A stretch of 52,744 nt of DNA from Thermoplasma sp. Kam2015 (GTDB lineage: Archaea > Thermoplasmatota > Thermoplasmata > Thermoplasmatales > Thermoplasmataceae): NCBI RefSeq assembly GCF_003205235.1, contig NZ_QJSM01000014.1, positions 1 to 52,744 on the forward strand, in the 5' to 3' direction. The position numbers were made by a program, and so were the translations under genes. Shown piece after piece: positions 1 to 52,744 of this stretch (position 1 is its first letter; the number at the start of each line of letters is the position of its first letter). Below the pieces are notes generated by a model that saw only the letters and a program-made list of their open reading frames with translations, was not told where the DNA came from and ran no database searches.

Positions 1-296
1 AATACAAAGCAGAAGAGAAAGGGATCAATGTCATGATACAGGAGGAGAGCTATACAAGCATATGTTCGTTTCTTGATAACGAAAGCATAGAACACCACAA
101 CACGTACATGGGAAAGAGAATAAAGAGGGGTGTATTCCAGTCTGCAAATGGAACATTAATACATGCGGATCTGAATGCATCCTACAACACAATAAGAAAG
201 GCAATCCCTGAAGCATTTGACGGGATAGAGGGTATTGGGTTATACCCGCGAAGTTTAAGCATCAAAGAGATGATAACTTCCAGAGGTGGATGTTAA
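1..296 (+). mobile_element. tnpB: IS200/IS605-type TnpB, C-terminal fragment (cut by window edge)
   Basis: The reading frame is open from the left window edge (first full codon at base 3) to a TAA at 294-296, so only the last ~97 codons are seen. TnpB is the RuvC-like, RNA-guided nuclease of IS200/IS605 elements. Visible hallmarks are an EESYTS box, the GKRIKRGVF stretch and HADLNASYN, where the Asp matches the third RuvC catalytic acid. The zinc-finger cysteines of many TnpBs are missing: the segment reads CSFLDNE with one Cys, as in the zinc-less archaeal IS1341-like variants. The C-terminus looks natural, not broken. Whether the 5' part is intact cannot be seen. Confidence 0.85.
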
Positions 297-307
297 CATG
301 GTTAACA
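291..307 (+). repeat. Hairpin at the tnpB stop codon, possible IS right-end hairpin
   Basis: TGTTAACATGGTTAACA is a perfect 7-bp inverted repeat with a 3-nt loop; the tnpB stop codon lies in its left arm. Subterminal hairpins at element ends are recognised by TnpA in IS200/IS605 elements, and the 3' end of tnpB is where the guide (omega) RNA arises. The role here is an inference from position. Confidence 0.4.
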
Positions 308-340
308 GAAACCATAACCTCGCGATATAAGCTATATTTC

Positions 341-1402
341 TCAGAAAATGTAGTCAGATGTCCTATCGCTGTTCAGTGGTATATGCGGATCAAAGCCGCA
401 TTTTTTGCACCTTCCATTTTTGTCTAGGCCTACAACCTTTGACGAGAAGATGAAGCGCTCTATGAGAAGATTGCCACAGTTAGGGCAGTACGTGTTCTCG
501 TAGTATCCCGGCACATTTCCTATATATACGTATTTGAAACCCATAGACACGGCAAGATCGCGATGCTTCTTCAGGGTTTCAACCGGGGTTTCTGGCAGAT
601 TCATCATCATATAGTCTGGATGAAACCTCAGAAAACTTATGGGTACATATTCTCCAATTATATCCATTATCCTCTTGAGCATTAATCGCGCATCATCTAG
701 GTTGTCACCAACTTCCGGCACGACAAGGTCTGTTATCTCCACGTGTATTCCTGCAGCTTTCAGGCTTTCTATGGTTCTGAATATGGGTTCTGCTGAGGGC
801 ACGGATATGTATTTCCTGTAGAACGCATCGCTGGCGTTTCCCTTGAAATCCACAGTAGCGGCATCTAGGAAATCTCTGGCATAATCTACTGCTTCAGGCG
901 TTTCGAAGCCGTTGGTCACGAAGATGTTTATCAGGCCTTTTCTCCTGGCTATGACACCGATGTCGTGGGCATATTCCATAAAAATGCTAGGCTCATTGTA
1001 TGTGTAGGCTATGCCGCGGCAGCCCATGCTTATGGCTTCCTCCACTATCTGCTGCGGTTCATAATGATAGCCGGTTATCGTCCTCCTCTGGCTTATGTCA
1101 TAGTTCTGGCAGTACTGACATGCAAAACTGCATCCAACAGTGCTGAGCGAATATATCATTGATCCAGGGAACATGTGAAGGACGGGCTTCTTTTCGATTG
1201 GATCCACATTTATGGCGGCAGGAATCCCGTATACGAGGAGATATAGGTCTCCATCGATATTCTTTCTGACGCCGCAAAAGCCGGTTTTGCCTTCTTTCAG
1301 TTTACAGTATCTGCTGCAGGCTGTGCACTCAACCATGTCATCGATCTTCCGGTAAAGAGTCGCTTTAACCGGCCTGTTGATGACCACCTGCTCTAATGGC
1401 AT
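341..1402 (-). CDS. amrS: AmmeMemoRadiSam-type radical SAM enzyme (AmrS-like)
   Basis: 353 aa. The radical SAM cluster motif is at C91-C95-C98 (CSFACQYC). It is preceded by a Cys-rich N-terminus (C26, C29, C33, C43) and followed by a C-terminal zinc-ribbon-like pair (CPNC, CKKC). This arrangement and the phrases GFCGVR and HMFPGS are typical of the AmrS family, long misannotated as pyruvate formate-lyase activating enzyme. The substrate is unknown; in many genomes the gene sits with memo and AMMECR1, neither of which is present here. The gene is alone on its strand next to an IS end. Confidence 0.88.
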   Translation of the reverse strand: MPLEQVVINRPVKATLYRKIDDMVECTACSRYCKLKEGKTGFCGVRKNIDGDLYLLVYGIPAAINVDPIEKKPVLHMFPGSMIYSLSTVGCSFACQYCQNYDISQRRTITGYHYEPQQIVEEAISMGCRGIAYTYNEPSIFMEYAHDIGVIARRKGLINIFVTNGFETPEAVDYARDFLDAATVDFKGNASDAFYRKYISVPSAEPIFRTIESLKAAGIHVEITDLVVPEVGDNLDDARLMLKRIMDIIGEYVPISFLRFHPDYMMMNLPETPVETLKKHRDLAVSMGFKYVYIGNVPGYYENTYCPNCGNLLIERFIFSSKVVGLDKNGRCKKCGFDPHIPLNSDRTSDYIF

Positions 1403-1577
1403 AATAGATCATAATATCAATGAAATGCAAGCATTTAGCTGTTTTGTATTGGCTGAATATATACCTTTTATCTTCTTCTTTTTAAGAAGTGCTTTATAGA
1501 ATGGTTAGGGATTGGGTGGCTCATGCTGAGAAATCATGCGAGGAATAATTAAATAGCGGCCTTGGAATTAGATGATC

Positions 1578-2663
1578 ATGCAGATCAATTTCTACAGGGT
1601 TAGAATCCCATTTCTAAGGCCATTCACAACGAGTTTTGGAACAGAGGAATACAGGGAGGCACTGCTTTTCAGGATTTCGCACGAAGGCATAGATGCATAT
1701 TCCGAATCAGTCACATCGGTGATACCAGACTACGGATATGAAGATAACACCACTGCCATGCATGTGATAAGGGATCTTGCGGCAAAATATATCGCAGACC
1801 TACCTGATCCAGCCACATTTATGGAGAGGGTGAAGGGGATAAAGGGACACAATATGGCAAAGGCCGCACTGGAGATGCTGCTCTGGGATTATCACAGCAA
1901 GGCTAGCAATCAGCCTCTTTACAGATATTTGGGAAAGAGCAGAGGCTATGCCAACGTTGGAATATCCATAGGCATGGCTAAGATTGAAGATATGGAGGAT
2001 CAGATAGAGAAGGCCCTATCGCTGGGATACAAGAGGATAAAGGTGAAGATCGCAAGGGGAAGGGAAAACATAGTCAAAGAGATACGCGATTCGTTTCCTG
2101 ATATACCCTTGAGCGTGGATGCGAACGGAGATTACGGTGCGGCCGATATACCGAGGTTAAAGGATCTGGACAGGTACGATCTTGAATATATCGAACAACC
2201 ATTTCCCGGTGATGATCTGATATATCATTCCAAGCTGAAAAAGGAGATCTCAACACCCATATGTCTTGACGAATCTATAACCTCTGCGGATAAGGCTCTG
2301 AAGGCCTTCGATATAGGAGCTGCTGACGTTATAAATATCAAACCAGGACGCATTGGGGGGTTCTCAGAATCGCTGAAGGTCGCAGAGATAGCTAGAGAGA
2401 ATGGAGGTCATGTCTGGGTTGGTGGAATGCTTGAGACGGGCATAGGCAGGGCATTCAACATAGCCTTTGCATCCCTGGAGATGGTTGATTATCCTGGAGA
2501 TACATCACCCAACGAAAAGTACTTTGGCAAAGACATCGTTCTAAACCCATTCAAGATGAAGAATGGGATCATAGAACCGTATCATGATGCTGGCATAGGG
2601 GTAAGGATCGATGAGGGCGCTCTGATTAGGTACATGGTCGAGGCGGGCACCATATCAATCTGA
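1578..2663 (+). CDS. menC: o-succinylbenzoate synthase / N-acylamino acid racemase (enolase superfamily)
   Basis: About 361 aa. Enolase-superfamily barrel with the catalytic set in order: KVK (near residue 159), VDANG, the Glu of YIEQP, LDES and the Lys of NIKPGR. The C-terminal GGMLETGIGRA and PGDTSPNEKYF boxes are those of the OSBS/NSAR family, not of muconate or dipeptide enzymes. MenC makes o-succinylbenzoate for menaquinone, which Thermoplasma contains. An ATG at 1572 is also in frame; a TATA-like TTAAATA at 1549-1555 lies 26 nt before the ATG at 1578, which favours a leaderless start there. The 3' end overlaps the convergent gene by 9 bp. Racemase activity cannot be excluded. Confidence 0.8.
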   Translation: MQINFYRVRIPFLRPFTTSFGTEEYREALLFRISHEGIDAYSESVTSVIPDYGYEDNTTAMHVIRDLAAKYIADLPDPATFMERVKGIKGHNMAKAALEMLLWDYHSKASNQPLYRYLGKSRGYANVGISIGMAKIEDMEDQIEKALSLGYKRIKVKIARGRENIVKEIRDSFPDIPLSVDANGDYGAADIPRLKDLDRYDLEYIEQPFPGDDLIYHSKLKKEISTPICLDESITSADKALKAFDIGAADVINIKPGRIGGFSESLKVAEIARENGGHVWVGGMLETGIGRAFNIAFASLEMVDYPGDTSPNEKYFGKDIVLNPFKMKNGIIEPYHDAGIGVRIDEGALIRYMVEAGTISI

Positions 2664-3623
2664 TGAGGCCTTGTAAATCCTGTCGATTGTTATTATGTCT
2701 CTTAGCGCTATCTCCGGAGGCATGGGTACAGGTTCGTCCTTCTCCACCGATTCAAGAAAGCCTCCGATCTCCTTTTCTATCACGTCATAAGTTTCGACGG
2801 GAATATGCTTCCCGTTGACTATTATATCTCCATAGGCCGTCTTTCTCTTCCTCTGTGTCCACGGTTCCAATGGCTTCGTTCCGACATCTTCATAGATGCT
2901 TCCATTATCACCAATAATTTCAAATTCAGGTATCAGCGGATACTCTGGATAATTCCATGAATAGAAGAATATGCCGTGCATACCGTTTTCAAAATTGAAC
3001 ACCGCCTCAGCCGTATCTTCACCCACATAATCCCACGTTCTGTGTACGAACGATCGAAGAGATCTGAAATTCCCGCCAAAATTAAGCAGTGTATCGATAT
3101 AGTGCGTGCCTTCATCGATCAGTATACCCCGGCCTACCATCCCCTTTTCGTTTCTCCAACCCTCCAGCTTTCTGTAGGACTGATGCCTCACTATAACTGT
3201 GTGCGGTGTCCCTATCTCCCCGTTCTTTATCCTGCGGAGGGCCTCCGCAACTGATGGATCGAAGTAGAACTGTTCGGCAACCATGAACTTCAATTTAGAC
3301 TCATTTGCCTGCTGTATCAGGCTTATGCCAGAATCTATGTCAGGTGTTATGGGTTTCTCAACAAGCAGATTCTTCTTTGCTCTGATCGCAAGTGTACCCA
3401 TTTCGTAATGCAGGCCATCAGGTACTACAAGATCTATAATATCTGCATTTGATCGCAGAGCATCTTCATAGTTTTCGTATACCTTAGATATTCTGAACTG
3501 TTCCATGCATCTTCTGGCTTCTTCCGGATCTCTCTCCACTATTGCCACATCGTAGCCGAGCTTTGAATAGATCCTTAGGTGCTCCTTCCCGAAACCCCTG
3601 CAACCAACCAATACAATATCCAT
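2655..3623 (-). CDS. Gfo/Idh/MocA family NAD(P)-dependent oxidoreductase
   Basis: 322 aa, normal for the family. The N-terminal Rossmann fold starts with VLVGCRGFGKEH and carries the family EKP motif at residues 89-91 (LLVEKPI). The C-terminal alpha/beta domain contains DEGTHYIDTLL, where the His is the usual catalytic position. Such enzymes oxidise or reduce sugars, inositols or related alcohols; the substrate cannot be told. A TTTAAG box about 28 nt before the ATG suggests its own promoter. The next gene on the same strand, an SDR, is separated by 155 nt, so a shared operon is not clear. Confidence 0.87.
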   Translation of the reverse strand: MDIVLVGCRGFGKEHLRIYSKLGYDVAIVERDPEEARRCMEQFRISKVYENYEDALRSNADIIDLVVPDGLHYEMGTLAIRAKKNLLVEKPITPDIDSGISLIQQANESKLKFMVAEQFYFDPSVAEALRRIKNGEIGTPHTVIVRHQSYRKLEGWRNEKGMVGRGILIDEGTHYIDTLLNFGGNFRSLRSFVHRTWDYVGEDTAEAVFNFENGMHGIFFYSWNYPEYPLIPEFEIIGDNGSIYEDVGTKPLEPWTQRKRKTAYGDIIVNGKHIPVETYDVIEKEIGGFLESVEKDEPVPMPPEIALRDIITIDRIYKASSD

Positions 3624-3778
3624 ATGGGCTTAAAATTGTCCTATGACACTTAAACCTTTTGATTATAATTATTTTATTTAATGATAACGTAAAAAGATAG
3701 CATGCCACTATGACCCTTAAAATTATGACCTCTCTGAACTGAACTTATTTTCAAAATGTGAAATAATAAAAAATAAGT

Positions 3779-4546
3779 TTATACGCTGTGGGTCAGGTTA
3801 TCGATCCTGCCTCCGTCGATCACGATGACCTGTCCGTTCATGTATTCTGAATCGTCCGAGGCAAGGAAAAGCGCTACGTTACCAACGTACTCTGGCCTGC
3901 CGATCATTTTCAGCGTTGTTTTGGATCTGAAATCGTCTTCAAGCTTCCTGATCTCATCTTGGCTCTTTCCGCCTATGGTGAGATCGGTCTCGATCCAGCC
4001 CGGCGCTATTGCGTTTACCCTTATTCCATATTCTGAGAGGTCAAAGGCAAGCCTCTTCGTCAGCATGATGACACCGGCTTTGGTTATGGAATAGAATGTT
4101 GTGTTTCTGGCGGCGGTTCCTATTCCAGCGTTTGATGCTATATTTATTATCTTTCCCTTTTTCTCCTTCAGATCCTGGAGGAATTCGAGAGTTGTGTATA
4201 TCTGCCCCATGAGGTTCACATCTATCATACGCCTGACCTTGGAGTCATCATACTGGTCAAAGGGCATTAGATACCATATCCCCGAGTTGTTGACGAGTAT
4301 GTCTATCTTTCCCAACTTGCTGTGGATCTCCATTGCCATCCTGTGAACCTGTTCACGGTCAGATACGTCTGCCTTGAATATTTCCCCACCGGTTTTCTTT
4401 TTCACCTCAAGGGCACTTCTTTCATCGCTGTTGTAATTTATGGCTACTTTGGCCCCTTCTTCGGAAAATTTCTCTGCAATAGCCCTTCCAAGACCCTTGC
4501 TTGCGCCAGTTATGAGCGCAATCTTTCCTTCAAGCTTTCCAGACAT
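3779..4546 (-). CDS. Short-chain dehydrogenase/reductase (SDR, classical)
   Basis: 255 aa. Classical SDR with the cofactor motif TGASKGLG (13-20), NNSG (86-89), catalytic Ser138, Tyr152 and Lys156 (YSITK), and a C-terminal GGR end. An Asn-Tyr after the second strand rather than an acidic residue suggests NADP preference, which is only an inference. It resembles 3-oxoacyl-ACP reductases and glucose/aldose dehydrogenases of this fold. Thermoplasma uses aldose dehydrogenases in non-phosphorylative sugar breakdown, and a sugar porter is divergently transcribed next door, so a sugar substrate is plausible but not shown. An AAAATATTTT box lies about 29 nt upstream of the ATG. Confidence 0.85.
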   Translation of the reverse strand: MSGKLEGKIALITGASKGLGRAIAEKFSEEGAKVAINYNSDERSALEVKKKTGGEIFKADVSDREQVHRMAMEIHSKLGKIDILVNNSGIWYLMPFDQYDDSKVRRMIDVNLMGQIYTTLEFLQDLKEKKGKIINIASNAGIGTAARNTTFYSITKAGVIMLTKRLAFDLSEYGIRVNAIAPGWIETDLTIGGKSQDEIRKLEDDFRSKTTLKMIGRPEYVGNVALFLASDDSEYMNGQVIVIDGGRIDNLTHSV

Positions 4547-4818
4547 ACATGGTTATTAGGGCATCTTTGAAAAATATTTTCCAAATTGCATTATTATATA
4601 TATTTAGCATCTTTATCGATTATTATTTGATATTAGAATATTTCATTGGTTCTTCTTATTTCCATCCATGTTGATCTATATTAATTTTGCTGGTATTCAT
4701 CCATTCTTTATATATCAGGTCATCTAGGTATTTATAATGATGTATGAAAATATATATATTTTAAACGTTCCGCAATTTAATGTAAGAAAATTATTAAGTA
4801 TTATGCGGATTTTATAGC

Positions 4819-6276
4819 ATGGAATCTTCAGTCAGATATTCAGAACTGATCGAAAGACTCGATATGAGCAAGGTCACCAGATTCTACTGGCTTCTGACGA
4901 TACTCGCTACCATAGGCGGATTCCTTTTCGGATATGATACTGCAAATATCGGATCTGCTTTACCATTCATAGAGAGGATATACCCAGGGATATCCGGATT
5001 TGTAGAAGGTTATTTGGTTGCGGGAGCATCTCTAGGCGCTGGCGTTGGTGCACTTGTTGCTGCAGGCCTTACTGACAGATATGGAAGAAAGTATCTGCTT
5101 ATAGCGGATGCAGCCATATATGCGGCTGGAGCACTGCTTTCGGCCTTCACCGTTGATCTAGTCATGCTTCTGCTTTCAAGAACTCTGATAGGTATAGCAG
5201 TGGGTGCAGACTCTGGGATAGCAACTGCTTACATAGCTGAATATGCGCCGAAGGCTAAAAGAGGAACCTTGGGAATACTGCAGCAGTGGATGATAACGAT
5301 CGGAATTCTCGGCGCTTATCTTGTTGGGATGGCTACCCTCTTCTTTGCTCCAGGTCTGGCGTTCAAGTTTGGCTGGAGGATAATGTTGGGGGTTGCCGCC
5401 ATACCGGCAGCCATCGGCCTTGCATTCAGGTTTATGATGCCAGAGTCCCCCAGATGGCTCCTGGTCAAGGGAAAATATCGAGAAGCAGCCACATCGCTCA
5501 AAAAACTTGGAATATCAATGAATGAAGAAGAGCTGAAGTCTGTTAAACTTACACAGCCGCATGGTATAACTCCTGGTGTGAAGAGGGCTCTGCTGATAGT
5601 TGGCCTGTTCTTCGTGTTCCAGCAGATAACAGGAATAAACATACCATTCTATTACGGTCCGGTTGTTCTCCAGAACCTGCACATAGTGGGAAAATCGACG
5701 TCGCTCGTCTACAGCATATACTATTCGGTAGCGGCTTCTGCCATACTTGCCATAATAAACGTCGCGGCCACATACATAGGTTTCAGGTATATCGATTCTG
5801 TCGGTAGGAGGAAGCTGGCTCTGATGGGCTACGCAGGCATGACGTTCTTTGGAATACTTGGTGGCTTGCTGTTATACCTAAAGCTCGACATAGGCCTGTT
5901 CATAGCATTCGCCGGGTTCATCATATTCTTTGCATTCGGGGTTGGAGGAACAGGCTGGATGATACAGGGAGAATACTTCCCAACAAGCATGAGAGGCCTT
6001 TATGCATCGCTGGGTGCATTCATAGACTGGATTGCCAATTTTGCCATAGTTGAACTCTTCCCAGTGATGGATTCAGCCATAACGATAAAGAACGTGGAGT
6101 TTGTCTTTGGAATCCTGTCCCTTATAGCTCTGATACTGTTTTACTACATAATGCCAGAGACCAAGGGCCTTTCCGTAGAGCAGATAGACACGCTGTTCGA
6201 AAACAACACGCTGGGGCAGATGAAGAAAGCCTCCATATCAATAAGAAATGAGACTGCACCAGCCGATCCAAAATGA
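4819..6276 (+). CDS. MFS sugar porter family transporter
   Basis: 485 aa with about 12 hydrophobic helices. Sugar-porter signatures are clear: GYDTANIGSALP in helix 1, DRYGRKYLL in the loop 2-3, PESPRWLL before the central loop, QQITGINIPFYYGP in helix 7 and PETKGLSVEQID at the C-terminal end. These proteins carry glucose, xylose, arabinose or similar sugars, usually by proton symport, which suits an organism living at low external pH. A TTATTAAG box about 24 nt before the ATG suggests a leaderless transcript. The divergent neighbour is an SDR dehydrogenase. The transported sugar is not known. Confidence 0.9.
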   Translation: MESSVRYSELIERLDMSKVTRFYWLLTILATIGGFLFGYDTANIGSALPFIERIYPGISGFVEGYLVAGASLGAGVGALVAAGLTDRYGRKYLLIADAAIYAAGALLSAFTVDLVMLLLSRTLIGIAVGADSGIATAYIAEYAPKAKRGTLGILQQWMITIGILGAYLVGMATLFFAPGLAFKFGWRIMLGVAAIPAAIGLAFRFMMPESPRWLLVKGKYREAATSLKKLGISMNEEELKSVKLTQPHGITPGVKRALLIVGLFFVFQQITGINIPFYYGPVVLQNLHIVGKSTSLVYSIYYSVAASAILAIINVAATYIGFRYIDSVGRRKLALMGYAGMTFFGILGGLLLYLKLDIGLFIAFAGFIIFFAFGVGGTGWMIQGEYFPTSMRGLYASLGAFIDWIANFAIVELFPVMDSAITIKNVEFVFGILSLIALILFYYIMPETKGLSVEQIDTLFENNTLGQMKKASISIRNETAPADPK

Positions 6277-6337
6277 CTTATTTTATTAAATTTTTATCAA
6301 AAACATTTTAATAAGGCAATTGTGTTCTCTTGCTATA

Positions 6338-6850
6338 ATGAGGAAGAAGATCCTACTGATAGGTCTCATCATATTCATAATCGGAATCGCAATGACTGCC
6401 GGCGGAGATTATCTCGTGGGGCATTACACGGTAACCAGTACCGTTATGATGCAGAGTAAAGTTGGAATGAGCTACTATGAGATCACCATATTTGCGCCGT
6501 CTCTTCTAACTGTTGACAGCACATTTTCACCGCTATACCTGGTGTCATCGGCGAATTTGACCGGCCTCAATGCATCTAATGTGGCATCAAGATCCATAAG
6601 CCCGCTGACCACCACTTCGGTGTCCTCAGAGCATGTGTGGGCCTACGATCTCACAGCCGCAGGATCTTACTACATAGTGGCATTCAACAGCTCTGCTGCG
6701 GCCATAACTTGGAGTTACATACCTCTAGGTTACACATATCTGTCAGTTGTGATGCTGATAGGCATAGTTCTCATAATAGTTGGAATAATAATAGCAGTGA
6801 TCGGTCTTATTCTAAGGAAAAAACAGGTGCCGGAAGAACCACAGATCTGA
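6338..6850 (+). CDS. Small membrane protein, TM-ectodomain-TM, unknown function
   Basis: 170 aa. A Lys/Arg-rich start (MRKK) leads into an N-terminal membrane helix (about residues 5-21), then a Ser/Thr-rich outside domain of about 110 residues with NxT sites, then a long C-terminal helix ending in RKK. I chose the ATG at 6338 over an in-frame TTG at 6320 because a TTTAATA box at 6307-6313 lies about 27 nt upstream, fitting a leaderless transcript. I recognise no domain. The same architecture recurs in the unrelated-looking gene at 14969-15475. The prepilin peptidase gene follows after 48 nt with its own TATA-like box. Confidence 0.7.
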   Translation: MRKKILLIGLIIFIIGIAMTAGGDYLVGHYTVTSTVMMQSKVGMSYYEITIFAPSLLTVDSTFSPLYLVSSANLTGLNASNVASRSISPLTTTSVSSEHVWAYDLTAAGSYYIVAFNSSAAAITWSYIPLGYTYLSVVMLIGIVLIIVGIIIAVIGLILRKKQVPEEPQI

Positions 6851-6898
6851 TGCTTCACTTCCTATCGTGAAAATATTTAATAAATTACGAGATCTTCA

Positions 6899-7594
6899 AT
6901 GGGTTTAATGCTGTTCAGCTATGGGCTATTGATCGCCTCATTTTTCGTCTTCGTGATTACGGCTATTTACTCATCGCTATCAGACATGAGGAAGAGGAGC
7001 GTTAATTCATTCACCTTTCTTCCCATGTTTGCAGTTGCTGCGCTGTATTATGCCCTTATACATGATTATTATCTTACTGCTTTCACCTTGACCATTGCCG
7101 CTGCCACATTCATACGCACAGATTCCTATATTTATCTAATCTTGCCCGTGGCCGCGTTTATAATGGCCATGATCCTTGGATGCTTGAGCATCGGATCAAC
7201 AATAGCTGTTGTTCTGACACTGCTGGGTTACAGAGAGACTCTCTTTGGCATCGGAGATGTGAAGGCCGAGGTCTCGTATATACTGGCTTTCCAGTATATT
7301 AGCAGGCCCTTATTTGGTGCATCAGTTTTTGCGATCAGCTTTCTGATATACCTTTCAATATTCTCCGTTCTGGCTATAGCAGCATTCTATGTCCATGCTA
7401 CGATTATAGGTCTAAAATTCAGAGGTATTCATCTCGCATACGACGAAGCAGAGTATTCAAGAAACAGGCAAAAGTACAGAGTAATCGGTTCAGGCGACCA
7501 GGCAATTATGTCATACAGGATGCCATTCCTCGTTCCCATAAACCTCGCTGCCTTATTCGCAGTTCTGATTGGACTGCCACAGATGTTCATTTGA
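6899..7594 (+). CDS. Prepilin/preflagellin peptidase, A24 family (PibD/FlaK-like)
   Basis: 231 aa polytopic membrane protein with about six helices. The two catalytic aspartates of the A24 aspartic peptidases are recognisable: SLSDMRKRSV near residue 29 (first Asp followed by basic residues) and the FGIGDVKAE motif (GxGD) near residue 120. These enzymes cut class III signal peptides of archaellins, pilins and pilin-like binding proteins at the inner face of the membrane. No archaellum or pilus genes are in the window. ATTTAATAAA centred about 22 nt upstream suggests a leaderless start. Confidence in the fold is good; whether it serves archaella, pili or both is open. Confidence 0.8.
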   Translation: MGLMLFSYGLLIASFFVFVITAIYSSLSDMRKRSVNSFTFLPMFAVAALYYALIHDYYLTAFTLTIAAATFIRTDSYIYLILPVAAFIMAMILGCLSIGSTIAVVLTLLGYRETLFGIGDVKAEVSYILAFQYISRPLFGASVFAISFLIYLSIFSVLAIAAFYVHATIIGLKFRGIHLAYDEAEYSRNRQKYRVIGSGDQAIMSYRMPFLVPINLAALFAVLIGLPQMFI

Positions 7595-7678
7595 TATTTC
7601 ATTCGGCGAGATGTAATTTAGGGTTATTTTCCCGAAAGGAAGAGATAAAATACTGGAGGGCAATGCATCCTCGATCAG

Positions 7679-8713
7679 GTGCATCAATTGGCTGTGGAAC
7701 AGAAAATGCCAGAATTTGTCATTCGCGATGTGGAGGAGGCCGATGCCAGGCTGAAAGAGCTTGGATCAAAGAGAATACTCCTGCAGCTGCCCGACGGCTT
7801 GAAGCCCTATGTATTTGACTATTTCAATTATCTTTCCCAGAGATACGATGTTATAGTGTCTTCGTCCCCCGTGTATGGTGCATGCGATATCGGCCCTTCG
7901 TATCTCTATGATAGGGTAGATGCGATAGTTCAGATCGGGCATTCGGTAATGCGGAACATTAAGTATCCGAAGCCAGTAATATTCATTGAACATTACAGGG
8001 ATGTTGAGATAAGGGAATTTGATACGAAACCCATTGAAAAATATTCTAAGATAGGACTCATCTATTCAATACAGTATCGTTTTGCTGCTCAACGCGTTAA
8101 GAGCATACTCGAGGCGAGGTCGTTCACCGTCCTTATAGGAAAATCAGATAGAAGAATGGCCTACGACGGTCAAGTTCTTGGATGCAACTTCAGCTCAGTT
8201 CACTCCATTGAGAATGAGGTGGACGCATTTCTGATAGTTTCCACCGGTATATTCCATGCGCTGGGATCGCAGATATCCACAGATAAGCCCGTGTTTCTAT
8301 TTGATCTGAACGAGATGTCGTTAAAGCCTATGGAGAAGGAGGCTGACGCCTTTATAAGAAGGCGCTATGCACAAATATACCGTGCCATGGATGCCAGAAA
8401 GATATGCTTTATCGTTGACACAAGGATAGGACAGCGCAGGGAGCGGCTTGCCAGGAAACTGATGCAGGATGCAAAGGGCCTGGGTATGGAGGCGATACTG
8501 GCCTATACGGACAATATCAGCGATATGGACATGCAGAATATGGGTTGCAATCTCATCGTTTACACAGGATGCCCGAGAGTACCAATCGACGATCAGGAGA
8601 AATTTTCCGTACCCATATTGACGCCAGCCGAATTCGGGATGGCTTTTCTCAAATCAACGAACAGATACGTGCTTGACGAGATAGTTTCAGTCGACGATCC
8701 TGCCGATCAGTGA
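7679..8713 (+). CDS. dph2: 2-(3-amino-3-carboxypropyl)histidine synthase, diphthamide biosynthesis
   Basis: 344 aa from a GTG start. Dph2 transfers the 3-amino-3-carboxypropyl group of SAM to a histidine of elongation factor 2, the first step of diphthamide synthesis, using a non-classical radical SAM [4Fe-4S] cluster. The three cluster cysteines, one per domain, are visible: C69 (VYGACDIG), C169 (GQVLGCNF) and C298 (YTGCPRVPID). LLQLPDGLK near the N-terminus is typical. An ATG at 7706 is an alternative start; ATAAAATA at 7646-7653 is placed about right for the GTG. The 3' end overlaps the convergent methylthiotransferase gene by 27 bp. Confidence 0.92.
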   Translation: MHQLAVEQKMPEFVIRDVEEADARLKELGSKRILLQLPDGLKPYVFDYFNYLSQRYDVIVSSSPVYGACDIGPSYLYDRVDAIVQIGHSVMRNIKYPKPVIFIEHYRDVEIREFDTKPIEKYSKIGLIYSIQYRFAAQRVKSILEARSFTVLIGKSDRRMAYDGQVLGCNFSSVHSIENEVDAFLIVSTGIFHALGSQISTDKPVFLFDLNEMSLKPMEKEADAFIRRRYAQIYRAMDARKICFIVDTRIGQRRERLARKLMQDAKGLGMEAILAYTDNISDMDMQNMGCNLIVYTGCPRVPIDDQEKFSVPILTPAEFGMAFLKSTNRYVLDEIVSVDDPADQ

Positions 8714-9892
8714 AGTGTTTTCGAAGCCGGTTATGCGAACAAGATGCCATGTGTATTTTCTGGCACTGGCTGGTACAATAACTGGCCTGTATGCCACATC
8801 CCTCCCGATCATGGTTCCCGGCTTCCCATCCTCAGTTATCAGTATTCTCTCCTCCCTTCCGATCATGGCTGAAAACTTCTCCTGAATCAGCTGCTTGTGC
8901 AGTTCCGCTATCTTTCGATCCTGATCCTTCAACACATTTGTCGGTTTTGGTCTGCGTTCGAAATCCGCCGTCAGCTCCCTTGGGGAGAACCTTGTGACGT
9001 TGACTATATCAGGCTTTACCTTACCTATGAGATCGTAGGTCAGGTCAAAACTCTCATCCGTCTCGGCGTGATACCCTATGATGACGTCGGTCGATATGGT
9101 AAGATCAGAAAAACGCCTCCTGAACGAGTTTACTATCTCAAGAAAATCTTTAACGGTGTATTCCCTGTTCATGGCCTGAAGTACATGATCGTCTCCGCTC
9201 TGAACCGGTATGTGAAGAAATTTGAACACCTTGGGATGATCGTAAGCATTCACAAGATATTCGATTATTTCTGAGGTATTCTTGGGTTCCATCATGCCTA
9301 CCCTGATCATGAAATCCCCAGGTATTTTGGAAAGCATCTCTATTAGTGATGGCAACCTGATACCGATGTCCTTTCCATAGGCTGCCGTATCGAGAGAGCT
9401 TATTCTTATCTCCTTCTTTCCAGACTCTATGATCATTCTGGCCTGATTCACAATCTTTTCTGGTCTTCTTGAAACAAGCTTCCCCCTGGCGATATGCGAT
9501 ATGCAGAAGTTGCATCTGCCTGTGCAGCCTTGATTTATTGGTATGCCAGACATGATTTCAGCATCTATTATCGAGGTATCATCGAGGTATTCCTGGAATT
9601 GCTGAAACCGATCCCTGTCAATGGACTCGATGACTCCTCCTGAGAGTTCCCTTCCCTTTATCGCCGACAGGCATCCTATGACCTGGACTCTTCCGTATCT
9701 GCTCAGTTCCTCTATCCGGCGCATCATATGTTCTTCGGTCTTCTGTATGACTGCGCAGGTGCCTATTATTGAGACATCGGCTTCCTCAGGTCTTTTCACC
9801 AGTGTTGATCCCTCATTCAGCAATTTATTGACGTAGAGCCCAGTTTCTCCTTGATTCAGTGTGCAACCATAGCCCTCGTAGTAAATCTTCAT
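8687..9892 (-). CDS. tRNA t6A37 methylthiotransferase (MtaB/CDKAL1-type radical SAM)
   Basis: 401 aa. Full methylthiotransferase architecture: an N-terminal UPF0004 domain with C10 (GYGCTLN), C46 (GTCAV) and C74 (GCLS) for the second iron-sulfur cluster, the radical SAM motif C123-C127-C130 (CTGRCNFC), and a C-terminal TRAM RNA-binding region (about 335-401). Archaeal members of this kind convert t6A to ms2t6A at position 37 of tRNAs reading ANN codons. FSPRELTADFERRPKP matches the family linker before TRAM. It is convergent with, and overlaps, dph2; both act on the decoding machinery. Confidence 0.9.
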   Translation of the reverse strand: MKIYYEGYGCTLNQGETGLYVNKLLNEGSTLVKRPEEADVSIIGTCAVIQKTEEHMMRRIEELSRYGRVQVIGCLSAIKGRELSGGVIESIDRDRFQQFQEYLDDTSIIDAEIMSGIPINQGCTGRCNFCISHIARGKLVSRRPEKIVNQARMIIESGKKEIRISSLDTAAYGKDIGIRLPSLIEMLSKIPGDFMIRVGMMEPKNTSEIIEYLVNAYDHPKVFKFLHIPVQSGDDHVLQAMNREYTVKDFLEIVNSFRRRFSDLTISTDVIIGYHAETDESFDLTYDLIGKVKPDIVNVTRFSPRELTADFERRPKPTNVLKDQDRKIAELHKQLIQEKFSAMIGREERILITEDGKPGTMIGRDVAYRPVIVPASARKYTWHLVRITGFENTSLIGRIVD

Positions 9893-9927
9893 TTGATGTG
9901 CATTTTTATCTCGTATATTAGTGTGAT

Positions 9928-9945
9928 TTTCCGGGGAATCGGAAA
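9928..9945. repeat. Small hairpin upstream of the Lrp-type regulator
   Basis: TTTCCGGGGAATCGGAAA forms a 6-bp perfect stem with a 6-nt loop. It lies in the 234-nt intergenic region between the divergent methylthiotransferase and Lrp/AsnC genes. It could be a regulator site; no further evidence. Confidence 0.3.
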
Positions 9946-10067
9946 TTGATAACCATTTGATGATACGTCAAGTGTCGTAATTGACCATCGCAAAAACTAA
10001 ATTACGGTTGTTATCGCATATTTGTTGATAGAAAATAATCCTTTTATAAAAAAATATTATTGCATCC

Positions 10068-10080
10068 GTTATTTAATAAC
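10068..10080. promoter_or_regulatory. Candidate autoregulatory operator of the Lrp/AsnC gene
   Basis: GTTATTTAATAAC is a 13-nt dyad (5-bp arms around TTA) about 19 nt upstream of the TATA box at 10099. Lrp/AsnC dimers bind AT-rich dyads of about this size and often regulate their own gene, so the position just upstream of the core promoter is suggestive. This is inference. Confidence 0.4.
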
Positions 10081-10098
10081 AGAATCTTAAACTCAGAA

Positions 10099-10108
10099 TT
10101 TATATATT
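10099..10108 (+). promoter_or_regulatory. TATA box of the Lrp/AsnC gene
   Basis: TTTATATATT is centred about 24 nt before the ATG at 10127, the distance expected for a leaderless archaeal transcript. No SD motif lies before the ATG. Confidence 0.6.
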
Positions 10109-10126
10109 TAAAATAAATAACTAAAT

Positions 10127-10660
10127 ATGGAAAAGAAAGACATATCAGATCAATATCTGGAGGGCTACAGCTGCGACGTGGCCATCCGCTGGTCCAGGAT
10201 CGATCCATCACTTCTGCCTGTTGATGAACTAGACAAGCAGATAATATGCTTTCTCAGGTACAACGCAAGGATCTCAAATGCGGAGATAGCCAAGGCCCTC
10301 AATACCAGTGAAGCAACGGTGAGAAGGAGGATAAATGAGCTGGTCAGGAAAAAGATAATAATAGGATTCTCGGCTCTGGTCGATCTTCAGGCAGTGGAGA
10401 ACAGTATAAAGGCCTACATAATAATAGACGTAGATCCTAATAAGATGGATGATGTTGCGAATTCCATAACTGATAACATAAACGTGTTGAGCCTTTATAG
10501 GAGGAGAGGAAAGAATCAGTTGATAGCGGAAACGCTGTTCCTGAATCTTGAGGCTATTGAAAATTTTGAGAGTCAGATCTCAAAGATGAGCGGCGTGAAG
10601 AACTTCGAAACCATGATCATATCTAAAGCCTACAGGAAGAACCCATGGATAGGCATATGA
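10127..10660 (+). CDS. Lrp/AsnC family transcriptional regulator
   Basis: 177 aa. An N-terminal extension of about 30 residues precedes the family HTH (LDKQIICFLRYNARISN, then AEIAKAL and EATVRRRINEL, about residues 33-80) and a C-terminal RAM-type ligand domain (about 90-170, starting AYIIIDVDP). These dimers or octamers bind amino acids or related metabolites and control amino acid metabolism. The neighbouring convergent aspartase-like gene is an obvious candidate target, which is inference from position. The extension of about 30 residues, with a CDVAIRWSR segment, is longer than in minimal Lrp proteins. Confidence 0.9.
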   Translation: MEKKDISDQYLEGYSCDVAIRWSRIDPSLLPVDELDKQIICFLRYNARISNAEIAKALNTSEATVRRRINELVRKKIIIGFSALVDLQAVENSIKAYIIIDVDPNKMDDVANSITDNINVLSLYRRRGKNQLIAETLFLNLEAIENFESQISKMSGVKNFETMIISKAYRKNPWIGI

Positions 10661-10780
10661 TTTTTTCTAAATTTTAAACTCATAACATCATCCATCTTTA
10701 TTTGACATTGTTATCTGCAATAGCGAAAAGGATCATCGTTGAACAATTGATCAGAAATGAAAAGATATGAAAATATTGGT

Positions 10781-12154
10781 TTAATCTTTCGGTACGCCAC
10801 TGTCCATTATCTTCATATACTGTTCTTCCGTGAGCTTTCCGGTGGCTAGCACAAGGCTCTTTATGGACTTTCCAGTCTCAACAGCCTCCCTGACGATCTT
10901 GGCCACATTATCATAGCCCAGATACGGGTTCAGCAGTGCGGCGGATCCAAAGCTGTTTGCCAGATGTTCCCTGCATACCGGAACGTTTGCCTTGATTCCA
11001 TCTATGAGCTTCTCCTTGAACATCTTAAGTCCATTTGTCATGATGTCTATGGATCTTGTAAGCTCGTAATCTATGTTGGGCATCATCACGTTGAGCTCAA
11101 GCTGGCCTGCCTGTACGCTCATATTGACGGCCTGCTGCGATCCGATCACTGAATGGCATATCATGTTCATAGCCTCCGCTATGGATGGGTTGATCTTTCC
11201 GGGCATTATCGATGATCCCTGCTGTACAGCTGGAATTATAATCTCATGTATGCCGGTGCCCGGTCCAGAGTATAGAAGCCTGATATCGTTGGCGATCTTT
11301 TCAACATCTAGGGCAAGGTTCGTGACGGAGTTCATAACCCTAGAAAAATCTGTCATGAACTGCATTATGCCAAGCAGATTTGAACTCTTCCTGAAGTTCT
11401 CCTTTGTGATCTCATTGATGTGCTTCACAACATTTTCCTGGTAGTTCTTTGCAGTGTTTATGCCGGTTCCAACTGCAGTACCGCCTATGTTGAGCTCCAT
11501 TATGTAGTCGGATGCGTCTATTATCTCATCACGATCCTTCTTCATTGCATAAGCGTAGGCTCCGAATTCCAATCCTAGTGTCACAGGTGCAGCGTCCTGC
11601 AGATGCGTCCTTCCGGGCTTTGCTATGCCTCTGAACTCCTTGCTCTTGTTCTCCAGACTCTCTATGAGCTCGTTCAGCGCGTTCTTCAGCTTCCTGATCT
11701 TTTTGGAAACTGTCAGGCGCATCATGGTGGGGTAAACATCATTGGTTGACTGGCTCATGTTGACATGATCGTTGGGGTGGATCACGGAGTAGTCACCCTT
11801 GTTCTTGCCCATCAGCGTTAGCGCCACATTGGCTATGACCTCATTGGCATTCATGTTGTAAGAGGTTCCAGCTCCGGCCTGATACACATCGATCACGAAC
11901 TGATCGTGGTATTTCCCGTTGATTATCTCATCGCATGCCTTTGATATGTAATCAGCCTTCTCCCTGTCAAGAGATCCACCATCGGCGTTCACAAGAGCAG
12001 CAGCCTTCTTGACCTGCGCTATTGAAACGATGTGATCAGAATCCGCGGTGAGACCCGTGATTCTGAAATTTTCCCTAGCCCTTGCGGTGTTTATACCATA
12101 GAAAACATCATCGGGCAGCTGCACTTCACCTATAACGTCCCTTTCTGTCCTCAT
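10781..12154 (-). CDS. aspA: Aspartate ammonia-lyase (class II fumarase/aspartase superfamily)
   Basis: 457 aa. Superfamily signature GSSIMPGKINP near residue 315 (catalytic Ser loop). GTSYNMNANEVIAN and the C-terminal NPYLGYDNVAKIV with ETGKSIKSLVL resemble aspartases, while fumarases have GTQTNMNVNEV and a different C-terminal part. GRTHLQDA occurs in both fumarases and Bacillus-type aspartases, so it does not decide. Aspartase converts aspartate to fumarate and ammonia, feeding amino-acid carbon to the TCA cycle. A TATA-like AATTTATATG about 24 nt upstream gives a leaderless ATG. Class II fumarase remains the alternative. Confidence 0.75.
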   Translation of the reverse strand: MRTERDVIGEVQLPDDVFYGINTARARENFRITGLTADSDHIVSIAQVKKAAALVNADGGSLDREKADYISKACDEIINGKYHDQFVIDVYQAGAGTSYNMNANEVIANVALTLMGKNKGDYSVIHPNDHVNMSQSTNDVYPTMMRLTVSKKIRKLKNALNELIESLENKSKEFRGIAKPGRTHLQDAAPVTLGLEFGAYAYAMKKDRDEIIDASDYIMELNIGGTAVGTGINTAKNYQENVVKHINEITKENFRKSSNLLGIMQFMTDFSRVMNSVTNLALDVEKIANDIRLLYSGPGTGIHEIIIPAVQQGSSIMPGKINPSIAEAMNMICHSVIGSQQAVNMSVQAGQLELNVMMPNIDYELTRSIDIMTNGLKMFKEKLIDGIKANVPVCREHLANSFGSAALLNPYLGYDNVAKIVREAVETGKSIKSLVLATGKLTEEQYMKIMDSGVPKD

Positions 12155-12172
12155 GAGTGATTATCGTTTGAA

Positions 12173-12228
12173 CATATAAATTTTTGATTGCTTCATCCAC
12201 ACAAGCAATGATCAAATTTTTCTATATG
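12173..12228. repeat. Long imperfect inverted repeat between aspA and the divergent oxidoreductase operon
   Basis: The left arm 12173-12193 (from CATATAAA to GATTGCTT) and the right arm 12203-12228 (from AAGCAATG to CTATATG) are complementary apart from a few inserted bases, around a 9-nt loop. The left arm holds the aspA TATA box. It may be an operator with two symmetric half-sites or a mirrored promoter pair. Confidence 0.45.
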
Positions 12229-12329
12229 TCCATCGGCATGACAAATATCTACAATGACCATAATTGGTATTCTCTCTATGCTATATATCAATTAGTTCGG
12301 AAAAGAGAAAAAACATATTAATATCATCC

Positions 12330-12335
12330 GGTGAT
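12330..12335 (+). promoter_or_regulatory. SD motif of the 2-oxoacid oxidoreductase alpha gene
   Basis: GGTGAT, complementary to the conserved 16S rRNA 3' end, lies 8 nt before the ATG at 12344. It indicates a transcript with a leader, probably from the TATA-like CTATATAT near 12279. Confidence 0.5.
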
Positions 12336-12343
12336 AACAATAG

Positions 12344-14110
12344 ATGACAATCATGAGGCAAAACGAGGTCATTATCAGAGTAGCCGGTGCAGCCGGTGAC
12401 GGTGTGCAGTCGGCTGGTGAGATCCTGGTGAGAACTTTTGCAAGAAGTGGGCTTTACGCCACATCCTACAATTATTATCAGGATATAATTAGGGGTGGTG
12501 AATCCTGGTATCAGGTGCGTGCTTCTGACGTTAAGGTGAAGAATCAGGGAGACGGTCTTGACATACTCGTGGCACTGAACCAGGACGGTGTTGAGAGACA
12601 TACAAATCCAGATATAAACGAGGGCGGCGCTTCTCCTCTGGGAAAGGATGGAATCGCAATATTCGATAACTCGATCAAGAATTACACGAAGAGAGATACC
12701 AACTACTGTCCAATGCCGCTCGCCGATATAGCGGCGAAGTACAGCAAGAATACGCTGCTGAAGAATACTGTTGGTCTTGGCGCAGCGATAGCGGCATCGG
12801 GAATCGATTTCAACATCTTCGCTGACGTGATAAGGGATCAGTTCGGCAAGAAGGGAGATATAGCTGAACTGAACGTCAAGGCGGCAAAGGAAGGCTACGA
12901 TTATTTCCTAGCAAATTACAAACCGCTTGGAAAGAAATTCAAATTCGGAAAGAAGAAGTACATGATCTCCGGCGGTATGGCCGTTGCACTGGGTGCTGTG
13001 GCCGGAGGACTGAAGATGTATGTTGCCTATCCTATGACGCCTGCATCATCAGCCCTTCATTTCCTTGCACAGCATGCCAAAAAGTACGGTGTTTTCGTCA
13101 AGATACCTGAAGACGAGATATCCGCTATAAACACGGTTATAGGCGCCAACTATGCTGGCGTTCGTGCCATGACCGGTTCCTCAGGAGGAGGCTTTGCCCT
13201 CATGACCGAGGCCGTGGGTTTATCCGGCATGACCGAGGTACCTCTAGTAATATATGAGGCGCAGAGGCCAGGTCCTTCCACTGGCCTGCCCACTAAGACG
13301 GAGCAGGGAGATCTCAATCAGGTTCTTGGTGCTTCGCAGGGTGATTTCCCGAGAATAGTGTTTGCTCCCGGCGACATAGAAGAGGCCTTCTATCTCACGA
13401 GGGAAGCCATGAATATAGCGGAAAAATACCAGACGCCTGTTTTCATAATGTCCGATCTGTATCTGGCCGAGCATTACGATACCATAGACAGCTTCGATTT
13501 GAACTTCACGATAGATCACGGGCTCAGGGCCAAGGACAATGAGCAGGATTACAAGAGGTATCTTATAACTGAAACGGGCATATCGCCGAGGGCAATTCCC
13601 GGACAGCCTGGAAACATGCACAACGAGGATTCAGATGAACACAATGAATACGGAGACGTCGTCAGCGATGCTGTGACCAATCCCCAGGACAGAATAAGGA
13701 TGATGCAGAAGAGAATGCGCAAGATGGACACATACATAGAGGAGATGAGGCCTACGCCCACATACCATATAGAAGACGCAGAATACGTGATAATACAGTG
13801 GGGAAGTACGAAGGGGACTGTCGAGGAGGCAGTAGACATACTCAGATCAAAGGGCATAAAGATAGGCGCCATAGAGGTCAAGAATGTGTTTCCGCTGAAT
13901 CCTGACATAGGTACTCTCCTCAAGAACAAGAAGAAGATCATAGCGGTTGAAAACAACTATTCTGGGCAGCTTTCAAAGTACATATCAGCTCAGTTCCTCG
14001 TAAAGCCAGATCTGATAACGAAGTATGACGGCGAGGCGTTTTATCCAAATGCGCTTGCTGACGAGATCGAGGTCAGGATTGGCAAGAAGAAGGAGGTCAT
14101 AAGGGAGTGA
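12344..14110 (+). CDS. korA: 2-oxoacid:ferredoxin oxidoreductase, fused gamma-alpha subunit
   Basis: 588 aa. The N-terminal gamma domain (about 1-190, AGAAGDGVQSAGEIL) is joined to the alpha domain (about 200-588), as in two-subunit archaeal enzymes. The YPMTPASS loop near residue 229 corresponds to the YPITP motif of two-subunit archaeal 2-oxoacid oxidoreductases. The enzyme oxidatively decarboxylates pyruvate, 2-oxoglutarate or other 2-oxoacids to acyl-CoA and reduces ferredoxin. The beta-subunit gene follows directly. Substrate range cannot be set from sequence; two-subunit enzymes are often broad. A second ATG at 12353 is possible. Confidence 0.9.
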   Translation: MTIMRQNEVIIRVAGAAGDGVQSAGEILVRTFARSGLYATSYNYYQDIIRGGESWYQVRASDVKVKNQGDGLDILVALNQDGVERHTNPDINEGGASPLGKDGIAIFDNSIKNYTKRDTNYCPMPLADIAAKYSKNTLLKNTVGLGAAIAASGIDFNIFADVIRDQFGKKGDIAELNVKAAKEGYDYFLANYKPLGKKFKFGKKKYMISGGMAVALGAVAGGLKMYVAYPMTPASSALHFLAQHAKKYGVFVKIPEDEISAINTVIGANYAGVRAMTGSSGGGFALMTEAVGLSGMTEVPLVIYEAQRPGPSTGLPTKTEQGDLNQVLGASQGDFPRIVFAPGDIEEAFYLTREAMNIAEKYQTPVFIMSDLYLAEHYDTIDSFDLNFTIDHGLRAKDNEQDYKRYLITETGISPRAIPGQPGNMHNEDSDEHNEYGDVVSDAVTNPQDRIRMMQKRMRKMDTYIEEMRPTPTYHIEDAEYVIIQWGSTKGTVEEAVDILRSKGIKIGAIEVKNVFPLNPDIGTLLKNKKKIIAVENNYSGQLSKYISAQFLVKPDLITKYDGEAFYPNALADEIEVRIGKKKEVIRE

Positions 14111-14112
14111 TC

Positions 14113-14964
14113 ATGATGAACATGAACGATTATAAGAACAAGAGGGTGCCACCAGACTGGTGCCCTGGCTGTGGTAATTTCGCGCAGCTTTCTGCAATAA
14201 CGATGGCTCTTGCTGAATTGAAGATAGATCCTAAGGATGTGGTTGTGGCATCTGGTATCGGATGCTCATCCAACATGCCTGAGTTCCTGAACACATACGG
14301 CTTCCATGGCCTTCATGGAAGGCTTGTTCCATTCGCAGCTGGTGTAAAATGGGCCAACTCAAAGCTGACCGTCATAGCATACGGTGGAGACGGTGACGGC
14401 TTTTTTGAGGGCACTCAGCATTTCTACCACACCGCAAAGAGGAATGTTGATATAACGTACATGGTATCCGATAACCAGGTCTTCGGTCTAACGACCGGGC
14501 AGGCTTCGCCTACCGCACCCATAGGGCTCAGAACAAAGACAACGCCGGACGGAAATATAGAGACTCCGTTCAACCCGATAGCCTTTGCGCTGAATGCTGG
14601 AGCCACATTTGTTGCGAGGGCATTCTCAGGAGACGTGAAACACCTTAAGGATATAACGGTTCGCGCTATAAAGCACAAGGGCTTTTCCTTCATAGATGTC
14701 ATCAGCCCATGCGTTACATGGAACAAGGAAAACAGCTATGAGTACTTCAGGCCCAGAGTCTACCACCTTGAGAATAACGATGTCACAAACTTCGACCAGG
14801 CATATAAGCTCGCCTTTGAATGGGGCGATCACATACCAATAGGCGTTTTCTATGAGGTGGAAAGGCCAACATATGAGGACCTTGACGAGGTCCTAAGGGA
14901 TGGGCCACTCATAGAACAGAAGGTACATACGCTTACCGAAGAGGATCTGGAAGAATTTGCATAA
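14113..14964 (+). CDS. korB: 2-oxoacid:ferredoxin oxidoreductase, beta subunit
   Basis: About 283 aa. This subunit binds thiamine diphosphate and a [4Fe-4S] cluster: the four cysteines are visible in WCPGCG (two), GIGCSSN and SPCVTW, and the ThDP-Mg motif is YGGDGDGFFEG, near residue 92. GLTTGQASPT is the usual loop. The gene starts within bases of the alpha stop (14108-14110). I prefer ATG 14113 to the overlapping GTG at 14107 because GGAG at 14104 is correctly spaced for it; ATG 14116 is also possible. It works only as a complex with the upstream gene. Confidence 0.9.
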   Translation: MMNMNDYKNKRVPPDWCPGCGNFAQLSAITMALAELKIDPKDVVVASGIGCSSNMPEFLNTYGFHGLHGRLVPFAAGVKWANSKLTVIAYGGDGDGFFEGTQHFYHTAKRNVDITYMVSDNQVFGLTTGQASPTAPIGLRTKTTPDGNIETPFNPIAFALNAGATFVARAFSGDVKHLKDITVRAIKHKGFSFIDVISPCVTWNKENSYEYFRPRVYHLENNDVTNFDQAYKLAFEWGDHIPIGVFYEVERPTYEDLDEVLRDGPLIEQKVHTLTEEDLEEFA

Positions 14965-14968
14965 TTCT

Positions 14969-15475
14969 TCAGTCCTTTTTAAATTTTGTTAGGTAAATTG
15001 CAAATAATATTGTTCCGGCTATCAAAATCAATATGCCGATTGATTCTATATAAACATTCGAATATGCAGTTTTTTCAATCTTCGTTGAATAGATCAATGA
15101 AGTATGTGAATTATTTTTTGCCAAAATTTGCACATCATAAGGGATGTTACTATATTGTGCCGGAAGGAATATATTGTAATTCGTTCGTGGTTCCAATGTG
15201 ATATTTTCAATTAACTTTGTACTGATCACGGTTACGCCAGTAAAATTCCTGTACTCTGAAATTATGTAAATACGTATCCATGTGGTGGAATTGCCTGTTG
15301 TTATGGAAAGGTTTGATGGTATTCCAAAGAAGTTATATAACGTAATGTTTGAACTTCCATTGACTGAATAATCTTCGATTGAATAACTATGATATATCGG
15401 ATGCTGGGTATAGGAATAACCTATAATACCAGATCCAAGTAAAATCAGCAATACAGATAACGCTAAGAGCTTCAT
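14969..15475 (-). CDS. Small membrane protein, TM-ectodomain-TM, unknown function
   Basis: 168 aa. An N-terminal hydrophobic helix (about 3-20) is followed by an Asn/Ser/Thr-rich outside domain with several NxS/T sites and a C-terminal helix (about 143-162) ending in KFKKD. I recognise no domain. The layout and size match the protein at 6338-6850, though I see no convincing residue-level similarity. It is AT-richer than the oxidoreductase genes next to it and stands alone before the long gene-poor stretch, which may mean a lineage-specific gene. Convergent with the beta subunit, 4 nt apart. Confidence 0.6.
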   Translation of the reverse strand: MKLLALSVLLILLGSGIIGYSYTQHPIYHSYSIEDYSVNGSSNITLYNFFGIPSNLSITTGNSTTWIRIYIISEYRNFTGVTVISTKLIENITLEPRTNYNIFLPAQYSNIPYDVQILAKNNSHTSLIYSTKIEKTAYSNVYIESIGILILIAGTILFAIYLTKFKKD

Positions 15476-15707
15476 TCCAGGCCTCTTCCCGTCCAGGGGC
15501 TTTCTATTCTTTGCTATTTCTATTCTTATTTTGGAAATTCTATCAATCCCCGTGCTATGTTAGAGATATGAAGCATATCCATTAATATTATGGTCACAAT
15601 ATTCCAGGAAACAGCACATTAATGGAACGCAAGTTAAATAAGACTACTAATTGAATTAATTTGGAGATCTGATAAACTCGATAAATTTTCAATCAAGAAT
15701 GTTAGGC

Positions 15708-15716
15708 ATATATAAA
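15708..15716 (+). promoter_or_regulatory. Orphan TATA box
   Basis: ATATATAAA matches the archaeal consensus well, but no recognised gene starts about 25 nt downstream. Nearby are a 9-codon frame from the ATG at 15745 and a 43-codon frame from 15774. Confidence 0.35.
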
Positions 15717-15773
15717 GTTGGTATTCCTATCATAGTGCATAACAATGGGCAAACTTAAAATAAAGGCTGTCTA

Positions 15774-15905
15774 ATGTGTTATTTTGACCTCAGTTATATC
15801 AAAGGTTCCCTTCGCAATGTTGGTTATTCCTATTCAATAGGCTCACCTGGAGCGTATGATAGTCAGTTGAGTATTTCTTGGATTTATATAATTTCTAGCA
15901 TATAA
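15774..15905 (+). CDS. Possible small ORF or gene remnant, 43 aa
   Basis: An open frame from ATG to TAA encodes 43 residues (starts MCYFDLSYIKG, includes GSPGAYDSQLSISW). It has no clear SD motif and no recognised domain. Its ATG overlaps the stop of a 9-codon frame beginning at 15745. The Gly/Ser/Tyr-rich composition resembles pieces of exported proteins, so it may be the end of a decayed gene. Low confidence that it is translated. Confidence 0.2.
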   Translation: MCYFDLSYIKGSLRNVGYSYSIGSPGAYDSQLSISWIYIISSI

Positions 15906-16207
15906 TTGTATTAAAGCACCTAGATATTTTATTATCGATTATTAAGAACGATGTTACGTGAAGCGTTAATTATAGAAACCATGATAAAACTGCGTCTTTA
16001 TCTTCCAATCTCGAGCATTAAATTTTGGGCATATAATGAATTTTCGAAATCATAATTGATCTATAAAAGACAATAGAATAATGCTTAAGAGAAAATTATG
16101 GCAATGCATTAGATAACAGAAGTCACGAAAATAATTGCCTTTATCAAGTGCATATATGATGTAATAAGATTTAAATATCTAAATTTACATAAACACCTGC
16201 ATAAATT

Positions 16208-16213
16208 GGAGGA
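16208..16213 (+). promoter_or_regulatory. SD motif deciding the start of the binding-protein gene
   Basis: GGAGGA lies 7 nt before the ATG at 16221. It shows that this ATG, not the in-frame TTG at 16206, is the start. A TTTAAATA box at 16169-16176 would start a transcript with a short leader. Confidence 0.6.
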
Positions 16214-16220
16214 TAAGAAC

Positions 16221-19200
16221 ATGGAAAGTAATCAGCCTAATATTCCTCCTGTTGGACCGAAGACGTCCAATACGAAGTGGTACGCGATAATAACAGTTCT
16301 TGTTGTTGTTATCGTTGTCGTAAGCGTATTGGGCTTCTATCATCCGGTAACAACAGGATCTAGTGCAAAGGTAGTATCTGCCGAATCATCAGCGGTGATA
16401 GGCCAGCCCTATAACCTGACAATACAGACCAATGGAGCTTTTAGCAGTATAACAGTATACTGGGGAGATGCTACGACTTCGATCATACCATATAGCGGTA
16501 GTGATAAGGTAACAGTTTCTCATGTATATAATAATCCGGGGAACTATTATATTTACTATGTCGTGAACTTCGGCGGATCAGTTTATCAGAGCACTAACTC
16601 TCTCATATCGGTTACATCTACTAGCACATCATTACCTAGCGAGGAATCAGTCGGTGATATAGCTCTTGTTCACAGCACTTCTTCACCACTTGTAAATCAG
16701 ACCCAGCTTTTCAAACCGATGACGAATCTATCCTATGTTGTCGGTTACTTCACCCCACCAGCAAATACCAACTATGAGGTTGTTTCTCAGGTGGTATATC
16801 TTTATAAAAATGGATCTCTTGTAGAGAAAGTGAAAATGCCCTATTACTACAATTTCACCGATCAGGCCTACAAGTTGCCACCAAGCCAGGCATATTTAAA
16901 TCTCACCAATCTTACCTCTGGATATTATGAGATAGGCATAGCTACCTATACTGGTAGTCTGGGTTACGAGAGTTTTCCAACAGCAATATACAATAGCACC
17001 ATAATGGAGTATATGAAGAACCAGATGGCTTTCTACAATTACAATTCAACGACTGGTATGACGTCCATGACGCTGGCGAACGGTACTGTAACGTTAATGT
17101 TAGTCAGCCTTGGTTATCTCAAGGGAACTGAGGTTCAAAACTACGCGGGCACTGTTTTAAACTATGTATCACCAACCATTGTCAAATATACCAACGTTGC
17201 AAAATTAAATTATAGTGCGGGGGCATCTGTGAACTATCTTAAGGGGCAGTACGCTAATTTGAGTGCAAACGATTCATTTATGCTAGTTGCAAATTCAAAC
17301 TTGGCTTTTATACCTATGACTAACGTTACATTTGCGTCTGGTTCAATGCTGAATATTTCATCAAATGCATATTACAATATAAGCGCAAAATCTGGCGTCA
17401 TGTTCATGAAGAACGCTACAGCTTATCTCAACCAGACACTAAGATTCCCGAAGGCTAAAGGTAACGGTGTAAATGTCACTGTAAAGGCAGGAAACTCTGT
17501 AATGATCCCCAGTGGAACTACTATAACGTTTACCACGTATGGGAACTACACCTCATCAGGAAAGCTTTACTCTGTTATACCTGGTACACCTGTTACTGGG
17601 CCTATGCTGCTATATTTCAACAATACAACATCGTTTGAGACTTCGTCAATTGAATTAATAGGTGGAAGTGCACTATACTTCGACAATAACACGGAAGTAG
17701 AACTCTCTGAGCATAGTTTAATGGTGTTCGCTGCGGATTCAACCCTGATGAATCTTACATCGGCATCAGTTCTGGGAGGTTCAAAATTGACCTTTGTGAG
17801 CAAAGCTGAAACTGAATTTATGACGAATTCGACTGTAACATATGAGGCATCATATAACACGGTATCTTACGCGGCAGGAAGCGTCATCAACTATCCAGCA
17901 ACATCTGGAGTGGGCCTCAACGCAGAGACCAATTTGACGTATGAAGTGAATACATCGCTGCTATATGTCGCCCCAGTGAATGTAAAGTATTTGGGTCCGA
18001 ACGATACAGTAAATGTGACGCTTACGATACAAACTACTGGAATGACGACATCGCCTATAATAACCGGTGAGCTCAATGCTACGGCTGGCGTATTCCATAC
18101 ATTCTTCTATCAGGATCTGGTTATTGCACCCAGTGCTGCACTCTACACTGTCACAACCGCAGTGACCACTTTCGTAAACGCGGAAGCGGAAACAGGAGCA
18201 TATAAGACGCTGGATGGTGCTATAGCTTATGATACAGTCAGTGGAGAGATACTTGAAAATGTGTATCAGTTCCTAGTGATGTATAACGGATCCTCATCAA
18301 GCTCATTCGTACCACAGCTTGCAGCATATCTTCCGACCACATCTAACGGTGGTATAAATACAAATTACAAGAACTATACAGTTACTACGCCTTGGCATAC
18401 AACATATACGGTCCACATCAAGCCGTATGAGAACTATACGTTCCACATAAGGGCCAACGCGACCTGGCAGAATGGGCAGCCCGTAACAGCATGGGATGTC
18501 TACTATTCATACATAAGGACTTTGCTGTTCGATGCAGGATCGCCAGAGACTCCGGGCTGGATAATAGCCCAGGTGCTCTTACCTGGTAATTACTACACTT
18601 CAAATACGTTCTGGAATATAACCCAGAATATGACCGTCAATAATGCGACGAACAATATAACATTCCACTTCCAGAGACCTTTAACACCTAACTTTGTGTT
18701 CGAACTATTATCCGCAAGTGGAGACTTCGTCATGGATGCAAACTGGATTGTCGCTCATGCAACTGCATCACAGCCAGCCCTTGCATGGAAGGCGGGACTA
18801 ACACCTTACGCATTACCATGGAATGCTACTGGCTTCAACGAATACAAAGCACAGGGGAGTGCGTCCGACTATAACGAGTACTTAGTGAACAATGTTATGG
18901 CTGATGGCCCATACGAGATAGACTACATCATTCCATCATCAGCAGTTGTTCTTGTTAAGAACCCCAACTTCAATCCACCAGGCCCATGGTTCCCAAGGGC
19001 ACATATAGACAAGGTCGTCCTCGAATACATAGGAGAGACCTCAACGAGATACCTGCAGCTGAAATCTGGGTATGCCCAGACTGGCGGAATACCGACCAGT
19101 GATTGGAGTCTGGTTGAAGGTCTTAATGCCTCTCACATAGACTATTATCTATCAAAGCCTTCGCTGAGCATATTCTGGTACAACTTCAATACCAATGTCA

Positions 19201-20168
19201 ACACGACCATGCTATCTACGCTTGACAAGTCAGCGAATATGCCTTCTGCCCTCTTCAGTGTCCTCCAGATAAGGAAGGCCTTTGCCTATGCATACAATGA
19301 GAGTCAGTATCTTAACAAAGATGTAGGAAATGCTGTCTACAATGTTACTTTCGCCATACCCTATGCTGGGATGTTGGATGCTGGAATGCTTGGCTATCAG
19401 TCAATAGCTGAGCTCAATGCAGCGACGAACCATCAGGTACCATACTTTAATCTAAAGCTTGCGACTGAATACTGGCAGGAGGGAGTAGCCACTTGGAATA
19501 AGCTAGTATACAACAACACGCATAGCAGTGCTTACAATATAACGACTGCTTCAGACGGCGATTACGAATATATGGGAGCTCCGCTGAACATACCGATAAT
19601 AATATTCAGCGCGGATCCTGTTGACCTAGCCGGGGCCACACAGTGGGGTACCTATCTCTCCTCATTCATAAAGGGCGCAACCTTCCCGGTGATACCGCTT
19701 GCGTTCCCGAGCATACTGGGATACCAGGTACAGGGTCAGAACCCGATGCCAATATACGAGCTTGGTTGGGCTCCAGACTACCCATACCCGACAGATTACC
19801 TGGGACCGATGGCATTGCCCGAAAATTCTACGACGTATCCTGGTCCGAATGACATGACTCCATATTGGATCGGATACAATACAAGCAATCCTGCAAGGAA
19901 TACTACTGAGGCAAGGTATCTTCAGGAAATGATAGGTTACTATGACAACGGCACAGCTGCATCCAATACCAGCGTTGCGCTGATGTGGTTCCATAAGATG
20001 AACGAGGAGCTCATCAATATGACGTTCTACGTATACATAGAACAGGCCGTCGACTTCCAGATAATATCTGATAAAGTTCCTAAGAGTGTAATGATAGATT
20101 GGGAGCAGAACGTCATGTGGACCATAGGTGCGGGTGATCTACTGTACAACTATCTGTACTATAAATGA
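16221..20168 (+). CDS. Giant membrane-anchored oligopeptide-binding protein (family 5 SBP) with PKD domain
   Basis: 1315 aa, about twice the usual 550-650. Order: a short Pro-rich inside tail, a signal-anchor helix (about 20-40) without lipobox, a PKD-like beta domain (about 55-120, with YWGDATTS and HVYNNPGNYY), a Ser/Thr/Asn-rich beta region of about 450 residues full of short hydrophobic strands and NxS/T sites, then the family 5 solute-binding domain (about 640-1315), recognisable from the AYKTLDGAIAYDTV start, NATWQNGQPVTAWDVYYSY and DGPYEI. It should bind peptides outside and pass them to the permeases encoded next. The T-rich block behind the gene and a TATA box before dppB suggest separate transcription. 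Confidence 0.85.
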   Translation: MESNQPNIPPVGPKTSNTKWYAIITVLVVVIVVVSVLGFYHPVTTGSSAKVVSAESSAVIGQPYNLTIQTNGAFSSITVYWGDATTSIIPYSGSDKVTVSHVYNNPGNYYIYYVVNFGGSVYQSTNSLISVTSTSTSLPSEESVGDIALVHSTSSPLVNQTQLFKPMTNLSYVVGYFTPPANTNYEVVSQVVYLYKNGSLVEKVKMPYYYNFTDQAYKLPPSQAYLNLTNLTSGYYEIGIATYTGSLGYESFPTAIYNSTIMEYMKNQMAFYNYNSTTGMTSMTLANGTVTLMLVSLGYLKGTEVQNYAGTVLNYVSPTIVKYTNVAKLNYSAGASVNYLKGQYANLSANDSFMLVANSNLAFIPMTNVTFASGSMLNISSNAYYNISAKSGVMFMKNATAYLNQTLRFPKAKGNGVNVTVKAGNSVMIPSGTTITFTTYGNYTSSGKLYSVIPGTPVTGPMLLYFNNTTSFETSSIELIGGSALYFDNNTEVELSEHSLMVFAADSTLMNLTSASVLGGSKLTFVSKAETEFMTNSTVTYEASYNTVSYAAGSVINYPATSGVGLNAETNLTYEVNTSLLYVAPVNVKYLGPNDTVNVTLTIQTTGMTTSPIITGELNATAGVFHTFFYQDLVIAPSAALYTVTTAVTTFVNAEAETGAYKTLDGAIAYDTVSGEILENVYQFLVMYNGSSSSSFVPQLAAYLPTTSNGGINTNYKNYTVTTPWHTTYTVHIKPYENYTFHIRANATWQNGQPVTAWDVYYSYIRTLLFDAGSPETPGWIIAQVLLPGNYYTSNTFWNITQNMTVNNATNNITFHFQRPLTPNFVFELLSASGDFVMDANWIVAHATASQPALAWKAGLTPYALPWNATGFNEYKAQGSASDYNEYLVNNVMADGPYEIDYIIPSSAVVLVKNPNFNPPGPWFPRAHIDKVVLEYIGETSTRYLQLKSGYAQTGGIPTSDWSLVEGLNASHIDYYLSKPSLSIFWYNFNTNVNTTMLSTLDKSANMPSALFSVLQIRKAFAYAYNESQYLNKDVGNAVYNVTFAIPYAGMLDAGMLGYQSIAELNAATNHQVPYFNLKLATEYWQEGVATWNKLVYNNTHSSAYNITTASDGDYEYMGAPLNIPIIIFSADPVDLAGATQWGTYLSSFIKGATFPVIPLAFPSILGYQVQGQNPMPIYELGWAPDYPYPTDYLGPMALPENSTTYPGPNDMTPYWIGYNTSNPARNTTEARYLQEMIGYYDNGTAASNTSVALMWFHKMNEELINMTFYVYIEQAVDFQIISDKVPKSVMIDWEQNVMWTIGAGDLLYNYLYYK

Positions 20169-20195
20169 TAAGGAATCAGTGTGTAATAACTTATA

Positions 20196-20245
20196 ATATT
20201 TTTTATAAAAGCTATTTCTTTTATTTTTCTCGTTTTGATATTTTT
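20196..20245 (+). terminator. T-rich terminator region after the binding-protein gene
   Basis: Several T runs (TTTTTT, TTTTATTTTT, TTTTGATATTTTT) follow the stop codon within 80 nt. Archaeal RNA polymerase terminates at such runs. It lies before the TATA box TTTTATAC (20273-20280) of the permease gene. Confidence 0.4.
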
Positions 20246-20299
20246 CTATGGATTCTATTTGTTGCAAAATTCTTTTATACTGCATTTCGATGAATGCAT

Positions 20300-21391
20300 A
20301 TGGAGTTACGTTTCTTTATCATCAGAAGAATACTCCTCCTGATACCAACATTGATAGGCTTGACTCTATTGACATTTATACTTATGAGAGCTCTTCCGAC
20401 ATCCCTTCTACTTTCTCAATACGTCAATCCTCACAGTACGTTGCCTAGATCGGTTCAGATCGCACATGCCAGGGCATTACTGGGTCTCAATTATCCTGTT
20501 CCTGTTCAATATTTCTTCTATTTGGCTGCTCTCTTTCATGGTCAATGGGGCTTTATGGTAAGTAATTTCTATACTGGCCCTGTTCTGACAGGCATTGAAG
20601 AATTTTTCCCTAACACGCTTCAACTTACGATATTTGCGGTCATACTTTCGGTCTTGATATCAATTCCTTTGGGAACCTATATTGGATCAAAGCCGAATTC
20701 AGTAGCTGATCACGCTGGGAGGATATTCTCACTTGCCGTTTACGCTATGCCAGCTTTTGTTCTTGCGCTTCTTTTTCAGATAGTTTTTGGAAGAGGTGCT
20801 ATTACTGGCAATCCACTTGGCATATTTCCGATATCTGGTACGTTCAATTATGCATTGGTTCCATTTCCGGTCCCATCTTGGTTAGTATCGCCAAACACCA
20901 GTGCTCTTGTAAGCCATCCAACCCATCTTATAATATTTGATGCTCTGATTCATCATGACTATGCAATAGCTTATAGTGGGCTTCTACACATTGTGCTTCC
21001 AGTGCTAACTTTGACGTTAGGGATACTTGCTGGTATTGTAAGATTCCTTAGGGCAGGAATGATGGATAATATGAGGCAAGAATATGTGAAGACCGCTCGC
21101 GCTAAGGGTGTTCCAGAGAAAATCATAATAAAAAGGCATATAAGGAAGAACGCCCTCATTCCAACTGTGACAGTTCTAGGTTTGCTATTTGCCAGTCTTC
21201 TGGGTGGAGTTGTTCTGATTGAGGATGTCTTTGACTATCCAGGGATGGGCCTCCTGGGCATAAATGCAATTACCAGCTATTCTATATATGGCGTGATGGG
21301 CGTAACCCTGGTGTTTGGCCTGGTTCTTGTATTTGCAAATCTTATCGTAGATGTTGTATATGCTTTCCTTGATCCGAGGATAAGGTACTGA
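20300..21391 (+). CDS. dppB: Oligopeptide ABC transporter permease, DppB/OppB type
   Basis: 363 aa. The first membrane helix follows MELRFFIIRRILLLIP, then a long outside loop, then five helices of the BPD_transp_1 domain. The EAA loop that docks on the ATPase is clear (EYVKTARAKGVPEKIIIKRH). The C-terminal LDPRIRY is typical of DppB/OppB. Compared with bacterial relatives it carries an extra outside segment near residues 165-210. I take ATG 20300 rather than 20294 because the TATA box TTTTATAC is centred 24 nt before it. First gene of the dppBCDF transcription unit. Confidence 0.92.
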   Translation: MELRFFIIRRILLLIPTLIGLTLLTFILMRALPTSLLLSQYVNPHSTLPRSVQIAHARALLGLNYPVPVQYFFYLAALFHGQWGFMVSNFYTGPVLTGIEEFFPNTLQLTIFAVILSVLISIPLGTYIGSKPNSVADHAGRIFSLAVYAMPAFVLALLFQIVFGRGAITGNPLGIFPISGTFNYALVPFPVPSWLVSPNTSALVSHPTHLIIFDALIHHDYAIAYSGLLHIVLPVLTLTLGILAGIVRFLRAGMMDNMRQEYVKTARAKGVPEKIIIKRHIRKNALIPTVTVLGLLFASLLGGVVLIEDVFDYPGMGLLGINAITSYSIYGVMGVTLVFGLVLVFANLIVDVVYAFLDPRIRY

Positions 21392-21401
21392 GGTGCAGTA
21401 A

Positions 21402-22361
21402 ATGGCAGAAGTAGAGGTGTTCAGAACAAAGCGTAAAGAAGAAAAAAAGAGATCGGCAAGGCTCGAAGATTTCTTGTTCACTCTTAAATTAATAATGCAT
21501 AACAGGATAGCCTTTGCCGGTCTGATCATAACGCTTGCGTATTTCGTCATAGCAATAATAGATTATATAGATCCGAGATGGCTCGGCGTGTCAAATCTCA
21601 GCGATGCGCTGGCATTTCTTCACGGTAAAGCGTATTATCCCAGCGCTACGCTGGTTACTCCACCAACATTGGCCCATGGCTGGTATTATTGGTTAGGTAC
21701 TACGGAATACGGCATACCTATACTCCCCGATATGCTTGCTGCCTTGAAGGTAGACTTGACGCTTTCCGTCGAGATAGTTCTAACTGGCGCATTGATAGGG
21801 CTCATACTCGGCACGGTATCCGCTTACTATGGCGGTCTGATCGATGAGGCGATGATGAGAATAACTGATATATTCTTCAGTATACCTGCTCTTATTCTTG
21901 CATTGGCCATAGCGTTCATTATAGGCTTGACATTCACAAATATAGCGCTCGCCTTCATCATAGTTTGGTGGCCCATATACGCTAGGTTAGGTAGATCTCT
22001 GACTTTGTCTATCAAGAACATGAATTTCATAGAAGCAGCCAATGCTGCTGGGTCTTCTTCAGCTAGAAATATATTCTATCATGTCATTCCAGGAGTACTC
22101 TCACCATTGTTTGTTCAGTTCTCGCTGGATATAGGTACTGTGGTACAGCTTTTTGCAGCGCTTGAATTCCTGGGTGTGGTTCCTGTAGATCCATTCCTTC
22201 CTGAACTTGGAAGGATGATGGTCTGGGGCGAGACCTATCTGATATATGGCAAATGGTGGGCTGTTATTATACCTGCTATATTCCTAATGATTTTTACAAT
22301 ATCAGTCAGTTTACTTGGGGACGGTCTTAGAGACGTTCTCGATCCGAGACAGAGGAGATGA
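21402..22361 (+). CDS. dppC: Oligopeptide ABC transporter permease, DppC/OppC type
   Basis: 319 aa. An Arg/Lys-rich cytoplasmic start (FRTKRKEEKKRSARLEDF) leads into helix 1, followed by an outside loop and five helices. The EAA loop reads EAANAAGSSSARNIFYHVIP. The C-terminus GDGLRDVLDPRQRR is the family ending. It pairs with the DppB-type permease as the other half of the pore. It begins 10 nt after dppB and its stop overlaps the dppD start by 4 bases (ATGA), showing translational coupling. Confidence 0.92.
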   Translation: MAEVEVFRTKRKEEKKRSARLEDFLFTLKLIMHNRIAFAGLIITLAYFVIAIIDYIDPRWLGVSNLSDALAFLHGKAYYPSATLVTPPTLAHGWYYWLGTTEYGIPILPDMLAALKVDLTLSVEIVLTGALIGLILGTVSAYYGGLIDEAMMRITDIFFSIPALILALAIAFIIGLTFTNIALAFIIVWWPIYARLGRSLTLSIKNMNFIEAANAAGSSSARNIFYHVIPGVLSPLFVQFSLDIGTVVQLFAALEFLGVVPVDPFLPELGRMMVWGETYLIYGKWWAVIIPAIFLMIFTISVSLLGDGLRDVLDPRQRR

Positions 22362-23932
22362 TGATGATTCAGGAGGAACAAACTAAGGAAAGAGAAGTTG
22401 AACCTGTCGTGAAGGTTTCTAACCTCGTGACGCAGTTCTTTACATACAAAGGAATTGTTAAGGCTCTTGATGGGGTCTCATTTGAGATAAAACCAGGTGA
22501 GATACTCGGGCTTGTGGGTGAGAGTGGTTGCGGTAAAAGTGTCACTGCAACCTCTATCATGGATCTCATACCGGATCCACCCGGTAGAATAATATCTGGT
22601 TCGATTTATATAGATGGCTTCAATACATTGGCGGATCTCGACAGGCAGGCTAAAATAATCATAAAATCAGAGACAAATGTAAAGGTAAAGAGAAATAAAC
22701 GTTATATTAAAAGGCACAACTTTATAATGTCTCATATAAGGGGCAATAAGATCTCTATGATATTCCAAGAGCCTTCATTATCAATGAATCCAGTTATGAG
22801 AATAGGCGATCAGATCATTGAGGCCATCCTTTTGCATAGCAAAATAGAGATCGCTGATAGTATCATAAGAAGAGAGACCATGACAGATCAGGATATTCAG
22901 AAATTCTACGATGAAGCAATAAAGATAAAGAAGCATTTGGATCTGAGGAGATTTGTGCATCAGTGGTCTCAGGATTATGGAGTAGCGGAGGCAGAGGACG
23001 GCCTGATAGAGATCATTGAAAGGAACGATCAGAACGCAATGCAGGAACTTAGAAATATAATAGATGAGCAGAAGACAAAGATAAATCTCAAATATATACA
23101 GCAGGAAAGAGAATATGAAAGATATAACAACATGCTATTTGACCTGAATCTTCAATTGCTTGAGGCTGAGAGCAGAAATGATGCGCTGAAGATCAATGAA
23201 CTGCGCAGCCAGATAAAGAGAGTGCAGGCTTATATACGATCCAGATTCACTGGATATAGATTCATCAAGAGGTTCATCGGAAGGAAGATAGAGGAACCAT
23301 TTAGAAAGGAGGCCAGAAGAAGGGCACTGGAACTACTTAAGCTGGTTAACATTGCAGGTCCTGATCGCGTCATAAACTCATATCCACATGAGCTGAGCGG
23401 CGGAATGCTGCAGCGATCCATGATAGCTATGGCTCTATCATCGAATCCGAAGATCCTCATAGCAGATGAACCAACAACTGCCCTTGATGTTACTACTCAG
23501 GCTCAGATTCTTGATATCATGAAGGATCTCAACAGGGTTACCAAAACATCAATACTATTCATTACGCATGACCTGGCAGTGATAGCTGAAATGTGCCATC
23601 GTGTTGCTGTTATGTATGCCGGCAATATAGTTGAGGAGGCACCGGTTAGAGAGATATTCAAGAATCCGAAGCACCCATATACAGTAGGCCTGTTGAAGGC
23701 CATACCGAGACCAGATGTTAAGGTTAACAAGTTTGAGAAACTGGAATCCATAAAGGGATCTGTACCAAACCTGATAAATCCGCCATCCGGATGCAGGTTC
23801 AATCCTAGATGCCCCTTTAAGATGGATATATGCGAAAGAGAAAAACCAAAGCTTGTGGACATAGGTAATGGCCATAAGGTTGCGTGCTTCTTATTCGAAA
23901 ATCAGGGTGGAACCAAAAAGGAGGCGGAATGA
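22358..23932 (+). CDS. dppD: Oligopeptide ABC transporter ATPase, DppD type, with long coiled-coil insertion
   Basis: 524 aa against 320-340 for normal DppD. Walker A GESGCGKS (54-61), Q-loop FQEP (136-139), signature LSGGMLQR (346-353), Walker B ILIADEP (366-372), switch His404. Between Q-loop and signature, where the helical subdomain lies, there is an extra charged segment of roughly 150 residues (about 165-320) with long Glu/Lys/Arg-rich helices predicted to coil. The C-terminal oligo_HPY region has four cysteines (479, 485, 492, 510) like those that hold an iron-sulfur cluster in relatives. It powers peptide import with DppF. GAGGAG before the start is a good SD motif. Confidence 0.92.
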   Translation: MMMIQEEQTKEREVEPVVKVSNLVTQFFTYKGIVKALDGVSFEIKPGEILGLVGESGCGKSVTATSIMDLIPDPPGRIISGSIYIDGFNTLADLDRQAKIIIKSETNVKVKRNKRYIKRHNFIMSHIRGNKISMIFQEPSLSMNPVMRIGDQIIEAILLHSKIEIADSIIRRETMTDQDIQKFYDEAIKIKKHLDLRRFVHQWSQDYGVAEAEDGLIEIIERNDQNAMQELRNIIDEQKTKINLKYIQQEREYERYNNMLFDLNLQLLEAESRNDALKINELRSQIKRVQAYIRSRFTGYRFIKRFIGRKIEEPFRKEARRRALELLKLVNIAGPDRVINSYPHELSGGMLQRSMIAMALSSNPKILIADEPTTALDVTTQAQILDIMKDLNRVTKTSILFITHDLAVIAEMCHRVAVMYAGNIVEEAPVREIFKNPKHPYTVGLLKAIPRPDVKVNKFEKLESIKGSVPNLINPPSGCRFNPRCPFKMDICEREKPKLVDIGNGHKVACFLFENQGGTKKEAE

Positions 23933-25365
23933 TGGAAGATGAGATTATACTATACGTCTCGCACCTGAAGAAATATTTCGATATTCCGAATGGACTTGGA
24001 AGAAACCTTGGGTATGTCAAGGCAGTGGATGACGTCACATTTACCGTGAAGAAAGGTGAAACGCTGGGAATCGTTGGTGAAACTGGATGCGGAAAGACAA
24101 CCCTTGGTCGAACCATACTTCAACTGACTAAGGCCACGGACGGCAACGTTTATTTCCATCTGGATCAGGATATAATGCGAAGAGCAATAGAGATGGAGGA
24201 AGAATACTATTCTCTCAATCAGAAGAAGGAAAAAACTGAAGAAGATAAGAGAAGAATAAAGCAGATAGAAGAGGAACTAATACCGTTTAGGAAAAAGTAT
24301 TCGCTTACAAAGATGAAGCCTAAGGAGATCAGAGAATACAGGAAATACATGCAGCCGGTTTTTCAGGATCCATTTTCGTCGCTGGATCCGAGAAAACTCA
24401 TAAAGGACATCATAGCAGAGCCCATGAGACTTCTCACGAAGATGAGCAAGGACGAAATAATGGAAAAGGAGAAGGAACTTATCAACGAGATAGGGCTAAG
24501 CGAAGACCATCTCTACAGATTCCCCCATGAGTTTAGTGGAGGGCAGAGACAGCGTATAGGAATAGCGAGGGCAATATCTATTGAACCAGATATGCTGGTT
24601 CTTGACGAGCCAACTTCTGCTCTTGATGTTTCTGTGCAGGCCCAGATACTCAACATGCTCAAGGAGATCCAGCAGAGAAGAAATCTCACATACCTCTTCA
24701 TCTCGCATCATCTTAACGTGATAAGGAGTATGTCCGATCGCGTGATGGTGATGTACCTCGGAAAGGTAGCCGAGATAGCTGAGACGCACACGCTGTTCAC
24801 CGAGATGTTGCATCCATATACGAAGGCACTGTTATCTGCCATACCGATACCGGACCCTGAGACAAAGAAACAGCATATCATTCTTGAAGGTGAAATACCG
24901 AGTCCAGTGAACCCACCGAAGGGATGCTACTTCCATAACAGATGTCCTGAGGCCATGAGAAACTGCGGATGGTCTCCTAGGGATCTGTCTGAGCCGATAA
25001 GAGATGCATTTGATGTGTTCAGGAATCCAGAAGCAGAGGCTCTACCTGAAATCTCAAAGATCGTTATTGACGAAGATAACAACGTTCTCCATGTCAGATT
25101 TTCAAACGTCGTTCAAGAAAAAGATAGAATAATGTCTGTAGTCAAAGGGATAATAGACAAGGAATCGCTGGGCAAACGTGGCATAATGTACAAGGCCATC
25201 GAAAATATTTCATGGGAACCGGATGGAAAGTCGATTGCGATCAAGATGATCGAACCAGATATTCCAAAGCTGATAGAAGCCAAGAAAGATCACTATGTTG
25301 CCTGCCTTCTTTACGAGGTCCCCGTCAAGGAGGAACTGACAAATGCGCCAAGTACAGATAATTGA
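23929..25365 (+). CDS. dppF: Oligopeptide ABC transporter ATPase, DppF type, with two insertions
   Basis: 478 aa from the ATG overlapping the dppD stop (GGAGG just upstream; ATG 23932 also fits). Walker A GETGCGKT (50-57), Q-loop FQDP (145-148), signature FSGGQ (202-206), Walker B MLVLDEP (222-228), ISHH switch (259-261). An extra charged helical segment of about 55 residues (82-140) precedes the Q-loop. In the C-terminal region the first three cysteines (333, 339, 346) are normal, but the fourth (459) is separated by 112 residues that form an alpha/beta-looking insertion; in DppD the spacing is 17. It forms the second ATPase of the importer. Confidence 0.92.
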   Translation: MMEDEIILYVSHLKKYFDIPNGLGRNLGYVKAVDDVTFTVKKGETLGIVGETGCGKTTLGRTILQLTKATDGNVYFHLDQDIMRRAIEMEEEYYSLNQKKEKTEEDKRRIKQIEEELIPFRKKYSLTKMKPKEIREYRKYMQPVFQDPFSSLDPRKLIKDIIAEPMRLLTKMSKDEIMEKEKELINEIGLSEDHLYRFPHEFSGGQRQRIGIARAISIEPDMLVLDEPTSALDVSVQAQILNMLKEIQQRRNLTYLFISHHLNVIRSMSDRVMVMYLGKVAEIAETHTLFTEMLHPYTKALLSAIPIPDPETKKQHIILEGEIPSPVNPPKGCYFHNRCPEAMRNCGWSPRDLSEPIRDAFDVFRNPEAEALPEISKIVIDEDNNVLHVRFSNVVQEKDRIMSVVKGIIDKESLGKRGIMYKAIENISWEPDGKSIAIKMIEPDIPKLIEAKKDHYVACLLYEVPVKEELTNAPSTDN

Positions 25366-25678
25366 GAGGGAGGAAGAGGAAGAAATAAAGGAAAGCAAGC
25401 AGCTTACGCAGAGGGAAAAACTTGAATACATATTCGGCGATTTTCTGCGAGGATTTTACTTAGTAGGTTGTCTGTTTCTGGATATACTAGTGGTCGGTTT
25501 CTCTGTAAGTTTCATCCCTAATTTTTCCTTCTATGAAGCTGCAGTTTCTAACATTTTTGGACTGAATCTGCTGTTGTTATATTCAGTAATCGCTATCGTC
25601 TTTTTAGAATGCATATTAATATATTATCAAGCAAAGGGATTCAAAAGGTTTTTCCTAAGAGAAGGCCATTATCTATAA
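25343..25678 (+). CDS. Small two-helix membrane protein at the end of the dpp operon
   Basis: 111 aa. A strongly charged cytoplasmic N-terminus (Glu-rich, about 1-32) is followed by two membrane helices (about 37-60 and 70-92) and a basic C-terminus (KGFKRFFLREGHYL). The gene overlaps the 3' end of dppF by 23 bp in another frame and has AAGGAGG 10 nt before its ATG, so it is co-translated with the transporter. I know no family. The acidic N-terminus and its place in the operon suggest an accessory subunit of the importer; this is inference. Confidence 0.7.
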   Translation: MRQVQIIEREEEEEIKESKQLTQREKLEYIFGDFLRGFYLVGCLFLDILVVGFSVSFIPNFSFYEAAVSNIFGLNLLLLYSVIAIVFLECILIYYQAKGFKRFFLREGHYL

Positions 25679-25694
25679 AATAGTAAAGGTATTC

Positions 25695-26636
25695 TCAAAA
25701 GGGAATATCCTTCACCCTCCTCTGTTCTATATATTTTATGTGTCTCTTCTTGATGTGATTGAACCACCAAATCTTTCCGATGAGTGTCGCTGCCTCGAAG
25801 TTTCTGTCAATTGATGGCTCAAGGAAGCACTCTGTGAAGCACTGGTTGCAATGATTGTCGTATATTTCCCATTCAGGTTTTTTGTTCAACACAACCTCCA
25901 CGTGATCAAAGCACGGATGTACTTTTCCCCTGTAGTCTGTATAGAATATTTCCTGACCAGCCTTGCACTGTAGCTTTGACTTCCCATCTATATAGTTCAC
26001 AGCTTCCAGATAATAGGATCGCATATTCCCGAACACATGCCTGTGATAGTTCTCATAAGCATAGCTGAAAGCCTGTCTGATCATATCGTTTGTCACCTGA
26101 AAATCCTGGAAATAATAAGCATCTTGTTCGGGGAAGCACATTGAGAGCGGAACACCAAGTTCATTGTTTGCAAATTCTGCTATTTCTCCAACCTTAAAGT
26201 AGTTGAAGTTGGTGACAAGCATGTTGGCTGTAACGATCTTCACGCTGTTTTTTGCCTCCTTTATCGTAGAAACGACCGTATCGAATATCTTCAGTCCCCT
26301 ATACTCATTATGTTCCTCAGGGACGTTGCTGTCGAGAGAGATCGTGACAGCATCCAGATACGGATATAGCTTTCTGAGCACATACGGATTCGTTCCATTG
26401 GATGCTATATGGGTAAAAAAGTGGTTTTCCTTCAGCTTTCTCACTATATCCACAACGGATTTGTTGAGTGTCGGTTCGCCACCGGTCACGGATACTATCT
26501 TAATACCGTTTTTCTTCATCTCCTGAATGTGTTTATCTATCTGATCTTCTGGAAAAAATATCTTACCCTGCCAGGCATTGCAGCTTTTGCATCTGAGGTT
26601 GCAAAAGTAGTCAATATTCCATATCATGGTTTTCAT
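25695..26636 (-). CDS. Radical SAM protein with SPASM-like Cys-rich C-terminus, unknown substrate
   Basis: 313 aa. The radical SAM cluster motif is C12-C16-C19 (CNLRCKSC), followed by VTGGEPTL near residue 50, the SAM-contact motif. The C-terminal part holds further cysteines (QCKAG, HPCFDH, NHCNQCFTEC), which resembles a SPASM/twitch domain carrying extra iron-sulfur clusters. Such enzymes modify peptides, proteins or lipids. Nothing around the gene names a substrate: it is convergent with the dpp operon and divergent from a coiled-coil operon. AAATTAAATTAG about 28 nt upstream fits its own promoter. Confidence 0.8.
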   Translation of the reverse strand: MKTMIWNIDYFCNLRCKSCNAWQGKIFFPEDQIDKHIQEMKKNGIKIVSVTGGEPTLNKSVVDIVRKLKENHFFTHIASNGTNPYVLRKLYPYLDAVTISLDSNVPEEHNEYRGLKIFDTVVSTIKEAKNSVKIVTANMLVTNFNYFKVGEIAEFANNELGVPLSMCFPEQDAYYFQDFQVTNDMIRQAFSYAYENYHRHVFGNMRSYYLEAVNYIDGKSKLQCKAGQEIFYTDYRGKVHPCFDHVEVVLNKKPEWEIYDNHCNQCFTECFLEPSIDRNFEAATLIGKIWWFNHIKKRHIKYIEQRRVKDIPF

Positions 26637-26790
26637 ATACTCACGTAACCCAACAACTAATTTAATTTTTTTAATTCATCATCACGACAAATGCTCTCGG
26701 AATTCGCATTTGATCCGAGAGTCATCATGGAATGCATATTTTCTTGATATATTTTTCGTGCATCAGAAATATTGATTTTTGAATGCCAAA

Positions 26791-26799
26791 TTTATATAT
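26791..26799 (+). promoter_or_regulatory. TATA box of the coiled-coil operon
   Basis: TTTATATAT is centred 25 nt before the ATG at 26820. A near-consensus box at leaderless distance; it fixes the start of the small gene. Confidence 0.6.
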
Positions 26800-26819
26800 G
26801 CATTAAATATATTCATTCA

Positions 26820-27017
26820 ATGGCTGAGGAAGATCTGATACTGCGCATTAACAGAGAACGTTCGTATTATAAGGCGATGATCTTTCAGATAGAGGAGGAA
26901 ATTGAATATTTAAAGGAAAATACTGCTCAGATCTATGACGATCTGAAGACTGTGAATAGAGACAAACAGATGGCCGAAAGGATTATAACATGGCTGGAGA
27001 GGGCCATTAATGAATAG
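26820..27017 (+). CDS. Small coiled-coil protein, unknown function
   Basis: 65 aa, almost wholly charged helix with heptad-like spacing (IEEEIEYLKENTAQIYDDL). No signal, membrane helix or known domain. The start is set by the TATA box 25 nt upstream. It overlaps the next gene by 8 bp, so the two small proteins are made from one transcript and may form a helical complex. I do not recognise a family. Confidence 0.6.
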   Translation: MAEEDLILRINRERSYYKAMIFQIEEEIEYLKENTAQIYDDLKTVNRDKQMAERIITWLERAINE

Positions 27018-27345
27018 GTTGCAGGGCATCAGGAAATGTATAAGCATAAGCGAAGAGGATCTTGAAAGAATAAAGGCAGATGAGAATCTTTCAAAGGCAA
27101 TGGAAGAATTGATTGATGTTTGTGAGCAATATCAGGAAGCGCTGAAGAAAAAATCTGATATCGAGTCGAAATATGCCTCGGCAAAATATTCGCTGTTCTC
27201 GGCTTTGGAGGATATGAAGCGCATGGCAATACAGATCTCAGGTCTTATGGAATATACCAGGATGAGAAACATGGAGATACCGGATAATATTTTGGATTCA
27301 ATATCATATATAATAGAAAAATATATGGTCACGCGGATGGATTAG
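27010..27345 (+). CDS. Coiled-coil protein, unknown function
   Basis: 111 aa, helical throughout with charged heptads (EELIDVCEQYQEALKKKSD) and no membrane segment. It starts inside the end of the 65-aa gene, which implies translational coupling. The size and helical nature are like prefoldin-type or other small archaeal coiled-coil partners, but no motif identifies it. Its last 17 bp overlap the convergent acetyltransferase gene. Confidence 0.6.
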   Translation: MNRLQGIRKCISISEEDLERIKADENLSKAMEELIDVCEQYQEALKKKSDIESKYASAKYSLFSALEDMKRMAIQISGLMEYTRMRNMEIPDNILDSISYIIEKYMVTRMD

Positions 27346-27880
27346 GTATATCCCTCAGATTCGGATCGACATAATAGGTCATCAATACATCGTCTACGAA
27401 TTGTCCCTCTATGATGAACTGTTTTTTTCTGTAGCCTTCCACCTCAAAGCCGATCTTCTTATAAGCATTAATTGCGTTGATATTCGTAGAAAAAACTTCC
27501 AGATTTAGTTTTTTTATTCCCTGATCCTCGCACCACTCAATTGCCTGTCTTATCATCTTTGTGCCGAGGCCCTTATGCCTGTGCCCTGCCATGATGGCGA
27601 TGCCGAGGCTTCCGGTATGCTTGTTCTTTCTGTATATGCCGCGCTGTACGGTCAAAACACCTACAACTTTCCTGTCCAGGACGGCCACGAGCGTCAGATC
27701 ATCGAGGCTCTTTATCCTCTCTTGCTCAGCTCTCTCTGTGAGCATATAGTATTCGCCCACAAGATATACCTTCTCATCCATGACGCTTTGCATGCAGTTT
27801 ATAATACCGGCGGCATCACTCGGCTCAGCCTTTCTGATTACGTATTCATGTGTGAGTTCAGTAGGTTTTTTCCAAAGCAT
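27329..27880 (-). CDS. GNAT family N-acetyltransferase
   Basis: 183 aa. The GNAT core is clear: the N-terminal IRKAEPSDAAGI strand-helix, motif A around GIAIMAGHRHKGLGTKMI (about 93-110, the RxxGxG/A acetyl-CoA loop read here as HRHKGLG) and motif B with NINAINAYKKIGFEVEG. The family transfers acetyl from acetyl-CoA to amino groups of proteins, polyamines or small amines. The closing box (YKKIGFEVEGYRKKQF) resembles RimJ/PaiA-like members. The substrate is not known. Confidence 0.85.
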   Translation of the reverse strand: MLWKKPTELTHEYVIRKAEPSDAAGIINCMQSVMDEKVYLVGEYYMLTERAEQERIKSLDDLTLVAVLDRKVVGVLTVQRGIYRKNKHTGSLGIAIMAGHRHKGLGTKMIRQAIEWCEDQGIKKLNLEVFSTNINAINAYKKIGFEVEGYRKKQFIIEGQFVDDVLMTYYVDPNLRDIPNPSA

Positions 27881-27911
27881 TCGATTTAAAAAATGTAAAA
27901 CAACTAATTAA

Positions 27912-28235
27912 TCATTTCTTTTGAAGCATCCTCTTTACCTGCTCTAGGATTGCATTTGCCTCCTCTACGGCTTTTTCTGCATCGCCTATTATCTGATCCT
28001 TATGCTCTATGAAATCTGGTGTCAGTATTGCACCCTCCCTTGACGGGGAAATTATGTTCTCCTGCTCCAGTATACGGAGAGAGTACCGTATCTTGTGTTC
28101 AGGAATTCCAGTCTCCTGAGATAGTTTTATTATACCAATGGGCTGCTCCTTCAACAACACATCTATGACTGAGATATGCCTTCTGAGAGTCTCCATGTCA
28201 TTTATGAGCTCCCTGAATATTGAGTATTCCTTCAT
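27912..28235 (-). CDS. Winged-helix transcriptional regulator with C-terminal helix
   Basis: 107 aa. Residues about 20-80 form a winged helix-turn-helix: LLKEQPIGIIKLSQETG then IPEHKIRYSLRILEQENII and a short wing (PSREGAILTP). The last 30 residues are a charged helix (EKAVEEANAILEQVKRMLQ) likely for dimerisation. This is an archaeal small-regulator family I cannot name more closely. ATAAAAATATA centred about 28 nt upstream is its likely TATA box. Targets unknown. Confidence 0.7.
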   Translation of the reverse strand: MKEYSIFRELINDMETLRRHISVIDVLLKEQPIGIIKLSQETGIPEHKIRYSLRILEQENIISPSREGAILTPDFIEHKDQIIGDAEKAVEEANAILEQVKRMLQKK

Positions 28236-28625
28236 GTTCGTATATCACATGCTAGCATATATTTTTATAGTTATCCTACAAAATGATCAAAAATTGGTAT
28301 TTTCTCGGTTCTCTAAAAATATTTGGCCATAATTTGCGTGATCCACAGTGTTGAAACCTTCAGTTCTCAGAGAACCTCAGGGTATGATTGAAAATTCTCC
28401 ATGATACGATTGAAAAGTCCCTGATCCAAAAAGATCAAATCCATGCTCTATCTGTAGAACTCATATTGTACATCTCGATATTGCGAGATCATGAATTGAT
28501 TCAGCAATAGCCGACCGATCCTTCTGGCCTTTCATCCATCCTATAATCCCTTGCACATCTTGAAAGATCAATGGATACCGTAAACAATGGAATACTGACT
28601 CTGATAATGATCCAGCACCAGTCCT
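28236..28625. other. Intergenic stretch of 390 nt without a recognisable gene
   Basis: Holds the promoter of the winged-helix gene at its left end. The rest has no open frame I trust, no tRNA and no clear RNA box pair. A small hairpin lies at 28472-28488. Confidence 0.5.
28472..28488. repeat. Small hairpin in the gene-poor stretch
   Basis: ATCTCGATATTGCGAGAT: 6-bp perfect arms around a 6-nt loop. Isolated; significance unknown. Confidence 0.25.
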
Positions 28626-28895
28626 TTAGTCAAAACTTATCTTTACATCATTGCCGTCATAATCCACTATGATTTTCTCACCTTCCTTTAGACTGAAAGA
28701 ACCGGTGCTATTCAGTATTTTTTTCATTATAGCTAGTCTTTCCTCAATGTATCTATCAAATTTCGAGGGATCTTTAGACAGCGCTCTTATTCTCTGTGCA
28801 TTCAGTATGAGCGCAGCTTCGGTCTTCAGTTTGAACCTTATGTTTTCATCGAAGGATGCCAGATCATAGATCTCTTTGGGCAACTTATATCTCAC
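28626..28895 (-). CDS. Hypothetical small protein
   Basis: 89 aa from a GTG start. Soluble and mixed alpha/beta: an N-terminal helical part (KLPKEIYDLASFDENIR, FKLKTEAALIL) and a C-terminal strand pair (EKIIVDYDGNDVKISFD). ATTAATAATT about 22 nt upstream supports a leaderless GTG. I do not recognise it, and the neighbours (a winged-helix gene and rtcB) give no direct clue. Clean codon use and the promoter make it likely real. Confidence 0.55.
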   Translation of the reverse strand: MRYKLPKEIYDLASFDENIRFKLKTEAALILNAQRIRALSKDPSKFDRYIEERLAIMKKILNSTGSFSLKEGEKIIVDYDGNDVKISFD

Positions 28896-29116
28896 ATCTT
28901 AAAGGAATTATTAATCATATCGATGGTCGTAGACGGTTCTTCATCCTCAAGAAGTTATATCGTTCATTGAAATGCTCAATGGGTGCATCTTCTTTATGAT
29001 GTTTTTAATGGATATGTGAATCAATAACTGATGCATTGTTTCCTCATTGCGATGGTGAAGAGATGTCCGCCAGTCTTTGCCATGAAACTTTATGATTCTA
29101 TTGGACATCATGGATT

Positions 29117-30517
29117 ATGAATGTTAGGAGGATAGATGACTATACCTACATGATCGATAAGGAGGATGATATGCTGGTGCCGGGTATAGTCTATTCCAGC
29201 GAAGCTCTCTTCAAGGAAAGCATTGATGAGGGGTCGCTGAAGCAGGTTATGAACGTTGCAAAGCTTCCGGGTATAATTAAAGCGTCATACGCAATGCCAG
29301 ATATACATCTTGGCTACGGATTTCCCATAGGTGGCGTGGCTGCGTTTGATGCTGAAGAGGGAATAGTTTCTCCGGGTGGCGTCGGGTATGATATAAACTG
29401 TGGCGTTGCTCTCGTTTCAACGGGTCTAACTTATGAAGAATTCAAGCCGAAATTGAAGGTGGTCACCGATGATCTCTTCAATGAAATCCCAAGCGGGCTG
29501 ACCTCAAGGAAAGGCCTTAAGGTTTCATCCTCTGATCTCAGCGAAATACTAAGGTTCGGCCTGAAATGGGCTATGGATCATGATCTTGCCATACGTGATG
29601 ATTTGACTCATACCGAGGATGGTGGTTCCATAGAGAATACAGGATCAAACGTATCCAAGGCAGCTCAGCAGCGTGGAATCAGCCAGATAGGTACTCTGGG
29701 TGCCGGGAATCACTTTCTGGAGGTTCAAAAGGTCTCCGATATATTCGATAAGGATGCCGCGAGTAGATTTGGCTTAATGGAGAACGAAGTCACCGTTATG
29801 ATCCACACCGGATCAAGAGGTCTCGGTCACCAGGTGGCAACGGACTATATCAGGATGCTCAGAGAGAGCGATCAGGCAATAAGGACTTCAGATGCTGAAC
29901 TCATATCCGCCCCCATAAAATCCCCCCTTGGTGAAAAATATCTGGATGCAATGAGATCCGCTGCGAATTTTGCCTTTGTCAACAGACAGATCGCCATATA
30001 CCGTATTCGAGAGGTCTTCGAAAGGCACTTCGGTGTAAGGCCAAAGCTGGTATACAGCCTGGCGCATAACATAGCTAAGGAAGAAACTCACACGGTTGAC
30101 GGTTCAAGGATAAGAGTCATTGTCCATCGTAAGGGTGCAACTAGGGCATTCCCATCTAATCTCTCTTCATCGCCTTTTGAAGATACTGGTCATCCTGTAC
30201 TAATACCAGGCAGCATGGGAACAGCTTCATACGTACTTGTTGGCCTTCCAGATAATTTGACTAAGTCATTTGGTACAACTTGCCATGGGGCAGGTCGTGT
30301 GCTGAGCAGAAGCCAGGCTGTCAAGAGATATGCTGGTATTGTGGAAAAGGAGCTGGAGAGGAAGAGCGTCTATGCAAGGCCTGCGACAAAACAGGTGTTA
30401 TACGAAGAGGCTCCGGAGAGCTATAAGAACGTCGATGAAGTTGTCGAAGCTGTATATGGGGCTCGCCTGGCAAGGCCGGTTGCCAGAATGATACCGCTAT
30501 CCGTGGTGAAGGGCTGA
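29117..30517 (+). CDS. rtcB: RNA-splicing ligase RtcB (3'-phosphate tRNA ligase)
   Basis: 466 aa, intein-free. RtcB joins 2',3'-cyclic phosphate and 5'-OH RNA ends with GTP and Mn, finishing archaeal tRNA splicing. The metal ligands and guanylylation site are in place: Asp92 and Cys95 (YDINCGV), Asn198-His199 (GAGNHFLE), His230 (MIHTGSRG), His317 (YSLAHNIAKEE) and the active His390 (TTCHGAGR). A TATA-like CTTTATGA about 26 nt upstream suggests a leaderless ATG. Archease, its usual helper, is not in the window. Confidence 0.96.
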   Translation: MNVRRIDDYTYMIDKEDDMLVPGIVYSSEALFKESIDEGSLKQVMNVAKLPGIIKASYAMPDIHLGYGFPIGGVAAFDAEEGIVSPGGVGYDINCGVALVSTGLTYEEFKPKLKVVTDDLFNEIPSGLTSRKGLKVSSSDLSEILRFGLKWAMDHDLAIRDDLTHTEDGGSIENTGSNVSKAAQQRGISQIGTLGAGNHFLEVQKVSDIFDKDAASRFGLMENEVTVMIHTGSRGLGHQVATDYIRMLRESDQAIRTSDAELISAPIKSPLGEKYLDAMRSAANFAFVNRQIAIYRIREVFERHFGVRPKLVYSLAHNIAKEETHTVDGSRIRVIVHRKGATRAFPSNLSSSPFEDTGHPVLIPGSMGTASYVLVGLPDNLTKSFGTTCHGAGRVLSRSQAVKRYAGIVEKELERKSVYARPATKQVLYEEAPESYKNVDEVVEAVYGARLARPVARMIPLSVVKG

Positions 30518-30774
30518 AACCTTATACTCATAAATCAGAACATTTCCTTGAGGATATGCTGAAACGCTGATGGAAAAATCAAAGAATTAACGATTATCCT
30601 TGAAGAATCATACGTTATGCTATCAATGGTGTCAAAAATATTGATGGCTAGGTATCTTCTAAATTGATCGTTAATGATACATTGACAAATGATGTCAGGG
30701 AGGGGCAATGATGCAGAATGATCACAATATTTATAAGAAAAGTTTTGTTTAGCCCAAAAAAAGGGAGGATATCG

Positions 30775-33600
30775 GTGAACAAATCTACAATTGCTATTGC
30801 TATTGTTTCAATAATAGCATTGAGTTCCCTTGCGGGAATGAGCTTTGCCATGACGCCACAGGCTGGCTATGCCAATATAACGGTATCGTATTATGGAGGG
30901 CCAGCAAAGGTACCGGTAGAGGTACTCAATTTCAATGGAGTTGTTGTGGCGTCAGGAAGCGGCCCGCATCTTAATGTTTCTCTTCCATATGGTAAGTATT
31001 ACGTCCAGGTTCCAAACTATATAGGGCCGGGTTCCACAGGAAATTTCACGATATATTATGAGAGATCAGTGGCATTCAATCTCACCTCGCCATATATGAA
31101 CGTGCCAGTCTCGTTGACCGCGTTCCCCACCTATGGAATTAACGTTACATTCTCCGGCATTCCGAACGGGGCAGTAGTGCAGTTCCAGACACAGGATGGA
31201 TTTGTGTTCAACCAGAGCAAGGTATTCACTAAAACCTACACATTCCAGCTTCCCATAAAAGTGCCTTTCTATGCCGTGTTGAATTACGCAGGTACAAATT
31301 CAACGTATCTGGAGGATCTCAGCAGTTCAACGGCAACCTTAACTATAAGTCCAATCACCGCTACATTCTATGGTTATCCAAATGTGAATTCTGGAACTGT
31401 GGTGGCCATCGATCCTGTAGCACCTTATAACTATACGGTTTCGCATTTTACAAATGGTTCATTTGCCATTTATGCTCCAGCAACGGATATAATACTGGTT
31501 GAATCGCCAGGATATCAGCCGTATGTTTTCAAATCGGCCAAAAACGGAGCATCGATTACCCTGACCAAGGATGTTTCGAATGTGTACTATAACTACAGCA
31601 TAAGCCAGAACCTTCAGACGATGTACCAGAACATAACATTTCAGCTGAATAATGGAACGGCGTTCCCCAACTATTTCCCCAATTCAAGCGTTGGATCTCT
31701 ATACTGGCAGATGAAGCTTGACGGAATAACAACAGCGGCACTTCAGAAATATTTCTATGGGCTCGCACAGAATTACACATCTAGGACATTTCTTGTAAAT
31801 GGCGTTTATTATAATATAACTGGGGCGCCAACCGTAAAGGTATACAGCACTGATAACTCAGTCCTGGCCTATGTAAATGCCACATACAGAAACATATCGT
31901 CCGTCTCAGGCCTGAGCTCGGTTAATATTTACGTGTATGGTACTCAGAACACGCCTGGTTCAATACAGTACAATTTCAATCTGACATACCATAACAACAG
32001 CCTTGCAGTATCCTCGTCCAATGTTCCTCTGATATCCTCATACCGTTATGTGAAAATATCACCTCTCTCTGCAAACACAATGGTAAACCTGAAGTTTTCA
32101 CCAGTACAGAAACCAGTGATATCGAACAATACCTACACGCTGTTCTGGAAGAACATGGTGTCAAAGAACTATATCCTGAACAATAATGCGTCTAATGCAT
32201 ACTACGTGGTACCGCTGAACCAGACGGTTTATATAAATGCATCCACGGCCTACTTCAATCCAGTAACAAATTCCAACGATTATACTCGGGCCAACTTCAC
32301 ATGGACCATAAATGGAACAACTGAATATGGCTACAATGTCTCTTACAAATTCTATGACAGAACCAATTCTGTCAGCGTAAGGGTGATGAGCCCATCTGGT
32401 GGTGTGGCCTATTCTAATTTCACAGTTGTAGGACTGAGCAACACAACACCCCTCACCGCCTTTAAATTCTCTGCATCCCTTAATGGAAAGGCCATAGGTG
32501 TATCACAGCAATATTACTCCGCTAACAATACGTATTTCATATCGCTGAGCGTTCCTCAGTCAGCAAGTGTGAGCTACAGCCTATATGGCACATCCCTCAA
32601 GGTATCATCATACAGCGTCTTTCTGATGTACAGCTGGCACTTCCCAGGCCAGACCTTCATAGGGCAGAACGTATCTTACGCATTCCAGCATCCGAGCATT
32701 GCACCAGGCTATCTGAATCAGTATGCGTATGCAAACGTTACCAGTGAAGTCGGAAACACAACGCACGTTATAATGCATGTGTACGTCAATGATACGACAC
32801 CCCCATCTGCTACTTTCTTCATGACCTACAACGGAACTTACATAAAGAACCCGATAGCCGGTAAGACCATAGTGATAAGCGCAAACAACACAACGGATCC
32901 GTACTATCCATTCAGTCAGCTCAGGTTCCAGTGGAAGATAGAATATGTGAATGGAACCGTCGCCCAGCCTTCTTCTACAACCTTTACGAATATAACATCT
33001 ATGAACATGAGCTATCTCGTTATACAGTTCAACACCGTTAACAGCATGATAGTGTCATTGAACGTGACAAATCCATCCGGCATATCTGGATATTACAATA
33101 AAACGGTCTCCATGATCGTACAGAGTCCGAGATTGGTTGTGAACTCAATATACTCACCAAAAGCAGCATATCAGGGTTCCTCCGCCAAGGTTTATGTTAA
33201 CGTGTCTAACCTCGGGACTGTCAATGCATACGATGTCAACATAACTCTGTATGTGAATGGCAAGGTGGTTGGATCTACAACCGTGAGCGAGATCAAGGCA
33301 GGCAAGTCATACAATGCAACGGTCACTTGGGTGCCACCAACATCAGGAAAGATATCGCTTTATGCTACTGCCGAGGTTGGAAATGAACCTTCAGCATTCG
33401 TGAAGGCCGGTGCACTGACACAGGAGGTCAGCGTGAATCCGCCCGCCTACAGGACGCCTCTTATAGTTGTCTCGGTAATAGTCGTGCTTGTGATAATCGT
33501 CTACGTATATTACAGGCTAAGGTCAGGTGGCGGTAAATCAACTCAGCAGAAGACAACACAGCCAAAGACTGAACTGCCGAAGCAGCAGAAGAAGAAATAA
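30775..33600 (+). CDS. Large cell-surface protein with signal peptide, CARDB-like domain and C-terminal anchor
   Basis: 941 aa from the GTG at 30775. That start has GGGAGGAT 5 nt before it and gives a clean signal peptide (NKSTIAIAIVSIIALSSLAG, then AMTP); the upstream in-frame ATG at 30718 lies before the probable TATA box (ATTTATAA near 30730). The exported part is Ser/Thr/Asn/Tyr-rich with dozens of NxS/T sites, suggesting heavy glycosylation. A CARDB/Ig-like module (about 785-890, VSNLGTVNAYDVNITLYVNG) precedes a single membrane helix (895-913) and a Lys/Gln-rich cytoplasmic tail. Probably a surface or adhesion protein; function unknown. Confidence 0.8.
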   Translation: MNKSTIAIAIVSIIALSSLAGMSFAMTPQAGYANITVSYYGGPAKVPVEVLNFNGVVVASGSGPHLNVSLPYGKYYVQVPNYIGPGSTGNFTIYYERSVAFNLTSPYMNVPVSLTAFPTYGINVTFSGIPNGAVVQFQTQDGFVFNQSKVFTKTYTFQLPIKVPFYAVLNYAGTNSTYLEDLSSSTATLTISPITATFYGYPNVNSGTVVAIDPVAPYNYTVSHFTNGSFAIYAPATDIILVESPGYQPYVFKSAKNGASITLTKDVSNVYYNYSISQNLQTMYQNITFQLNNGTAFPNYFPNSSVGSLYWQMKLDGITTAALQKYFYGLAQNYTSRTFLVNGVYYNITGAPTVKVYSTDNSVLAYVNATYRNISSVSGLSSVNIYVYGTQNTPGSIQYNFNLTYHNNSLAVSSSNVPLISSYRYVKISPLSANTMVNLKFSPVQKPVISNNTYTLFWKNMVSKNYILNNNASNAYYVVPLNQTVYINASTAYFNPVTNSNDYTRANFTWTINGTTEYGYNVSYKFYDRTNSVSVRVMSPSGGVAYSNFTVVGLSNTTPLTAFKFSASLNGKAIGVSQQYYSANNTYFISLSVPQSASVSYSLYGTSLKVSSYSVFLMYSWHFPGQTFIGQNVSYAFQHPSIAPGYLNQYAYANVTSEVGNTTHVIMHVYVNDTTPPSATFFMTYNGTYIKNPIAGKTIVISANNTTDPYYPFSQLRFQWKIEYVNGTVAQPSSTTFTNITSMNMSYLVIQFNTVNSMIVSLNVTNPSGISGYYNKTVSMIVQSPRLVVNSIYSPKAAYQGSSAKVYVNVSNLGTVNAYDVNITLYVNGKVVGSTTVSEIKAGKSYNATVTWVPPTSGKISLYATAEVGNEPSAFVKAGALTQEVSVNPPAYRTPLIVVSVIVVLVIIVYVYYRLRSGGGKSTQQKTTQPKTELPKQQKKK

Positions 33601-33620
33601 AAACAAAATTTTTTGATGTT

Positions 33621-35261
33621 TTACATCTGTTCTATCATTTTTATTCCTATCAGATTGCCTGCATCAGACAGGATCTCCCTATACGCTTTGACTATCCGTA
33701 TTCTCCTTGCATAGGTTGATGGATCTGCGCCGATGACCCTGCAGGAACCATAGAAATCATTGAATTTCTGCACAAGTGAGATGAGGTATCCGGCTATGAG
33801 ATCAGGTTTGAGATCATTGGCAGCGTCCTTCAGATAGTATGGATATACGTACATCATCTTAACAAGTTCCGCCTCCTCTGGATCCATTTCCGTTCCATAG
33901 GTCTCTTCAGGTTCAGAGGCCTTTTCCAGTATGCTCGTGGCCCTTGCATAGGAATACATTATGAAGGGTGCGGAATTCGCCTCAAAGTTGAGGGCCTCAT
34001 CCCACCTGAACGTTATCGGCTTCGGGGCGCTTACCCTTATTATGCTGTACCTCACAGCTGAGGTTGCTATCGCATCTGCGATCCTCTTTCTATCGTCGTC
34101 GCTTAGGTCCGGCCTCTTCTCGTTTACGATTTTCAGAGCCTCCTCATAGGTCTTGTCAACGAGATCCTGGAGCGTCACTATGTTCCCGCGCCTCGTCGAC
34201 ATCTTACCGGTCTCAAGCGTTATGAAGCTGTAGTAGAGAAAAGACAGCCTGTTTTCAATCCTTAGCATATGCCTCAGCACATGATCTAGGGATCTGGCAT
34301 GATCCTTATGATCCTCACCAAGCACATCGATTATCCACTCGCTGTTCTCAGCCTTGAGGAGATGATAGGCAATATCTCTGGCGAAATAGAGCGTAGTACC
34401 GTCTTTCCTGGTCAGATATATCTTCTTTCCAGGAATCTCTATGAATTTAGCACCGTCGTCATCCTTCGTCTCAAGCATGCCTATTACCTTCTTCACGCTC
34501 CCATCTCTGAGTAGGTCGGATTCCCAGTCGAACTCATCGAACTCTATGCCGATCCTCTTCAGCGTTGAGGCAATACCGTCGAGCATAACGCCAGCGATCT
34601 TTCTCAGCATGCCATAGACCTCAGGATCGGCATTTTCATACCTTTCAATATTTCTCTCTATCTCCTTCTCGATCTCTGGATCCTTCTCGAGATCACGATA
34701 TATCTTCTGATAATTCTCGAGGAGGCTGTCTATGGTCAGAGGGCCGCCATATCTGATATATGCCGTGTACAGGGATATCATCTGCTTTCCAGAGTCGTTT
34801 ACAAAATACTGCCTCACAGTTCTGTATCCGTATCTGGACAGTATTCTGTATACAGAATCACCTATGATAGAATTCCTGGCCCTACCTATATGCAGTGGTC
34901 CGGTTGGATTTGCGCTAGTATGCTCCACGCTGACCCTGTCGCTCTCCTGGAAGACGTTTGGATAGATCCCGAATTTTTCAATGGAATCTATAACCTCATG
35001 AAGCATGTAGGGGCGCTTAATCCACACGTTTATGTAGCCGCCTTCGGAAGCCACCCTTTCAACATAATCCTTGCCGGAAAGCGATGTGATTATATCATTT
35101 ATAACGTTTTCTCCCCCATCCGGAGACTTCAAGATCCTGAAAACCCTGACAGTTATGTCTGAATGACCCGTATCATCTAAGTATACATCATTCTCCGAGA
35201 TCTTGAACCTCTCATTTACCGTATCAAATATTGATTTTCTCAAGTCCTGAAAAAGGAGCAT
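33621..35261 (-). CDS. argS: Arginyl-tRNA synthetase
   Basis: 546 aa, class I. N-terminal Add1-like domain, then HVEHTSANPT-type segment (VEHTSANPTGPLHIGRARN) with the HIGH equivalent HIGR at 124-127, the KMSKS equivalent KMSTR near residue 350, and the C-terminal DALR anticodon-binding domain. It charges tRNA-Arg. It follows aroA after 27 nt in the same direction but has its own TATA box at 35281-35290 with no SD motif, so it is probably transcribed separately as a leaderless mRNA, perhaps also by read-through. Confidence 0.95.
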   Translation of the reverse strand: MLLFQDLRKSIFDTVNERFKISENDVYLDDTGHSDITVRVFRILKSPDGGENVINDIITSLSGKDYVERVASEGGYINVWIKRPYMLHEVIDSIEKFGIYPNVFQESDRVSVEHTSANPTGPLHIGRARNSIIGDSVYRILSRYGYRTVRQYFVNDSGKQMISLYTAYIRYGGPLTIDSLLENYQKIYRDLEKDPEIEKEIERNIERYENADPEVYGMLRKIAGVMLDGIASTLKRIGIEFDEFDWESDLLRDGSVKKVIGMLETKDDDGAKFIEIPGKKIYLTRKDGTTLYFARDIAYHLLKAENSEWIIDVLGEDHKDHARSLDHVLRHMLRIENRLSFLYYSFITLETGKMSTRRGNIVTLQDLVDKTYEEALKIVNEKRPDLSDDDRKRIADAIATSAVRYSIIRVSAPKPITFRWDEALNFEANSAPFIMYSYARATSILEKASEPEETYGTEMDPEEAELVKMMYVYPYYLKDAANDLKPDLIAGYLISLVQKFNDFYGSCRVIGADPSTYARRIRIVKAYREILSDAGNLIGIKMIEQM

Positions 35262-35280
35262 GCGTGTTAATCAACACCGC

Positions 35281-35290
35281 ATATAAAATT
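35281..35290 (-). promoter_or_regulatory. TATA box of argS
   Basis: On the minus strand the sequence reads AATTTTATAT, centred about 25 nt before the argS ATG and overlapping the last bases of aroA. Confidence 0.5.
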
Positions 35291-36521
35291 AATTTGATTC
35301 CTCAATCCTTGCGAATTTGGACAGTTCTTTGAAGAAACCTGGAAAGCTCTTGGATACCCTGGATTCGTTCTCTATATCTATCTCGAAACCGGAGACTGCG
35401 GCAGCGATTGCAGCGCTCATTATCATGCGGTGATCCTCATAGGCCAGCGTACCGGGGTTCTTCAGATCTCCCTTCTTTATGAAGAGATCCTTTCCGTTAT
35501 CCTCAACGATTGCGCCAAATCTGGAAGCCAGGTCTATCATTGCCTCGTATCGATCGCTCTCCTTTGTCTTGAGCCTTGCATAGTTATCTATCTCGACGCC
35601 AGCGTCAGAAAATATGCCTATTACGGCCAGCGGCGGAGCAAGATCTGGGTTATGATCCGCATCCATGGTTATGCGATTCTTTATGCCCGGGAGAACCCTC
35701 ACAGTATCCCTGTCTATGGCGAGGTTGTCCCTGAATATATCGAGCAGTACAGAATCAGGCTGAATTCGAGACATCCTCTTTATGTTGAAACGCATGTCCA
35801 CCTCTTCTGACAGAAGCCCAAGAACCAGGAAGAATGCCATGCTCGAATAATCTGGTTCTACATCTATGGTCGTCTTCCAGACACCTGAAGGGTTTATGGT
35901 GATCGTGCGTTCCACATTGACGAAGTAACCAAGATCATAGAGAACTCTTTTCGTTATGTACACGTATCCTGGTGACCTCATGTTCTTCACCAGGAACTCG
36001 CCTCCGCCCTTCTTCGCGTAATAGAATATCATGGAAGACACGAACTGCGAACTAACACCGTCTATCTCCACATACCTTTTCTTGGACGCGGATCCGTCCA
36101 CATCGTAGAATCCGTCCCCGTTGAGTGTGAGGCGCACATCGTTGGCTTCAAGAGCCTTAACGAGCGGTTCCATGGGCCTCTTTGCCAGACCGGGCTCGCC
36201 TGAAACATGTGTTATGCAGCCGGAAGAACCGAGAAGCCCCAGAACTATCCTGTAGGACGTTGCGGATTCACCAACGTATATTTCCTCCGGGCATCTCAGC
36301 GAACTCTTTATCCTTATGCTGCTGTCATTAACCGTTATATCGGCACCGGCCTTCTGAGCTATGTCGATGGCTATAGCGTCATCTCCGGTTATGGTGACGT
36401 AGTTCAAGGTGACGTTCTTGTTGAGAAAGGCCGATCCGAGTATATACCTCTGTGTGAAACTCTTTGACGAGGGTAGGACAGCGGTACCGCTGCCACCAGC
36501 TCCAAGTATTTTAACTGTCAT
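35289..36521 (-). CDS. aroA: 3-phosphoshikimate 1-carboxyvinyltransferase (EPSP synthase)
   Basis: 410 aa. Joins shikimate 3-phosphate and phosphoenolpyruvate. Family boxes: SSKSFTQRYILGSAFL near the N-terminus (PSKS-type Lys), the GEPGLAKRPMEPL loop, DHNPDLAPPLAV with the catalytic Asp, KTKESDR and the closing EDHRMIMS. Its ATG lies 11 bp inside the end of aroK. Last biosynthetic gene of the aro cluster, before argS. Confidence 0.95.
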   Translation of the reverse strand: MTVKILGAGGSGTAVLPSSKSFTQRYILGSAFLNKNVTLNYVTITGDDAIAIDIAQKAGADITVNDSSIRIKSSLRCPEEIYVGESATSYRIVLGLLGSSGCITHVSGEPGLAKRPMEPLVKALEANDVRLTLNGDGFYDVDGSASKKRYVEIDGVSSQFVSSMIFYYAKKGGGEFLVKNMRSPGYVYITKRVLYDLGYFVNVERTITINPSGVWKTTIDVEPDYSSMAFFLVLGLLSEEVDMRFNIKRMSRIQPDSVLLDIFRDNLAIDRDTVRVLPGIKNRITMDADHNPDLAPPLAVIGIFSDAGVEIDNYARLKTKESDRYEAMIDLASRFGAIVEDNGKDLFIKKGDLKNPGTLAYEDHRMIMSAAIAAAVSGFEIDIENESRVSKSFPGFFKELSKFARIEESN

Positions 36522-37317
36522 ATTTCCAGTAACGTATTCCCTGGTTGTTTATCTTTGTGACTATCCCGAAACCGATATCGGATCTTGCCTTGACGGCCGA
36601 GGATCTGTTCCTGAATATGCCGAAGACTGCCGGGCCCTTGCCGCTCTGTGATGAATACATCGATCCATTCCTCAGCATTTTGTTCATCACATCGAGGTTC
36701 AGGCCGAATATTGAACCGTAGATGAGGCCATTAGCCACAGCAGCATCAAAGACTCTCCCGCTGAATGCAAGGTTCTCAACGCTCCGTATGGAATTCACGT
36801 AATTACCGTCTATCCGCAGTTTTCCAGAGGAACGTTTGTCTCCATCTGCGCAAACCAGAACCGAGAATTCCGGAAGCATGCCGCGCCTCAGTATGCGCAT
36901 CTTTCTGTTATCCGTGAGGCAGTAACCGCCGTACATGGCCTGGCAGAGGTCATCCAGCGCACCGGTTATTGAAAAGCCGGACATCTTTGATACCTCTGCG
37001 GCGGATCTCAGCAGATCCAGATCCGATATTTCCTTTCCGGAATATAGTGCCATTCCCCTGGCAAGTGCCAGTATATAAGCGCTGCTGCTCTTCAGACCGT
37101 AACCAGAGGGTATCCTGCTCTCGACGGAAAACCTGAAGCATGTGTCTATGGATAGGGACCTGCGCAGATCCTCAGATATCTTCATCTCACGATCGCATGT
37201 ACCCTCCCTGACGGTAACTGTCAGCGGCAGATCGATTGAGAATGCACCGCCTATGCCGTCTATGAATGCGGATACTATGGAGATGCCTCCATGTGTTCTA
37301 ACTCTGACGAATTTCAT
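36511..37317 (-). CDS. aroK: Shikimate kinase, archaeal GHMP type
   Basis: 268 aa. Archaea use a GHMP-superfamily kinase unrelated to bacterial AroK. The ATP-binding loop IPSGYGLKSSSAYI (69-82) is the PxxxGLxSSxA motif; TGALDDLCQAMYGG and the C-terminal SGKGPAVFG (GTGPS-like) are the other GHMP motifs. I start at ATG 37317, preceded by GGAGG at 8-9 nt, instead of the in-frame start at 37374, which would lie deep inside aroE. It overlaps aroE by 20 bp and aroA by 11 bp. Confidence 0.92.
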   Translation of the reverse strand: MKFVRVRTHGGISIVSAFIDGIGGAFSIDLPLTVTVREGTCDREMKISEDLRRSLSIDTCFRFSVESRIPSGYGLKSSSAYILALARGMALYSGKEISDLDLLRSAAEVSKMSGFSITGALDDLCQAMYGGYCLTDNRKMRILRRGMLPEFSVLVCADGDKRSSGKLRIDGNYVNSIRSVENLAFSGRVFDAAVANGLIYGSIFGLNLDVMNKMLRNGSMYSSQSGKGPAVFGIFRNRSSAVKARSDIGFGIVTKINNQGIRYWKYDS

Positions 37318-38104
37318 CAAGGGCCTCCTCTGAATACATCCTGAACAGTCTTTCCGGCCTGATGCCAAAGACAAGATCTAGGGTTCTCAGTCCCTGCCCT
37401 ATGAAGACATCCATCCCAGATACGGCCTTTCCACCAGCAGCCCTGATCGACTCTAGAAATTCAGTCATAACCGGGTTGTAGACCATGTCTAGCCCTGTGG
37501 TTCCAGGCCTGAAGGAGAAGTATCTGAAGGGGTTTCCTTGGCCAAAAGTTCCAAGCGGTGTGCAGTTTATGAACATGTCGTAATCCTTATCGGTATCCTG
37601 AAGTATGCCTATACCTGAAAAATCCAGCTTATTTCTGGCCCTATCCACATTCCTGGTGATAACGTCAATCTCACGTGCGCCATGATCAAGCAGATATCTG
37701 ATGACTGTTCTGGCTATTCCGCCTGTACCTGACACAAGCACGCGTTTACCAGTGACGCTCGCTCCATTCTTCGACAGCGCATAATCTATGCCATCATAAT
37801 CCGTATTGTATCCCATCTTCAGGCCATCCCTGTTTATGACTAAGTTCACCGATCCGATCTCAGACGCAGTCCGGTCCAAGCGATCTAGAAACGGTATGAC
37901 TGAGACCTTGTGCGGAATCGTGACGTTGAATGCCTCCATGAAGCCTGAGCTCTTCATGAATATCGGAAGGACAGAATCATGTACATCGATAGCTAGGTAC
38001 ATCGCATCGATGTCCTCATCACGGAATATCCTGTTGTAGACTATCTGACCAATTGAGTGCGATACTGGATGGCCAATGAGGCCTGTGATTCTATTTCCGC
38101 TCAT
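37298..38104 (-). CDS. aroE: Shikimate dehydrogenase
   Basis: 268 aa. Reduces 3-dehydroshikimate to shikimate with NADPH. Substrate loop HPVSHSIG (12-19), catalytic Lys66 (VTIPHK) and Asp102 (GYNTDYDG), Rossmann motif GTGGIA (126-131), followed by ITRNVDRA with Arg residues fitting NADPH, and the C-terminal GMDVFIGQG. It overlaps aroB by 14 bp upstream and aroK by 20 bp downstream. Confidence 0.95.
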
Positions 38105-39173
38105 GCTCTCTGATGAATGTGTTCAGCCCGTCGCTTATCATCCTCTCGGTCACCTTCATCGTTATCACGTTTCCGACCTCTGCAGGTACTGGCATATTTA
38201 TGTAGCCCTCAGCCATCTTCTTGTCATTTGAAACGTATCTCACTATGTTATTGACGCCTATGTCTGATATTCTGACTCTCTCTATACCGTAATTATCTGC
38301 GAGCCTCATTATATGTTCGATGACATCGGGCTTCGTGTTTCCATATTTTTCCCCTATGTGGGCCTCAACCATCATGCCAGTTGCGACCGATCTTCCATGG
38401 CTTATCTGTCCCTTTGAAGCGCCCTCTATACCGTGCGCTATGGTGTGACCGAGATTTAGAACAGATCGTATTCCGTTCCTGTCATAATAGTCACGGTTCA
38501 CTATGTCAGCCTTTATCTTTATGCTCATCTTCACTATGTCTGCGGAATGTTCGATAAAGTTGGACAGGCTTGTCTCTGATACCTTCTTGAACATGTCGCC
38601 ACCTGCTATGATGCTGTACTTTATCACCTCACCCATGCCTTCCCTTATTATCTCCTGAGTGCTCTTCAGGAATTCCAGGTCATCGATGATGAGATAAGGG
38701 TTGTAGAACGTTCCGATGACATTTTTCACATCAGAGAAGTCGATGCCGTTCTTTCCGCCTATGGAACTGTCGACCTGCGCAAGCAGCGTCGTCGGCACAG
38801 CGATCATGCGTATGCCTCTTTTGTATGTAGCTGCAACGAACCCCGCAAGATCGCCCACCGTTCCACCCCCTACGTATACGAGGAGCGAATTTCTGCTGAC
38901 CTTCTTCTCGACAAGCACTTTTATTATTCTCTGATAGTTCCTCAGGGTCTTAAGCGATTCTCCATCGTTGAGCGTTATCTTAATCGTACTGCTTCCATAA
39001 TCTTCCAGTGGTGGAATTTTCGGACCGAAGAGCTCTTCCACCCTTCTGCTTATCATGAAGACGAGCGTATCATAACGACCAACCTCATCATTGATGTGGC
39101 CAGTGACGTTGTCCCCTATGACCACTGATATATTTTCTCCATTCATCGGCAGGACGAATCTCTGAGTATCCAC
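38091..39173 (-). CDS. aroB: 3-dehydroquinate synthase, classical AroB
   Basis: 360 aa from GTG. Cyclises DAHP to 3-dehydroquinate with NAD and zinc. NAD loop [11 protein letters not shown] (102-112), [20 protein letters not shown], metal ligand Glu in EGMGEVIKY (182) and the His residues of [12 protein letters not shown] and [10 protein letters not shown]. This is the bacterial-type enzyme, not the AroA'/AroB' route of methanogens. GTTTATATTC about 25 nt before the GTG supports a leaderless start and the promoter of the whole aro cluster. ATG 39146 is an alternative. Confidence 0.95.
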
Positions 39174-39341
39174 ATTTTGCTTATTGTTAAATGAATATAA
39201 ACTTTTTTGTATTATTTATATATCTATATAATATATCGTATTTGCCAGTTGATATCACACTCCTATGACGGTGAAACGAAGTGTGTATGAACGCAGATAA
39301 TGTTAATATCCATGATCTAAATACGCAATGAACTGACTACT

Positions 39342-41183
39342 ATGGCCTTTCATGGTCTCGTTAAATATAGTGATATTACTGTTGATGGTTATCCAAAGAT
39401 ACAGTACCACGGTTTTATCGGCAATAACCGTACAGCCATGCTTGTGGCGATGAACGGTTATATAGATTGGGGTTGCCTACCGAACTTCAATTCTCCTGCG
39501 GTATTCTCATCCATACTTGATAAGAAGAAGGGGGGCTATTTTGCTATCTTTCCGTCAGATACCACAGACGTTTACGTGGATCAGTACTATAAGGAACTCA
39601 CCAACATACTTGTGACGGAATTCATAAAGAATGGAAAGGTTTTGTTGAGACTCACGGATTTCATGCCGGATTCTGAATATGGAAAGATAAGTTTTCCAGA
39701 GGTGCACCGATTCGTCGAGACCTTTTCAGATCCAGTTCGCATAACGGTTGACTTCAAACCAACATTCAACTACGCTACCGAGAGGCCATTGATAGAGAGG
39801 GTTCAGCATGGATTCATCTTCAGCACCGAGAAGGAGAACATAGGCATATCCAGTGAGTATCAGCTGAGGAGGAATGCGGATCACGTGTATGCGGACATAG
39901 ATATGGATCCGAGAAGTTCATCGTGGTTCGTTGCGCTTTACGGCATTCACCATCTCTACCGCCCAACAGATTACAAGTCATACCTCCGCCTGCAGGAGAC
40001 AACCGATTACTGGAGGAAATGGGCATCAAACTCCACATATGCAGGCATGTACCACAGCATGGTTATGAGATCCGCACTTGCTCTGAAGGTTCTGTTCTAT
40101 GAGCCGACTGGAATGATGGTTGCGGCTCCAACTGCGAGCCTTCCGGAGGCCATAGGCGGCGAGAGGAACTGGGACTACAGGTATACGTGGATAAGGGATA
40201 CAGCCTATGTGATAGAGGCGCTGGCTTCCATAGGTTATAAGAGGGAGGCCGTATCTTTCCTCTACGATATGATGGACGTCATATCCAGGGAAAACAAGAT
40301 CAGGACCATATACAGCATAGACAACTCGGATGATCTCGTGGAGAAAGAGCTTGATTTTGAGGGCTATCGCGGTTCGAAGCCTGTGAGGATAGGAAACAAG
40401 GCAGTCGATCAGCTGCAGATCGATCAGTACGGTTCCATAGTCAGGGCGATACATGCTATGGAAAAAGCCGGAGGAGTCGTCAATTCATACCTGTGGGACT
40501 TTGTGGAGGAGATGATGGCCAAGATCGAGTACCTCTGGAAATATCCTGATTCAAGCATATGGGAATTCAGGACAGAACCAAAGCAGTATGTGTATTCGAA
40601 GGTCATGTCATGGGCCGCGTTTGACAGCGCAATAGCCATAGCCAGGGATCTTGGGCTCAGTGCACCGATAAAGAGATGGAAGACCATACAGGACGAGATA
40701 TGGAACGATGTTGTCAGCAAGGGATTCGATTCGGAAACCGGCAGTTTCGTTCAGTATTATGGATCTAAGAATGTGGATGCATCATTGCTGCGCTTGCCCA
40801 TACTCGGCTTCATTCCTGCCAACGATCAGAGATTCATCGGGACCATGAAGCGCATCGAGAACGAGCTCATGGTGGACGGCTATCTGTTCAAAAGATACAA
40901 AGAGGATGACGGGTTAAAAGGGGATGAGGGTTCGTTCCTCATGCTCACATTCTGGTACATCGAGGATCTGATACTGATGAAGAGGCTAAAGGCTGCCAGA
41001 TCGGCTCTGGAATCGATCATAGAGAAGGCAAACCACCTGGGTCTTTACTCTGAGGAGATCGACGAGAAAACTGGAGATTTCCTCGGGAACTTCCCGCAGG
41101 CATTATCCCATCTGGGAATAATAAGGGTTGCACCAAAGCTGGAAGAGGCCCTGTTGAAAAGGGTATCAAAGATAAATGAATGA
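39342..41183 (+). CDS. GH15 family glycosidase, probable trehalase (glucoamylase-type)
   Basis: 613 aa without signal peptide. An N-terminal beta domain (about 1-230) precedes the (alpha/alpha)6 barrel with GGERNWDYRYTWIRD (272-286). Candidate catalytic acid is Glu408 (SIWEFR) and base Glu571 (GLYSEEID), followed by GNFPQALSHLG. Acid-stable archaeal GH15 trehalases have been described in Thermoplasma, and the positions 408 and 571 agree with what I recall for them. They hydrolyse trehalose to glucose. Glucoamylase activity on maltooligosaccharides is the alternative. Convergent with the aldo/keto reductase, 4 nt apart. Confidence 0.85.
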   Translation: MAFHGLVKYSDITVDGYPKIQYHGFIGNNRTAMLVAMNGYIDWGCLPNFNSPAVFSSILDKKKGGYFAIFPSDTTDVYVDQYYKELTNILVTEFIKNGKVLLRLTDFMPDSEYGKISFPEVHRFVETFSDPVRITVDFKPTFNYATERPLIERVQHGFIFSTEKENIGISSEYQLRRNADHVYADIDMDPRSSSWFVALYGIHHLYRPTDYKSYLRLQETTDYWRKWASNSTYAGMYHSMVMRSALALKVLFYEPTGMMVAAPTASLPEAIGGERNWDYRYTWIRDTAYVIEALASIGYKREAVSFLYDMMDVISRENKIRTIYSIDNSDDLVEKELDFEGYRGSKPVRIGNKAVDQLQIDQYGSIVRAIHAMEKAGGVVNSYLWDFVEEMMAKIEYLWKYPDSSIWEFRTEPKQYVYSKVMSWAAFDSAIAIARDLGLSAPIKRWKTIQDEIWNDVVSKGFDSETGSFVQYYGSKNVDASLLRLPILGFIPANDQRFIGTMKRIENELMVDGYLFKRYKEDDGLKGDEGSFLMLTFWYIEDLILMKRLKAARSALESIIEKANHLGLYSEEIDEKTGDFLGNFPQALSHLGIIRVAPKLEEALLKRVSKINE

Positions 41184-41187
41184 GATT

Positions 41188-42204
41188 TCATTTCACTAAG
41201 CCTGATGTTATCTTATCGATCCTCTCCATGTCGTCGTCGCTCAGCTTCACGTCAAGCGCAGCCAGATTCTCATCGAGATAAGCCTCTCTAGTGACGCCAA
41301 GTAGCGGTATTATGGGAATCTTCTCGATCTCAGAACGCTTGATGAGCCATGCTATGGCAAGCTGGCTTCCAGTTATATCCTTCTCCTTGGCTATCTCTAG
41401 AAGATCTCGAACCACCTTTTCGTTCTTCCTGCTGAACTCTATGAGCTCTGGATAGTATGAGGATCTCGATCCGGATTCAGGGGTCTTTAGGTATTTTCCT
41501 GTGAGAACACCCTGCGCCAGCGGAATATAGGCCAGAAGTCCCAGTCCATATTTCACCGCCACCTTCAATTTATCTTTTTCTATATCGCGCTGCAGTATGT
41601 TATACGGCTCCTGCATCGTCACGAATGAATGCAGTCTGTGGTCTTCCGATAGCTTCATGAAGTCCTCGATGTCTGAAGCAGAATGGTTGCTCTCGCCCGT
41701 GTATCTTACAAGGTCAAGATCAACTAGATGGCTAAGCGTGGTCATCGTTTCAAGATGCGGTGTATTCGGATCCGGCCAGTGCATCTGATATAGGTCTACG
41801 TAGTCCATATCCAGCCTGTTCAGGCTTTCTCGTATCTGCCACATAATGTGCTTCCTAGACAGCCCCTCCCCATTTGGAAATGTGGAAACAGGTCCTCTGA
41901 CCTTGGTGGCAACAACGATCGATTCTCTATCGTACCCCTTCAGAGTTCTACCGAGAATCCTCTCTGAGTTGCCGATATGATCTATATGATCCTCATTCTT
42001 TTCAACTCTGCCATGGTAAATATTTGCCGTATCGAAGAAATTGATCCCTACATCATAGGCCCTTCTAACTATCTTGTAGAACTCAGCCTCATCTACCTTT
42101 TCAACACCATCCAGATGATACTTGCCAGATCCAGGTAGATGCCAGGTGCCTATTGCCACCTGTGAAACCATCGTTCCAGAATTTCCCAGTCTAACATATT
42201 TCAT
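41188..42204 (-). CDS. Aldo/keto reductase
   Basis: 338 aa. The AKR catalytic tetrad is complete: Asp58 and Tyr63 (FFDTANIYHGR), Lys101 (VVATKVRG) and His142 (DLYQMHWPD). The C-terminal region with IPLLGVTREAYLDENL is the NADPH-binding part. It is like YajO/Tas-type AKRs, which reduce aldehydes or ketones of sugars and metabolites. Own promoter likely upstream of 42204. Substrate unknown. Confidence 0.9.
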   Translation of the reverse strand: MKYVRLGNSGTMVSQVAIGTWHLPGSGKYHLDGVEKVDEAEFYKIVRRAYDVGINFFDTANIYHGRVEKNEDHIDHIGNSERILGRTLKGYDRESIVVATKVRGPVSTFPNGEGLSRKHIMWQIRESLNRLDMDYVDLYQMHWPDPNTPHLETMTTLSHLVDLDLVRYTGESNHSASDIEDFMKLSEDHRLHSFVTMQEPYNILQRDIEKDKLKVAVKYGLGLLAYIPLAQGVLTGKYLKTPESGSRSSYYPELIEFSRKNEKVVRDLLEIAKEKDITGSQLAIAWLIKRSEIEKIPIIPLLGVTREAYLDENLAALDVKLSDDDMERIDKITSGLVK

Positions 42205-42308
42205 GCATCTCCTATTTCCGCATGTATGAAAAAGTTTTCAGTACATCAGTTATAACATTTAAGGAAAAAGCCACCTTACAAAAAAATTGATAAAATATGG
42301 TGGTAGGA

Positions 42309-43985
42309 TCAGGCTCTGGCGAACTGTGCCAGAGAAGTTATCTCATCAGTTCCTTCCACACCCCATCTCTTTACCTTATCTATGTCCACGCCTGCTTTCT
42401 GGGCCTTCTTCTCTATGAAGTCCATCATCAGCCTTCCTCCGAAGGAGATGAGGCCGCCGGTGGCAAGCTTCAGGAAGGCGTTTCCGTGGGCATCCTTGAA
42501 GCCGTCTCTTGCCGCCATCTTGGCCAGATGCCTGTAGGATGCGTAGTAGACAGCCAGGCCATTCACGTCCAACATGCTGGTATTGAATTTCTTCGATTTG
42601 ATCCTTCCCAGCGGCACGTTAACGAGCGGAGTCACGGTGAACTCGAATGGACGGCCGTCAACATAGGAGTTGCTGAGCTTGTTGATCAGCGCGATCGTGT
42701 CCCAGAGATCCTCAGGCGTTTCACCCTCCTGCCCGACCTGTATGGTGAAAGCAGATCTCCAATAATACTTGGTTTCCACAGCAACTCCCTGCCATACGAT
42801 ATCCTGCCAGGATCCGTCTACGCCTATCCTAAGCGGAAGAGTCTTGTTGGGCATGTGCTTTTTTGCCAGCTCCTCGCTGCCGGTTTCAAGTCCAGTCTGA
42901 ATACCTATCCAGTTCCTAGGGCCAGCCTTGAGTATCTTTGAGAATTTCTCCATCATCTCCGGGTATCCGGCCGGTATTGATATTCTTCCGTGGGTTGGAT
43001 TCGAGGTTTTAACGCCTGGAACGCTCATCACTGTGGAGAACAGCTCGCTCAGCGCCTCTTCGTTTGGCTCAAAGAAATGGCCATGCTTGTAACCAAATAT
43101 TTCGTCAGAATGCAGCCAGGCGTTATCTACGCCCCCTGCAACGTTGATCTTTATCTCATCCACGATCATGTTCAGCGGCATGTATCTTAACGGTCTGAGC
43201 GTGACTTCGCAGAAATCGCAGCCAACTCCGCATCCACGCATCACCTCAACCATGCCCTTCATGGATGGGTTTATGATCTCCGGTATATCCTCAAGCCGTG
43301 GATATGCTGACTGTGTTATTCCCCTCGCCAGGAATTTGTCATCCTTCTTCAGCACCTTATGGAAATTCTCATCATAGCTCATGTATCCATTGAAGAACAT
43401 CTGTTTATCGATGTTGTCTTCCGCTACCTGCCTGAAAAGCTCTGCAACAACATCGTCGGTCTCTCCCTGCACATAGTAATCCACCTTGTACTTGTCGATC
43501 TCATCCCTCAATATGGTGAATTCCCATACTCCAGGGCCTCCGACTATCAGCTTGGCTTTCTTGCCCTCCCTCGCCTTGTTAACCTTTTCCATGAGGCTGT
43601 CCCATTCGCGTCTGACCCAGGCGTCCAAATCCCCTCCAAACAGGGCATAATAGGACATCGTTGTTGGTCCGAGGCCAAGTGGATCCATGGTAGATACTCC
43701 TATCACTTCAGTCTTCTCGTCAACGTATTCGCCCAGATAATCCTCATCGACGACCACTACGCTGTCTCTTCCGAAAGCTCTGACAAGCGACGCCTCTATC
43801 TTCCTTATGGCGTATGGTGCATACTTCACTATACCATTAACATTGGGAGGTTCTGGGCCTTTCAGAAAGCGGTATATTGGCCCGGGTATCGTCTTTCCAG
43901 GTGCGCATGGTAGAAAGTCCAGCAGTGGAAAATGTCTGTATTCATAACTAAGTGTGGTGTCAGATACGAGCACGAATCTGGTCAT
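42309..43985 (-). CDS. B12-binding-type radical SAM protein, possible GDGT ring synthase (Grs-like)
   Basis: 558 aa. An N-terminal Rossmann-like region (about 1-185, with STMDPLGLGPTTM and IVGGPGVWE) occupies the place of the B12 domain but lacks the DxHxxG cobalamin-His motif. The radical SAM motif is C252-C256-C259 (RGCGVGCDFC), followed by a long C-terminal part. It belongs to the archaeal B12/radical SAM family (TIGR04190-like, as I recall). The opening LLDFLPCAPG and PIYRFL resemble what I remember of Sulfolobus GrsA/GrsB, which put cyclopentane rings into tetraether lipids; Thermoplasma makes such lipids. The family call is sound, the function is an inference. Confidence 0.75.
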   Translation of the reverse strand: MTRFVLVSDTTLSYEYRHFPLLDFLPCAPGKTIPGPIYRFLKGPEPPNVNGIVKYAPYAIRKIEASLVRAFGRDSVVVVDEDYLGEYVDEKTEVIGVSTMDPLGLGPTTMSYYALFGGDLDAWVRREWDSLMEKVNKAREGKKAKLIVGGPGVWEFTILRDEIDKYKVDYYVQGETDDVVAELFRQVAEDNIDKQMFFNGYMSYDENFHKVLKKDDKFLARGITQSAYPRLEDIPEIINPSMKGMVEVMRGCGVGCDFCEVTLRPLRYMPLNMIVDEIKINVAGGVDNAWLHSDEIFGYKHGHFFEPNEEALSELFSTVMSVPGVKTSNPTHGRISIPAGYPEMMEKFSKILKAGPRNWIGIQTGLETGSEELAKKHMPNKTLPLRIGVDGSWQDIVWQGVAVETKYYWRSAFTIQVGQEGETPEDLWDTIALINKLSNSYVDGRPFEFTVTPLVNVPLGRIKSKKFNTSMLDVNGLAVYYASYRHLAKMAARDGFKDAHGNAFLKLATGGLISFGGRLMMDFIEKKAQKAGVDIDKVKRWGVEGTDEITSLAQFARA

Positions 43986-44140
43986 TTTATCTTCATATGT
44001 AGACTCTCTTTATTCATAAACTTTTCCTCCAAAAACTGATAAAAATTGTATTGTCTGACAGTCTGGAAATTTTTTCACTATGAAATATCCGTTTATTTTT
44101 AATTGAAAAATATTATATTTAATCATAACATCGCTAAGCT

Positions 44141-44671
44141 ATGAAAGTGGAGAAGATAATGAATTCAAATTTCAAAACGGTCAACTGGAACGCTACAGTA
44201 TTCGATGCAGTGAAGATAATGAATGAAAACCATCTCTACGGCCTCGTCGTTAAAGATGACAGCGGCAATGACGTGGGATTATTGAGTGAACGCAGCATAA
44301 TAAAGCGCTTCATACCGAGGAACAGGAAGCCGGATGAAGTTCCAGTCAAACTCGTCATGAGAAAGCCGATACCTAAGGTGAAAAATGACTACGATGTTAA
44401 GGATGTGGCAGCCTATCTGAGCGAAAACGGTCTTGAGAGATGCGCAGTCGTTGACGACTCTGGAAAGGTTGTTGGAATAGTCACGCTGACCGATCTGTCA
44501 AGATATCTGTCCAGGGCATCCATAACGGACATCCTGCTCTCGCATCGTACAAAGGATTATCAGCACATATGTCCCAAATGCGGCATAGGTGTTCTCGAGC
44601 CAGTTTACAATGAGAAGGGCGAGATAAAGGTCTTCAGATGTTCCAATCCCTCCTGCGACTATGAGGAATGA
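44141..44671 (+). CDS. CBS-domain pair fused to a zinc ribbon
   Basis: 176 aa. Two CBS motifs (about 8-60 and 70-128) are followed by a rubredoxin-like zinc ribbon with Cys144, 147, 167 and 172 (CPKC and CSNPSC). CBS pairs bind adenine nucleotides and sense energy state; the ribbon binds zinc or iron. A structurally studied T. acidophilum protein has this architecture (Ta0289, from memory). A TATTATATTTAA box about 24 nt upstream gives a leaderless ATG. Partner proteins are unknown. Confidence 0.9.
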   Translation: MKVEKIMNSNFKTVNWNATVFDAVKIMNENHLYGLVVKDDSGNDVGLLSERSIIKRFIPRNRKPDEVPVKLVMRKPIPKVKNDYDVKDVAAYLSENGLERCAVVDDSGKVVGIVTLTDLSRYLSRASITDILLSHRTKDYQHICPKCGIGVLEPVYNEKGEIKVFRCSNPSCDYEE

Positions 44672-44859
44672 GATCTCTAACCAGGCAAAAATGACAAATT
44701 TTTAGATGTCCTAGCATATAAACTGGAGTTCCGGAATAGAAATAAGAATTATATACCTTTGAGTTTATAATCTGTATATTCTGAATAAAAAGATCGTTAA
44801 TTCGTGTTCATGATATTTAAACGTAAAAAATTATATTGGGTCTGGCTCTATACATAAAT

Positions 44860-45186
44860 ATGGGTTCAAAGGATCTCATAGATAAGATGATAGGGAAGGT
44901 TCCGGAAAAGGACATGTCGGATATAGCTAAATCCAGCAAGATCGTCAACATCGATCTCACGGATGCCAGCCCGTTCCAGATCGTCATTGGAAACGGCAAA
45001 ATATCCATCGCGGATGGAAAGGCAGAGAAGGCTGATGCTACGGTGAAATGCACGGATCAGGTACTCAGCGATATAATAACCGGGAAGCTAAACGCGTTTT
45101 CTGCCTTCATGGGTGGTAAGGTTACGGTCTCTGGAGACCTGTTCTTCGTGCAGAAGATCATAACAGTGCTGGGCAAGGCGAAGTGA
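44860..45186 (+). CDS. SCP2 sterol/lipid-transfer domain protein
   Basis: 108 aa, a stand-alone SCP2 fold: a short helix, then strands with IVIGNGKISIADG, ADATVKCTDQVL and the GGKVTVSGDL turn. SCP2 domains hold fatty acyl groups or acyl-CoAs in a hydrophobic tunnel. It lies 4 nt before the HAD/enoyl-CoA hydratase gene, so it probably handles acyl chains in this pathway. I use ATG 44860 rather than the in-frame TTG at 44836; AATTATATTG about 28 nt upstream supports it. Confidence 0.85.
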   Translation: MGSKDLIDKMIGKVPEKDMSDIAKSSKIVNIDLTDASPFQIVIGNGKISIADGKAEKADATVKCTDQVLSDIITGKLNAFSAFMGGKVTVSGDLFFVQKIITVLGKAK

Positions 45187-45190
45187 GATC

Positions 45191-47161
45191 ATGGAGATAA
45201 AGAACGTAACTGTTATCGGATCCGGAATAATGGGGCACGGAATAGCTGAGGTCATTGCTCTGGCCGGCCTGGACGTCAATCTTGAGGACGTATCCGAGGA
45301 GGTTCTGAACAAGGCGAAGGCATCCATAAGCGCAAGCCTGGACAGACTGGTAAATTCTGGCAAGCTGAAAAACAAGGAAGAGGTGCTCTCCAGGATACAT
45401 TACTTCACACAGATACCTGAATCGGTCAAAGACGCGGATCTAGTCATAGAAGCCGTTCCTGAGGTACTGGAGATAAAGAGGAGTGTCTTCGATCAGCTGG
45501 ATAAGAGCACCAAGGATAATGCAATACTCGCAACAAATACATCCAACATAAGGCTGACAGAGATAGCTGAAGGCATAAAGAAGAAGGGCAAGGTCGTCGG
45601 CATGCACTTCTTCAATCCGCCGGTCGTGCTGAAGCTCGTTGAGGTAATAAGAAGCCAGTACACTGAGGACGAGGTCTTCAATTCCGTGTTCGAATTCTCC
45701 AAGAAGATCGGGAAGACGCCCATAAAGGTGTACAAGGACACGCCTGGTTTTGTTGTAAACAGGATCAATGCGCCTGAATCGCTGTACTTCTGTCTGGTTA
45801 TAGATAAGGGGCTGGCGAAACCTGAAGAGGTTGACAGGTTCGCAAGATCGCAGGGTCTTCCCATGGGGCCCTACGAGCTCATGGACTATGTTGGCATAGA
45901 TACAGTGTATCATTCGCTCCAGTACTACGCAAAGGAGCTTTCGCCTGATTATTCCAAGTGTCAGGTGTATACCAGGCTATTCAATGAGAAGAAGCTGGGA
46001 TTGAAGACAGGCGAGGGCTTCTACAGATGGGTGAATGGAAAGGCTCAGATACCTGAAGCCAAGCCCACAAAGGCCGTAGAACTCATGGATATATTCGCTC
46101 TTGAGATAAATGAGGCTGTCAAAATCATAGAGGATGGAGTCGCTTCACCGGACGATATAGAGACGGGAGTGAAGCTGGGCATGAACAGGCCTTTCGGTCC
46201 CATAACCGTGGCAAAGGGTTTGACGAACGCCGAGGTCAAAGCGAAGCTGGAATCGCTCTATCAGAAGTTTGGAGTTGAGATATTCAAGCCTGCAAAGTCA
46301 ATAGCAGAGGGCAGGTTGAAGTCGGTGATATCCATGCAGGTTGCTCCTAAGGCAGAGGAGAAGAAGGAAGAGGCTTCATACGTCTCCTCAAGCGATCCGG
46401 TGATAACTGAAATCAAAGGTAAGATAGCCATCCTCCGCATAAACAATACAAGGAACAATCTTATCAATGCAGCGGTCATGGACGGGCTGGAGAAAGCCCT
46501 GAACGATCTCTGGAACAACCGCGACATCAGCGTAATCATCGTTACAGGGAACGGATCGGTGTTCTCTGCAGGAGCGCAGCTCGATTCATTCTTCAATAGC
46601 ACCTTTGACTTCATGGAATTTTCCAGGCGTGGTGAGCGCGTGTTCAAGCTGCTCAGCGAGATACCAAAGGTGACAATAGCCGAGATGAAGGGCTACACGC
46701 TAGGTGGTGGCTTTGAGATGGCGCTTGCCTGTGACATAAGGGTTGCAACTGAAGATGTACAGATAGGCTTCCCTGAGGTTACACTCGGCTTGGTTCCGGG
46801 ATGGGGAGGCACACAGAGGCTCTCACGTGCGGTGGGTCAGTCCAGAGCTGCATATTACGTGCTGACAGGCGAGAGGTTCACCGGAAGGGAGGCTTACGAG
46901 ATGGGCATAGTATCGAAGGTCTTCAGCAAGGACACCATAGATTCTGATACGCTGAATCTCGCCCAGACAATTTCCGAAAGGGTAGCGCCAATATCGGCCG
47001 CTCTGGCAAAGAGGCTCGTGTTGAGGAGCACGAATACCTCGCTGGATGATGGCCTTGAGATGGAAGCCATATCCATGGGGCTTCTCTACGGAACGGAGGA
47101 TCTCAAGGAGGGCATATCTGCATTTCTTGGCAAGAGAAAACCAAGCTATCAGGGGAAATGA
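45191..47161 (+). CDS. 3-hydroxyacyl-CoA dehydrogenase / enoyl-CoA hydratase fusion
   Basis: 656 aa. The dehydrogenase half comes first (about 1-385): GSGIMGHG NAD loop (9-16), catalytic His in GMHFFNPP, and the two C-terminal helical repeats. The hydratase half (about 405-656) has the oxyanion loop SAGAQLDSF and both catalytic glutamates in GGGFEMALACD and IGFPEVTLGL. The order is the reverse of bacterial FadB and typical of archaea. It catalyses hydration and oxidation steps of beta-oxidation. Its TGA forms a TGATCA palindrome with the stop of the convergent synthetase gene. Confidence 0.93.
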   Translation: MEIKNVTVIGSGIMGHGIAEVIALAGLDVNLEDVSEEVLNKAKASISASLDRLVNSGKLKNKEEVLSRIHYFTQIPESVKDADLVIEAVPEVLEIKRSVFDQLDKSTKDNAILATNTSNIRLTEIAEGIKKKGKVVGMHFFNPPVVLKLVEVIRSQYTEDEVFNSVFEFSKKIGKTPIKVYKDTPGFVVNRINAPESLYFCLVIDKGLAKPEEVDRFARSQGLPMGPYELMDYVGIDTVYHSLQYYAKELSPDYSKCQVYTRLFNEKKLGLKTGEGFYRWVNGKAQIPEAKPTKAVELMDIFALEINEAVKIIEDGVASPDDIETGVKLGMNRPFGPITVAKGLTNAEVKAKLESLYQKFGVEIFKPAKSIAEGRLKSVISMQVAPKAEEKKEEASYVSSSDPVITEIKGKIAILRINNTRNNLINAAVMDGLEKALNDLWNNRDISVIIVTGNGSVFSAGAQLDSFFNSTFDFMEFSRRGERVFKLLSEIPKVTIAEMKGYTLGGGFEMALACDIRVATEDVQIGFPEVTLGLVPGWGGTQRLSRAVGQSRAAYYVLTGERFTGREAYEMGIVSKVFSKDTIDSDTLNLAQTISERVAPISAALAKRLVLRSTNTSLDDGLEMEAISMGLLYGTEDLKEGISAFLGKRKPSYQGK

Positions 47162-48754
47162 TCATTTTTTAATCATTTCCCTGAGTACCTTTTTATCTAT
47201 CTTTCCCGTGCTTGTCTTTGCAAACTCCTTCACATTTATAAAATCATCAGGGATCCAGAACTTGGCGATTCTACCAGCATTGACCATGTCAAGGAGGTGT
47301 TTTCTGATATCGTCTGGTTTTGCCGTTCCCGTGTAAAATGCTACAGGTCTCTCACCCCATTTCTCATCCGGTTTTCCAACGACCGCATTTTCAATCACGC
47401 CAGGACAAGAACTTATGGCGTCCTCAAGTACGAGCGATGGTATGAATTCACCGCCAGATTTGACGGCATCTTTCTCCCTGTCAACTATCCGTATGTATCC
47501 GTATTCATCCATGACAGCGAGATCGCCAGTATGCATCCAGCCTCCGCGCCACAGCGATTCAGTACCCTCGTTGTTCTTAACATATACGCTGGTGAGCCAT
47601 GGCGATCTTACGACGATCTCTCCTATGGTCTTCTCGTCCTTCGGGACATCGTTCATCTTGTCATCCACGACCCTCAGCTGCACCAGCGGGATCGGAACGC
47701 CTGTCTTGAGCCTGAACTTCTTTTTCTCAGATTCAGGCATTGACTTCACGCGCTCGTTATACGTGGCCAGCGTCAGTATTGGTGCCGTTTCAGACAGACC
47801 ATACCCGGAGATTGCGGTGATCCCCAACTTCTCTGCAGCGTTTGCAAGGCCTTCTGGTAGGGCACCGCCGCCGACAATGGCCCTTATTCCGCGTCCCGCT
47901 ATCTTCTTCACGTTTGGATTCGTGACGATGAGATAGAGGATCGAAGGTACCATCGCTATTACGCTCACGTTGTACTTGTCTATTAGGTCTATTATATGAT
48001 CGAAGTCATATCTTCCAGGAAGCACGTATCTCCTTCCTGCCAGTATGGACATGTACGGTACGCCCCATGCATGCACGTGGAACATAGGAACAAGCGGCAT
48101 TATGGTGTCCCTTGAAGTCAGGTTTATTGGGTCATCGCCCAGTGCCAGACCAGATGAAATGGAATGTAGCACAATCTGTCTGTGAGTGAACTGAACCCCC
48201 TTGGGTATACCAGTTGTACCGGAGGTGTAGAATGTTGTGGCCAGATCGTTTTCCGATATTTGAGGCAGCTCTATATCTGAATAGGAATCCTTCATGAGGT
48301 CATCGTAGACGTACTTTGGAGAGAGTAAATCAGGGATCTGGCCTGTCTCGGAATACACTATCCAGCCCTTTATGAAGTAGAACGCCTCCCTGTTCTTGGA
48401 TAGGATGGGAACGAATTCATCCCTCACGATGACGTATTTGTCCTCGGCATGATCCATCGTGTAGTATATGAGATCCTGCGGATACCTAACATTGACCGTA
48501 TGGAGAACCGCACCCACCATTGGAACGGCGAAATACGCCTCGAGATAAACATATGTATCCCAATCGATGACTGCAACTCTGTCCCCTTTCTTCACTCCTA
48601 TTGAGATGAGGGCCTTTGCGAGTTTTTCTACCCTTTTGCTGAATTCCTCGAAGGTGAATTCCCTTCGCCCAGTATAATTTATCTTCTGTGCAGGGTTCGA
48701 TGATACACCGCTCTGGAGAAGCTTATCTATAGTGAGTTCGTATCTATATTCCAT
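47162..48754 (-). CDS. AMP-forming acyl-CoA synthetase (fatty acid-CoA ligase)
   Basis: 530 aa from ATG 48754. Activates carboxylic acids with ATP and CoA. Adenylate-forming motifs: FYTSGTTGIPKGV (P-loop), SGYGLSETAP, GWMHTGDLAVMDEYGY and the C-terminal Lys of GKIDKKVL. It resembles medium/long-chain FadD-type enzymes. An in-frame ATG at 48769 exists, but AATATATT is centred 27 nt before 48754 and only 12 nt before 48769, so the shorter start suits a leaderless mRNA. Divergent from the hotdog thioesterase gene. Confidence 0.92.
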   Translation of the reverse strand: MEYRYELTIDKLLQSGVSSNPAQKINYTGRREFTFEEFSKRVEKLAKALISIGVKKGDRVAVIDWDTYVYLEAYFAVPMVGAVLHTVNVRYPQDLIYYTMDHAEDKYVIVRDEFVPILSKNREAFYFIKGWIVYSETGQIPDLLSPKYVYDDLMKDSYSDIELPQISENDLATTFYTSGTTGIPKGVQFTHRQIVLHSISSGLALGDDPINLTSRDTIMPLVPMFHVHAWGVPYMSILAGRRYVLPGRYDFDHIIDLIDKYNVSVIAMVPSILYLIVTNPNVKKIAGRGIRAIVGGGALPEGLANAAEKLGITAISGYGLSETAPILTLATYNERVKSMPESEKKKFRLKTGVPIPLVQLRVVDDKMNDVPKDEKTIGEIVVRSPWLTSVYVKNNEGTESLWRGGWMHTGDLAVMDEYGYIRIVDREKDAVKSGGEFIPSLVLEDAISSCPGVIENAVVGKPDEKWGERPVAFYTGTAKPDDIRKHLLDMVNAGRIAKFWIPDDFINVKEFAKTSTGKIDKKVLREMIKK

Positions 48755-48797
48755 ATCTTTATATTGCATTTGATGATAATATATTTTCTGTGACTGT

Positions 48798-48815
48798 ATG
48801 TAGAAAAAACTACAT
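48798..48815. promoter_or_regulatory. Perfect 18-nt inverted repeat, candidate fatty-acid regulator operator
   Basis: ATGTAGAAAAAACTACAT has 6-bp perfect arms around six A residues. It lies between the divergent acyl-CoA synthetase and thioesterase genes, just upstream of the synthetase core promoter. Since both neighbours diverge, it is not a terminator. Size and placement suit a TetR-like repressor site. Confidence 0.5.
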
Positions 48816-48907
48816 GTTTAGATATCCAGAAATAAGATATTTGCTTTCAAATAAGATATGCGATAATGAGATCATAAAGCTTTATTGAATCAAAGAATAC
48901 AGGAGCA

Positions 48908-49306
48908 ATGTTTGATGGTGAAGACCTCAAGAAGATATTCGCCATGGATGGATTCCTCAAGAATATAGAGTTTGAAGTATCTTACATCAGGGAAGGATCC
49001 ATAGAGATAAGCGTACCGTTGAGGGAAAACCTCATGCGTATAGGCAACATCATGAACGGCGGCGCCATAATGGCGATCTCAGACGCAGTTGGCGGACTCA
49101 CAGTTCTGACCTATGGATCGGTGTTAAATCAGGTTACAGTGAACTTCAGCACGGAGTTCATAAGACCTATAGGCATAGGGCCGGTGGTATTCAGAAGCAA
49201 CATGGTACGAATAGGGAAGAATATAGCGTATGTCGATGTGGAGGCCCTAGACGGAAAGGGAGACCTCTGCTCAAAATCCATGGGCACATATTATATATAC
49301 AGATAA
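48908..49306 (+). CDS. Hotdog-fold thioesterase, PaaI type
   Basis: 132 aa, single hotdog domain. NIMNGGAIMAISDAVGGL is the conserved helix region with the NGG and the catalytic Asp; NFSTEFIRPIG and the KSMGTYYIYR end complete the fold. Such proteins hydrolyse acyl-CoA or phenylacetyl-CoA thioesters. GCTTTATTG about 25 nt upstream suggests a leaderless ATG. It may balance CoA in the fatty-acid pathway around it. Confidence 0.87.
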   Translation: MFDGEDLKKIFAMDGFLKNIEFEVSYIREGSIEISVPLRENLMRIGNIMNGGAIMAISDAVGGLTVLTYGSVLNQVTVNFSTEFIRPIGIGPVVFRSNMVRIGKNIAYVDVEALDGKGDLCSKSMGTYYIYR

Positions 49307-49324
49307 AAATAAAATATGATTATC

Positions 49325-50338
49325 CTAAATCATTCCTCCTCTCTCCCCTATCACCACCTCAGAGATGATCCCGTTCTCCCATGAATCGTCGCCAAAGTAA
49401 ACTGCCAGAGCCATTGCGTCTCTATAGTACTTCTCTATCCCGAAGTCGTGTATGTATCCGTAGCCGCCGTGTATCTGCAGTGAACTTCTCGTAGCCAGAA
49501 GCGCAATCTCCTTGGCCTTTATCTTGCTCAAGGCCTTTGCATATTCACCTTGGTTTCCGTAAAGGTAGTACCTTATCAGTTCTATCTGCGTCCTTGCGGC
49601 TACGATCTCATCGAATATGGGTGTGTAATCCTTAAGCGGGTGATCGAAGGCGGTCCTGACCTTGGAATAGTCCGCGGCCTTGGCCATTGTTCCGTCGGCA
49701 ACTCCAAGAAAGATGGCCGCTATCTCGCCGTCAGAGTTCTTCAGTTCTGTCCTGAGCTTCTCCTCTGAACCAACCTTCTCGTAAGTAGACGAATCGAAAT
49801 CAACATCGGAAAGATCCATACCGCGCAGGCCGAGATGGTTCTTGTTAACAGCGTGCATGCCGGATCCGACCGCATATATGCTGCTTCCGTCGCTGACTAT
49901 TATTGACGAAGCCGTTCCATTAATAACGTTCGCGCGCCTTCCGCTTATCTTGCCGCCCGCCACATTCAACGGCTGCGCTTTGCTGCGCAGATAGTAAGGA
50001 GAAAGATCGACCGTCACATCGATCTTACCGGATAGTATGTCCTGCTTGCCGCTGGCGTCCGGATGGATCTTCAGGTACAGGTTTGTGAGGAATATCCACA
50101 TAGACACTGAGGGGGATGCCTTCGCGGTCTCCTCCAGTATTATCATATACCCTTTCTCGTCTAGTCCTGATCCTCCCTTTTCAGCGGGAAGGGTTGCGCC
50201 CAGAAAGCCCTGAGCCGCTATCTTCTCCTTCAGAGATCTCGGTATGCCGTTTATCTCTATATCCTTGGACACCGCTTCGATCTCCTTGTTGGAAAATTCT
50301 CTGACGGTATTCCTCAGTATTTCATATTCTTCCATCAT
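49325..50338 (-). CDS. Acyl-CoA dehydrogenase homologue lacking the catalytic Glu
   Basis: 337 aa, shorter than the usual 375-390. N-terminal helical domain (LPAEKGGSG), a reduced and divergent middle beta domain without the VTEPGGGSD motif, and a C-terminal domain with the FAD-contact box SLQIHGGYGYIHDF. Where its neighbour has IWEGTSEIEK with the catalytic Glu, it reads VYFGDDSWEN, with Phe315 aligned to that Glu. It overlaps the upstream, intact dehydrogenase gene by 4 bases, so the two are translated together and may form a mixed complex. Alone it should be inactive as a classical ACAD. Confidence 0.82.
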   Translation of the reverse strand: MMEEYEILRNTVREFSNKEIEAVSKDIEINGIPRSLKEKIAAQGFLGATLPAEKGGSGLDEKGYMIILEETAKASPSVSMWIFLTNLYLKIHPDASGKQDILSGKIDVTVDLSPYYLRSKAQPLNVAGGKISGRRANVINGTASSIIVSDGSSIYAVGSGMHAVNKNHLGLRGMDLSDVDFDSSTYEKVGSEEKLRTELKNSDGEIAAIFLGVADGTMAKAADYSKVRTAFDHPLKDYTPIFDEIVAARTQIELIRYYLYGNQGEYAKALSKIKAKEIALLATRSSLQIHGGYGYIHDFGIEKYYRDAMALAVYFGDDSWENGIISEVVIGERGGMI

Positions 50339-51444
50339 TGGGTATCACCCACCTTGAGCATTCTGGCTATGACCAGTTTTTCTATCTCGCTTGTGCCCTC
50401 CCATATCTCCATTATCTTTGCATCCCTAAACGATCTCTCTATGCTTGAGGAGAGGCCGTCTATGCCCGTGATCTCCATGGCCTTTCTCGATACGTATACG
50501 GCTGTTTCAGCTGCGTAGGCCTTTGCCATGCTTGTAACGGCTGGATTTGGATTGAAGTTGAATATGAATGAGGCCGCTTCATAGGTAAGTAGCTTTGCCG
50601 CTTCAATGCGTGTAGCCATATCGGCTATGGTGAACTGGACGCGCTCTGGCTGTGACGTTATGGGCCCATCCTTCTGGAGTATGTTGACAGTTCTCTCCAG
50701 GATACCTTCGGCTATTCCAAGGGCCTGCGCCGCCACGTAGGCTCTGCTTATATCGAAGAAGGTCATTATGTAGTAGAAGCCCCTTCCAGGTTCGCCCACA
50801 AGATTTTCGGCTGGAACCTTCACATTTTCCAGAGTTATCTCTGCAGTATCCGTTGCCCTGACTCCCAGCTTGCCGTGGATCTTATTCGATTTGAAGCCTT
50901 CGAAGTTGCGTTCCACGATGAATACGCTCATTCCCTGGTGCTTTTTCTTCTCCACCGATGTCCTTGCAAGCAGTACAAAGAAATCCGCGATGTCGCCATT
51001 AGTGATGAACATCTTCGATCCGTTGAGTACATAATGATCTCCCTCCTTGACAGCTGTCGTCTTTATATTTGCCACGTCGCTTCCACCGCCCGGTTCCGTG
51101 ACGGCGAGACCCATCTTGGCCTGGCCCGAAAATACCCTGCTTAGGTATTTTTTCTTCTGGTCGTCATTTCCAAAAAGGGCTATGACCTCATTTCCGAAGA
51201 ACGGCACAAGCATGGATATTCCCATGCCTGCATCATACTTGCAAAGCGCCTCGGTGGCCACAAGGATGTTCCAGGGATTGGAGTAATCAAAAACCCCCTC
51301 CTTCAGCATCCTCTTCACAACCTCCTCAGGATATTTCTCCTGGAGATCGTATTTCGTGGCCTCCTCCTCGGTGAATTCTCTTCTGGCAAAATCCTCTACC
51401 TTCTTCCTGAACTCCCTCTGCGCCTCATCAAGTTCGAAATTCAT
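50335..51444 (-). CDS. Acyl-CoA dehydrogenase
   Basis: 369 aa. Complete ACAD: N-terminal helices, VTEPGGGSDVANI middle-domain motif, GSKMFITNGD, GFYYIMTFFDISR and the C-terminal IWEGTSEIEKLVIAR with catalytic Glu349. It takes electrons from acyl-CoA to FAD and on to an electron transfer flavoprotein, whose genes are not in view. I use ATG 51444 (GAGAGG upstream) because the longer frame to 51492 would run into the thiolase gene. It sits 1 nt after the thiolase stop and overlaps the degenerate homologue. Confidence 0.93.
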   Translation of the reverse strand: MNFELDEAQREFRKKVEDFARREFTEEEATKYDLQEKYPEEVVKRMLKEGVFDYSNPWNILVATEALCKYDAGMGISMLVPFFGNEVIALFGNDDQKKKYLSRVFSGQAKMGLAVTEPGGGSDVANIKTTAVKEGDHYVLNGSKMFITNGDIADFFVLLARTSVEKKKHQGMSVFIVERNFEGFKSNKIHGKLGVRATDTAEITLENVKVPAENLVGEPGRGFYYIMTFFDISRAYVAAQALGIAEGILERTVNILQKDGPITSQPERVQFTIADMATRIEAAKLLTYEAASFIFNFNPNPAVTSMAKAYAAETAVYVSRKAMEITGIDGLSSSIERSFRDAKIMEIWEGTSEIEKLVIARMLKVGDTQ

Positions 51445-51445
51445 A

Positions 51446-52636
51446 TCAATACCTCTCAAAAACAACGGAGTAACCCTGTCCTCCGCCGACACACAGCGTT
51501 GCTACACCGTAGTCCTTCTTCTTCTCGTTCATGATCCTTGCCAGTGTACCTGCGATCCTTGCCCCAGTTGCTCCAAGGGGATGGCCTATCGCTATAGCTC
51601 CGCCGTGTACGTTGACGCGATCCTCTTCTATTCCCAGCTCCTTCATGGCGTTCAGTACCACTACCGCGAACGCTTCATTTATCTCCCACAGGTCTATGTC
51701 GGATACATCCATCTTGGCCTTCGCCAGTGCATTTCTCGTTGCGGGTACTGGCCCCTCACCCATTATGGACGGGTCAACGCCTGCCCAGCCAAATGATACT
51801 ATCCTCGCCATTGGCTTTAAACCGTATTCCTTTACCTTCTTCTCGGACATGATCAGTGTCAAAGAAGCTCCTGCATTAAGCGGTGATGAGTTTCCTGCAG
51901 TTATGACGCCATCATCTCTGAATGCTGGTTTCAACTTCTTCATGTCCTCAAGTGAGGTGTTCTTCCTGATGCTCTGATCAGTATCGATGACCTTCTCTTC
52001 GCCATTTATCTCGACCTCTATCGGCACTATCTCGCCTTTGAAATATCCTTCATCTAGCGCCTTTGAGGCAAGTTGATGGCTCCTCAACGAATATTTGTCC
52101 ATCTCATCCCTTGTTATCCCCCTAAGGGCGGCGAGCTTCTCCGCGGTTAGTCCCATTGAATAACCGGTATTCATATCGTAATGCATATACTCTGGCCTGA
52201 CCATGAGCTTTATGTTTGGCTTGAGGAATGGGCTGTTTCCCATCGGTACATGCGTCATGTGTTCGTAACCGCCAGCAAGAACTATGTCCGAGTTTCCGGT
52301 CATTATCTCCATGGCACCAATGGTTATCGCGTTGAGCGATGATGAGCATGCCCTGTCCAGGGCCATTCCAGGTACGCTGTCTGGTAGGTTTGCGAGCAGT
52401 ATTGGATGCCTGCCTCCATAGGTCCAGTTCTCGTCCATCTGGAGCGCGCATCCTGTTATCACGTCGTTTATCTCCTCCGGTTTGATACCGGTTTCATCGA
52501 TGACAACGTTGATGAGCTTTGCCATAGCTTCGTCCATCCGTATGGAATTAAAGACATCTCGCTCCGGGTCGTTGGGCCTAGATCTTGAAAATGCGGTCCT
52601 TTTGAAGTCGACGAGGTACACGTTCTCTCCGTTCAT
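51446..52636 (-). CDS. Acetyl-CoA acyltransferase (thiolase)
   Basis: 396 aa. Thiolase active-site residues: nucleophilic Cys in DRACSSSLNAI, His and Asn in NEAFAVV, the HPLGATGAR His, and the second Cys in ATLCVGGGQG. It cleaves 3-oxoacyl-CoA to acetyl-CoA, the last step of beta-oxidation, or condenses acetyl-CoA. The C-terminal Cys is typical of the degradative type, which with its operon partners (two acyl-CoA dehydrogenases) favours catabolism. First gene of the minus-strand operon; AAATTTATATT about 38 nt upstream of the ATG is the likely TATA box. Confidence 0.93.
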   Translation of the reverse strand: MNGENVYLVDFKRTAFSRSRPNDPERDVFNSIRMDEAMAKLINVVIDETGIKPEEINDVITGCALQMDENWTYGGRHPILLANLPDSVPGMALDRACSSSLNAITIGAMEIMTGNSDIVLAGGYEHMTHVPMGNSPFLKPNIKLMVRPEYMHYDMNTGYSMGLTAEKLAALRGITRDEMDKYSLRSHQLASKALDEGYFKGEIVPIEVEINGEEKVIDTDQSIRKNTSLEDMKKLKPAFRDDGVITAGNSSPLNAGASLTLIMSEKKVKEYGLKPMARIVSFGWAGVDPSIMGEGPVPATRNALAKAKMDVSDIDLWEINEAFAVVVLNAMKELGIEEDRVNVHGGAIAIGHPLGATGARIAGTLARIMNEKKKDYGVATLCVGGGQGYSVVFERY

Positions 52637-52721
52637 TTCACATCGATATGAATAAGTTGAAGATGCAATATAAATTTATTCTGACAATATTTATATTTAT
52701 CATATTCTACATAAAAAAATA

Positions 52722-52742
52722 ATTCTATATATAAAATAGAAT
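52722..52742. repeat. Short inverted repeat upstream of the thiolase operon
   Basis: ATTCTAT and ATAGAAT are perfect 7-bp arms around 7 nt, about 86-106 nt upstream of the thiolase ATG, at the window edge. It may be a regulator site or part of the next gene's promoter; AT-rich chance pairing is possible. Confidence 0.25.
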
Positions 52743-52744
52743 AG

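Follow-up and report, generated by a model that had tools for sequence, protein, structure and literature searches.

An octad-repeat insert at a hairpin tip of the predicted peptide receptor of a Thermoplasma Opp/Dpp operon

Members of the Thermoplasmatales live in hot acid and have neither a cell wall nor a paracrystalline S-layer. Within the 52,744 nucleotides of contig NZ_QJSM01000014.1 of Thermoplasma sp. Kam2015 analyzed here (hereafter, the window), the first gene of an Opp/Dpp operon encodes a family 5 binding protein (SBP) of giant size, raising the question of where its extra length resides and what that length might do at the surface of such a cell. A preliminary description made from the DNA letters had proposed a protein held by an N-terminal helix, in which a PKD domain and a 450-residue beta region keep the ligand domain at a distance from the membrane of an organism without a wall. 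The lineage was placed correctly, as the nearest named relatives are Thermoplasma sp. (MAGs). The beta region, in turn, required a different interpretation.

The receptor gene, its operon and its conserved domains

The gene at 16221-20168 is real, forming a single open frame of 1315 amino acids. Its ATG at 16221 is preceded by GGAGGA, and the TTG further upstream, at 16206, overlaps this ribosome-binding site. The SBP gene is followed by two permease genes and then by two ATPase genes, an order also found in Thermoplasma relatives and at Thermocladium, Marsarchaeota and Nitrososphaeria loci. The features of the locus are as follows.

16156-16220, + strand: probable promoter (a TATA box resembling TTTAAATA, near 16166), followed by the ribosome-binding site GGAGGA at about 16207, as read from the sequence
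16221-16274, + strand: predicted cytoplasmic N-terminus, residues 1-18 (ATG after GGAGGA; translation)
16275-16343, + strand: transmembrane signal anchor, residues 19-41 (19-residue hydropathy maximum of 2.95 at residues 21-39)
16353-16634, + strand: PKD domain, residues 45-138 (motifs WGD...HVYNNPGNYY; family-level Pfam and PDB matches)
16635-16964, + strand: second Ig-like domain (Ig2), first part, residues 139-248 (kept in the family; AlphaFold2 mostly at pLDDT 78-93)
16965-18062, + strand: insert of octad repeats, residues 249-614, borne by the tip of the final beta-hairpin in Ig2, with 32-33 complete octads and 22 N-x-S/T sequons (boundaries from comparison with relatives; lag-8 z 6.4)
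18063-18194, + strand: Ig2 closing strand and linker, residues 615-658 (adjoins residue ~248 in insert-less relatives; strand paired in the model)
18195-20165, + strand: family 5 oligopeptide-binding domain, residues 659-1315, with D1186 corresponding to OppA Asp419 (PF00496, E 1.1e-30; Foldseek match to OppA 8arn)
20294-21391, + strand: permease B, Opp/Dpp-type (PF00528, E 2.8e-34, and PF19300; order kept in relatives)
21402-22361, + strand: permease C, Opp/Dpp-type (PF00528, E 1.7e-26)
22358-23932, + strand: OppD-like ATPase with oligo_HPY tail (PF00005, PF08352; best NCBIfam match OppD, under its cut-off)
23932-25365, + strand: second, OppF-like ATPase with oligo_HPY tail (PF00005, PF08352)

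One single-contig genome of the same genus (G001) gave no match to the SBP protein, and the SBP gene of a second genome (G003 locus) is broken downstream of the insert, at an assembly run of N.

The proposed N-terminal anchor held up. In a hydropathy scan of the whole protein, residues 19-41 were the only strong transmembrane stretch, and the C-terminus carried no comparable hydrophobic segment. The PKD motifs seen earlier (WGD at residue 81, HVYNNPGNYY at 101) were corroborated at the level of the family, in which 18 of 48 members matched Pfam PKD_4 (best 5.9e-5) and the family profile matched a solved PKD domain (4xed, E 2e-4). On its own, the PKD copy of the window failed to match Pfam PKD at E <= 1, and a Pfam search with the whole protein returned one domain only, SBP family 5 at residues 738-1202. 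Ig2, which comprises residues 139-248 and 615-658, is present in nearly all relatives and was modeled by AlphaFold2 mostly at pLDDT 78-93; in a structure search, the PKD-Ig2 pair of a homologue resembled tandem Ig/FnIII structures. Alignments and models together identify PKD and Ig2 as the predicted spacer between membrane and SBP. According to our alignments, the PKD-Ig2-SBP architecture is shared by archaea that do not belong to the wall-less group (Thermocladium, Nitrososphaeria and Marsarchaeota loci), so that it did not arise as an adaptation to the absence of a wall; the insert, unlike this architecture, occurs only within the family of the window protein.

The assignment of the ligand domain was confirmed by a PF00496 score of 107.5 bits against a curated cut-off of 32.4. 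Modeled mostly above pLDDT 85 by AlphaFold2, this domain has the three-domain cluster-C fold and matched Bacillus subtilis OppA (8arn) in Foldseek with an E-value of 8.6e-24 and a TMt of 0.81. D1186 aligned with OppA Asp419, the aspartate that binds the peptide N-terminus, and was invariant in an alignment of eight sequences. With OppB/C/D/F-type partners encoded alongside, the protein belongs fully to SBP family 5; it is predicted to be a peptide receptor, and its binding domain is ordinary. Its giant size is due to the insert alone. That the insert might be part of the binding domain was ruled out, as both the PF00496 match and the OppA fold begin after residue 659. A frameshift or assembly artefact as the source of the length was likewise ruled out, because the insert keeps the reading frame and recurs, at 89% identity, in a second genome.

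The protein therefore has the complete fold, the Asp419 equivalent and the Opp/Dpp operon in common with OppA and DppA (PF00496); however, these are periplasmic proteins or lipoproteins, whereas the window protein combines an N-terminal helix anchor with a PKD/Ig spacer and an octad insert. The OppA-type SBPs of Sulfolobus are also family 5 SBPs of an acidophilic archaeon, as is a second SBP of the genome studied here (L001). The latter shows the opposite topology, with an N-terminal signal, a C-terminal anchor helix, about 609 amino acids and no PKD/Ig spacer.

Site, repeat and predicted fold of the insert

The 450-residue beta region of the preliminary description is indeed beta-rich and repetitive, but it consists of two things, namely the Ig2 domain and an insert of 366 residues that interrupts Ig2 at its last hairpin. 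The short repeated strands previously noted (YAAGS, FASGS, FVSKA) proved to be units of a strong 8-residue repeat confined to this insert, with the consensus [VLI]-T-[YF]-x-[NAS]-[GN]-[TS]-N. BLOSUM autocorrelation gave a lag-8 z of 6.4 for the window insert and of 12.2 for twelve inserts combined, with harmonics at lags 16, 24, 32 and 40, and in a scan with circular models the log-likelihood rose by 529 at period 8, by 342 at period 9 and by 230 at period 7. No octad periodicity was found in the PKD, Ig2 or SBP domains. As to coil length, the autocorrelation showed no clear preference between 16 and 24 residues.

Across about 80 aligned proteins, there is one exact insertion site. The tip loop found there measures 0-27 residues in about 60 relatives, where it often carries N-x-T/S, and 164-367 residues in 17 proteins; in most relatives the tip reads 'GYYxIxxxTYTAxV-NxTT-GxxN'. 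Most orthologues, among them two that belong to the genus and share the operon, carry a loop of ~5 residues, and residues 1-247 and 615-1314 of the window protein directly adjoin in its insert-less relatives of that genus. In the AlphaFold2 model of the window protein, residues 234-264 pair with 597-618 in a long ribbon of two strands, on which the insert departs from the Ig domain. This geometry argues against the earlier view that the repeat region sets the distance of the SBP, acting as a rigid stalk in series that raises the binding domain off the membrane. Although the insert does lie between anchor and SBP in the chain and is beta-rich and repetitive, both of its ends sit on paired strands of one hairpin, making it a side branch rather than an element in line, and same-genus orthologues with the same operon manage without it. 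We therefore regard the in-series stalk as very improbable.

Predicting the structure of the middle region gave a divided answer. In the homologue with the most regular array, strands recur 6-9 (~8) residues apart through the octads at a block-mean pLDDT of 80-92, whereas most of the window insert, its middle included, was modeled below 50. The homologue model thus supports a regular beta array, the window insert itself being of low confidence. Regular short strands with short turns, as expected of a beta-solenoid, were found in the octad period and the homologue model (again, the window model is of low confidence); the array is likely a solenoid, with an antiparallel meander as the alternative. 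Foldseek lists for the octad region were filled by Ig-domain matches, and the model was read as secondary-structure strings only.

No solved structure matched the array, the only PDB profile match being the Awp14 A-region at a non-significant E of 0.38, and no Pfam Beta_helix/NosD match was found in the insert, either in the window protein or in family members. A class-wide profile search returned a single match outside the SBP family, a Beta_helix/NosD protein (E 4e-5 per genome). In these two profile matches the insert resembles right-handed beta-helix proteins (Beta_helix/NosD, the yeast adhesin Awp14), from which it is distinguished by its strict octad period.

Low confidence in the monomer model would also be expected if the octads formed an intertwined oligomeric beta-helix, as in the phage T4 gp5 and VgrG spikes, and the insert served to cluster receptors by oligomerization. 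The T4 gp5 repeat, VxGxxxxx, likewise spans eight residues led by an aliphatic position (PMC4576200). In the window octad, however, the glycine lies five residues past the aliphatic position instead of two, so that the insert departs from VxGxxxxx; moreover, its repeats are rich in sequons and sit in the hairpin loop of a receptor, and the homologue array models confidently as a monomer. An oligomeric helix appears decidedly unlikely on these grounds.

Spread and history of the insert

An octad match at E <= 0.01 was detected in just 15 of the 117 genomes of the order, one of them marginal, so the array cannot be something that wall-less cells generally need. Besides the SBP inserts themselves, the octad profile matched only a Ser/Thr-rich secreted protein, marginally (E 0.005). 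Presence of the insert varies over short distances: a Thermoplasma SBP 92% identical to that of the window is without it, and the permeases of the window are 95-97% identical to those of an insert-less relative of the same genus. Insert-bearing proteins do not form one clade, monophyly being rejected with a p-AU of ~1e-48 (AU test on a 23-protein subset), and the tree requires at least six changes between presence and absence. All the same, a common motif, [NT]xTYNxNTSLxYTNPxTxVxY...NVTVT, marks the C-terminal edge of the inserts, which suggests that they probably had one origin, followed by repeated loss or by transfer. The window insert matched the insert profile as three overlapping pieces (1-144, 84-165 and 128-227), a sign of internal expansion.

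This erratic presence among close relatives, together with the low confidence predicted for much of the window array, would suit padding of low complexity that arose neutrally through repeat slippage, with no stable fold or role. Several observations argue against it. The octad pattern and its hydrophobic positions are conserved in distant genera, as is the C-terminal edge motif among the inserts, and insert profile E-values reach 1e-67. Between two species, the insert shows 89% amino-acid identity versus ~71% identity at third positions, which indicates constraint at the protein level, and the strands of the homologue model are confident. In view of these data, we consider neutral padding highly unlikely. 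A viral origin of the insert was dropped, as searches of phage and PHROG libraries returned nothing for it beyond chance-level matches to single members and thus virtually no support.

Glycosylation signals and a putative side mast

The insert carries 22 N-glycosylation sequons where 8.8 were expected, and the ectodomain as a whole 51 versus 20.5. Within the octad frame, sequons concentrate in the turn and at the start of the strand and seldom fall on hydrophobic positions. As the genome also encodes an STT3/AglB oligosaccharyltransferase with the WWDYG motif, the insert is probably coated with glycans. N-glycosylated surface glycoproteins have reportedly been described in T. acidophilum. The window protein, dense in sequons and predicted to lie at the surface of an archaeon that has no S-layer, would be comparable to these glycoproteins and to the exterior layer of Thermoplasmatales.

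On balance, we lean toward a peptide receptor with a PKD-Ig spacer that carries an optional octad array as a glycosylated side mast within the coat, leaving the binding domain unchanged. In this predicted receptor of an Opp/Dpp-type ABC importer, the N-terminal helix provides the anchor, and PKD and the Ig-like domain the spacing. The array at the last Ig2 hairpin tip would most likely stack on its two-stranded ribbon as a slender beta-solenoid or beta-meander and project sideways from the spacer, standing next to the ligand domain like a mast or an umbrella. Covered with glycans, it would make the surface coat of an S-layer-less cell thicker and more resistant to acid and perhaps shield the receptor from viruses or proteases. 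Peptide capture would be left to the binding domain without participation of the insert. Both the presence of the array and its repeat number shift readily among close species.

That the array was repeatedly gained or lost, and altered in length, at a single site would also be compatible with a fast-evolving surface for recognition or adhesion (of polymers, particles or mates), or with a virus receptor or decoy, rather than a coat element. The spacer domains, moreover, are only 63-66% identical to those of a relative whose SBP is 90-94% identical. Yet adhesin, phage and phage-family libraries gave only chance-level single-member matches, and the residues of the insert are mostly small, uncharged Ser, Thr and Asn. 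We deem such a recognition surface unlikely, though it is a less remote prospect than the stalk, oligomer or padding readings. A broader proposal, to which we attach a similarly low probability, would extend the side mast to a rule: the octads would constitute an undescribed, self-extending module that is gained, lost and lengthened at the hairpin tip, and by which S-layer-less Thermoplasmatales recruit transport proteins as building blocks of the exterior layer. In the literature searched, with subscription papers mostly outside it, nothing relevant was found on PKD-bearing archaeal SBPs, the octad array or Ta0280.

SBPs with octad inserts offer concrete candidates for the exterior coat to surface proteomics and glycoproteomics. 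They also amount to an experiment of nature: in receptors that are conserved elsewhere, one and the same loop has repeatedly acquired or shed a large beta-repeat array. Such arrays may help in studying how repeat folds arise and in constructing beta arrays of tunable length. Cryo-tomography revealed an unordered exterior protein layer of ~20 nm in C. divulgatum and O. meridianum, the proteins of which were not identified (PMC12448462). As an optional, length-variable and sequon-dense side mast, the insert could possibly be part of such a layer. At 4.8 angstrom per strand layer, its 366 residues would span from 7 nm, if each coil took up three octads, to 22 nm in the case of a single-layer meander, a rough estimate on the order of the layer's thickness that is suggestive only.

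The hairpin tip without the insert and the STT3/AglB frame

In homologues of the main SBP (the 1315-residue family 5 peptide-binding protein) that lack the octad-repeat insert, the short loop at the tip of the last Ig2 hairpin, corresponding to the 248/615 junction of the main SBP, is very often an N-x-T/S sequon (NTT, NST, NGT or NAT). Since the loop so often takes this form, the tip would probably serve as a glycosylation site even in these homologues. The STT3/AglB match of the genome (L166, G000:C32:10097-11290) lies inside a 2085-residue open frame, which runs on into a carboxypeptidase-regulatory-like tail; STT3/AglB is usually about half as long as this frame.

Neighboring frames in the window

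14969-15475 (-): small protein of 168 residues with hydrophobic helices at both termini and several sequons
23884-25365 (+): listed frame of the second, OppF-like ATPase; GTG start, overlapping the preceding gene
30718-33600 (+): secreted protein of 960 residues with a CARDB domain and a C-terminal membrane anchor

The CARDB protein contains 45 N-x-S/T sequons versus about 18 expected and is a further candidate coat glycoprotein. For the second ATPase, the ATG at 23932 is a likelier start than the listed GTG. Pfam gave no match for the 168-residue protein.

Relatives of the main SBP

L001:1060-2886 (-): sole additional family 5 SBP found in the same genome
L033:5175-5432: run of N breaking the G003 orthologue, followed by unrelated AT-rich sequence

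Compared with the main SBP, anchoring is reversed in the L001 protein, which combines an N-terminal signal with a C-terminal transmembrane helix and, unlike the main SBP, lacks a PKD/Ig spacer. The break in the G003 orthologue may reflect an assembly problem or an insertion. Clone ASS_A1, a single genome, encodes at least six paralogues of the main SBP (L034-L038, L085, L086, L089-L091), some with and some without the insert; several are orphan receptors with no adjacent permease genes.
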